IMG/VR virus record: IMGVR_UViG_3300036791_000706
Span: 1-35,158 of that record
Source of the DNA: a virus
Length of the DNA: 35,158 bases
Direction: 5' to 3' (one strand)
This document shows, in pieces, positions 1 to 35,158 of the stretch. The position numbers were made by a program, and so were the translations under genes. The notes under the pieces are model-generated. The model did not search any database and was not told the DNA's origin. It worked only from the letters and a program-made list of their open reading frames with translations. The stretch's first letter is position 1, and every line of letters starts with the position of its first letter.

Positions 1-2699
1 CATGCCACACCCGGCGCGCTGGTGACATTGGCGGTCGTGCCGTCCATGTAAGTCGCCATGCACGTCAACTGTTCGGTTGTGCCGACTTGCAGCGAGGAAT
101 AGGCCCCCGTCACCTGTACGTTGGCTAGCAATGTCTCCGTCGCGATGGTGGCCCCGCTGGGCAGCAGCGAAGTGTATTTAGCGTGATTGCCGCCCCCGAT
201 GGTCGTCCACGAGACGGTGTTGCTTGCAATCGTGCCCTTGGCGCTGGTGTCCACAAAGAGAACTTTGGTTGAAGCTGCGCTGCCCGTGGTGTCGCGGTCG
301 TACACGGCCAGCTGATTGGAACCGCGCAGGTAAATCACATCGCGGTAGGCTTGCAGTGCATCGCGGAATTGCCAGGGATTCGCGCCGCCCGCATAGCACC
401 CGTTCTGTGACACGCTTTGATCGATTCCGAAGGCTCCATAGTTGGGCATCTCCGAATGAATCGCCGTGGTCATGCCGCGCTGGTAGTCCTGCATCAGCTG
501 GCCGCCGTACATGCCTGTGTACTGTGCTAGGCAGCTATCCAGACCGCCCGCAGCATTGCCCGGTTGATCGTAAATCTGCACAAGATTCTGCCGCCCGGTA
601 GAGTAAAAACCATAGAGGTAATCGGTGAACACCATCGAGCCGCGCGTGATCATGCCGCCGTTGAAATAGATGTCAAACCGGCCCGCAGTTTGGGCCTCGT
701 GATTGATTAACGTGTTGCTTCCATAGATGGAAACCAGAGAATCACTTGTGCTGAAACCGCTGCGCATCTCCTGATGCTGATTGTTGGAGGAGTTCCACCA
801 TTCTTTCGGATAGTTCAGCCCCGGATCGGTGGTCGCGATGGTGGTGGGGTCGTTCGCGGTCTGCGTCAGAAAAATATCCAGCGCACTATTGCTGCCGTAA
901 AAGTTATTCATTTCGCTGTTGAATCCACAGTACGACGTGCAGCCGTTCAGGGTTCCATGTTTGCCGCCAAAGGCCGTATCCATCGTCATCCACAGGTTTG
1001 CATTGTTGCGGTCGGTGCGCCCGGTGTCCTCCGCGTCCGTGGTCAGCAATTCCGTTTCCGTCACCATGTCATACGGGCTTCGCTGCGTGATGTTGACATT
1101 GGTATCGCCGGTGCTGAGGAAGCCGAAGGCCGCACCCGTGGGCGTGCTGCCCTGATACATACCGGTCAGAAAAAACCTGTCAGCAATGGGCTTTAAATCC
1201 CATACGGTTCCATCTCCAAGCGCCACCTGGGGACCGTACAACAGCGGATCGTCATAGCCCGCGTTGTGGATGAGGTTAAGTGCGAGTCGCAGGCGATAAA
1301 ACGAATACGAGTACCAGCTCCCCTCCGCGGCTTCGCCTCCCCAGCCATCGCCGAAAGATTCGTAGGGTTCATTGCTAAACAGCCACGGCAGTTTGATGCT
1401 GGTGCCGAATCCGCCCGAGGGATAGAAGGCGTTAAGGCTGGGGTAGGTAATGGCCGGGTCTTCGAGGTGCGCCCACTCGCGGAGTAGATAGCTGCCTGTC
1501 ACCAGAGACCAATAAGCGTGCAGCGAACCGCCCGAGAAGTCGGGGCATATCTGATAGCGCGTCGCTCCGCATGTATTGTCCGCGCCGGTCAAGAGCGGGT
1601 CATTGGTGGCATCGTCGTGAAAGGTGAACGCAGCTCCCACCGACCAGAGAATTTTGGACAGCGCATAGTTGTTGCCCATAGCGCGCATTGATGACAACTG
1701 GTATTGATCGCCTGTAGCGATTTGTGCCGAGGTGTTGAATCCCGTTGTTGAAACGATGACGCCAACATTCATCGGGTGGATGTGACGCATCATCCACGCA
1801 TAGAACGAGCGCATCACGTTGAGGTCGGCGGTGGTCGTGACGGCTCCGCTTTGAACTGCCCAACCCATGCCCAACACGAAGTACTGCGATTCGTCGGACC
1901 ATGTGTTCGCGTTCCACGGAATTGTCTTAATCGCTAGATTCTTGGGCACGAATTTCTTCAAATAGGCCGCGTGCTCGGGCGTGTCCCAGGTGCGGTCAAG
2001 GTGCATCTTGTCGCGCGCCGAAGGGAAGATTTTGATAGAGCCAGCTTGAATCAATGGAAGTTCATACATCAGAATCTCGCGGATGTAGCAACCCCAATTT
2101 TTCGACGTGTCGCCCATCAGCTTCATCAGCGAGAAGTAATAGACACTCTGATCGTCGGGGTATCCAACTCCCCCACTCGGCGGCGTGGAGCCGGGACAGG
2201 TAAACGTCCATCCTGCGGAGATGAGGTTGTTGTAGTAGCCGTTGGCCTGATTCCGCATCGACGTAAAGGCAACATTGCTCGCGGTGGCTCGGGCTTGCAG
2301 CGTGGCGAGGTTGGCGGGGGTGATTAGAAACTGCGGAGTGTGCGCGGCGTCTGGAACTACCGGGCTGGCTGTGAACTTGACGTACATGGTCGCGCTCACA
2401 GCGGGGTTGGCGGCGGCGGTCGCGGTGAGTGTGAGCGGCGTGGAACCTGTTGCCGTCGCCGAATAGATAGAGACCGTGCAGGGTCCATTGGCAACGCATG
2501 TTGCGTTAGTGAGTGAGCCTCCCGAGGAAGTCCAGTTCACGCCTTTATTGTTCGTCCCGCTCACCATCGCCACGACGGGCAGATACGTACCGGCGTGGAC
2601 CTGGAAGGGCGCGGTGCTGGTGCTGGGCGCACTGAGGGTAATGGTCTGGGCGGGGAGTCCCAGCGTGACGAGTAGCAGGACAAGCGCAGCGAGACGCAT
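1..2699 (-). CDS. Secreted heparinase II/III-like polysaccharide lyase with Ig-like domains (3' end missing)
   Basis: An uninterrupted minus-strand frame runs from an ATG at 2699 to the window edge, about 899 codons with no stop, so the C-terminus lies outside. An AAGGGG ribosome site sits 6 bases before the start. Residues 1-18 (MRLAALVLLLVTLGLPAQ) are a Sec signal peptide with a likely PA|Q cleavage site. An Ig-like stretch follows (about 20-140, ending in a VNWTSSGG-type segment), then a Trp/Tyr-rich, probably alpha-helical part. Around residue 660 lies INHEAQTAGRFDIYFNGG, which resembles the His-containing H-x-x-(x)-AGxFxIYxxG motif of heparinase II/III and chondroitin AC lyases. The visible C-terminus (LTCMATYMDGTTANVTS) looks like a bacterial Ig-like (Big_2) domain. 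Inference: a depolymerase that degrades host capsule or slime polysaccharide. The usual second His is replaced (RQN), so activity is uncertain. It lies beyond the spike-like gene in the same array. Confidence 0.6.
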   Translation of the reverse strand, partial: MRLAALVLLLVTLGLPAQTITLSAPSTSTAPFQVHAGTYLPVVAMVSGTNNKGVNWTSSGGSLTNATCVANGPCTVSIYSATATGSTPLTLTATAAANPAVSATMYVKFTASPVVPDAAHTPQFLITPANLATLQARATASNVAFTSMRNQANGYYNNLISAGWTFTCPGSTPPSGGVGYPDDQSVYYFSLMKLMGDTSKNWGCYIREILMYELPLIQAGSIKIFPSARDKMHLDRTWDTPEHAAYLKKFVPKNLAIKTIPWNANTWSDESQYFVLGMGWAVQSGAVTTTADLNVMRSFYAWMMRHIHPMNVGVIVSTTGFNTSAQIATGDQYQLSSMRAMGNNYALSKILWSVGAAFTFHDDATNDPLLTGADNTCGATRYQICPDFSGGSLHAYWSLVTGSYLLREWAHLEDPAITYPSLNAFYPSGGFGTSIKLPWLFSNEPYESFGDGWGGEAAEGSWYSYSFYRLRLALNLIHNAGYDDPLLYGPQVALGDGTVWDLKPIADRFFLTGMYQGSTPTGAAFGFLSTGDTNVNITQRSPYDMVTETELLTTDAEDTGRTDRNNANLWMTMDTAFGGKHGTLNGCTSYCGFNSEMNNFYGSNSALDIFLTQTANDPTTIATTDPGLNYPKEWWNSSNNQHQEMRSGFSTSDSLVSIYGSNTLINHEAQTAGRFDIYFNGGMITRGSMVFTDYLYGFYSTGRQNLVQIYDQPGNAAGGLDSCLAQYTGMYGGQLMQDYQRGMTTAIHSEMPNYGAFGIDQSVSQNGCYAGGANPWQFRDALQAYRDVIYLRGSNQLAVYDRDTTGSAASTKVLFVDTSAKGTIASNTVSWTTIGGGNHAKYTSLLPSGATIATETLLANVQVTGAYSSLQVGTTEQLTCMATYMDGTTANVTSAPGVA

Positions 2700-2709
2700 C
2701 TCAAACCCC

Positions 2710-3030
2710 TTATGGCTTCGGTGGTTTATTGGCCTGTGCTGGTGGCTGTGCCGGTGGACCTTTCATCTGCTCTAGCTGCTGATTCAACTGCTGAATCTCC
2801 GCTTGCAGCTGCATCAGCTGGCGGTATTCCGTCAGCCGCAACAGGGTATCGTTGAGCGCGTTGGCCGCGACCTGATCGCGCTGCAACTGCATCTCCAGAT
2901 ATTGCTGTTTCTGATCCTGGCTGGGTGCGGGATTGGCGGGTGGGTTGGGATTGGTGGGTGGGGCCTTCTGCGGTTGCTGTGCAGAGAGGGCAGCGGCTAT
3001 CAGGATGAGTGCAAGTGCGGCTTTCTTCAT
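2710..3030 (-). CDS. Small exported coiled-coil protein, function unknown
   Basis: A 106-residue protein. Residues 1-17 (MKKAALALILIAAALSA) are a clear Sec signal peptide with an ALSA|QQ site. There is no lipobox cysteine, so it is not a lipoprotein. Residues 18-40 are Pro/Asn-rich. Residues 40-90 are Gln/Leu-rich with heptad character (LQAEIQQLNQQLEQM) and should form a coiled coil. The tail is Pro/Lys-rich. The start overlaps the stop of the upstream spike-like gene in an ATGA, so translation is probably coupled. I do not recognise the family. An exported oligomerising partner of the neighbouring spike or lyase, or a spanin-like envelope protein, are possible, but neither is shown by sequence. 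Confidence 0.75.
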   Translation of the reverse strand: MKKAALALILIAAALSAQQPQKAPPTNPNPPANPAPSQDQKQQYLEMQLQRDQVAANALNDTLLRLTEYRQLMQLQAEIQQLNQQLEQMKGPPAQPPAQANKPPKP

Positions 3031-6000
3031 GGTGTTGTCCTCCCTAGAATGGCCTCGTTGTAACCGGAACCGTTGGCTTTGCAGTGATAGATGTAGCGGT
3101 CATCCGCCCAAATCTCTCCCGCCCCGTGGCCTTTGCAGTTGCGCCGCGCGGTCATCACAGAGGCGGTGAGGCTGGTGGGTGCAGCGGGCCTCGTCGTGCC
3201 CGCTCCTGGCGGCGCTTCGACGTGGTTGGTGGTGCCGTCGCACCATACCTCGTTGCCGTCGTTGTAAAAACCCCATCCGGCCTGCGTGCAGGCGCTCCCG
3301 TTGGCGGGCGCGGTTGCCCCGCTATTCAGTGGCGCGGCGGTGTAAATATACTGGCCGCCGATGGCCACGCCGTTCGCTCCCAACATCACTAGTGCGTTTG
3401 CGGTGCTTTCGAGAACGATTTGAGTCGATGCGGCTATGTGGAAGGTCTGATATTGATTCTCGATATACGCTAGCTGTGCGTTCGATGCGTCGAGAAAACT
3501 CTGGTAAAGATACCGCCCCGAAACTGGCCTCTGATTGATCGCCACGCTATGAAAAATCTGCGTTCCATTGATCGCTTCCAGCCCGTTCATGTACATGGTG
3601 ATGTAGGTAAAAGCGGTGCTGTCATCAGGCGGATTATTGACGACCAACGCTCCGTTGGGCGTGTTGTTGACGGACGGCGACGCGATAATGGTAGGCGCTA
3701 ATCTGTTGCCTTTTGCATAGCTGAACTGTGCCGCCATCGAAGATGGGATGCCCGAGGGAGAAATCTGCACGTCTCCCTGAATCTGCCAGCCGGAACTAAG
3801 AGTTCCGGCGTCTGGACCGCCAAGGAAGGTGCCGGGACACATTTGCTGGATGCTCGACGCATAGCTTTGCGCGAAGAGAAAGCCGCACTGGAAGTCGGTG
3901 AAGAATGATCCGTGAATCAGATTGTCCACCACCACCACATTCTTAACCGGCCCTGTCCAATGCAGCACCGCTCCCATCGTGTACTGCCCTCCGCCCCAGG
4001 TGTAAGTAGCGTCGGTCGTGGTGTTTTTGCCAAAGATGAAATCGCGCGGGGAATAGCCTCCCATCTGCGCGCCGTTGAGGACATACAACAAAGTCGAACC
4101 CGCAGACATAGGGTGGTTGTCGGTCAAGTTGTAATAAAAGGTGTCGTTAGCCGAAGTCGCTATCATGCCCGCGAGCACGTTGTCGCCATTGTTCCAAGTT
4201 GCTCCGGTGTCTTCGACCTTAAGCTCCTGCCCATCTATGCCGGGAACTGCTCCATAGTTGCAGGTTGAACTGCACCGCACGTCCAGCACCCGCGCGCCCT
4301 GATAGATGTGGACCGCGCCAACTCCTCCGATGGCCGCGTCCATGCCGATCTGTGCTTGGCGCGCCACAATCAAGGTGTTGTTGGCCGTCGATCCCAGGAC
4401 GTAGTACGTCGCGTGGGCGTTCCATGTGACGCTTTGCACGCTGGCATCCGTCACCAGAAAATGACAGGCCATGCCGCCGATATACAACTTTGCTCCTGCG
4501 TCGTGATGCTCGCTCAGCAGCATCGTGACTTGCTGCGTTCCCCCGCTGAAGGTTCCCAACGCTTGAATCGTTCCGCACTCCACGCTGACATTGCCCGCAA
4601 ACTCGGCTGCCGTTCCTACCAGGGAGGTGCCGCCCGCTCCCGCAGTCTTGAGGTCAACCGTAGTGTTAACCGTGAACGCCATCGATGTTTTGGTTTGCTC
4701 CGTAGTAGTCGGCGGCTGAATAGCGGCTGTCGTCGTCACCATTCTGGAGACCGGGTAATTCGTCAGAGTCATGGTTAGGGTGGATGAGCCATCACCCGTC
4801 AGTGCTTGCCCGATTGCGGTGTCGGCAATGACTCCAGTGGTGGTGTTGAGCAACTGCCGCATCACGCCGATTCCGCCCGCTTGGTTGTAGAGATAGAGCT
4901 TGCTATATCCCAGCGTGGCATGATGCTCTCCGTTCTGCCATAGCGTCGCGTGAAATTCGCTCCCTCCGATTGTGTTGATCCAGCGCACATTATGAATCCC
5001 CTCGTCTGCGCTCGAATCCTGCCCGCCGTATTCGTTGTCAATTTGCAAGTCAATCGTCTGGGCATCGCCCCTGCCCAGGTCGAAAATTTGCGCGCTTATC
5101 AGGGATTTATTGATCGATGCGCTAGCGAAGGTCGCGATAATGTTGAACAGTGTTTCTCCAAACCATCCGCTCGGCTGCGCGGGGGAAATGGCCCCGTAAT
5201 AAAAGCCGGGGACATCGAAGTTGAGATTGATTCCCATGCAGGTTTGAACGGTGGGCGGGGTCGTGCCGGGGTTATCGGAACCGGGCAGGTTCTTGCTGGC
5301 GAGACAGTCAAATTGATAATTGGCGATGCCGTTGGCGCTGAAGCCGGGGTTCTGCGATTTGAGATGAAAGCGCCCCTGACGGTTATCCTCCCAAAGAATC
5401 CGGTCATTGGTCGCCGTGTCGATGATCGCTTGTTCCCACGTGCTGTAGTTCGGCTCTATGCGGATCGCGCCGGGTCCATTGGGTCCAATCGCTGTCTGCG
5501 CATTAGCGATGCCGTTGCTGTTGTTATTGCCGGGGCCGGGTGGGACGGTGCTTGAACCAGTTGCGGAGTATTCGTTGAGTCCGAACTGCTGATTCCAGAT
5601 CGCGCCCGGAACTGTAAGGTCATTGGGCGTGGCTCCCTGGCCCCAATTGGCGTGTCCCTGCGCGTAGCTGGTGCCGGACCCCGTACCGTTATAGACAGCG
5701 GCCTTGTACTGTGGGCCGGTGCCTCCTGCGCCTCCGCCGCTTCCGGGCGTGGAGCACGTGCCGTCGCTGTTGAGTGTGCCGCTGCATCCCCACAGTGCGG
5801 CGACATCCGCAGAGGTGGCCGGTCGCGAGGTGCTGTTATTCACACCGTAGACGACGGCTCCTGAGGGGAATGACCCGCCGCTAACGACGGCGCTATAGTG
5901 CGTGCCGTTCCATTCGTAGTAGGTGAAGGGCACCACTCGCTGGTCTTGGATGTGGGTGCCGCTGCATCCCCCGGTTACGCTCGTGGGGGTGTCGGTGGTG

Positions 6001-6242
6001 GCGACGCCGGGAAGGATGATGACGGAAAAACTGTAGTTGCCAGTTTTGCACGCATAGGTGATCGCGCTTTGAATGGTGCTATAACCGCTCTGCCCAACAT
6101 ACAGCTGTTGATTTACCTGGGGCGTCTTGATGGGTCCCATGCTGGTTTGTGCCTTGCTGGATTGGGTCCACCACAGCAGCAGCAGAAACACCAGTAACAT
6201 GCAGGCCGCGATATTCAAACATAGCTTCTGCCGGTCGCTCAT
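3027..6242 (-). CDS. Large tail-spike-like / pectate-lyase-fold protein with N-terminal membrane segment
   Basis: A protein of 1071 residues from the ATG at 6242, chosen because GGGAGGG lies just upstream. An in-frame extension to 6311 has no such site. Residues 8-26 are strongly hydrophobic (CLNIAACMLLVFLLLLWW), followed by SSKAQ, so this is a signal peptide or a signal anchor. The next stretch (VNQQLYVGQSGYSTIQSAI) resembles the entry of right-handed beta-helix, pectate-lyase-like phage proteins. The rest is rich in Gly, Asn, Thr and Ser with many short beta-like repeats. C-terminal Cys-containing segments (WGFYNDGNEVWCDG and IWADDRYIYHCKANG) look like small receptor or carbohydrate modules. 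Inference: a host-surface-binding or depolymerising spike. The hydrophobic N-terminus is unusual for a virion fibre. It stops in an ATGA overlap with the next gene. Confidence 0.65.
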   Translation of the reverse strand: MSDRQKLCLNIAACMLLVFLLLLWWTQSSKAQTSMGPIKTPQVNQQLYVGQSGYSTIQSAITYACKTGNYSFSVIILPGVATTDTPTSVTGGCSGTHIQDQRVVPFTYYEWNGTHYSAVVSGGSFPSGAVVYGVNNSTSRPATSADVAALWGCSGTLNSDGTCSTPGSGGGAGGTGPQYKAAVYNGTGSGTSYAQGHANWGQGATPNDLTVPGAIWNQQFGLNEYSATGSSTVPPGPGNNNSNGIANAQTAIGPNGPGAIRIEPNYSTWEQAIIDTATNDRILWEDNRQGRFHLKSQNPGFSANGIANYQFDCLASKNLPGSDNPGTTPPTVQTCMGINLNFDVPGFYYGAISPAQPSGWFGETLFNIIATFASASINKSLISAQIFDLGRGDAQTIDLQIDNEYGGQDSSADEGIHNVRWINTIGGSEFHATLWQNGEHHATLGYSKLYLYNQAGGIGVMRQLLNTTTGVIADTAIGQALTGDGSSTLTMTLTNYPVSRMVTTTAAIQPPTTTEQTKTSMAFTVNTTVDLKTAGAGGTSLVGTAAEFAGNVSVECGTIQALGTFSGGTQQVTMLLSEHHDAGAKLYIGGMACHFLVTDASVQSVTWNAHATYYVLGSTANNTLIVARQAQIGMDAAIGGVGAVHIYQGARVLDVRCSSTCNYGAVPGIDGQELKVEDTGATWNNGDNVLAGMIATSANDTFYYNLTDNHPMSAGSTLLYVLNGAQMGGYSPRDFIFGKNTTTDATYTWGGGQYTMGAVLHWTGPVKNVVVVDNLIHGSFFTDFQCGFLFAQSYASSIQQMCPGTFLGGPDAGTLSSGWQIQGDVQISPSGIPSSMAAQFSYAKGNRLAPTIIASPSVNNTPNGALVVNNPPDDSTAFTYITMYMNGLEAINGTQIFHSVAINQRPVSGRYLYQSFLDASNAQLAYIENQYQTFHIAASTQIVLESTANALVMLGANGVAIGGQYIYTAAPLNSGATAPANGSACTQAGWGFYNDGNEVWCDGTTNHVEAPPGAGTTRPAAPTSLTASVMTARRNCKGHGAGEIWADDRYIYHCKANGSGYNEAILGRTTP

Positions 6243-6258
6243 GGCTTCCCTCCCCTTT

Positions 6259-6567
6259 TCACGTCCACGTCCCCGGTGTAATGGACCGCAAAATCCCCTC
6301 CGGTGTTCCAACGAAACACTGCACGGTGACGCTATTTGGGGTCGGGTTCAAGCTCATCCCGTTCAATGCCCCTGCACCCCAATTCAGGCGGTGATTGCCT
6401 TTTGAGTCTTGCTGCAACACGAATACATATAGCTGCCCTGGTGAGACCTTCTCGATGCGCAGCGATTGCACAGAGGTGCGAAAGAGGAGAACGAAGGTTT
6501 CCTGCGCGCTGGCATCGATCAGCATCGTTTGTGCGGCGGATTGGCTGAGAGTTCTGCGCTGATTCAT
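6259..6567 (-). CDS. Small fibre-domain protein
   Basis: A 102-residue protein starting in an ATGA overlap with the stop of the preceding gene. The C-terminal two thirds (LYVFVLQQDSKGNHRLNW and SVTVQCFVGTPEGILRSIT) align by eye with the C-terminus of its upstream neighbour (LYTIIIIQDDAGGHAFDW and GITIQTFVAVNGNLYAIG). This is the 'QDatGgh-fxWP' beta module seen repeatedly in phage tail fibres and head decoration proteins. The N-terminal 20 residues are polar. Inference: a virion surface or tail-fibre component related by duplication to the next gene. Confidence 0.7.
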   Translation of the reverse strand: MNQRRTLSQSAAQTMLIDASAQETFVLLFRTSVQSLRIEKVSPGQLYVFVLQQDSKGNHRLNWGAGALNGMSLNPTPNSVTVQCFVGTPEGILRSITPGTWT

Positions 6568-7235
6568 GGCCAGTAGGTTCCTGCACCGATGGCATAGAGA
6601 TTCCCATTCACGGCGACGAAAGTTTGTATCGTGATTCCGTTCGGGTCCTGGTTCACCGACGTTGCATTGTTGACGCTGGGGGGCCAGTCGAAGGCATGCC
6701 CTCCCGCGTCGTCCTGAATGATGATGATGGTGTAGAGGTTGCCGTCAACCAAAGGCATGAAGTGTGGATTGGCGATGTCTCCCGTGAGTGTGATTTGCCA
6801 TGCCGTGTAGTCATCGCCGGGAAAAACGGCCGCAGGATCGTAGTCCACCACCAGCAACAGGTCGAGCACCAGATAAGGCAGCTTCGCCGGGGGCGTCTGC
6901 GAGGGGTCAAAAGGATCTGTGTCGTCCAAGTCATAGCTCGGCTGCGTGCTCAGAAATTGGTAGGCGTTAACCTGCACAACGTCTCCGTTGTCGTCCTTGA
7001 TGGTGACGGTGTAATAGGTTCCGTCTGGAGCGATGAGGTCATTGCCGCTAACGTCAAAGGTGAACGTGCCGTTACTCGCCACGTCCACGCTGTAATCGGT
7101 GACGCGGGCCGCGAGTCCGGTGGCGTTCAACCGTGGAATCTGGCTCCCATAGCCGCACAGCGCCACTTCGACACTGCCCACCTCGGGGTGTCCTCCGATG
7201 ATCGTTTGCAATGAGCCGTTGATAACTACTGGCAT
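6564..7235 (-). CDS. Tail-fibre-like virion protein with C-terminal QDATGG-type domain
   Basis: A 223-residue protein from the ATG at 7235, preceded by GAGAGG. An upstream in-frame start at 7253 would overlap the previous gene and lacks a better site. Residues about 1-110 form a beta-rich N-terminal domain (VVINGSLQTIIGG, GTFTFDVSGND, GTYYTVTIKDDNGDVV), as in fibre proteins that add a phase of strands before a coupling domain. The C-terminal part carries the fibre module shared with the 6259-6567 protein. No enzymatic motif is visible. The stop overlaps the next start by 4 bases. Inference: structural tail fibre or decoration protein. Confidence 0.7.
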   Translation of the reverse strand: MPVVINGSLQTIIGGHPEVGSVEVALCGYGSQIPRLNATGLAARVTDYSVDVASNGTFTFDVSGNDLIAPDGTYYTVTIKDDNGDVVQVNAYQFLSTQPSYDLDDTDPFDPSQTPPAKLPYLVLDLLLVVDYDPAAVFPGDDYTAWQITLTGDIANPHFMPLVDGNLYTIIIIQDDAGGHAFDWPPSVNNATSVNQDPNGITIQTFVAVNGNLYAIGAGTYWP

Positions 7236-7245
7236 GGCAAACCTC

Positions 7246-7668
7246 TCACCCAAAGAAAGTTAACTGGCCCACTGTGGCTAGGCGCGGATGGCTTTCAAGG
7301 TCATCAAGTACGTGCTCTTGAAACCACTCGCGGTTAACGTTGTGCAGCTCCGCGTAATACAGACTTTTGCCGCTGCCGTTGTTGACGTTGCTATCGTCGG
7401 CGATGCCGTAATACACATCGTCAATTCTGTGTAATAGCTGGCGGAAAACTCCATCGCTGGGGTCGATGGTCGCGGGCGGCTGCTCGGTCCCACGGCTGTC
7501 CGGCGCGTGCTCGATAACTCGCAGCCAGTCGCCTCCCTGCCATCCGGCATCCACGCGATTCTTGAGCACCTGGGCGACGGCTAGCATCGGCTCTAATCCT
7601 CCGCTCGCGAACGCCTCGCCATAGACCAGCGCTATAAGCCGCGCCTTGATATATCCCTCATAGGTCAT
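7246..7668 (-). CDS. SleB/CwlJ-like cell-wall hydrolase (putative)
   Basis: A 140-residue protein preceded by AAGGA. Residues 13-37 (LVYGEAF, then MLAVAQVLKNRVDAGW) match the core of the Hydrolase_2 (SleB/CwlJ) family: an aromatic-x-E-A helix carrying the catalytic Glu (E18 here), then the AVAxVxxNRV helix. The distal part (SLYYAELHN, residues 103-111) fits the later beta-rich half of that fold, though the middle is divergent. Family knowledge: these enzymes cut peptidoglycan glycan strands. In this position it could be the endolysin or a virion lysin acting at entry. It overlaps the stop of the upstream gene by 11 bases. No holin is obvious next to it. There is no signal peptide. Confidence 0.6.
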   Translation of the reverse strand: MTYEGYIKARLIALVYGEAFASGGLEPMLAVAQVLKNRVDAGWQGGDWLRVIEHAPDSRGTEQPPATIDPSDGVFRQLLHRIDDVYYGIADDSNVNNGSGKSLYYAELHNVNREWFQEHVLDDLESHPRLATVGQLTFFG

Positions 7669-8395
7669 CGGCGTGCTTCCTTTCGCGATAGCTCTGCAAG
7701 GTCTCGCGGTAGAGTTCGCTGGCGGCGTTCTCTACCACCCGCCCGAAGGCCCGCTCCGCTTCGGCCTCGGTCACAACATCTGAGAGGATGAGTCGCAACA
7801 GTGCGGTGCGCCATCCGCGATAGCGTTCGCGAATCGGCACATCAAACGCATCGAAAAACATGAGGCTCCACTCTGGCCCGCAATCCCATTGCAGGCTGGT
7901 GACGTACAACGGCGCGCGTGATCCGTCCGGCTGCGTCACCCAGGCGCTCACTCCCACCAGCCCCGCGTTGTTCTCACTTGTGCCTTTGCGGTATATAGCG
8001 TCTTCATGCAGCCATAACCGCGCGTTCGATCGGACCTTGGGATGCAGCGCCAGAAGCCCGGTCTTGTCGTCCGGCACCCACACCCATGTCACTGCCGGTT
8101 CGAGCGACGCCTCCACGCCGGCATTTTGCAGCTTCCGTATGAAATCGTGCGGGTGCAGGATGTTGACTAGCCGCATGGCTTCGTTCTCTTTGCCTATCCA
8201 TCGCTGCTGTCCCTTCCATCGGCTGTCATGGGCGGCGCGGTAGTTGTCTTCAAAGAGTTCCTGTTCGGCCTCGATGTTCTGTTGCAGCGCGGGGCGCTCG
8301 TCGAGAACTATCTCCACGTCCGGCGTCTTCAACTCCTCGTCATAGCTGAGAGTCGAGCGCTTCAGATTCGATTCGATGTGTCCGGCTTCCGGCAT
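7658..8395 (-). CDS. Hypothetical virion-module protein
   Basis: A 245-residue protein, soluble and acidic. The start at 8395 is placed six bases after a GGGGG site and overlaps the upstream stop as TGATG; an ATG one codon earlier is also possible. A Trp-rich central region (AVTWVWVPDDKTG, residues about 100-115, and LQWDCGPEWSLMFFDAFD, about 168-185) suggests a compact globular domain. The C-terminal third is helical and charged. I recognise no family. Its place between the internal virion candidates and the lysin suggests a structural or assembly role (inference). Confidence 0.7.
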   Translation of the reverse strand: MPEAGHIESNLKRSTLSYDEELKTPDVEIVLDERPALQQNIEAEQELFEDNYRAAHDSRWKGQQRWIGKENEAMRLVNILHPHDFIRKLQNAGVEASLEPAVTWVWVPDDKTGLLALHPKVRSNARLWLHEDAIYRKGTSENNAGLVGVSAWVTQPDGSRAPLYVTSLQWDCGPEWSLMFFDAFDVPIRERYRGWRTALLRLILSDVVTEAEAERAFGRVVENAASELYRETLQSYRERKHADDL

Positions 8396-11034
8396 CATCT
8401 TCCCCCTAAAATTGCTGCCGCCCGTTGCTGATTCTCTTCCGAGTTTTCATTGCCTCCGCGCACGGCAACCTTGGCTAGATACGCCTTCGCCTTCAATCGG
8501 TTTGCCAGTGGCGGCGTCGTGCTCTGGTTGCGGGTTCTGTCTTCAAGGTCGGGCGAGAGCGGGCGAGTCATCACATCGGCGGGCGTGCGCAACGGAACGG
8601 CGGCGGCGGTGCTCTCCCTCAACGCTTGGGCGGTGAGCTTTGTTCCTTCTGCGTCGTTCTGCCCGGATAGCTGCTGCTGCTGATCCTGGGGCTGCTGCTG
8701 GTCCTGCTGCTGCTGCTGCTGCTGCTTGAGATTCTGGGCGGTCGCGCCCATGCGTGCGGCCAGAAGCGGGCCTGCGGTGCGCGCGGGGACGCCGTTCTGG
8801 ACGGCATAGGTGAAGCTCTTGAGAAAGGCGGGGTCGCTGATAAGTTGATCCGTGATCCAATGCCGGATGCCGGAGACAGTTCCAAGCGCCGTGGGTAGTG
8901 CGCCAATTCCCAGTCCAGCGCCTATATGGTGTGTGGCTAACATTCCCACACCTCCGCCCTCCGCCAATATGCCCCGGATGCCTGACGCATGACGGCGGAC
9001 GGATGTAGCCACATTGCCGAGTAGACTTTGGGTAGCCTCGCGGCGGTCGGCGCGGTCGAACAATTGGCCTACCGTCTTCAAGTCGTCCATGTGCTGTTGT
9101 CCGATAGTTCGCCGCAACACGTCTCGGTTGGTTTCGCTGTCGCGGAATCCTCCGTTGTAAAAATCTTCCAGCTTTTGATTCAAGCCTGCGCCCGGCTGAA
9201 AGACGCGCTGGCCCACTCCGCGCCCCTGCTCTGCTGGAGTGATTCCGTTAAACTCCCGCTGCATCAGGTCATGCAGATTTTGCAGCACAATGCCGTCTTG
9301 ATAACCGGAGCGGTGTGCATCCCACTCCTGCGGTGACACGCTGGTTTTGTATTTGTCAAAGAAGTCCATCTGCGCTTGCTGGTTGGCCGCAAGCTGCTCC
9401 TGAAGCTCTCCGAGATTGCCGATTGGAGTTTTGCTGTTGAGTTTGTTGCGCAACCATTTCTCTTCTTCACGCAGTTGCGTGAATTTCCCATTGCTGGCGT
9501 CGTCGGCGGTCTGCCAGAAAGTTCCGTTGTGCGCTTTTAGTTGCTCGGCGGCGTCGCCAATGCTGTGAGTGTTGCGAACCATCTCCAGCGGATCGGCGGC
9601 GGGAATGTGCGGCTGGCCTGCGGCGAAGTCGTCATAGCGCGATAGCTGATTGGCGAGGTCCGCGTGCGCGTCGGTGAGTCGCGATGCTGCTCGCGGTCCC
9701 ATCTCCTCCACTTGATCCGGGTCGTTTAATATGCGGTCCCACTGCGCGAGTTGCTGGCGTGCGCGCGGCACACTCAGGCCGTTGCCCTGGTCGGTGAGTA
9801 TCAGCGTGCCGGGGCCGCTGACGGTATCGGCGCGCGGCTCGCGTGGCGTTGCTGTGGCCACGTCTGCGCCGAAGGTTCCTTCCGGTGCGCCTCTCGGCTG
9901 ATTTCCTTCAAGCGTCGGCGGTCCCTCCATCGCGGTCCTCGGTGCTCCGCTGGTGACATACGACGGCTGCTTAAACGCCGCCTGCTGGCGTTTGGCGGCG
10001 GGCTGCAACAGTTCACCTTCGGGCGTCTCGGTCGGCGCTTCTCCTGCGACGTTGAAGCCTCCCCCTCCGGGTAGCTGACGCGCGGGTGGTAGTGGCTGCT
10101 GCTCGACGGGCCGCATGGCATTGGTGCGGTTGGCGCTGTTGGCTACAGCGGTCTTGCCGATGTTGCCACTGGCCTCATCGACTGCCTGTGTCGCCGGGTC
10201 TTGGCTCACATCTCCCAGGTTGCGGAGTAGCAGGTTGGCGTTGGTTCCCTTGTTCCCCAGCGTCTCGAAGGCGGTCCCTGCGATGTTGCGAGTCGCGGGG
10301 CGCGCGTTCTCTATGCTCTGTGCCACCTCGCGGATCGCGCCCGCTCCGCCTCCTCCGACGGCTCCCAGCGGTCCTCCAAATTCCGCGCCGGTCTTCATAG
10401 CTTCGGCGGTGGCCTCCGGGTCTCCTCCGGTCTTGACGGCGGTTTGCGCGCCCTGTTCCACGGCTCCGCGCGCTGCTCCGGTCACGCCTCCGCGCAGGGT
10501 CTTCAGTGCGACACGGGCGAGGGCGTGAAGGTCGGGGTCATCTTCGAGCACCTTGGCGCGCTTCGCCAGTTTGCTCAAGGTCTGGGATACCTTGGGAGCG
10601 GCTTCTAACGCCTCCCCACCGTGCGCGGCGGCCTGCTCTCCCCCGGCCTCTAAACCCAACGGTAGAAACTCGGCAATCGTCTCGAACACGTTGCCCGCTT
10701 GCTGATCCGGGTTATTCAGCTTCGTGCGCTCTTGCAGCCAGTCGGCGGCTTGCTGCATCCCCGCTGATCCTCCCCCCGGCAATTTGCCGTACATGCTGGC
10801 GAGTCCTGCGACCGTATGCGCTGCGCCTTTGACGAAGCCCTTGCCTCCCTCTAAAAGATGCGCCGGGCTGATCTGTGACAGGTCCCAATCGGCGGACGTG
10901 TTGGGCTGCTGCTGTTGTTGGGTTGTGGATGCCTGCGCGGCTGGATCGCCGAAGGTCACACCTTCAGGTACAGGGTCGCCGAAGGTCACACCTGGGGGTG
11001 GTGTGGATGGACTCGCAGTTTGATTAGAAGGCAT
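8395..11034 (-). CDS. Large internal virion / ejection-type protein (putative)
   Basis: An 879-residue protein overlapping its upstream neighbour by 11 bases. The N-terminus carries two copies of VTFGDP within 20 residues. The next part is helical and Ala/Gly-rich with possible membrane-active segments (GFVKGAAHTVAGLASMYG; VGGGGAGAIREVA). The middle is Gln-, Glu- and Asp-rich helix (residues 430-680). Near residue 690-740 lies another Gly/Ala/Leu-rich stretch (GVGMLATHHIGAGLGIG). A poly-Gln/Asp tract at about residues 770-790 is encoded by CAG repeats. No enzymatic motif such as a transglycosylase Glu was found. Size, position after the nozzle-like gene and amphipathic character fit the ejected internal core proteins of podoviruses. 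This assignment is from context and composition only. Confidence 0.55.
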   Translation of the reverse strand: MPSNQTASPSTPPPGVTFGDPVPEGVTFGDPAAQASTTQQQQQPNTSADWDLSQISPAHLLEGGKGFVKGAAHTVAGLASMYGKLPGGGSAGMQQAADWLQERTKLNNPDQQAGNVFETIAEFLPLGLEAGGEQAAAHGGEALEAAPKVSQTLSKLAKRAKVLEDDPDLHALARVALKTLRGGVTGAARGAVEQGAQTAVKTGGDPEATAEAMKTGAEFGGPLGAVGGGGAGAIREVAQSIENARPATRNIAGTAFETLGNKGTNANLLLRNLGDVSQDPATQAVDEASGNIGKTAVANSANRTNAMRPVEQQPLPPARQLPGGGGFNVAGEAPTETPEGELLQPAAKRQQAAFKQPSYVTSGAPRTAMEGPPTLEGNQPRGAPEGTFGADVATATPREPRADTVSGPGTLILTDQGNGLSVPRARQQLAQWDRILNDPDQVEEMGPRAASRLTDAHADLANQLSRYDDFAAGQPHIPAADPLEMVRNTHSIGDAAEQLKAHNGTFWQTADDASNGKFTQLREEEKWLRNKLNSKTPIGNLGELQEQLAANQQAQMDFFDKYKTSVSPQEWDAHRSGYQDGIVLQNLHDLMQREFNGITPAEQGRGVGQRVFQPGAGLNQKLEDFYNGGFRDSETNRDVLRRTIGQQHMDDLKTVGQLFDRADRREATQSLLGNVATSVRRHASGIRGILAEGGGVGMLATHHIGAGLGIGALPTALGTVSGIRHWITDQLISDPAFLKSFTYAVQNGVPARTAGPLLAARMGATAQNLKQQQQQQQDQQQPQDQQQQLSGQNDAEGTKLTAQALRESTAAAVPLRTPADVMTRPLSPDLEDRTRNQSTTPPLANRLKAKAYLAKVAVRGGNENSEENQQRAAAILGGR
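8671..8726. repeat. Interrupted CTG/CAG trinucleotide repeat
   Basis: The plus strand has four CTG units at 8671-8682, three at 8692-8700 and seven in a row at 8704-8724. On the coding minus strand these are CAG codons giving a Gln/Asp tract near the C-terminus of the large internal virion candidate. Such tracts are prone to replication slippage, in whole codons here. Confidence 0.85.
10946..10993. repeat. 18-base direct repeat, 30-base period
   Basis: TCGCCGAAGGTCACACCT occurs at 10946-10963 and again at 10976-10993. It encodes the twice-repeated GVTFGDP motif at the N-terminus of the large internal virion candidate. The period is ten codons, so gain or loss of a copy would keep the frame. 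Confidence 0.9.
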
Positions 11035-12781
11035 GATAATTCGTTCCCTTCTTATCGTCGGCGTAGCCTACGATTTTGCCCTGCTTGTCGGTGGCTGGAA
11101 ATTTGCCGGTTGGAACTTGAGTTTGCGGCTGTCCCTGGCCCTGGCTGACATCGAACTTTCGGTCGGGGCCGTCCAGCGTTCCGTACAGGTTCATGTTGTG
11201 GTAGTCGTCCGCGAATTGCTGATTGGAATTAATGCGCGTCTGAAGCTGCGCGATGATAGAAGAGGGGTCGTTTTTGAGATGGTTGGTGACTTCCGCTTCT
11301 TTGTCTTGGGCGTACTTCGTTCCCCGGTAGTTATGCGCGCCTAGTGATGCCTGGGTGGATTGCTCGATATATCCCTGCAACTGCGTTAGCGGGTCGTTGT
11401 GGTCAACACCAACGGCAAACTGCCATTTGTCTCCCAGGCTGTTGAGCCGTCCCACTAAATCGGGGTGAGCCTTAAGCAGATTGATTGCCTGCTGCGAGTT
11501 GTAAATTGCGCTCTGGCTCAACCGTGCGGCCTTGGTAACGTCGGCGGTTGGCTTGCCGATTTGCTTCGGATTGATCCCGTCAGTGCCTTTGGCGAAGTTC
11601 TGGACGGGTGGGAATTTGGCGTCGTAGCTCCCTGCCGGGGCCGGGGGCGTAGGTGTGCCCGAGATGTATCCCTTGCCTTCGGCAATCTGCCTCTGGAGGC
11701 TGCGATTGGCGGCGGCGTTTTCCGCGCGCTCCGCTGTTGCTTGGCGGGCGGCTTGTGCCCGCTCCTGTATCCCCGCTTGGCGGTCCTGAGACGCTTGTTT
11801 GGCCGCGTCTGCCTTCTCCTGCAATCCTCCGAGGTCAAGCTGATACTTCGCGATTCGGTTGGTGTTGCCCTCCTCGGCCTGCTCGATCTTGGCGTTCGTC
11901 ATGCTTCCGGCCTGGATGACGTGATCCTTGAACTGCATCGGGGCGTCGGGGCTGTCGCCGGGAACCAGTTCCTTGAACGTCACGTCCTTGTCGTTCTTCT
12001 GGTCGAGCCACGCCTGATCCATATTCCAGACGTGAACCTTGCCGTCCGCTTCCTGGGCAAAATGCAGTTTTCCATTGGCGTGATTCGCCATCGCGTCGGG
12101 GTTGGTCTTGGTCATTTTCATGGCCTCGTCCATGTTCTTGAAGGTGCCTAAATCCTGGTTGACCTTATTACTCCCTATCCAATCCTGAATCGCATTGCTG
12201 CGGTCCACCTGGGCCTGCGTCAGCGCGATTCCTTTCTGCTGCATGTTGAAGGCGCTCTGTGCGATTTGCTGCTGGGTGAGCGCCTTCTGCGCGTTGCGCA
12301 TCTGGGTTTGCTGCTCAAACGTGGCGTCCTGCTGTGCCTGCTGCTTCTGCTGCTGGGGCATCTGCGCGCCCGCCTGGATGCCTGCGGCGGCGGCTCTGGC
12401 TGGCCCACCTGGGCCTTGAGAATTGGCCAGTCCTGCGCCTGCGCCGGTGAGCGCGGCGGCGGCTACTCTGCCCCATTTTTCCCCTCGCGTGGAGGGGTCT
12501 TCGGAGACGCTGATATTGCCGTCCGTGTCCTTCTTTACGCTGTAGGTTTTATCCCCTCCCAGGATGCTTCCCACCTTGTCTAAAACATTCCCCAGCCAGC
12601 CCATGTGCTGCTGCACGTCCGGGGGCATTGGGGTGGGGGCCAGAACGGCGGATGCGGCGGGGCTGATTGTGGTCTGCGAAGGGGCGGATGGAGTGGTCGC
12701 CATCGTGGGATTGGTGGGGTCCATTCCGGGCTGGAAGGGGACCGGCGTTGCGCTGTTGTCGGCCATCGGATCGTCGGGCAT
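11024..12781 (-). CDS. Gln/Ala-rich internal virion protein (putative)
   Basis: A 585-residue protein. The start at 12781 is chosen because AAGGAGGG precedes it by a few bases; an in-frame extension to 12865 gives only an Arg-rich, non-protein-like leader. The N-terminal 70 residues are Pro/Thr-rich and disordered. A Gly/Ala segment (AAAALTGAGAGLANSQG, around residue 105-120) could insert into membranes. The body (residues 130-370) is long, charged, Gln-rich helix with coiled-coil character. The C-terminal part has LNSLGDKWQFAVG- and LGAHNYRG-like globular stretches. No catalytic motif was recognised. Together with the flanking genes at 8395 and 12793 it resembles the trio of internal/ejection proteins in podoviruses (inference from order and composition). 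Confidence 0.6.
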   Translation of the reverse strand: MPDDPMADNSATPVPFQPGMDPTNPTMATTPSAPSQTTISPAASAVLAPTPMPPDVQQHMGWLGNVLDKVGSILGGDKTYSVKKDTDGNISVSEDPSTRGEKWGRVAAAALTGAGAGLANSQGPGGPARAAAAGIQAGAQMPQQQKQQAQQDATFEQQTQMRNAQKALTQQQIAQSAFNMQQKGIALTQAQVDRSNAIQDWIGSNKVNQDLGTFKNMDEAMKMTKTNPDAMANHANGKLHFAQEADGKVHVWNMDQAWLDQKNDKDVTFKELVPGDSPDAPMQFKDHVIQAGSMTNAKIEQAEEGNTNRIAKYQLDLGGLQEKADAAKQASQDRQAGIQERAQAARQATAERAENAAANRSLQRQIAEGKGYISGTPTPPAPAGSYDAKFPPVQNFAKGTDGINPKQIGKPTADVTKAARLSQSAIYNSQQAINLLKAHPDLVGRLNSLGDKWQFAVGVDHNDPLTQLQGYIEQSTQASLGAHNYRGTKYAQDKEAEVTNHLKNDPSSIIAQLQTRINSNQQFADDYHNMNLYGTLDGPDRKFDVSQGQGQPQTQVPTGKFPATDKQGKIVGYADDKKGTNYHAF

Positions 12782-12792
12782 AATCCCTCCTT

Positions 12793-13407
12793 TTAGTGGT
12801 GCGCGGCGAAGCCGCCCGCTGCGGCTCCCGCTACGCTTCCCAGAGCACCGAAGGCGGCTCCCCACGGGGCAAACTGCTGTTGTGCCATGGCCTGTGCGGA
12901 ACCTGCCGCCTGGGCACCCGCTCCGGTGGCCTGTCCGGCGTAGGAAGTGGGGTTGATTAAGCCTGCCGTGGAACCGAGTACATTGGCCGCTGTATTCCAG
13001 TTCGCATAGCCCTGTGCATAGTTGGCTTGGGTTATCTGATTCTGGCCCGTGGCGCGCTGCGCGGCGGCGGCGTTGGCGTTCTGTGCAATCAGGTTCGCGT
13101 TAACGCTGGAGGGCAGGAACGTATTGCCTCCCCCGCGCCCTGCGAGAGCTTGGGCCGTGGCCTTCTGCGCCTGGGCGTAATCGGTAGCGACGTTCTCCGT
13201 GTTCTGGGTCTTGAGCGCGTTCTCTTCCCCCGGCGCGAAACCGGTCTGCGAGGGTCCGGCCTGAAGGATCGGCTGGAAGGCGTTGGTCAGCGCTCCCACA
13301 ATCTGCTGATTCTCCCCAAACACGGTGCTGTACTGTTTGGAGAGCTGATTGAAGAAGTCCTGCTGCTCGTTGGTAATCTGGGTCTCCTGGCTAGTAGGTC
13401 CGCACAT
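12793..13407 (-). CDS. Small internal virion / ejection-type protein (putative)
   Basis: A 204-residue protein from the ATG at 13407, with AAGGTG 6 bases upstream, overlapping the end of the acetyltransferase-like gene by 17 bases. An earlier in-frame start at 13545 lies entirely over that gene and gives an Arg/Pro-rich leader. The N-terminal half (TNEQQDFFNQLSKQYSTVFG) is amphipathic helix. The second half is Ala/Gln/Asn-rich. The C-terminus (AFGALGSVAGAAAGGFAAHH) is a Gly-zipper-like hydrophobic tail that may insert in membranes. Comparable short proteins with Gly/Ala tails sit beside ejection proteins in many podoviruses. No family could be named from sequence alone. Confidence 0.65.
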   Translation of the reverse strand: MCGPTSQETQITNEQQDFFNQLSKQYSTVFGENQQIVGALTNAFQPILQAGPSQTGFAPGEENALKTQNTENVATDYAQAQKATAQALAGRGGGNTFLPSSVNANLIAQNANAAAAQRATGQNQITQANYAQGYANWNTAANVLGSTAGLINPTSYAGQATGAGAQAAGSAQAMAQQQFAPWGAAFGALGSVAGAAAGGFAAHH

Positions 13408-13915
13408 TGGCGTCACCTTGCCTCTCCTGACCGTTTGTGGGAACACTCCCCACGGCTCCGGGCTGCTTCCGTGGAGGCTTGGGGGTATCCAAGGGCTTAG
13501 ACAGGAGCGTCGGCGTCTCTGTGAAGCCAAGGCGCTGTCTCGCAAAATTCCTCAGTTGGGGGCCTTCGGTGTCGAATAAGAGTTCGTGGAAGTGATTGCC
13601 CCGCAGAATCCCCTCAATCCAGAGCATCCCCCGCAACAGGGCGGAGCCGTGGCGGGCGCGGTCGGCCATGCCGTTCACCTGGGGGAACTGGATCGCCATC
13701 CGCACGGCGGTGGTGGTCTTGAAGTAGAAGACAACCTTTCCCTGCTCGTCCTCCAGTGCCCAACTGTCCTCCCCCGGTGTGGTCTTCAGGAAGAAATTGG
13801 CATCCATCCGCCCGCGATGGTAGGGGTCGTCTGCAATCAAGGCGGACAAATAGGCCCGGTCGGTCTCCCTGGCGGGGCGCACGGTATAGCCGTCAAAGGT
13901 GAAGGTGTTGCTCAT
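13391..13915 (-). CDS. GNAT-like acetyltransferase-type protein
   Basis: A 174-residue protein starting in an ATGA overlap with the previous stop. It opens YTVRPARETDRAYLSALI, the beta1-alpha1 start typical of the GNAT fold, followed by paired strands (DSWALEDEQGKVVFYFKTTT, residues 50-70), then a helix and the LLFDTEGPQLRNFARQRLGF segment (residues 113-132), which fits GNAT motif B, where a helix leads to 'xxLGF'. The acetyl-CoA P-loop (Q/RxxGxG/A) is not clear, so catalysis is uncertain. The last 40 residues are Pro/Gln-rich and disordered. GNAT-like genes recur in podoviral structural modules, with unknown targets. Confidence 0.65.
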   Translation of the reverse strand: MSNTFTFDGYTVRPARETDRAYLSALIADDPYHRGRMDANFFLKTTPGEDSWALEDEQGKVVFYFKTTTAVRMAIQFPQVNGMADRARHGSALLRGMLWIEGILRGNHFHELLFDTEGPQLRNFARQRLGFTETPTLLSKPLDTPKPPRKQPGAVGSVPTNGQERQGDANVRTY

Positions 13916-14160
13916 ACTCCGCCTCTCTTTCGGGCTGGCAAAGTGCGTGTCTGGGGGAGGTTGGAGCGGCTGTAAAACTGCCTCGTGAAAGCATCCGCAG
14001 TGGACGCCATAAGGGGCATCGAAGCGTGCATAATGGAGCTACGTTCTGGCCCGGTTTGAGGGGATGGAACCGCGCGGTTATTCCCCGGTTCCGATAGGGG
14101 TGCCTGGGGCGATTGCCACCCCCTCATATCTGCCCGCGATGATGCTCTGACGGACGGCAT
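13912..14160 (-). CDS. Small hypothetical protein
   Basis: An 82-residue protein from the ATG at 14160, preceded by GAGAGG with 9-base spacing. A TTG at 14166 overlapping the upstream stop as TTGA is an alternative start. It is Ser-, Pro- and Arg-rich with little predicted order and no recognised motif. Support comes from the tight junctions on both sides (TTGA upstream, ATGA into the acetyltransferase-like gene). It could be a non-functional reading frame that simply bridges the gap, so confidence is moderate. Confidence 0.5.
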   Translation of the reverse strand: MPSVRASSRADMRGWQSPQAPLSEPGNNRAVPSPQTGPERSSIMHASMPLMASTADAFTRQFYSRSNLPQTRTLPARKRGGV

Positions 14161-14162
14161 AA

Positions 14163-14279
14163 TCAATGGCCTCTCAGGATGTCTTTTGCGACCTTGGCGG
14201 TGGCCTTCACAAAGGCCACGTAGGCCACTCCGAAACCGGCTATAAGCCCGAGAATTGCGCCTGCTAAAAAGTGGATCAT
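14163..14279 (-). CDS. 38-residue single-span membrane protein
   Basis: A very short gene: ATG at 14279 in an ATGA overlap with the stop of the nozzle-like gene, TGA at 14163-14165. The protein begins MIHFLAGAILGLIAGFGVAY, one hydrophobic segment with a GxxxG-like Gly zipper, and ends in a basic amphipathic tail (KATAKVAKDILRGH). Flanking junctions are coupled on both sides, which supports a real gene. It could be a holin-like or pinholin-like protein, or a membrane-active virion component; sequence alone does not decide. Confidence 0.65.
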   Translation of the reverse strand: MIHFLAGAILGLIAGFGVAYVAFVKATAKVAKDILRGH

Positions 14280-17200
14280 TGCGCTCTCATCTCCTGCCAT
14301 GTCTGACCAAAAATTGTGAAGGTGAAAAGCTCGTTGGGAACGTCCTCAGCGGGCCATGAAATCTCCATCTGGAAGTGCCTGCACCATGCCGTTTTCTGGT
14401 TCTGCGCGACATGGTACCGGTCGCTGTAAATGGTCTTGCTGGGGGGTAGATTGGGAGGGTCCTGGTGGGTCCGGGTGAGGTCTTCGAAGTCGCCGCTAGC
14501 CTCCCCCAAAAGCAGCGCCAATCCGGCGCGGGTTCCCACCTTGGCGCTCTCCAGCGTTATGAAATTCAGCGCCGCCAGCTGCCCCGGCTGGGCTAAAACG
14601 ATGGCTCCAAAGCGGGTAAACACACTGTATTTGAGGGCGTTGTCGGTGTAGATAAGGCCGGTCGAATCCCGTTGCAGGATGGGGCCGGTGCTGGTGCTGC
14701 TCATCAAAAGCTGGTAGACGCCGGGGCTGACTTCGACGCTCTGCACGCATCCCACTCCCCCCAGGATGACGGCGGGGGGGGACCATGCTGAACCGCTCTC
14801 GGGGGCGTTGATTGCGGCCATGCGATACCAGCGGTCGATGCCGTTGGCAACAAACAGGGCCGTGTCCAGACTGGAGACCGTGTGGAAGGTTACAAAGCTG
14901 GCGGCGGCGTTGAACTGGTGCAACAGGCGGTCGGCGATGGGGAAGCCTACCTCTGTGATTCCGGCGCTGGGGTCGAGTGCCACCAGCATGTTGTTTCCCA
15001 GAAGCATGTACGGGGTGGTCTTGTTGACCGTGAAACAGTCGTAACTTCTGAGCGGGAGGTCTTCGATAAACACGACGATGTACAGCGGGTCGGCGGCGGT
15101 GGCGCTGCCCAGAATCAGATAGGCGTCGCGCACGGTGAACACCACCAGACCCAACGGGCAGGGCCAGAAACGGGTGATCTTCGATTGCACCGTGAACGTG
15201 GTGTCGAACCCGGCGTTGCCGCTCGATCCGCCCGCGATGGCATCCGGGCCGGAACTGCCATACACGACGTTGCCGACTGCTGCCCATATACGCCCCAGGT
15301 GATAAGCCAGCGCGGTTGCGCCAATCGGAAGCGGGGTTCCCTCGCCGTTAACCTGTGCCTGCCATTCGGTGTTGAGGTCATCGTCGGTGGTGTCGTCTGT
15401 CCATGTCCAGATTTGCCCTGCGCCGGGGTTGGGGATGGTGGCGGCTTGGAGAAACTTGGAGCCTCCCTGCGCGGTGCGAAAGATGACAATCGAACCCACT
15501 CCCGCCTGTCCGCTGCCCACGCCCTGCACCACTGCATGATTGCCCTCCATGATGGTGATGGGCGGCGACGGTGGACTCATCTCGGACAGGTCGTTGACGG
15601 TGGCGTTCTGATACTCGTAGCCGTATTGCACGGGGGCGGTTTGGGCAACGGCAAACGCTCCCCCGTTCTGCCAGATGACGGTGCCGTCCGTGGTGAGCGC
15701 GCCCAATTCGGTTGCAAAGGTCGGTGCCACGGCTCCGCTCACACCTGAGCTGTAAATGTTCTGGAGGTAGCCGTTGGGGTCAACGATGGTGGAGGCTGCG
15801 GTGATGGGTGTATTGGGGCCTAAATCGCTCCACTCCAGCGCCCTCCCTAAGCAGGTCCAGACAACCGTGTTGTCCTGCTGCTGGAGACCCACGCCGGGAC
15901 GCCAGATCGGCTGCGACGTTCCGCTGATTCCGGGGGTGGAAGCGACGTACAAACGGTTGGGCGTTCCGGGCGGGCTGATGATGACTCCCATAACGACCGC
16001 CCCCAGGCCATAGTTGTGCCCTGCCTGCCACGCGGACGGGCCTAGATTCGTCCATGTGATCGTGTGGTCCGGGGTGGTGCCTCCGGTAGCCGGATTCCAT
16101 GTCGGCTCGGCGCTGCCGGTGGTGCCGGTGCCGTTGGCGAACTGCACATTGCCGCCCGAGGCGCTGGAGACGGCGGCGACGGCGAACACGTTGGCGCTGG
16201 CCTGCCACTGGTTGCCGGTCGAGTCCATGACGTAGGCCGTCACGGTCTGCCCGTTTATCACGCATTGCCATCCGTGGCCGCGATTTGATCCGCCCGAGAC
16301 GTGTCCATTCATGGCGCACGCCGCGGTGGTCTGATCGAGCGTGAAACCGGGCGGGATTCCCCATTGGATTCCCCAGGCCACGGTCGCAAAAATCAGAGCG
16401 ATAGTGTTGGTGCCTACGGTGTGCATGACCAGCGCTGTGCCGTTGGCGACGGGTACGGTGTTGGCGGTTCCGCCGAGTTGCCAGAACACCGTGAGCACGG
16501 CGGCGGTGCCGAACCAATTATTGCCGCTGCCGTCGTCGTACTGAGCCGCTATCAAACCGGCGCTGTCCACTGTGCAGCGCGTTACCCCTTGCAGCGAATG
16601 GTTGGCGTTGTCGCATCCCACCATGCCCGCCATCGAAAGCGAGTTGAGGAGCGTGTAGCCCGAGGGGATGTTGAGCGCTCCATTGTGGTGTCCCGTGCCG
16701 ATTTGCAAACATAGATGGTCGCCTGCGGGGGTGGCGAAGGCGATTCCCGAGAAGTTGCCGGTGGTGTACGTGGTTACGTCGGGGGTGACAGTCCATGCAA
16801 TCGCTATCCAGTTGCTCGTTGCATCGAAGGCATAGCCGCCTGAGCGATTCTGAAAGCTCGAATTGACTACCCCTCCGGTGCCGTAGCTCTTGTAAACGCC
16901 TGCCGGTAGCGCGCTGGCGTTATAGCCGTAACATGGCGTCGTCCACACCAGCAGCCGGGAGGCATCGAAACCGGGGGGAAGCGCAATCTGCGCTCCGTTG
17001 ACGTAGTTCTCCCCGGTGAGGATCGCCACCTGTCCTCCGGTCGCGGTGGGAATGAATTTGATGTTGGAGGCTACGTTGTTGAGGTCGTCTACAATCAGCA
17101 TCCCTGAGATGGCCGGGGAGCTGACTTCATAGCCGGTGCTGGGTTGCCATGCGGGGTAGTTGTTGGGGCGTGGCTGCTGGATGACGGTGGGCGCGTTGGT

Positions 17201-17710
17201 GGGTGCCTGCACTCCCCAATCCCACACATCGCCGGTGCCATAGTTCCACTGTTTATTCTCCACGCCATCGGTCATGTACAGGACGTTTCCCAGCCCCAAA
17301 AAGTAGGTCGATCCGGCTCCGGGCGATTTCTGCATGATGCCGACTGGCTCATTGCCTCCGGTGATGTCGAGTACCTGTGTCGCGGTATCTGCCAGCACGC
17401 GGATTGCTTCATCGGTGAGGTTGAAGGTATTGAAGCTATAGAAGCGGCTGACGGGAGCGATGGGCCACGCGCTGTAGACGCTGGAGCCGGGGCGGCGCGC
17501 GAGGGTGAGGCGCGGCGTGATTTCGCTGTTGAGTCCGTCAAGGATCGAATCCTGTCGGCCCATGCCATAGCGTTCCTGGTACTCGTTGGTGGCGGCGTCG
17601 CGCAAAAAACTGCGGTTCGTCCACAGGCCCGTGAAGATGCGGTTGGTATGCAGGGGGGCGAAGTTACTCGGCTCTGCGCTGGCTCCGGCCTGTTGCAGAG
17701 CGTTAGGCAT
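14276..17710 (-). CDS. Tail nozzle / tubular protein B-like protein with embedded beta modules
   Basis: A 1144-residue protein; GGGGGAA lies 7 bases before the start. The N-terminus (FTGLWTNRSFLRDAATNEY) and the C-terminal third (ALAYHLGRIWAAVGNVVYGS, KITRFWPCPLGLVVFTVRDA) match the pattern of podoviral tail-tube nozzle proteins: a beta-propeller region where a ligand-like 'W/Y-x-G-x-IWaavGn-vy-S' strand pair recurs. Between residues about 150 and 650 lie inserted beta modules ending in 'dgTVxW' or 'NTVVWTCLG', a repeat type found in phage fibres that probably binds carbohydrate or stabilises trimers. Inference: the distal tail component that contacts the host envelope. It is longer than the T7 gp12 class (~800 residues) because of the inserted modules. 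It lies directly after the two adaptor-like genes, as expected. Confidence 0.65.
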   Translation of the reverse strand: MPNALQQAGASAEPSNFAPLHTNRIFTGLWTNRSFLRDAATNEYQERYGMGRQDSILDGLNSEITPRLTLARRPGSSVYSAWPIAPVSRFYSFNTFNLTDEAIRVLADTATQVLDITGGNEPVGIMQKSPGAGSTYFLGLGNVLYMTDGVENKQWNYGTGDVWDWGVQAPTNAPTVIQQPRPNNYPAWQPSTGYEVSSPAISGMLIVDDLNNVASNIKFIPTATGGQVAILTGENYVNGAQIALPPGFDASRLLVWTTPCYGYNASALPAGVYKSYGTGGVVNSSFQNRSGGYAFDATSNWIAIAWTVTPDVTTYTTGNFSGIAFATPAGDHLCLQIGTGHHNGALNIPSGYTLLNSLSMAGMVGCDNANHSLQGVTRCTVDSAGLIAAQYDDGSGNNWFGTAAVLTVFWQLGGTANTVPVANGTALVMHTVGTNTIALIFATVAWGIQWGIPPGFTLDQTTAACAMNGHVSGGSNRGHGWQCVINGQTVTAYVMDSTGNQWQASANVFAVAAVSSASGGNVQFANGTGTTGSAEPTWNPATGGTTPDHTITWTNLGPSAWQAGHNYGLGAVVMGVIISPPGTPNRLYVASTPGISGTSQPIWRPGVGLQQQDNTVVWTCLGRALEWSDLGPNTPITAASTIVDPNGYLQNIYSSGVSGAVAPTFATELGALTTDGTVIWQNGGAFAVAQTAPVQYGYEYQNATVNDLSEMSPPSPPITIMEGNHAVVQGVGSGQAGVGSIVIFRTAQGGSKFLQAATIPNPGAGQIWTWTDDTTDDDLNTEWQAQVNGEGTPLPIGATALAYHLGRIWAAVGNVVYGSSGPDAIAGGSSGNAGFDTTFTVQSKITRFWPCPLGLVVFTVRDAYLILGSATAADPLYIVVFIEDLPLRSYDCFTVNKTTPYMLLGNNMLVALDPSAGITEVGFPIADRLLHQFNAAASFVTFHTVSSLDTALFVANGIDRWYRMAAINAPESGSAWSPPAVILGGVGCVQSVEVSPGVYQLLMSSTSTGPILQRDSTGLIYTDNALKYSVFTRFGAIVLAQPGQLAALNFITLESAKVGTRAGLALLLGEASGDFEDLTRTHQDPPNLPPSKTIYSDRYHVAQNQKTAWCRHFQMEISWPAEDVPNELFTFTIFGQTWQEMRAQ

Positions 17711-18433
17711 TTAGGAGTTCCCCCGCGCCTGCGCGCCCTGTTGTGCTGCCAGCTGTTCGCGCCCTGGTGCGCTCATCACTTCGAGGAAGTTGCCGAGAAA
17801 GATGTTGCGCTGGGTGGCGGTCAAACCGTCCTGGTTGGCGAGTAGATGGCTGGCGAACTTGCCCAAAAAGATCGGCGCGCGCGCATCCTTCGTCAACAGC
17901 GAGACGAAGCCCAAAAATCCCCAATCATAGATGTAGCTGAGATGATCGGGAATCGGAGACCATGAGTTCGCCAGAGACGACATCATGACCGGCGCGCGCT
18001 GGTAATAGCCGTCGATCATATAGGCGCGGTCGGGCAGGGTATTGAGTCTTAGCGTCACATTGCCGCTATCATCCATCCAGTTCATTGCCGCGCTGGATGG
18101 CCGCTTGCTCACCGACTCCGAAGCCAGCGATTGAACGATGTTGCTAATTTCGTTCACCTTGCCGTCAGAGTCGGTCAACCAAAGTTTTTCGATGAAATGG
18201 AAGTCGTCCAGCTCGAAGAGGTAGTCCTGTCCCCACTGGCTTTCTGCCGCGTCCAATTGCACATGAAATGTGCCGCGATTCCACGGCCATTTGAAGGGCG
18301 GTCCCAGGATCGTTTGTTTGGTGAGATTGGCGGCGGTGACGGCGGGTTCGTTGTTGGAGATGTTGACCGGCTGATACCCAATGAAGGGCATCGAAAACAA
18401 CGCGCTCGCCATGATGTTCCGCGTGCTTGCCAT
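17711..18433 (-). CDS. Head-tail adaptor / tubular protein A-like protein (putative)
   Basis: A 240-residue protein from the ATG at 18433, preceded by GGAG at 5 bases and one base after the previous stop; longer in-frame starts overlap the preceding gene and encode an Arg/Pro-rich leader. The protein has a beta-rich N-terminal half (NRGTFHVQLDAAESQWGQDY; FELDDFHFIEKLWLTDSDG), then a helical C-terminal half (LSYIYDWGFLGFVSLLTKDA; FASHLLANQDGLTATQRNIF) as in small podoviral tail completion or adaptor proteins. No motif proves this; position between another adaptor-like gene and the nozzle-like gene is the main argument. Confidence 0.6.
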   Translation of the reverse strand: MASTRNIMASALFSMPFIGYQPVNISNNEPAVTAANLTKQTILGPPFKWPWNRGTFHVQLDAAESQWGQDYLFELDDFHFIEKLWLTDSDGKVNEISNIVQSLASESVSKRPSSAAMNWMDDSGNVTLRLNTLPDRAYMIDGYYQRAPVMMSSLANSWSPIPDHLSYIYDWGFLGFVSLLTKDARAPIFLGKFASHLLANQDGLTATQRNIFLGNFLEVMSAPGREQLAAQQGAQARGNS

Positions 18434-18434
18434 C

Positions 18435-19460
18435 TCATCTCCATCCATAGCGGTAGGGCCACGGGCCGGGGTCCGTGGTGTAGCTGGGGGCCATGACGCT
18501 GCGGTCGGGGAAGAAACCTTTGCTCTCATCCTCCCTGTCATTTTTCTTGGTCTCGACCTCCATCGCCGCAATCCACTCCGCGCGCATGGGGGTGTAGCGC
18601 GCTTTGGCGGCGGGGTTGGAGGTGTAGCGGTGAGCGAAGGCCACGCATCCATCGCGGAACCATTTCTCCTCGTCGTCGGGTATTGGGTCGATGAGTTGTT
18701 TCAGGGTGGTAAAAGTGGGGGCCTTGACCTGACCCCATAACCGCACTAGCCATACCTGCCCTCCGTGGGGGGGCATGGGGTTGAAGCGGAAGCCTTGCGC
18801 GTCTGGATCGGCAACCGTCCATACACAAGTGCCGTCCTGAATTGTCACGCCCACTGGATAGTTGGGCGGTGCGAGCGCGCTAGGATTGTCAACGGGCGGC
18901 GTCCAATCCGGCGCTAGCGGTGCAGCGTCGCCTGTGATTCCATAGCCGGTGAGCACCAGAATGTTGCCCTTGGCGTCAAGGATGTTGGTGGGGCCGTTGG
19001 TCGGCGGCGTCGTTGTGCCAATGGGATTGATATAAGACTTCTGCGCTCCTGGCCATTTGCCGTACTCCAGATCGCGGTTGTAGAACCAACACACTTGATA
19101 GGGAAATCCGGCCTGATCGTTGGACATCTGCAAGTCGCGCACGGCGTAGATAGGCCACGTGGGGGGCGGGTACTGCGAGTTGTTGACATCGATGCGGAGT
19201 CCGTTCTCCAGCCAGCCGAGAGTCTTGAGTGTGAGTGAGGCATAGTCCTGTTGCAGCGGGTTGAGGGGGAAGGGAGCAACCCGAAGACGGTTCCATTTCC
19301 ACGGAAAGCGGATGCTCAGAAGCTCCTTCATCACATCGTTGCCGATAGTGAGTGCCGGTTCGTCTGCCCATCCGCCCGTGTGGTCGAAGACGGTCTGGAT
19401 GTCGCCGATGGCGGCGATAGAATCCATCACGTCTTGCAGTGAAATCGTCGAGTTGCCCAT
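18435..19460 (-). CDS. Head-tail adaptor-like protein with inserted beta module
   Basis: A 341-residue protein with GGGGGAG just before the ATG. The N-terminal region is helical (MGNSTISLQDVMDSIAAIGD) followed by a Trp-rich stretch (IRFPWKWNRLRVAPFPLNP). The helical C-terminal end (FRDGCVAFAHRYTSNPAAK) ends in a disordered, Pro-rich tail. Between about 160 and 225 an inserted segment ending GVTIQDGTCVWTV resembles the 'dgTxxW' modules of the nozzle-like protein. Inference: a portal-proximal adaptor in the neck. The shared module suggests recombination among tail genes. Confidence 0.6.
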   Translation of the reverse strand: MGNSTISLQDVMDSIAAIGDIQTVFDHTGGWADEPALTIGNDVMKELLSIRFPWKWNRLRVAPFPLNPLQQDYASLTLKTLGWLENGLRIDVNNSQYPPPTWPIYAVRDLQMSNDQAGFPYQVCWFYNRDLEYGKWPGAQKSYINPIGTTTPPTNGPTNILDAKGNILVLTGYGITGDAAPLAPDWTPPVDNPSALAPPNYPVGVTIQDGTCVWTVADPDAQGFRFNPMPPHGGQVWLVRLWGQVKAPTFTTLKQLIDPIPDDEEKWFRDGCVAFAHRYTSNPAAKARYTPMRAEWIAAMEVETKKNDREDESKGFFPDRSVMAPSYTTDPGPWPYRYGWR

Positions 19461-19477
19461 CGCTCCCCCTCATCGCT

Positions 19478-20194
19478 TCACTTCTTCTGCTGTGCCTTGT
19501 TCTCTCCCTGCTGCTGCGCGACCTGGGCGCGGTCACGTTCGGCGCGCGCTTCCATCGCGCCTTTCAGCCCCTCGTCTTTGGCGTCGGGATTGTGCATCTC
19601 CAATGCCGCTACTGCTGTCTGCATGGAGTTGTCACGCTGAAAGTCCGGGTCGTTGACAAGGTTGCTGGCCATCTGCACGCGCTTGTTCTGTTCCACCTGG
19701 ATAGCGTTCAGCTCATCGTTGGCGGCTTCGTTCTTCTCGGCTTGGTCAACGAGGTAAGCGCGACGGTCGCGCTGCGGGATGTACAGGTTCGGATCGACGG
19801 CGACGGTGCTGAAATCCAGCTTGCCCTTGGCTGGATCGCCTTCGGGATATTCCGTGCCTGCCTCATAGGCTTCCGGCTTGTAGTCGGCTGCGCTCTTGCC
19901 TTCGGCGAAGGCCAGATGCTCATCCGGCGATTCGTTGTAGTTGCGGCTGCGGGTGGCGTTGGCCTTCTCCCCGCTGCCCGCTCCGCGCGGTTCTCTTTCT
20001 TGCCGCTGCTGCGGCATGGTGTTTTGTTCCTCTGCCGTGGTCATGGGTTTGTTCCTCCGTTTGAGATTGGGTGTGTGCTGCGTGGCGGCTCGCGTGCGCC
20101 GTGCGGTTGGCTTGCGTGACTTCGCTGGTTGGGTGGGCTTGCGCACCGCCGTGGTCTTGGTTGCTTTCTTCTTTACTGCTGTGCGCTTCGCCAT
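19478..20194 (-). CDS. Acidic helical protein with histone-like basic N-terminal extension
   Basis: A 238-residue frame. Residues 1-50 are extremely Lys/Arg/Thr/Ala-rich (MAKRTAVKKKATKTTAVRK) like histone H1 or HU tails, while residues 51-238 are acidic and helical with heptad-like Gln/Glu repeats (RDRAQVAQQQGENKAQQKK). A second ATG at 20044 is preceded by GGAGG at 9 bases, a much stronger ribosome site than that of the 20194 ATG, so the 188-residue short form may be the major product. Located between a zinc-ribbon protein and the adaptor-like gene, it could be a head or connector component. I recognise no family. Confidence 0.65.
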   Translation of the reverse strand: MAKRTAVKKKATKTTAVRKPTQPAKSRKPTARRTRAATQHTPNLKRRNKPMTTAEEQNTMPQQRQEREPRGAGSGEKANATRSRNYNESPDEHLAFAEGKSAADYKPEAYEAGTEYPEGDPAKGKLDFSTVAVDPNLYIPQRDRRAYLVDQAEKNEAANDELNAIQVEQNKRVQMASNLVNDPDFQRDNSMQTAVAALEMHNPDAKDEGLKGAMEARAERDRAQVAQQQGENKAQQKK

Positions 20195-20200
20195 GATGTT

Positions 20201-20665
20201 TTAAGCCGCCTGTTCGTCGGGTGCTGAGAACGCAAATAACGTCGTTCCGCTGGGTTCGTTGTCGGTGGGCAGATTGAGCGCGCGGCGGTACTCCGCGAGG
20301 TCCGCGCGATACTTGGTTCTCTCTTCCGGGGTGGCCTTCTTGGACAGCGCGGCGGGCGGCTCCCAGACGTTTCCGCATCGCTGGCAAATCACGATGGTCA
20401 CGCCATGCGAAAGGGTGTGTGTCACCAGTGCATAGTTGGTGTCGTTGCCCTGGTAGAGTTGGGCCGTGCCCTTGCCGCCCTTGCGATGCACGCACGCGCT
20501 CTTGATGTACGCCTGATTCTCGCGGTCGCGCTTCAGACTGGCTTCGATGGCGCGTGCGCGGCCTTCGCGCTGGGTGCGCGCCATGCGGCGGTCCTGGGCA
20601 ACCTCGCGGGCCTCTTCCAATTGCAGGGTGTCTAGCTCTTCTTGAATTTTCGTTTTATCCGCCAT
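20201..20665 (-). CDS. Zinc-ribbon-like protein in the head module
   Basis: A 154-residue protein with GGAG 7 bases before the ATG. The N-terminal 55 residues are a charged helix (EELDTLQLEEAREVAQDRR). A Cys-x-His (residues 58-60) and CQRCGNVW (about 94-101) could together bind one zinc ion. The remainder is helical and charged. Directly downstream of the major capsid gene, so it may be a head accessory protein; similar Cys-x-x-Cys proteins near capsid genes have no known role to me. Function not assigned. Confidence 0.7.
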   Translation of the reverse strand: MADKTKIQEELDTLQLEEAREVAQDRRMARTQREGRARAIEASLKRDRENQAYIKSACVHRKGGKGTAQLYQGNDTNYALVTHTLSHGVTIVICQRCGNVWEPPAALSKKATPEERTKYRADLAEYRRALNLPTDNEPSGTTLFAFSAPDEQAA

Positions 20666-20687
20666 CGCAAATCTCCTTCATGTTTTT

Positions 20688-20722
20688 GCGTAGGAGAGCG
20701 AAGCCCATTCCCTCTCCTACGC
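20688..20722 (-). other. 11-bp stem-loop just after the major capsid gene
   Basis: GCGTAGGAGAG and CTCTCCTACGC form a perfect 11-bp stem with a 13-base loop, 31 bases beyond the capsid stop. On the coding strand it is followed by A residues, not U, so it does not look like a standard intrinsic terminator. It could protect the 3' end of the capsid transcript or be a processing site. It ends just before the ribosome site of the next gene. Confidence 0.8.
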
Positions 20723-20753
20723 CCTGTGGGTCGCTTCACAACCCCCAGCTCGC

Positions 20754-22150
20754 TTAACTGATCGTGCTGACTGCATCGATGTAGCGGATGCGCTGCACCG
20801 GGTCGGGTGGAAGGGTCGCCGTGTACATGGTGTTGTAGCTGGCGAATCCGCCAATCATGCGCGAAGGATCGTAGCCACTCGGCTCCGTCAAGCGGCGCAC
20901 CCAAACGTTCATGTTGCGCCAATTGCCGTCACCAATTTGCGTGTTTTCCTTCGCGCCAAAACTCACGCCGATAACGCCATCCTTGCCGACAAGGTAGGTG
21001 CGGAGTCCGGTCTGCGTGGTGCCGCTGTAGTTGGGGGTTTGCTTGACTAGCGTGGATTGGAAGAATGTTGCTCCCGCCCAATCCAACACCGTCACGGCGT
21101 CACCGTCCGGCGAAGGCAACTCCTTGAGCCGCTCGTTGCCCTGCGCGGTGCGCTTCAGCACGTCCACCAGAGAATTGTTGGTGGTGTCCACGAGCACATC
21201 GCCGACTGTGAAGGGGTGCGTGATGCCGAAGTAGCGTCCGTCTTCAAAGGGCAGGGCATTGACGCCTTGCAGGGATTGGACGGCGGTGGTGATGTCGGTG
21301 GTTTTGACAGTGGCCGCGCCCACCTTCGAGAGATGGCCCACCAGCGCATCGATTGCGTTGGCTCCATCGGCGGTGTTCTGGATGATGAGGTTGATCACCT
21401 GCGAGAGCCGATAGGCCATCTGCACTCCCAGCGCTTCCAGCGCGGGGTCGATGGCGGTCTGGATCGCGTACGTCGAGATGTTGGCGTAATCGGCATAGTT
21501 CGGGCCGTTGCGAGTAGACCGTTGCCGTCTACTCTCTTGCGGTCGCCCGCAAGTCCAGACTATCTTTTCATCCTCATGTGAGGATGCTCCGCGCTTCGGT
21601 TCCACTTGGAACCTACTCCCTTTCGGGATAGTCGTTGCACCTTCCGATTGCTCGGCTTGGCTCAGGATTGTCTGCATGAGAGTTCCCCTGAATTCACGGA
21701 GTTTTTCGATACCCATTACTGGATAAAGCGGCAATTTTGTTTACCGATGGTGGAGGTGTTCTGCACAACCGTCACGGTTAAACCCGTTTGGATCGTGCCT
21801 TCAGGTGCCTGCGTCAGCGGTGGAGCGGGTAAATTTTGGTACATAAAAAGGACGAGCTTATTGCCGCTGTTCTCATCCAGTGATCGCCGCGAGGTGAGCC
21901 GCACCCAAGCGGTGTTCGCCTTCAGGTTCTCAATGAACACCTTGTCGAACTGCGTGACAACCGACTGCGGCAGGTTGGTGGTGAGGTTCGATGCTGGCGA
22001 GACGCCAACACCCAACACGAGGGCATAGCTTTTGCTCATGCCCAGGTAGGCAATCGCGCTGGTTCCGAAGGCCAGCAAAAACTCGATTACCGGGATAACG
22101 AATCTGCGGAAGAATTGCTCACCGCTCCGCGCGGCCTGTGTGTCTCGCAT
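20754..22150 (-). CDS. Major capsid protein, split by a group I intron: join(20754..21500, 21743..22150)
   Basis: Exon 1 (22150 to 21743, 136 codons) and exon 2 (21500 to 20754, 248 codons plus stop) rejoin in frame to a 384-residue protein. Exon 1 holds LPQSVVTQFDKVFIENLKAN and an RRSLDENSGNKLVLFMY stretch, as in the N-arm of HK97-fold podoviral capsids ('...pknsGntv-f..y'). Exon 2 begins NYADYANISTYAIQTAIDP, matching the conserved 'xYGdyxxxsdxxxxTaiDP' of this family. Across the junction the protein reads TIG|NYADYANIS, natural for the family. Without splicing, translation stops at TAA 21716-21718. GAGGG lies 7 bases before the ATG; the first 37 residues include a hydrophobic segment, so a later start at 22039 (MSKSYALV) is conceivable but lacks a ribosome site. 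Function: forms the icosahedral head shell. It sits downstream of the scaffold-like gene, as expected. Confidence 0.85.
21501..21742 (-). ncRNA. Group I self-splicing intron (subgroup IA-like), 242 bases, no encoded endonuclease
   Basis: On the minus strand the core elements are all visible. P1: exon CGGU (21746-21743) plus AA pairs with UUGCCG (21734-21729), with a U-G pair at the splice site. P2: UAUCC/GGGUA (21725-21721, 21714-21710). P3: CUCCGUG (21701-21695) with CGCGGAG (21593-21587). P4: UUCAGG/CCUGAG (21692-21687, 21666-21661). P6a: CCGA-GCAA-UCGG (21655-21644). P7: GACUAU (21633-21628) with AUAGUC (21563-21558). P7.1 and P7.2 hairpins at 21627-21618 and 21613-21598, typical of subgroup IA. 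P8: 21586-21569. P9: CUUGCGG-GCGA-CCGCAAG (21553-21536). P9.1: 21534-21512. The last base is the terminal G at 21501, and GG just after P7 can pair with CC before it (P9.0). Splicing restores the capsid frame. Confidence 0.92.
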
Positions 22151-22171
22151 GGCTCTACCCTCGGGGTGGAG

Positions 22172-23023
22172 TCACGCGCCCATTGCATCGACCTGTCGCC
22201 TGAAATCGGGATCGTCGCGAAGTTTATCGTTATATTCCGCTCGGCTCATCCGTTCAATGTCAGCGCGTGTATATCGTTGCTTCCTCTGCGGCGCGGGCGG
22301 CAGTGCCGAAGCATCGGCAGTGCGTAGTCCGGTCGTCGCGATGGTGCGGGGTCTGGGAGAGTACGCGGGTTGGGTCGCTGACTGTCCGTTGGGGGGCGTG
22401 CCATTGCCGTTTTCGTAAACGGGTTGAGCGGTTGGCTCGTGCTGCGTTTCGGACTCTCGCGCGTCGGTCGGCCACGGGATTAGATCGCCGCGCTCCTGCA
22501 CGGTGACAAGGGCCATAGCGAGGTTGTTCCTGGTCAAGTCCCATCCGTTCGCCTTCAGCTCCTCAAACAGAGCGTCGCGGTTTTGTGGCACCGGATAAAA
22601 CTCTTGGTGTTCGTCGCGAAAGGCTTGCGCCTCCGCTCCGTAAAAAGCATCTTGCTCCTGGGCGCTCTTGCGCGCGAACTCCGCGCCGAGTTTGTCCGGG
22701 GCAATGCCCTGGCGGGCGGTCACAATTTCGTCCACGGCTTCAACGACCTTGTTGGGGTCGGTTATCTCAGTGCTCAGTCTCAGTCGATCCGCCGCGCTCA
22801 GTTCCTTCGGTTGCACTCTCAGCCCTCGGGGCGCGGCGTCGGGCTTTCGCAGGCGGGCAATTTCACGGTTGGCGTGGACTTGTGAGTCGAGCAGTTTCTC
22901 GCTCACTTCGCGCATTGTCTTTCCCTTGAAGGTGGATACCCTTTTACCGTCCGAGTTTTCGATTACGGCCTCAATAAGTCCTTCCTCATTGGGTTCGCCG
23001 TCGTTTAAAAATTTTGCTTCCAT
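22172..23023 (-). CDS. Scaffold-like protein
   Basis: A 283-residue protein from the ATG at 23023, with GGAG 5 bases upstream. It is acidic and charged, with helical N-terminal segments (KTMREVSEKLLDSQVHANRE), a region around residues 105-170 (GAEFARKSAQEQDAFYGAEA), a Pro/Thr/Asn-rich linker (about 195-250) and a basic C-terminal helical hairpin (YTRADIERMSRAEYNDKLRD), the arrangement expected of podoviral scaffolding proteins whose C-terminal helix-turn-helix binds the capsid protein. Location between portal and capsid genes supports this. No protease motif was seen. Assignment rests on order and composition. Confidence 0.65.
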   Translation of the reverse strand: MEAKFLNDGEPNEEGLIEAVIENSDGKRVSTFKGKTMREVSEKLLDSQVHANREIARLRKPDAAPRGLRVQPKELSAADRLRLSTEITDPNKVVEAVDEIVTARQGIAPDKLGAEFARKSAQEQDAFYGAEAQAFRDEHQEFYPVPQNRDALFEELKANGWDLTRNNLAMALVTVQERGDLIPWPTDARESETQHEPTAQPVYENGNGTPPNGQSATQPAYSPRPRTIATTGLRTADASALPPAPQRKQRYTRADIERMSRAEYNDKLRDDPDFRRQVDAMGA

Positions 23024-23032
23024 GACCACTCC

Positions 23033-23416
23033 CTACATGATCTGATCGTCGTCCGGCGCGGGTCGCGTCGGGTCGAGGATGTTCTCTATGAGTTTTTCGT
23101 GCGGTGTTAGTTCCGGCACAGGGGGTTCGCGGTTGACGGTACGGAGATGATTGGCGGCCTCGGTCGCAATCTTCTCCTGCATGTGGGTGAACATCTGCCA
23201 AGCGGCTTTTGCCATCCTGTGATTAGCCAGCACGGCGCGGCTGTCGGCGGGGTCGGTGTTGATAAGTTTGGTTTCGGTCTCGATGCACACCATTTCGAGT
23301 ACGTCGAGCACGTCCGGGTAAACCTCCGAGTTGATAAGCGCCAACAGATTGCGGCGCTGCGCCGGTCGCAGCTCGGCGGTGACGCCAAAGGTCCGCTCTG
23401 TGCGTGTCTCGCTCAT
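23033..23416 (-). CDS. Small head-module protein, unknown
   Basis: A 127-residue, largely helical, acidic protein starting in an ATGA overlap with the portal stop, so probably translated with it. The central part (VLDVLEMVCIETETKLINT; KAAWQMFTHMQEKIATEA) predicts two or three amphipathic helices and the tail is Pro/Asp-rich. I recognise no family. Small helical genes between portal and scaffold are common in podoviruses with no agreed role. Confidence 0.7.
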   Translation of the reverse strand: MSETRTERTFGVTAELRPAQRRNLLALINSEVYPDVLDVLEMVCIETETKLINTDPADSRAVLANHRMAKAAWQMFTHMQEKIATEAANHLRTVNREPPVPELTPHEKLIENILDPTRPAPDDDQIM

Positions 23417-25536
23417 GCGCCTCCTCCCGCTGGAGCCTGGAAGAATGGCGTGGCCTGCATGGTGCGCTCATCGGCGGTGCGCTCGGCGAAGGCACCCGCG
23501 CGGTCCAGCGGGCTTTCGACGGCGGCACCGTGGGCCTTGTCGATGGCGTTGACGGCAACCCTGCCCGCAATCTTTTTGTCTTCGAGTTCCGCGTCGCCCT
23601 GCTGCTTCTGGTGGAGTAGCGCTTGTTTGGAGTTGGCCTGCACTGCGGCCTGTTGCTGTTGCTGCCGCTCCTGCTTCTCCTGGTCGGTCATCTGCACAAT
23701 CAGGTCACGCCGGTTCTTCCACTCGCTCATATCAAGGATCATGTTCACCAGCTCGTTTACATTGACTTTCCAGCCGGTCTCCGAGAGTTGTTGGACGATA
23801 GCCTGATTGGAAAAGACTTCCAAGAGAAAGGGAAGCGCCTGGGCCATGCGGTTTTTGGCCGCGAGCCGCGTGCCCGCGAGCGTGTCAAATTTAACCACCT
23901 GATCTAGAAAGTCTTGGAAGTCGAGCGCGATGTCTGCTGTTCGTTCTGCCAGTACATCGCGGATTTCGGAGATGGGCATCCGCTCTTTCACCATGCGGTA
24001 GACGAAACGTAAAAAGGGCAGGAACACACCGTCCACGAAACGGTCAACCGGCGATTGCAGACGCGCGGATGAAGCCGCACCCACCATGCCCGCTCCCGTG
24101 CCTGATCGGACAACACTTGAGCCTCGGCCTGGGATGGAACCCTGCACGCTGGCTTGGTCCGCGCCGGTCGCGCCCTCGGCACTGCTGACAACGGCCTGGA
24201 TCGCGCGCCAAGCATCCGGGGGGACCTGGGGTTGCTGGATGAGCGAGATGGCGCGGGTGGCGTCGTTGCCGTCCACCATGCGGATGCCGCCCAGCCGTCT
24301 CCGTTGGTCCTGTGTGGGGACATTCGCGCCCCTCGCAACGGCATATTCGGGCTGGACGGCAAACGCGAGGATGTCGAGTAGAGCGTTAATCATCCCCTGC
24401 TCAACCCTTTGGTCTGCCCCCGCGATGCGTCCCACCCCCATGCCAAACCCGGCATTGTCGATGTCCCAATAGTTCGCGGAGAGAAAGGGCTTTTCTCCGA
24501 GACCATGACGCTTGTTACAGATGACAACTTTCTTTTGCAGCACAACTCGCTTCTGTGTGCGGTCCCACCACTCCAGCACTTGCAATCCCTTTTGCAGCGG
24601 GTCTTCGGATTCGGAAAAGTCCTGGCGTTCGGCGTGGTGAACGCTGGAGTTGGCCGTCATCGCCTGCTCGGTCGGGGCGATGCTCTCGGGCACTTCTACG
24701 TCGTCAAGGAAGACGGCGCGCAGGGCTTCGTCAGAGGGGATGTCGTAATCGGGATTGTCGCGCAGTTTGGTGAGGTCGTCGTAGGTGAGATATTTTTCGT
24801 GAACAATCCATTTGGCTTTCCAGAGTTGATTCGGTGAGTGCCATGTCGGATCAACAAAAACCGTGCCTAACTCACATTTTTCAAAGGTCGGGCGGTTGTG
24901 CGTCACTTCGACATCGATAGCCTCAAACTCATCACTCTCCTTGGTGAATACCGTGATCGGCGGGCCGATGGGCATAGTCACCTGGGGCGGTGCCTTCTTG
25001 CGCTTGTAGTGGGTTTCAACTTCGGTGATCGTCTCCCACCCGATTTTGAAAATGACGGTGCCCTGATTCACCATGCCCTGTATGCCGTAGTTGGCTTCCT
25101 GCTTGAAGTTGATTACGTCGAGCAGTTCGCCAATCATCTCTTTCCACGCCCGCGCGCTGTCCTGGTGGGCGTTCGGTCGCGGGCGGATTTCAAAGGGGAT
25201 GGGGTCCTGAAAAATGGCCCCCGAGATGGCGGGGGCCAGCGAGTTGACTTGTTTGGCGACGGTGAAGCGGGAGACGTTCGCGCGGGTGACGGTCGATCCT
25301 TCGAAGAGTGCCAAGCTGCGCGGCGATTGATACAGGATGTCGCTCTCTGTCCAGTTGAGCGGCCAGCGCCGGTCTTCCAGCCATGCGCTCGCGCGCATGT
25401 AATCCTGCACCACAATCGAGAGCACGGCTTCGTCGGTGTACTTGGCGGGCAGCTCGGGGCGCGCGGGGGTCTGCACGTCCTTGGGATAAACAGGCTGCGA
25501 CCATTGCGATTCCGCAACGAGCGTGGCTGTTGCCAT
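23413..25536 (-). CDS. Portal protein
   Basis: A 707-residue protein from the ATG at 25536, preceded by GAGGTGGGG. Recognition is by overall pattern: N-terminal Trp-rich region; NSLAPAISGAIFQDPIPFEI (around residue 95-115) as in podoviral portals where the protein folds back into the clip/stem; WHSPNQLWKAKWIVHEKYL (about 230-250); LEWWDRTQKRVV (about 325); then ADQRVEQGMINALLDI and a Gln-rich helical C-terminus (DQEKQERQQQQQAAVQANSK) matching the barrel that protrudes into the head. Function: the dodecameric ring at one vertex through which DNA is packaged and ejected; it docks the terminase and adaptor. Gene order (terminase, portal, scaffold, capsid) supports the call. Confidence 0.8.
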   Translation of the reverse strand: MATATLVAESQWSQPVYPKDVQTPARPELPAKYTDEAVLSIVVQDYMRASAWLEDRRWPLNWTESDILYQSPRSLALFEGSTVTRANVSRFTVAKQVNSLAPAISGAIFQDPIPFEIRPRPNAHQDSARAWKEMIGELLDVINFKQEANYGIQGMVNQGTVIFKIGWETITEVETHYKRKKAPPQVTMPIGPPITVFTKESDEFEAIDVEVTHNRPTFEKCELGTVFVDPTWHSPNQLWKAKWIVHEKYLTYDDLTKLRDNPDYDIPSDEALRAVFLDDVEVPESIAPTEQAMTANSSVHHAERQDFSESEDPLQKGLQVLEWWDRTQKRVVLQKKVVICNKRHGLGEKPFLSANYWDIDNAGFGMGVGRIAGADQRVEQGMINALLDILAFAVQPEYAVARGANVPTQDQRRRLGGIRMVDGNDATRAISLIQQPQVPPDAWRAIQAVVSSAEGATGADQASVQGSIPGRGSSVVRSGTGAGMVGAASSARLQSPVDRFVDGVFLPFLRFVYRMVKERMPISEIRDVLAERTADIALDFQDFLDQVVKFDTLAGTRLAAKNRMAQALPFLLEVFSNQAIVQQLSETGWKVNVNELVNMILDMSEWKNRRDLIVQMTDQEKQERQQQQQAAVQANSKQALLHQKQQGDAELEDKKIAGRVAVNAIDKAHGAAVESPLDRAGAFAERTADERTMQATPFFQAPAGGGA

Positions 25537-25548
25537 GCCCCACCTCAA

Positions 25549-25722
25549 ACCATGAAATGTGTTTTCACGGGTTCAGGGTCGCGCTCTGCGGCCTCTTCCG
25601 TTGTGGCGTGGGCGGTGGGAGGTTCCCGCCGTTTCGGAAAGTGACTGTGACATTACGCTCGTAACCTACTATTTTTCAAGACGCTTCCTACTGGTAATTT
25701 TTACAGTTTCGCCCGCCCTTCG
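25549..25722 (-). promoter_or_regulatory. 174-base intergenic gap upstream of portal with a weak sigma70-like promoter
   Basis: This is the largest gap in the minus-strand array. A TTGAAA (minus strand, 25679-25674) is followed after 16 bases by CGTAAT (25657-25652) or after 18 by TAATGT (25655-25650). The surrounding stretch is locally AT-rich. If used, it would drive the head and tail genes. No clear terminator for the upstream genes is seen here. Confidence 0.35.
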
Positions 25723-26016
25723 CTATTTGCGCCGTCCGCACCCGCACGCGCGGCGGTTCCTGGTGAACTCAGCCATGCGAGCATCCCAACACTTCTCCCG
25801 CGCACAGATGGGATGCCCGTTGATCCGGTAGGCAATGAAGTTGACGTTAGAGCAAAACCCTTCGCCGTCGTCGCAGTTCTGGCCGCAGTTGCAGCACAAG
25901 TCTCCTGGCTCGATGGGCTTCAGGCGAGTCGCCGCCCTGCTCATGTCCGTAAGCTGCCGGTCGCTGTAGAAGATGCCGGGTGGGTTGGGTAACGGGTCGG
26001 TGACAATCTCCGCCAT
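25723..26016 (-). CDS. Cys-rich zinc-binding protein
   Basis: A 97-residue protein 19 bases beyond the terminase stop, with AAGG 7 bases before the ATG. Cysteines are clustered: LCCNCGQNCDDGEGFCSNV (residues about 40-58), ICAREKCWDAR (70-80) and ACGCGRRK at the C-terminus, eight or more Cys in total, which fits one or two zinc sites. The first third is Pro-rich. No family is recognised. It may be a small DNA- or RNA-binding protein linked to packaging, since it lies between terminase and portal (inference). Confidence 0.7.
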   Translation of the reverse strand: MAEIVTDPLPNPPGIFYSDRQLTDMSRAATRLKPIEPGDLCCNCGQNCDDGEGFCSNVNFIAYRINGHPICAREKCWDARMAEFTRNRRACGCGRRK

Positions 26017-26035
26017 AATTAAGCCTTAATTTATG

Positions 26036-27787
26036 TCACTCCAGCCCTGGAATCCAAACCTCCAGACCGTTCGCTGTTAGCGGCTGGTCTTCGATGGCTG
26101 GCTCCTCTTCAACCTCTTCCGGCTCTGGCTCGGGGGGGGCGTAGGCTCCCCGGCCATAGATCATGTTGAAGTGATCGCGTTCCTTCATCGCTCCCCACGC
26201 GAGGTCTTCGTCTTCCAAGCCTTCGGCGGCGATGCTCTGCGGGAGATGGTCAGCCACCCGCGAGATGACATCGGGCAGGGCATTGTTGGGCAACATGCCG
26301 TACTGCGTCATCTCCACTAGTAGGGCTTTCAGCTGCTTCAACCCGGCGAAGAAAAATAGCCGCGCGTTGGAGAGCACGGCTTCGATGTTGCGGATGCGCA
26401 GGTCGCGCTCGCCGGTGTCTTCCGTCTCTTCGGCCTCTTCGCCAATCCAGTTGAGATTCAATTGCCAGCCGGTTGTGAGCGCATAGTTGTTGATCGCTGA
26501 AGCCATCAGGCGCGCGCCGGGGCTGGCCTCGATGGTGATCCGGTGCAGGTGGTGTCGGCGCGCGGTCGTCACTACCAGCTTGGCTAGAACACTCGGCTTG
26601 TAGTGGCCTTCGATAATCTCGATGATGTAACAGCGGTTGCGGTAGAGTTGCCCTACCGCAGCCGCGGCGGTGTGCCAGTCGCGCTTCTGACAGGGAAAAC
26701 GCCAGTGGATTACCGTTTCGCCCTCAAGTGGGAGCGTGGCCTCTTCCACCATCGCCGCAAGCATCTGTTCCTGAGAAAAAACCACTTCATTCGCACCGTA
26801 TTCGTCCAGTAGGTATTGCGTCGCGAAGCTTTCAAATCCACTCTCGTACTCCGTTTTTAAAAAGTCATAGCTGAGGATCGTGGGGAACATCAGTTCAACT
26901 TCGTCCTCGTCGGGAAATCCGTTCTGATCCAAACGCTCGCCGTTCCGCAACCGCATGGCGGGTTTGATGAGGCGGCGGAGCGTGCCTGGGCGGGAGGTCA
27001 GAATCTCGTCGGTGAAAACATCGCCGGACCCATAGATGGTGCCGATGCGAATCTCGCATCCCTCGGGCAGTAAAACTTTTTTTGCCAGTTTGTATTTCTT
27101 CACGATGCCGCTGCGGGCCTCGAAGGTGCGCGAGTTGCGGTTGTTGTGTATGTCGTCGGCGATGAGCACGTTCGGGTGCAGGCCGCTGGTGCCGGATTCG
27201 ACGCTCTCCCCCCAGATCGCCGGTTCAATGATGCGGGGTTCATTCTGTCTGATCGCCGTGGTAAATCCGTCAGCGTCGGGCCGCTTGTCCACGCATAGAT
27301 CGCCCCACAGGGCTTGAAACAGACTCGGCGGAGCGTTGTGCGGACGGTAGAAGAAACTGCCCACCTGAAGCACGAAGTCATCAGCCAGCTCGGAGCGCCC
27401 CGTCATCATCATTATGGCTACGGTGAGCGGCCAACATATAAGAAGTTGAACGCAGTTAGCGAGGGAGATGGTCGTCTTATAGACCCCGCGCGGAAGCAAC
27501 AGGGAACCGACGCGCTTGTACAGCCGGTTGGAGTCTTCCAGCCATTCGTTGAGTGTGTCATTGGGATTTTTCGGTGGGAAAAAATTCAGCGCGTCGTGAT
27601 GCACGTGCTCGTCAATCAGCGTGTACCCCAGCACCCAACACAGGGCTAGCAAATTGTTCTGGGTGACTCTGCGGCCATCCTCGCGAACCTCGGGGTCATC
27701 GATAGCGGCCTGGGTCAACTCCGCGCGCCACGCGCGATTGTTGCCTTTCTCCTGCCGTAGATCGCGCAGTTTGCGCCACTCGAACAT
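26036..27787 (-). CDS. terL: Terminase large subunit
   Basis: A 583-residue protein from the ATG at 27787, with GGAG 5 bases upstream and a TGATG overlap with the preceding gene. The Walker A motif is PRGVYKTT (residues 99-106), a slightly deviant phage-type P-loop, and Walker B is VLIADD (207-212), giving the packaging ATPase. The coupling segment follows (RIGTIYGSGDVFTDEIL). The C-terminal nuclease-like half includes RDWHTAAAAVG (about 375-385) and ALPDVISRVADHLPQ (about 525-540), where acidic residues of an RNase H-fold nuclease are expected. An acidic, Pro/Glu-rich tail ends the protein. Function: cuts and pumps DNA into the head through the portal. No small terminase was recognised with confidence; the short genes upstream are candidates. 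Confidence 0.88.
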   Translation of the reverse strand: MFEWRKLRDLRQEKGNNRAWRAELTQAAIDDPEVREDGRRVTQNNLLALCWVLGYTLIDEHVHHDALNFFPPKNPNDTLNEWLEDSNRLYKRVGSLLLPRGVYKTTISLANCVQLLICWPLTVAIMMMTGRSELADDFVLQVGSFFYRPHNAPPSLFQALWGDLCVDKRPDADGFTTAIRQNEPRIIEPAIWGESVESGTSGLHPNVLIADDIHNNRNSRTFEARSGIVKKYKLAKKVLLPEGCEIRIGTIYGSGDVFTDEILTSRPGTLRRLIKPAMRLRNGERLDQNGFPDEDEVELMFPTILSYDFLKTEYESGFESFATQYLLDEYGANEVVFSQEQMLAAMVEEATLPLEGETVIHWRFPCQKRDWHTAAAAVGQLYRNRCYIIEIIEGHYKPSVLAKLVVTTARRHHLHRITIEASPGARLMASAINNYALTTGWQLNLNWIGEEAEETEDTGERDLRIRNIEAVLSNARLFFFAGLKQLKALLVEMTQYGMLPNNALPDVISRVADHLPQSIAAEGLEDEDLAWGAMKERDHFNMIYGRGAYAPPEPEPEEVEEEPAIEDQPLTANGLEVWIPGLE

Positions 27788-27999
27788 CACAACTCCTCGA
27801 CGATTTCCTTGACGTTCTCACTCACCATGTCAGCCTCGACGTATGCCGCCGTGATTCGCGCGAGAGCATAGGCGGTGTATTTGCAACTGTCGTTCGTGCC
27901 GAAGGTGATTCCTTTGTCTTTGTCGCGGACGACGATGAGCACCGATTCAGCCCCTTCCATCCGGCTCAGACTGTCCATGAGGTATTCGCTCGGCGTCAT
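27787..27999 (-). CDS. Small acidic hypothetical protein
   Basis: A 70-residue acidic protein one base short of contiguous with the terminase start (TGATG). The N-terminal helix (MTPSEYLMDSLSRMEGAES) and then a strand pair (VLIVVRDKDKGITFGTNDS) are followed by a helix (YTAYALARITAAYVEADMV). This fits small phage proteins of unknown function. A role as small terminase cannot be excluded but it is shorter than usual and lacks an evident HTH. Confidence 0.65.
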   Translation of the reverse strand: MTPSEYLMDSLSRMEGAESVLIVVRDKDKGITFGTNDSCKYTAYALARITAAYVEADMVSENVKEIVEEL

Positions 28000-28000
28000 G

Positions 28001-28297
28001 TCACTGCCCCGGCGTCGGCGGTGCGGGCTGTTCTTCGTCGTCGCCCTGCGGCTGGTCGCCCATGTGCTGTTCGAGATGGGCCAGCATCGCCTTCTTGTCG
28101 GCGAGGGAATATTCGGCCTCTCCGCGCTGCCCGTCCTGGGGTGGGTTGCCCGCTTTGTCGCGCAGCTCGTGACGCGCGATGTAGCCCTTATTCTTCGTTC
28201 GCCGAAGGTGAATTTCGTGGGTGTGCAACTGCTTGCCCTTGCCCCCCAGAATGTTCTTCGCTGATGCTGCGTCCGATGGTTGCTGTGTCGGTGCCAT
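28001..28297 (-). CDS. Hypothetical protein with HxHEIHxRR motif
   Basis: A 98-residue protein from the ATG at 28297, preceded by GAGGGGG. The central stretch KGKQLHTHEIHLRRTKNKGY (residues about 20-40) resembles small phage proteins that carry an H-x-HxxxIRR pattern, family function unknown. The C-terminal part is Glu/Gln- and Pro-rich. The 5' 110 bases overlap the 3' end of the preceding gene in another frame, an unusually long overlap; both frames have good starts. Confidence 0.65.
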   Translation of the reverse strand: MAPTQQPSDAASAKNILGGKGKQLHTHEIHLRRTKNKGYIARHELRDKAGNPPQDGQRGEAEYSLADKKAMLAHLEQHMGDQPQGDDEEQPAPPTPGQ

Positions 28298-28538
28298 TGG
28301 GTTCCCCCTCTGAGAGTCGAACGTGTACGTGAACAACCTCGCCCTGGCGCTCAAAGCGGAGCCAGCGGCGCGGGTCGGGCTGGACGACGCAGCGGATGAG
28401 ATGCGGAAGCACTTGATAGCTCACACGCACGCCGTCAATCACCAACTCGTCTTCGCGCATCTCTATCCAGACGTGCACAGGGGACGGTGTGGGAACCGTT
28501 CCCTTGGGGCTGCTAGAACTGTGGTGAGGTAGCGGCAT
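28188..28538 (-). CDS. Hypothetical protein, long 3' overlap with the next gene
   Basis: A 116-residue protein from the ATG at 28538 (one codon after another ATG), with GGAG 6 bases upstream, and a TGATG junction with the previous gene. Residues about 20-75 look folded (PVHVWIEMREDELVIDG; CVVQPDPRRWLRFERQGEVV), alternating strands as in a small beta protein. The last ~37 residues, read over the next gene, are polar and probably disordered (RSISEEHSGGQGQAVAHPRN). No family recognised. Confidence 0.6.
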   Translation of the reverse strand: MPLPHHSSSSPKGTVPTPSPVHVWIEMREDELVIDGVRVSYQVLPHLIRCVVQPDPRRWLRFERQGEVVHVHVRLSEGEPNGTDTATIGRSISEEHSGGQGQAVAHPRNSPSANEE

Positions 28539-28792
28539 CATTCTCTCCGAATCGCCATGCGGTTCATGGTGGTCAGGTGGCCGTCTTCAAACTCCAGCAG
28601 CACGGCTCGCGGTCCTGATTTCAGCACCCGGCATCGCTGGCCCTTGCGTCCCTGGCGGTCCCAAAACAGGACGTAGGGAAAGGGGTTCGGAGTTGCGGCC
28701 TCGTGAGAGGGTTGCGCGCCCAGACGCATCATACCGCCCTTTGTCAACAAGTCGATTTTTTTCTCTTCGGGGGTACGATCGCGTTTTTTCAT
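28538..28792 (-). CDS. Small basic hypothetical protein
   Basis: An 84-residue protein whose ATG at 28792 overlaps the preceding stop (ATGA). Longer in-frame starts lie wholly over the upstream gene and give a Pro/Arg-rich leader. The N-terminus is highly charged (MKKRDRTPEEKKIDLLTKGG). The second half (RCRVLKSGPRAVLLEFEDGH) has paired beta strands like a small SH3-type barrel. No function is assigned. Confidence 0.65.
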   Translation of the reverse strand: MKKRDRTPEEKKIDLLTKGGMMRLGAQPSHEAATPNPFPYVLFWDRQGRKGQRCRVLKSGPRAVLLEFEDGHLTTMNRMAIRRE

Positions 28793-29112
28793 GCCGTCGT
28801 CTCCGGGGCTGTCCGTTCTGCCAGTTGACGCTTCAGGCGCTCCACGTCGCGCAACAGCTTGGCGGTCGATTGCTCCTCGGTCAAGCCCTGCTTTTCCCAG
28901 CGTCGCCATGCCATGTAGCGGGTGCGTTCCTCGGGCGAAGAGGGGCGCTGGCAATAACGACATTCGACCTGATCCTGAAGCGAGCGGCGGAAGTCGCTGC
29001 GGGCCTTCGTACACTCCTTGCTGCATGTGATGGCGTCGGCCTTGCGGTCGGCGGGGATGGGCGTTGTGCAGACGACACAGCGCATCGGTTGAAGGTCGGA
29101 GCGGCGGGCCAT
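28789..29112 (-). CDS. Zinc-finger-like protein
   Basis: A 107-residue protein from the ATG at 29112 that shares one base with the RusA-like stop; AGGAGAAATA precedes the start. It has CVVC (residues 12-15) and CSKEC (30-34), a four-Cys zinc finger like those recognising modified or single-stranded DNA, then CRYC (51-54) and an amphipathic helix (STAKLLRDVERLKRQLAERT) that may dimerise. No specific family. Placement after the resolvase-like gene suggests DNA metabolism. Confidence 0.7.
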   Translation of the reverse strand: MARRSDLQPMRCVVCTTPIPADRKADAITCSKECTKARSDFRRSLQDQVECRYCQRPSSPEERTRYMAWRRWEKQGLTEEQSTAKLLRDVERLKRQLAERTAPETTA

Positions 29113-29537
29113 TATTTCTCCTGTCTGCTTACGTGGTAGACGGTGCGGGGGTTGTCGCGCTCGTCGCGGTGAACGATGATTTTGGGTTCTCGCACGGCGG
29201 CGTCGGAATGGATGACACGCGCGTATTGCAGCGCATCCAGCGCGCACTTCGCGAAGTTGTCATCATCGCCGCGCTGTTTCCGCCCGAGGAAGATATGCAC
29301 CTCGACGTGGTAGATGGTGCGCTCGCGGGCCTCCTTGGTCTCGGGGTCCACACTCGCGCCCTGCGCAAAGATCGCCACCGCGTCATAAAAGGCGTGGGCG
29401 GCTTTGCTGAGTTTGAAGCCGAGATGATAGTAGCCGTCATTGCCGGTGTAACGGCAGGGACTTTTGTAGTGGTTTCCAGAGGGCGGTGTCAGATACGGGA
29501 CCGTGAACGATAGGGCAGAAATCTCAGTGTGTTGCAT
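29112..29537 (-). CDS. rusA: RusA-like Holliday junction resolvase
   Basis: A 141-residue protein from the ATG at 29537; a longer frame to 29600 has no support. It matches the RusA family: an N-terminal FTVPYLTPPSGNHYK segment (residues 11-25) with the usual 'P-x-s-x-N' turn, a helix, strand IYHVEVHIFLG (75-85), and the signature RGDDDNFAKCALDALQYARVI (89-109), followed by HSD (110-112). D91-D93, D101 and D112 supply the acidic metal-binding residues expected. Family knowledge: RusA enzymes cut four-way DNA junctions, resolving branched phage DNA before or during packaging. It is the first minus-strand gene next to the divergent promoter region. Confidence 0.85.
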   Translation of the reverse strand: MQHTEISALSFTVPYLTPPSGNHYKSPCRYTGNDGYYHLGFKLSKAAHAFYDAVAIFAQGASVDPETKEARERTIYHVEVHIFLGRKQRGDDDNFAKCALDALQYARVIHSDAAVREPKIIVHRDERDNPRTVYHVSRQEK

Positions 29538-29538
29538 A

Positions 29539-29565
29539 GCGTCATTATGCCATGTACCATGACGC
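29539..29565. promoter_or_regulatory. Inverted repeat filling the divergent gap (candidate operator)
   Basis: GCGTCAT (29539-29545) and ATGACGC (29559-29565) are perfect 7-base arms with a 13-base spacer, so half-site centres lie 20 bases apart, about two helical turns. The repeat occupies almost the whole 29-base gap between the divergent starts at 29537 and 29567. The adjacent plus-strand gene encodes a ribbon-helix-helix protein, the natural candidate to bind it. Confidence 0.6.
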
Positions 29566-29566
29566 C

Positions 29567-29809
29567 ATGACCAAAAAAGTTCAACGGCGCGGCGGCTCAA
29601 AACCCCGCCCCGATATGCACTCTAAGAAGCGGAGCGGGTACGTCGCGATGAGCCTGCGCGTCTCTGTCCCTGAAGCCCGGTTGATTCGCCAAGCCTCCGC
29701 CAACAAGGGCGTTTCAAGCAATATCTGGATGTCCCAACTCCTCCTTGCAGCGGCCAAAAAGGAACTGGCGGCGGCTGAGGCGGAAAAGAAGCCCAACCTT
29801 CAACCTTGA
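29567..29809 (+). CDS. Ribbon-helix-helix transcription regulator (CopG/Arc-type)
   Basis: An 80-residue protein from the ATG at 29567 with no good ribosome site, so it may be leaderless or weakly translated. The N-terminus is basic (MTKKVQRRGGSKPRPDMHSK). Residues 28-70 fit the ribbon-helix-helix fold: strand MSLRVSV, helix A PEARLIRQASANKG, then helix B SSNIWMSQLLLAAAKKEL. Family knowledge: such dimers insert the beta ribbon in the DNA major groove and often repress their own promoter. Its start abuts a perfect inverted repeat. Inference: it controls both the early plus-strand genes and the minus-strand array. The stop overlaps the next start as TTGA. Confidence 0.75.
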   Translation: MTKKVQRRGGSKPRPDMHSKKRSGYVAMSLRVSVPEARLIRQASANKGVSSNIWMSQLLLAAAKKELAAAEAEKKPNLQP

Positions 29810-30024
29810 AAGCGAGACCCCACTTGGCGAAGCCCACCGCACCCACACCCACCAAAACCACTGTCAACACCAACCGTTTCATCCCCAAGTCCACTGATCC
29901 GCGCTCTGAGTTGTTCTTCCTGGTCGGTCGCCTGTCCGATGTCGAAGCTGCCAACCGCATCATTGAACTGTTTATCGACCTGACCGACGCCAGCCAGCCG
30001 GTTACGCACGAGACGGAGGGGTGA
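29806..30024 (+). CDS. Small hypothetical protein with TTG start
   Basis: A 72-residue protein. No ATG or GTG is available in frame near the start, so the TTG overlapping the preceding TGA (TTGA) is taken. The N-terminal 30 residues are Pro/Thr-rich. The C-terminal half is helical (RSELFFLVGRLSDVEAANRI, then IELFIDLTDASQ). The stop overlaps the next ATG (TGATG). No family recognised; support is from gene packing and the amphipathic helix. Confidence 0.6.
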   Translation: MKARPHLAKPTAPTPTKTTVNTNRFIPKSTDPRSELFFLVGRLSDVEAANRIIELFIDLTDASQPVTHETEG

Positions 30025-30302
30025 TGGCGCACCTGTATCAAACCGATGGCCGCGTGAGCAAGATTCAACCGTGTGGTGATTTCTGGTCTATCGAAGAATT
30101 GCAGTCGCTTGTCGGCGGGATGATCGAAGTCGTTCGCACGGTCGATGGCCGCTGGATGGTCATCGACGAAGAGGGCAAGTTGAAGGGGAAGGAGCTAAAC
30201 ATTCCCGCCACGCGGTTGTACATCCACGGTCGCCGCGATGTGATCGTGGGCGCTGCGGTGGTGGTGGACACGATGTTGGAACTAGACGGGCCTGAACCCT
30301 AA
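30024..30302 (+). CDS. DUF3846-like protein
   Basis: A 92-residue protein from the ATG at 30024, with GGAGG 4 bases upstream. It shows the pattern of the DUF3846 family: a W-x-I-E-E-LQxLVGGxIEVV helix-strand (residues 22-38), the VIDEEGKLKG turn (46-55), ELNIPATRLY (57-66), then DVIVGAAVVV (71-80) as the closing 'D-xIVGxxxv' strand. The family is common in phages and plasmids with no established biochemical role; some members resemble anti-restriction or accessory proteins. Confidence 0.75.
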   Translation: MAHLYQTDGRVSKIQPCGDFWSIEELQSLVGGMIEVVRTVDGRWMVIDEEGKLKGKELNIPATRLYIHGRRDVIVGAAVVVDTMLELDGPEP

Positions 30303-30308
30303 CCGCCC

Positions 30309-30328
30309 GCGCCGAGCGTTATCGGCGC
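30309..30328 (+). other. 7-bp stem-loop before the secreted-protein gene
   Basis: GCGCCGA (30309-30315) pairs with TCGGCGC (30322-30328) across a 6-base loop. There is no U-run, so it is not a typical terminator. It sits 17 bases before the ATG at 30346, close to the ribosome site, and could tune translation. Confidence 0.6.
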
Positions 30329-30345
30329 AGACAAAGAGAAGCCCA

Positions 30346-30858
30346 ATGAAAGCAGTTCTTACCGCGCTAGTCATGCTGTCCCTTCCTCTGATAGTCGTGG
30401 CTCAACCCCAAACCAAACTAACCGGGATGCCCCTGCTGTTCCAACAAGGCGAGGGCCTTTTGCAACTCGACACTCTGTGCGATTCGGTAGAGTGCCATAA
30501 CGCTATAGCCGCCATCTCCAGCGACCTCAAGGATGGCGAGTTTAAGCACCGCGCGGGGAATCTCACGGGCGGCATGAAACACGAGTGGCACAACCAGTTC
30601 GGTGCCGATTTGCTGGAGTTGCAAACACAACTCGCAGCGGTCGCCAACCGTCACGGCGCGGGCCTGCCCATCCGCTACAAAGAGGAGCTGCCCGCCAAGC
30701 CGTGTCTGCGCAACGCCTACTACACCTGCGACAATGTTTTTAATATTTCCATGGCGCTGTGCGCGGCTTATGCGGGCGTCTCACCGCCCGCTGGGGCCAT
30801 CTGCGCGGTCGCTGCGGTCTATGGCTACTCCAAATGCTTAGACCAGAATGGTGGTTGA
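30346..30858 (+). CDS. Secreted Cys-containing protein of unknown function
   Basis: A 170-residue protein with GAGAAG 4 bases before the ATG. Residues 1-19 are a Sec signal peptide (MKAVLTALVMLSLPLIVVAQ, cleavage VVA|Q). The mature part has Cys at about 45, 50, 119, 127, 138, 152 and 163, so disulfides are likely outside the cytoplasm. A helical middle is followed by a hydrophobic Ala/Gly-rich C-terminus (MALCAAYAGVSPPAGAICAV) with two Cys. No family recognised. As an exported protein in the early region of a phage it could be a host-modifying (lysogenic conversion) gene, but that is inference. Confidence 0.75.
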   Translation: MKAVLTALVMLSLPLIVVAQPQTKLTGMPLLFQQGEGLLQLDTLCDSVECHNAIAAISSDLKDGEFKHRAGNLTGGMKHEWHNQFGADLLELQTQLAAVANRHGAGLPIRYKEELPAKPCLRNAYYTCDNVFNISMALCAAYAGVSPPAGAICAVAAVYGYSKCLDQNGG

Positions 30859-30859
30859 A

Positions 30860-31123
30860 ATGACAGCCGAAACGTATCTTTCTTTTTCTCGCCGCTATTC
30901 CTTGATCGCGTTCGGAGCCGTCCTGCTGGTTTGGGCGGTCGTTCGAAGCGTTCGCCTGGGGCATGTCGGCGTCGCAGGGGAGCCGTTCTTCCTTTACAGT
31001 GCTGCCTGTCTGTTGTTCGGAACCTCCCTGATAGCGTCATGGTCGCCTTGGATGCGCTGGTCGGTGCGTAGCCTTGCGGTCGCGATGTGGGCGGGGGGCC
31101 TGTACCTCTCTTTTCTGAAGTAG
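30860..31123 (+). CDS. Small membrane protein with three spans
   Basis: An 87-residue protein. The ATG at 30860, two bases after the upstream stop and after GGTGG, is taken; an ATG at 30848 in frame is less likely. Hydrophobic segments at about residues 12-30 (LIAFGAVLLVWAVV), 40-60 (FFLYSAACLLFGTSLIAS) and 66-86 (SVRSLAVAMWAGGLYLSFL) predict three membrane spans. Such proteins include holins, but nothing in the sequence marks this one as lytic. It follows the exported protein directly, so the two may act together at the envelope. Confidence 0.7.
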   Translation: MTAETYLSFSRRYSLIAFGAVLLVWAVVRSVRLGHVGVAGEPFFLYSAACLLFGTSLIASWSPWMRWSVRSLAVAMWAGGLYLSFLK

Positions 31124-31154
31124 GAGAGAGGCACAGGGGGAGTAACGAGGATAA

Positions 31155-31176
31155 TCCCTGCCCTAACGGGCAGGGA
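31155..31176 (+). other. 9-bp stem-loop
   Basis: TCCCTGCCC (31155-31163) and GGGCAGGGA (31168-31176) pair perfectly around a TAAC loop, 31 bases after the membrane-protein stop. A weak 'CCCTTTAAG' follows instead of a U-run, so terminator activity is doubtful. Confidence 0.7.
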
Positions 31177-31312
31177 ACCCTTTAAGTCACCTCATTTAAA
31201 ATTATTAATCCACAGGACTTAGCTCTACATTGTGCAAAGTGTTTGTTCGCGCCTTCGGGAGTGGATGGCACGAAAAGAGGCAAAACGCTGGCTGATCCCC
31301 GGCGTATTGGGC

Positions 31313-31352
31313 GGGGGAGACCACGAGACTCCCCCAACCGGCCTTCTCGTGG
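31313..31352 (+). ncRNA. H-type pseudoknot (candidate regulatory RNA element)
   Basis: Stem 1: GGGGGAG (31313-31319) with CTCCCCC (31329-31335). The loop of stem 1, CCACGAGA (31321-31328), pairs perfectly with downstream TCTCGTGG (31345-31352) to form stem 2 of 8 bp. The crossing loops are 1 base (31320) and 9 bases (31336-31344), with no base between the stacked stems, ideal H-type geometry. It lies 67 bases before an intrinsic terminator and upstream of the replication-type gene, so a leader or attenuator role is plausible. No known riboswitch family is identified. Confidence 0.65.
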
Positions 31353-31418
31353 AAGGGTGCGCTATGACGGTTTCGACGACATCTCAAAGGTTTTTCACGC
31401 GCGGATCGCGCGACAGTT

Positions 31419-31442
31419 CGCCGCCAATCAGCGGCGTTTTTT
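31419..31442 (+). terminator. Intrinsic terminator
   Basis: CGCCGC (31419-31424), loop CAATCA, GCGGCG (31431-31436), followed directly by six T (31437-31442). A classic Rho-independent terminator for plus-strand transcription. It could end the 29567-31123 operon and a short leader RNA containing the pseudoknot, leaving the replication-type gene dependent on read-through or its own promoter. Confidence 0.85.
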
Positions 31443-31509
31443 ATGCCCTAGCGGGTGCCGGTGCAATCTCGGGTCTCCGAACCAATCCGGCTCCGCTCCC
31501 ACTTAAAAT

Positions 31510-31541
31510 GTAAAGCCCCGGTCGGAACACCAGGGCTTTAC
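31510..31541. other. 9-bp stem-loop upstream of the replication-type gene
   Basis: GTAAAGCCC (31510-31518) and GGGCTTTAC (31533-31541) pair perfectly around a 14-base loop. Read on the minus strand it is followed by ATTTTA, so it might terminate minus-strand transcription weakly. On the plus strand it precedes the gene at 31620. Confidence 0.7.
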
Positions 31542-31619
31542 CGTACACATTTCGTTTCACCGCCCCATTCCCCCCTAGACAAGTGGAATCGGGCACCGTG
31601 CGCCAGGAGCGCAGGTCTT

Positions 31620-32474
31620 ATGTATGAGACTATCGCAGCCGCCCAAGAGTTGCAACCAATTTTCGATAAAAGCCCTGTGGATTCTAGGGCGAAGAGACTC
31701 CCTAAAGTAACCATCTACGACCTTATGGCTAGGGTGCCCCGAGCGGTTCATACCTACCTGTTCGCTCTACCACGGCTCATTCGGGAATGGGGTGGGCGCA
31801 TCTTCGACCCGCCGATCCGCTGGTTGGCCGATCAGATGGGCGTCCATGAGAAGACAATCAAGCGATGGAATGAGGTTCTGCGCCGGGCGGCTCTTTTTGA
31901 GGTCGAGCAACGTGAGCATCCCCAGAGGCGCGACCGTAACCTGACAAATGTGTATCGCTTACTTGTGGATTTTGTTGTGGATACCGTTGGGGGGGGTGGG
32001 GGACAAAAAAGTTCCAGAGATGCATTACTTAAAAACTTAAAAACCACTACACCCACGGCACCGCTGCGCGGCTCATCTTCACGACTAGATGAAAACGAAA
32101 ACACCCGGCGTCAGTGGGAGCAACGCAGGGCACAGGACGCCAAGGATCATCACCGGATGCGGACGCAGTACGAGGCCGTTGGACTTGGGTTCCTTGAAAA
32201 GCGGCGGTTGGCGGCGAAGGCAGCTTTTCAGTGCGTGCGAAGGATGGTAGAAGCGCGAATCGGCACGTACACGGGGCCTCAATCGACAATGACGGATGAA
32301 CAGATCGCGGTAGCGCGGGCGCGGGTGCAACAGGCGCAAAAAGAGTCAATCGAACGTGAGAAGATCGCGGAACAGGCCCGCAAACAGGCTACTTTAGAGC
32401 GTGCGGCGGCATACAAGCGAGAGTTGGCCGAGATGGTAACGAATCCCGGCTGGATGAAGGGAAAAGCGGTATAA
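31620..32474 (+). CDS. Winged-helix replication/transcription protein (HTH_36-like)
   Basis: A 284-residue protein from the ATG at 31620, with AGGAG 10 bases upstream; a longer frame to 31455 crosses a structured non-coding region. Residues about 68-98 (IRWLADQMGVHEKTIKRWNE, then VLRRAALFEVEQRE) are a helix-turn-helix with wing, closed by RNLTNVYRL (about 105-113), the 'sNxYxL' ending typical of HTH_36 domains in phage replication initiators and related regulators. A Gly-rich linker coded by G8-T-G5 (31989-32002) joins it to a long, charged helical C-terminal half (AVARARVQQAQKESIEREKI). Inference: an origin-binding or helicase-loader recruiting protein. No ATPase motif is present, and no helicase is seen next to it. 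Confidence 0.7.
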   Translation: MYETIAAAQELQPIFDKSPVDSRAKRLPKVTIYDLMARVPRAVHTYLFALPRLIREWGGRIFDPPIRWLADQMGVHEKTIKRWNEVLRRAALFEVEQREHPQRRDRNLTNVYRLLVDFVVDTVGGGGGQKSSRDALLKNLKTTTPTAPLRGSSSRLDENENTRRQWEQRRAQDAKDHHRMRTQYEAVGLGFLEKRRLAAKAAFQCVRRMVEARIGTYTGPQSTMTDEQIAVARARVQQAQKESIEREKIAEQARKQATLERAAAYKRELAEMVTNPGWMKGKAV

Positions 32475-32500
32475 CTCAATCATGGAGGCATATTGGTGCT

Positions 32501-32713
32501 ATGGCTATGGACTTGGCTAGGAATGAATTAAAAGAGGAAGATATGGTCATTCTTGTATATCTAATTGACTCACAAGACAAGATGCCCGTGCTGGCAAAAA
32601 TTATTGAGATTGAAGACGAGAAGATCATAGTGGCGGTCTTCGTGAATGGGCTAGACGGTATACATCCAGTGTTCAAGCTGTTTAGTTCGGAGCAGCACAT
32701 GGAGAAACGATGA
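32501..32713 (+). CDS. Small hypothetical protein
   Basis: A 70-residue acidic protein with GGAGG 12 bases before the ATG. It contains three likely strands (MVILVYLIDSQDKMPVLAKI; EIEDEKIIVAVFVNG), suggesting a small beta-barrel such as an SH3-like fold. It is AT-richer than its neighbours. The stop overlaps the next start as ATGA. No family recognised. Confidence 0.65.
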   Translation: MAMDLARNELKEEDMVILVYLIDSQDKMPVLAKIIEIEDEKIIVAVFVNGLDGIHPVFKLFSSEQHMEKR

Positions 32714-32976
32714 AAGATCGCATTGGCAACGGAATGAGCATCGGTGACAGGGTTCTGGTGGCGCTGCCCGAGGCGCAAATCTTCGGATTTGTGGCGGAGT
32801 TGGAAGAGGGTAGTTTAGTGGCACCGTCACATGGCGGTCGCGGCGGTCTTCAGCGCGTGCCTGGGCGGGTGCTGGTGTCGTGTGTGGTGGCGCTGCCGGT
32901 CGATGCCGAATCCGGCATGGTTCCCCACATCGTTCGCGTGGTGGACCCCGACAAAACAACGGAGATACCGAATTGA
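32710..32976 (+). CDS. Small beta-rich hypothetical protein
   Basis: An 88-residue protein coupled to the upstream gene by ATGA. MSIGDRVLVALPEAQIFGFV (residues 9-28) resembles the start of KOW- or SH3-like barrels that bind nucleic acid or protein; RVPGRVLVSCVVALPVD and VPHIVRVVDPD add further strands. The two genes 32501 and 32710 may be related in fold. The stop overlaps the next start as TTGA. Confidence 0.65.
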   Translation: MKDRIGNGMSIGDRVLVALPEAQIFGFVAELEEGSLVAPSHGGRGGLQRVPGRVLVSCVVALPVDAESGMVPHIVRVVDPDKTTEIPN

Positions 32977-33782
32977 TAACAGCCGCCCTATTGGACGAGC
33001 TAATCCTAGAGGCTGCCCGTAATTGGCTCTCCTCGCCACTCGACGGAGGTTCTAAATTGAAAAGCAAATGCCCCTTCACTCTTCATCGTGCCAATGGCAG
33101 CGTGTTGATTCCGCCCGAGTATCCGGTGCGGTCGGAGTTGCCGCCGATGCCGCCCAGGATCGCCGTGCTGCCGCGCGATGAACGCGGCTACCCTGTGCCG
33201 TTCTTTGTGGCGTGGCTCGATAACGACAAGCCCGAGTTTCGCGCGATGTCGCGCGCGGCTATTCACATGGCCGTGGAGCGTCACGTGTGCTGGGTGTGTG
33301 GTCAATTTCTCAAGGGTGAAGCTACGTTCGTGATTGGGTCGATGTGCGCGGTCAACCGCTTGTCGAGCGAGCCGCCGTCGCATCGTGAGTGTGCCCGCTG
33401 GAGCGTGCGCGCGTGCCCCTTCCTGAGCCGCCCGCACATGGTCAGACGCAAGGGTGCGGGGATGCCCGAGGAATTTGAGGGAGCGGGGATAGCTATCGAG
33501 CGCAATCCTGGTGTGACTCTTCTTTGGTTCGCGCGCGAGGGTGGCTGGAAGTTGGAGCTGCACCCCGAGGGCTATCTGTTCCGGCTCACCCGTGATCCGC
33601 TTATGCTGGAGTGGTATCGCGAGGGCCGCGCGGCGACGCGGGCGGAGATTCTAGAGTCTATCAATAGCGGGATGCCGATTCTGCGCGCGGCTAGCGAGAT
33701 AGATGGCTCTGGCGCGGCGCTAGACGTGCAGTACAAGCTAGCCATGCGGTTACTGCCTCGCGGGGAGGCTTCCCACACGTGA
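32973..33782 (+). CDS. Cys/His-rich hypothetical protein (zinc-binding)
   Basis: No ATG or GTG start suits this frame. A TTG at 32973 (TTGA overlap, GGAG 8 bases upstream) gives 269 residues. A TTG at 33057 with GGAGG 7 bases upstream gives 241 and is equally supported. The conserved-looking core is CWVCGQFLKGEATFVIGSMC, followed by EPPSHRECARWSVRACPFLS, a C-x-x-C...C...H-x-x-x-C...C set likely to bind zinc, as seen in phage and actinobacterial hypothetical proteins. The C-terminal half (GWKLELHPEGYLFRLTRD and YREGRAATRAEILESI) looks like a globular domain plus helix. Function unknown. Confidence 0.7.
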   Translation: MITAALLDELILEAARNWLSSPLDGGSKLKSKCPFTLHRANGSVLIPPEYPVRSELPPMPPRIAVLPRDERGYPVPFFVAWLDNDKPEFRAMSRAAIHMAVERHVCWVCGQFLKGEATFVIGSMCAVNRLSSEPPSHRECARWSVRACPFLSRPHMVRRKGAGMPEEFEGAGIAIERNPGVTLLWFAREGGWKLELHPEGYLFRLTRDPLMLEWYREGRAATRAEILESINSGMPILRAASEIDGSGAALDVQYKLAMRLLPRGEASHT

Positions 33783-34309
33783 CGCGGGACCGCTCGAAGT
33801 CGCTGACGACGCGGGTAACTGAGGCGGCGTGTCCATTTTGCTCACACAAGCTGGATGCGGTGTCGAGTGTGGGGGCTGAGGTTACGCCAGAGCCGGGTGA
33901 TTTCACAGTCTGTATCGAGTGTTGCAATGTGCTATGCTTTGACGCCAACATGCAGCTATGCAAGTCGGCGCTGACGGACATACCTATGCACTCGCGCCTG
34001 AGCTTCGCCAAGATCGTGCAGCACTGCGGGGAGATGAAGGCGGCGCGGGGCCAACAGTTTGATATCAAGTGGATCGATGTGGGCAGAGAGCCGCAGTGTG
34101 CTCCAAATCCCGCATATCCCAAGGGCGTCCGCCTGGATGTGACGAACGGCGCGCCCGGATGCTGGACGGGTCTACCCTATCCGGCGAAGCGATGCGGATA
34201 CTACGCGGTGAAGTGTCGCAGTTGTGGGATGACGGCGTTAGTGACGACAGCTGGGAGACTGGACGATCCGCGCTCGGTGAAGTTGCCCTGCAAAGGCAGG
34301 CTCATGTGA
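33779..34309 (+). CDS. Zinc-ribbon protein, unknown function
   Basis: A 176-residue protein starting with GTG in a GTGA overlap, with GGGAGG 10 bases upstream. CPFCSHKL (residues 18-25) and CIECCNVLCF (45-54) form one zinc ribbon. The C-terminal end CRSCGMTALVTTAGRLDD has a further CxxC, with a last Cys in LPCKGRLM. The middle includes an HCGEMKAARGQQFDIKWIDV segment. The two ribbons suggest nucleic acid binding. No family recognised. Confidence 0.7.
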   Translation: MTRDRSKSLTTRVTEAACPFCSHKLDAVSSVGAEVTPEPGDFTVCIECCNVLCFDANMQLCKSALTDIPMHSRLSFAKIVQHCGEMKAARGQQFDIKWIDVGREPQCAPNPAYPKGVRLDVTNGAPGCWTGLPYPAKRCGYYAVKCRSCGMTALVTTAGRLDDPRSVKLPCKGRLM

Positions 34310-34314
34310 GCGAA

Positions 34315-34467
34315 TCAATGCCCGATGTGTATCCCGCCCAAGAGGGCGCTGAGTGCCCAAAAGAAGAGTCCAGCGGCTACGAGATTGATTCGGGGCGGGG
34401 CCGGATTCCAGAACGCGGCCAAGGCGAAGCACACGACGGCGAAGGCGAGCAAAACGAGTGTGAACAT
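34315..34467 (-). CDS. 50-residue two-span membrane protein, antisense to its neighbours
   Basis: A short gene on the minus strand within the plus-strand array. The ATG at 34467 is preceded by GAGGAGGGG at 7 bases, an excellent ribosome site. MFTLVLLAFAVVCFALAAFW (1-20) and LVAAGLFFWALSALLGG (29-45) are hydrophobic, giving two membrane spans with the turn NPAPPRIN. This type, two spans around a Pro turn, recurs in phage genomes with no fixed role. The opposing plus-strand frames in this 200-base gap lack a good start. Confidence 0.7.
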   Translation of the reverse strand: MFTLVLLAFAVVCFALAAFWNPAPPRINLVAAGLFFWALSALLGGIHIGH

Positions 34468-34509
34468 TGCAATACCCCTCCTCTTGTGATTGTGGAGCAA
34501 GGGTGTGTG

Positions 34510-34974
34510 ATGCCCGATGCCGCGTACAGGTTGATTCGCGTCGGATCGCTGCTAACGAAGCACGGGCGGCGCATGGCGATTGTGGATGAGGCCGACTATG
34601 CGGCGCTGGTGTGGCGGAAGTGGAGCCTGCGGCGCGCGGAAGCCGGGAACTACTATGCGGCGACAACGGATAAGGGCCGAACGGTCGAGATGCACCGGCT
34701 TGTGCTGGGGATAGAGGACCCCAGCGTCTACGTCGATCACCTGGACGGCTTCGGGCTGAACAATCGCCGGTACAACCTGCTGCCGGGGACGCCGGAAGCG
34801 AACGCGGCCACCCGGAAGCGCTGGATGGTCGAGCGCAACCGGATGACGGGGCTGCATGAGGTTGTGGTGTACACTGCTGCGGGTCACAAGACGGTCGTAG
34901 GCGCGTTTGGGAGCTATTCCGAGGCCCATGACGAGCGATACCGGAAGAAAGCCTACTGGAGCGCGTGGGAATAG
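34510..34974 (+). CDS. HNH endonuclease
   Basis: A 154-residue protein from the ATG at 34510, with AAGGG 6 bases upstream; a longer frame back to 34069 runs over the zinc-ribbon gene and has no support. HNH motif: YVDHLDGFGLNNRRYNLLPG (residues 76-95), with D-H, N and the later N/K residues (ANAATRKR) of the phage homing type. An AP2-like C-terminal segment is possible (LHEVVVYTAAGHKTVVGAFG, then SYSEAHDERYRKK), as in homing endonucleases that use an AP2 domain to bind DNA. Family knowledge: nicks or cuts phage DNA at specific sites and spreads itself or nearby introns. It is free-standing. Confidence 0.85.
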   Translation: MPDAAYRLIRVGSLLTKHGRRMAIVDEADYAALVWRKWSLRRAEAGNYYAATTDKGRTVEMHRLVLGIEDPSVYVDHLDGFGLNNRRYNLLPGTPEANAATRKRWMVERNRMTGLHEVVVYTAAGHKTVVGAFGSYSEAHDERYRKKAYWSAWE

Positions 34975-35158
34975 TTCCCACAAGCTGTCAAAAGTGACGG
35001 TTTGAGCCTGACGGAGACGCCGGAAGAGTGGATAAGTGTGTCCGGGGATAAAGCAAAAGAAGAAAAGAGTAGTGGAGCAGAAGAAAGATATGCTAGTATC
35101 ACAAACGAAGTAAATACAGAAAAAGAAAATGTAGGAAATTAGATTATTCTCTGCTCCG
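34975..35158. other. Right end without confident gene; AT- and purine-rich
   Basis: Only a 46-codon frame from TTG 35002 to TAG 35142 is present on the plus strand (with a Glu/Lys/Ser-rich product, for example EEKSSGAEERYASITNEVNT). It has no good ribosome site and is not called. From about 35040 the sequence is purine-rich and AT-rich (many GAA, AAA, AGA), unlike the GC-rich phage genes before it. A terminal region, acquired DNA or an assembly joint are all possible. Confidence 0.6.

Follow-up and report, generated by a model that had tools for sequence, protein, structure and literature searches.

A compact group I intron in a phage major capsid protein gene and a sister intron elsewhere in the same gene of a relative

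The intron and its host gene

The window, by which we mean the entire analysed stretch of 35,158 nucleotides from a soil-type phage (IMG/VR record IMGVR_UViG_3300036791_000706), carries on its minus strand a gene whose two exons are separated by 242 nt (Table 1). We consider it almost certain that the interrupting segment, 21742 to 21501, belongs to the splicing group I introns of phage IA type, lacks an endonuclease gene and resides within a major capsid protein (MCP) gene. The fold, the boundaries, the reading frame restored by its removal and the empty sites in relatives are all evident from sequence. The Rfam model Intron_gpI (RF00028) matches the minus strand from 21752 to 21536 with a score of 78.8 bits (gathering score, 50; E = 1.3e-18) over all 253 model positions (1–253), and this is the sole Rfam match in the window as well as the sole group I match in the record. 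Exon 1 ends with ACC ATC GGU, the final U standing opposite G of the guide GCCG, and the last base of the intron is G, after which exon 2 opens with the codon AAC. Hence, both the U·G pair at the end of the 5' exon and the terminal G that group I introns require are present. Excision of the 242 nt fuses the two open frames at the junction TIG/NYADYANIS (the slash marking the splice junction). Reading of the frames within the 242 nt revealed one that stays open over the whole length but none for an endonuclease, and the intron does not belong to the mobile introns equipped with their own homing endonuclease.

Table 1. Features of the intron-bearing capsid gene in the window and exon junctions of the two insertion sites
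Feature	Position	Strand	Evidence
Exon 1 of the MCP gene, 136 codons from the ATG at 22150	21743..22150	minus	Open frame; N-terminus conserved in relatives; weak phrog_1357 match alone
Group I intron, 242 nt	21501..21742	minus	RF00028; fold; covariation; empty site in relatives
Exon 2 of the MCP gene, opening with AAC TAT GCC, 248 codons and a stop	20754..21500	minus	phrog_1357 match of the spliced form; intronless homologues
Internal guide sequence GCCG, pairing with CGGU of the 5' exon (P1)	21729..21732	minus	Sequence reading; inside the RF00028 P1 region
5' end of the intron, AAACAAAAUU, P10 partner	21733..21742	minus	Pairing counts with 3' exons
P7, 5' strand GACUA (partner UAGUC at 21558-21562)	21629..21633	minus	RF00028 alignment; invariant in 37 cores
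P7, 3' strand UAGUC	21558..21562	minus	RF00028 alignment; 37 cores
P7.1 and P7.2 hairpins, subgroup IA type	21598..21628	minus	Minimum free energy (MFE) structure; counted P7.2 pairs all vary on both sides
P9 and P9.1 hairpins	21512..21553	minus	MFE structure; four compensatory pair changes relative to the L007 intron
Exon junctions of the two sites, ATCGGT/AACTATGCC and ATCGGT/GGTTTTGCT

The host gene is assigned to a phage MCP because the joined exons match a capsid family. The spliced coding sequence from the ATG at 22150 specifies 384 amino acids, and this start is supported by the first 37 N-terminal residues being kept in relatives. A spliced form of 347 amino acids matches phrog_1357 ('major head protein') with E = 7e-9; exon 1 alone matches it weakly (E = 8.6e-4) and exon 2 alone gave no match in the same family search. 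Among annotated phage proteins, the closest is the major head protein from Tunturi_3, a soil phage of Tunturiibacter (42.8%). For the intronless homologue L002, the best PDB match to a structural model was the capsid of phage N4 (E = 5.9e-4), which counts as weak support only as the AlphaFold capsid model is poor (mean pLDDT 46.8). The adjacent gene encodes a portal protein of the SU10 type, and a virion of podoviral type as well as a host among the acidobacteria are plausible.

Thirty-one relatives were found in IMG/VR. In 26 intronless alleles the junction could be read, and all of these are uninterrupted across the position occupied in the window (site 1), where 25 of them read TIGNYAD and one VIGNYAD. 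Only one of the 31 relatives, L007, gave a group I match, and in a wider scan from which 80 relatives were kept a lengthened match was confined to the contig of L007 itself. The base triplet preceding the junction in the 26 intronless alleles is GGC, GGA or GGG, with GGT in L003 only; the intron-bearing allele has GGT, which is needed for the U·G pair.

The original prediction, made from the letters of the window alone, had placed a group I intron at 21501–21742 of the MCP gene, with the boundaries and the restored frame described above, a spliced product of 384 residues and no endonuclease frame, and all of this holds. Of the checks it proposed, the covariance-model search gave the RF00028 match above the gathering score, and the comparison with homologues yielded capsid relatives without extra residues that are continuous across the junction.

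By analogy with the family, the RNA would fold into a P1–P9.1 ribozyme in which an exogenous G attacks after the U of the 5'-exon CGGU while this is paired with the guide GCCG. The released exon would then attack after the terminal G of the intron, whereby TIG and NYAD are joined in the 384-residue capsid protein. Capsid protein is required in hundreds of copies, and splicing in a capsid gene must therefore be efficient. At site 1 efficiency could be limited, as P1 runs into a mismatch after 4 bp and P10 is weak.

Fold and covariation

The intron has an MFE of -90.5 kcal/mol compared with a mean of -66.7 for shuffled sequences (z = -5.2), and none of 200 shuffles was as low. The MFE structure, obtained without guidance, holds P2, P3, P4, P5, P6/P6a, P7.1, P7.2, P8, P9 and P9.1. 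With P7.1 and P7.2 as extra helices between P7 and P3 the intron falls into subgroup IA, to which it had been assigned at the outset on account of the same two helices, of which P7.2 also covaries. When 37 related cores were aligned, 97.4% of the cells were paired, as opposed to 83.1% after shuffling and 35–46% when the partners were slid. Both sides had changed in 18 of 40 pairs, which amounts to 223 such cells where 66 were expected. P3 is paired to 100% with four of its seven pairs doubly changed, and every pair of P7.2 and P8 is doubly changed; P4 and P7 are invariant across the 37 cores and thus uninformative on covariation. The cores had been gathered by exact matching to a pattern that covers parts of P4, P6 and P7, and were later trimmed at conserved motifs, so that the pattern fixes its own stretches of these helices by construction. 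The covariation falls in P3, P5, P6a, P7.2 and P8, that is, outside those stretches.

Comparison with the L007 intron points in the same direction. Among 66 pairs, 58 are unchanged, five show compensatory changes, one is altered on one side (U·G to U-A) and two contain gaps owing to a 3-nt deletion in P8; not a single pair is broken by substitution. These data bear on the idea that the segment is a decaying group I intron which has lost splicing, in a defective phage. The shortness of P1 and the weakness of P10 would suit such a state, but P7 is intact, no substitution relative to the L007 intron breaks the fold, both exon frames are intact, and the capsid protein and its L002 counterpart share 94% identity. 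We therefore regard decay as very improbable. Equally hard to credit is a model in which the intron stays unspliced and two separate capsid half-proteins are made. It draws on a TAATG at 21714–21718 (minus strand) inside P2, where the TAA that ends the exon-1 frame overlaps an ATG whose frame is open across the intron and on through exon 2. The corresponding frame of L007, however, is out of frame with exon 2 and thus not conserved, all intronless relatives encode one continuous protein, and compensatory changes maintain the ribozyme fold. A conserved fusion protein translated through the intron was rejected on the same grounds, as the L007 frame does not continue into exon 2.

A sister intron at a second site and possible routes of movement

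The L007 intron (L007:3949–4189) is 241 nt long and 92% identical to that of the window, and it interrupts a capsid gene whose product is 89% identical (76% at the DNA level). It is located at a different position, however, namely at codon 353, after RMIG and before GFAS (MIG/GFAS; site 2), compared with codon 136 for site 1. Site 1 is empty in L007 and site 2 is empty in the window. Given an intron identity of 92% at different sites, compared with a gene identity of only 76%, the data point to a change of site within this intron lineage. In the intron tree the window and L007 group together (100/97), and in the capsid tree the window groups with the intronless L002 (100/99); the window intron is probably a recent arrival. 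Among 100 introns sharing the core (see below), these two form the only pair with a core identity above 0.86 and full-length non-homologous flanks as compared by blastp, the flanks of one further listed pair being unusable. A search with two subfamily-specific patterns detected no third copy beyond that of L007.

Sites 1 and 2 share exactly six bases of the 5' exon, ATCGGT, which adjoin the guide pairing, and nothing downstream (Table 1). An overlap of this size has a chance of about 3e-4 per random site pair in these two genes. Reverse splicing requires a guide match of 4–6 nt and leaves a shared 5' exon as its signature, and sister introns at non-homologous sites that have only the guide-side 5' exon in common are what we find here. 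Relocation by this pathway is, to our knowledge, without direct proof; the argument for it comes from rDNA introns (PMC1299323). On this circumstantial evidence we suggest, with rather more doubt than confidence, that an ORF-less intron relocated through RNA within one capsid gene, guided only by the ATCGGT match.

The P10 pairings provide a hint as to the order of the two sites. The L007 intron pairs with its own 3' exon over 7 contiguous bp (GGUUUUG). The window intron would likewise form 7 bp with this site-2 exon of L007, but its own 3' exon offers it just 2 contiguous bp, and the 5' ends of both introns reach just 1–2 contiguous bp with site 1. Since both introns are better suited to the site-2 exon, it is more likely that site 2 (L007) is the older location and that site 1 (window) was occupied later.

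Alternatively, both introns may have homed at the DNA level with the aid of a separate endonuclease (collaborative homing) instead of by reverse splicing. Immediately behind the capsid gene that holds the L007 intron, a free-standing HNH/endonuclease VII-like gene lies in antisense orientation (L007:4255–4956, minus strand); according to this model, its product cleaved an allele lacking the intron, and the break was mended by joint copying of intron, 3' exon and HNH gene. HNH homologues occupy the same slot in L006, where the frame is broken, and in L167. Moreover, the final ~150 nt of the L007 capsid coding sequence are mostly 58–75% identical to those of relatives, compared with about 70–88% elsewhere, a pattern resembling co-conversion, and the region downstream of the gene aligns with L006 and not with L002 or the window. 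The terminal 6–8 bases also differ between the two introns, and these different ends, together with the exon divergence beside the HNH gene, point to DNA-level homing for at least the L007 copy. Yet collaborative homing leaves the presence of the same intron at a non-homologous site in the window unexplained, and in L006 and L167 the HNH gene is present while the intron is absent. We take collaborative homing of both copies to be a serious possibility, albeit somewhat short of an even chance. As the window record has no match to the L007 HNH gene, and the sequence around site 1 lacks a divergent tract, reverse splicing is the better account of the window copy, whereas the L007 copy may have come by endonuclease-assisted conversion. 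What probability is not taken up by reverse splicing lies with collaborative homing and with unsampled donors.

Two further observations concern the vicinity of the introns and the far end of the window. In L007, the heptamer TGATCGG is present at 3941–3947, at the end of the 5' exon, and again at 4184–4190, across the 3' end of the intron; the pair resembles a short direct repeat flanking an insertion and may be due to chance. Near the contig end, the window itself contains a free-standing HNH gene (34510–34971, plus strand) with homologues of 68–73% identity in L002, L004 and L007. Because of these homologues it is not tied to the intron, and it was rejected as the mobiliser of the window intron, as intronless relatives possess it too.

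Since nearly identical introns occupy two positions in this one gene, and empty alleles are known for each, reverse splicing and endonuclease-assisted homing become directly testable against one another. If true, relocation through RNA would extend to a protein gene of phages a pathway that has so far been argued mainly from rDNA introns.

Capsid genes as hosts and comparison with known introns

The frequency of capsid genes as intron hosts was assessed in an IMG/VR scan with an intron-core pattern that was chosen blind to the host gene, and that gave 94 loci (L033–L126) which, with six bacterial ones, make up the 100 loci referred to above. MCP coding sequences belonging to several different PHROGs were present in the flanks of at least 53 of the 100 loci, a count to be read with the provisos that flanks were about 1 kb long, so that a few MCP genes may be neighbours and not hosts, that some loci are not independent of others, and that the pattern samples one intron subfamily. 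In uncultured phages, no other gene was identified beside this intron core as often as MCP. In annotated phages, the closest nameable matches are in or beside genes for terminase, DNA polymerase, primase/helicase or tail tube. A recent study (2025) asks why phage introns colonise only genes of nucleotide and DNA metabolism (PMC11878797). The predominance of MCP among uncultured phages suggests that this restriction may reflect the choice of cultured phages. One of the scanned loci, L101, has a DNA polymerase gene (about 3944–4971 of the reverse complement) in which both an intein and a group I intron of this family seem to reside.

The original prediction was right to name MCP as the host gene, but the view that such a host is unusual calls for qualification, as MCP genes are no rare hosts of such introns in light of published capsid introns (PMC3706429) and the abundance of MCP genes in the scan. 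What exceeds the routine is rather this abundance of capsid hosts, along with the apparent relocation within one gene. The open-access literature yielded no paper on this intron or on relocation within one phage gene.

The closest published parallel is found in the cluster J mycobacteriophage LittleE, where a probable group I intron likewise splits the major capsid gene, intronless relatives exist, and a U precedes the 5' site and a G marks the 3' end; its splicing was confirmed by RT-PCR (PMC3706429). A capsid-gene intron is also present in Tuc2009, as cited in that paper. The LittleE intron differs in its length of 819 bp, its endonuclease frame and its residence in a siphovirus of a high-GC Gram-positive host, whereas that of the window measures 242 nt, lacks an endonuclease gene and has a sister at another position of its host gene. 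A 156-bp part of the LittleE intron recurs with 98% identity in a tail gene of phage BAKA, within an intron region that has no ORF (PMC3706429), which provides a phage precedent for intron movement between genes.

The IA introns of Twort, SPBc2 bnrdE and T4-like DNA polymerase genes have the same P7.1/P7.2 architecture and match the window intron in blastn with 71–76% identity over 53–62% of its length. Unlike it, phage IA introns are reported mainly from genes of DNA and nucleotide metabolism (PMC11878797), and they are often larger and furnished with endonuclease genes. Nearer in host gene is the compact intron of L037 (IMG/VR), which interrupts an MCP of phrog_1357 close to the capsid C-terminus and is 86% identical over 107 nt; it is inserted after DPL, uses another guide and belongs to a distant capsid protein. 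With regard to movement, the best counterparts are the candidates for reverse splicing in fungal rDNA, where related ORF-less introns at separate positions within one gene region likewise share no more than 4–8 nt of the 5' exon (PMC1299323). Those introns reside in eukaryotic rRNA genes, whereas the pair described here resides in a protein gene of phages.
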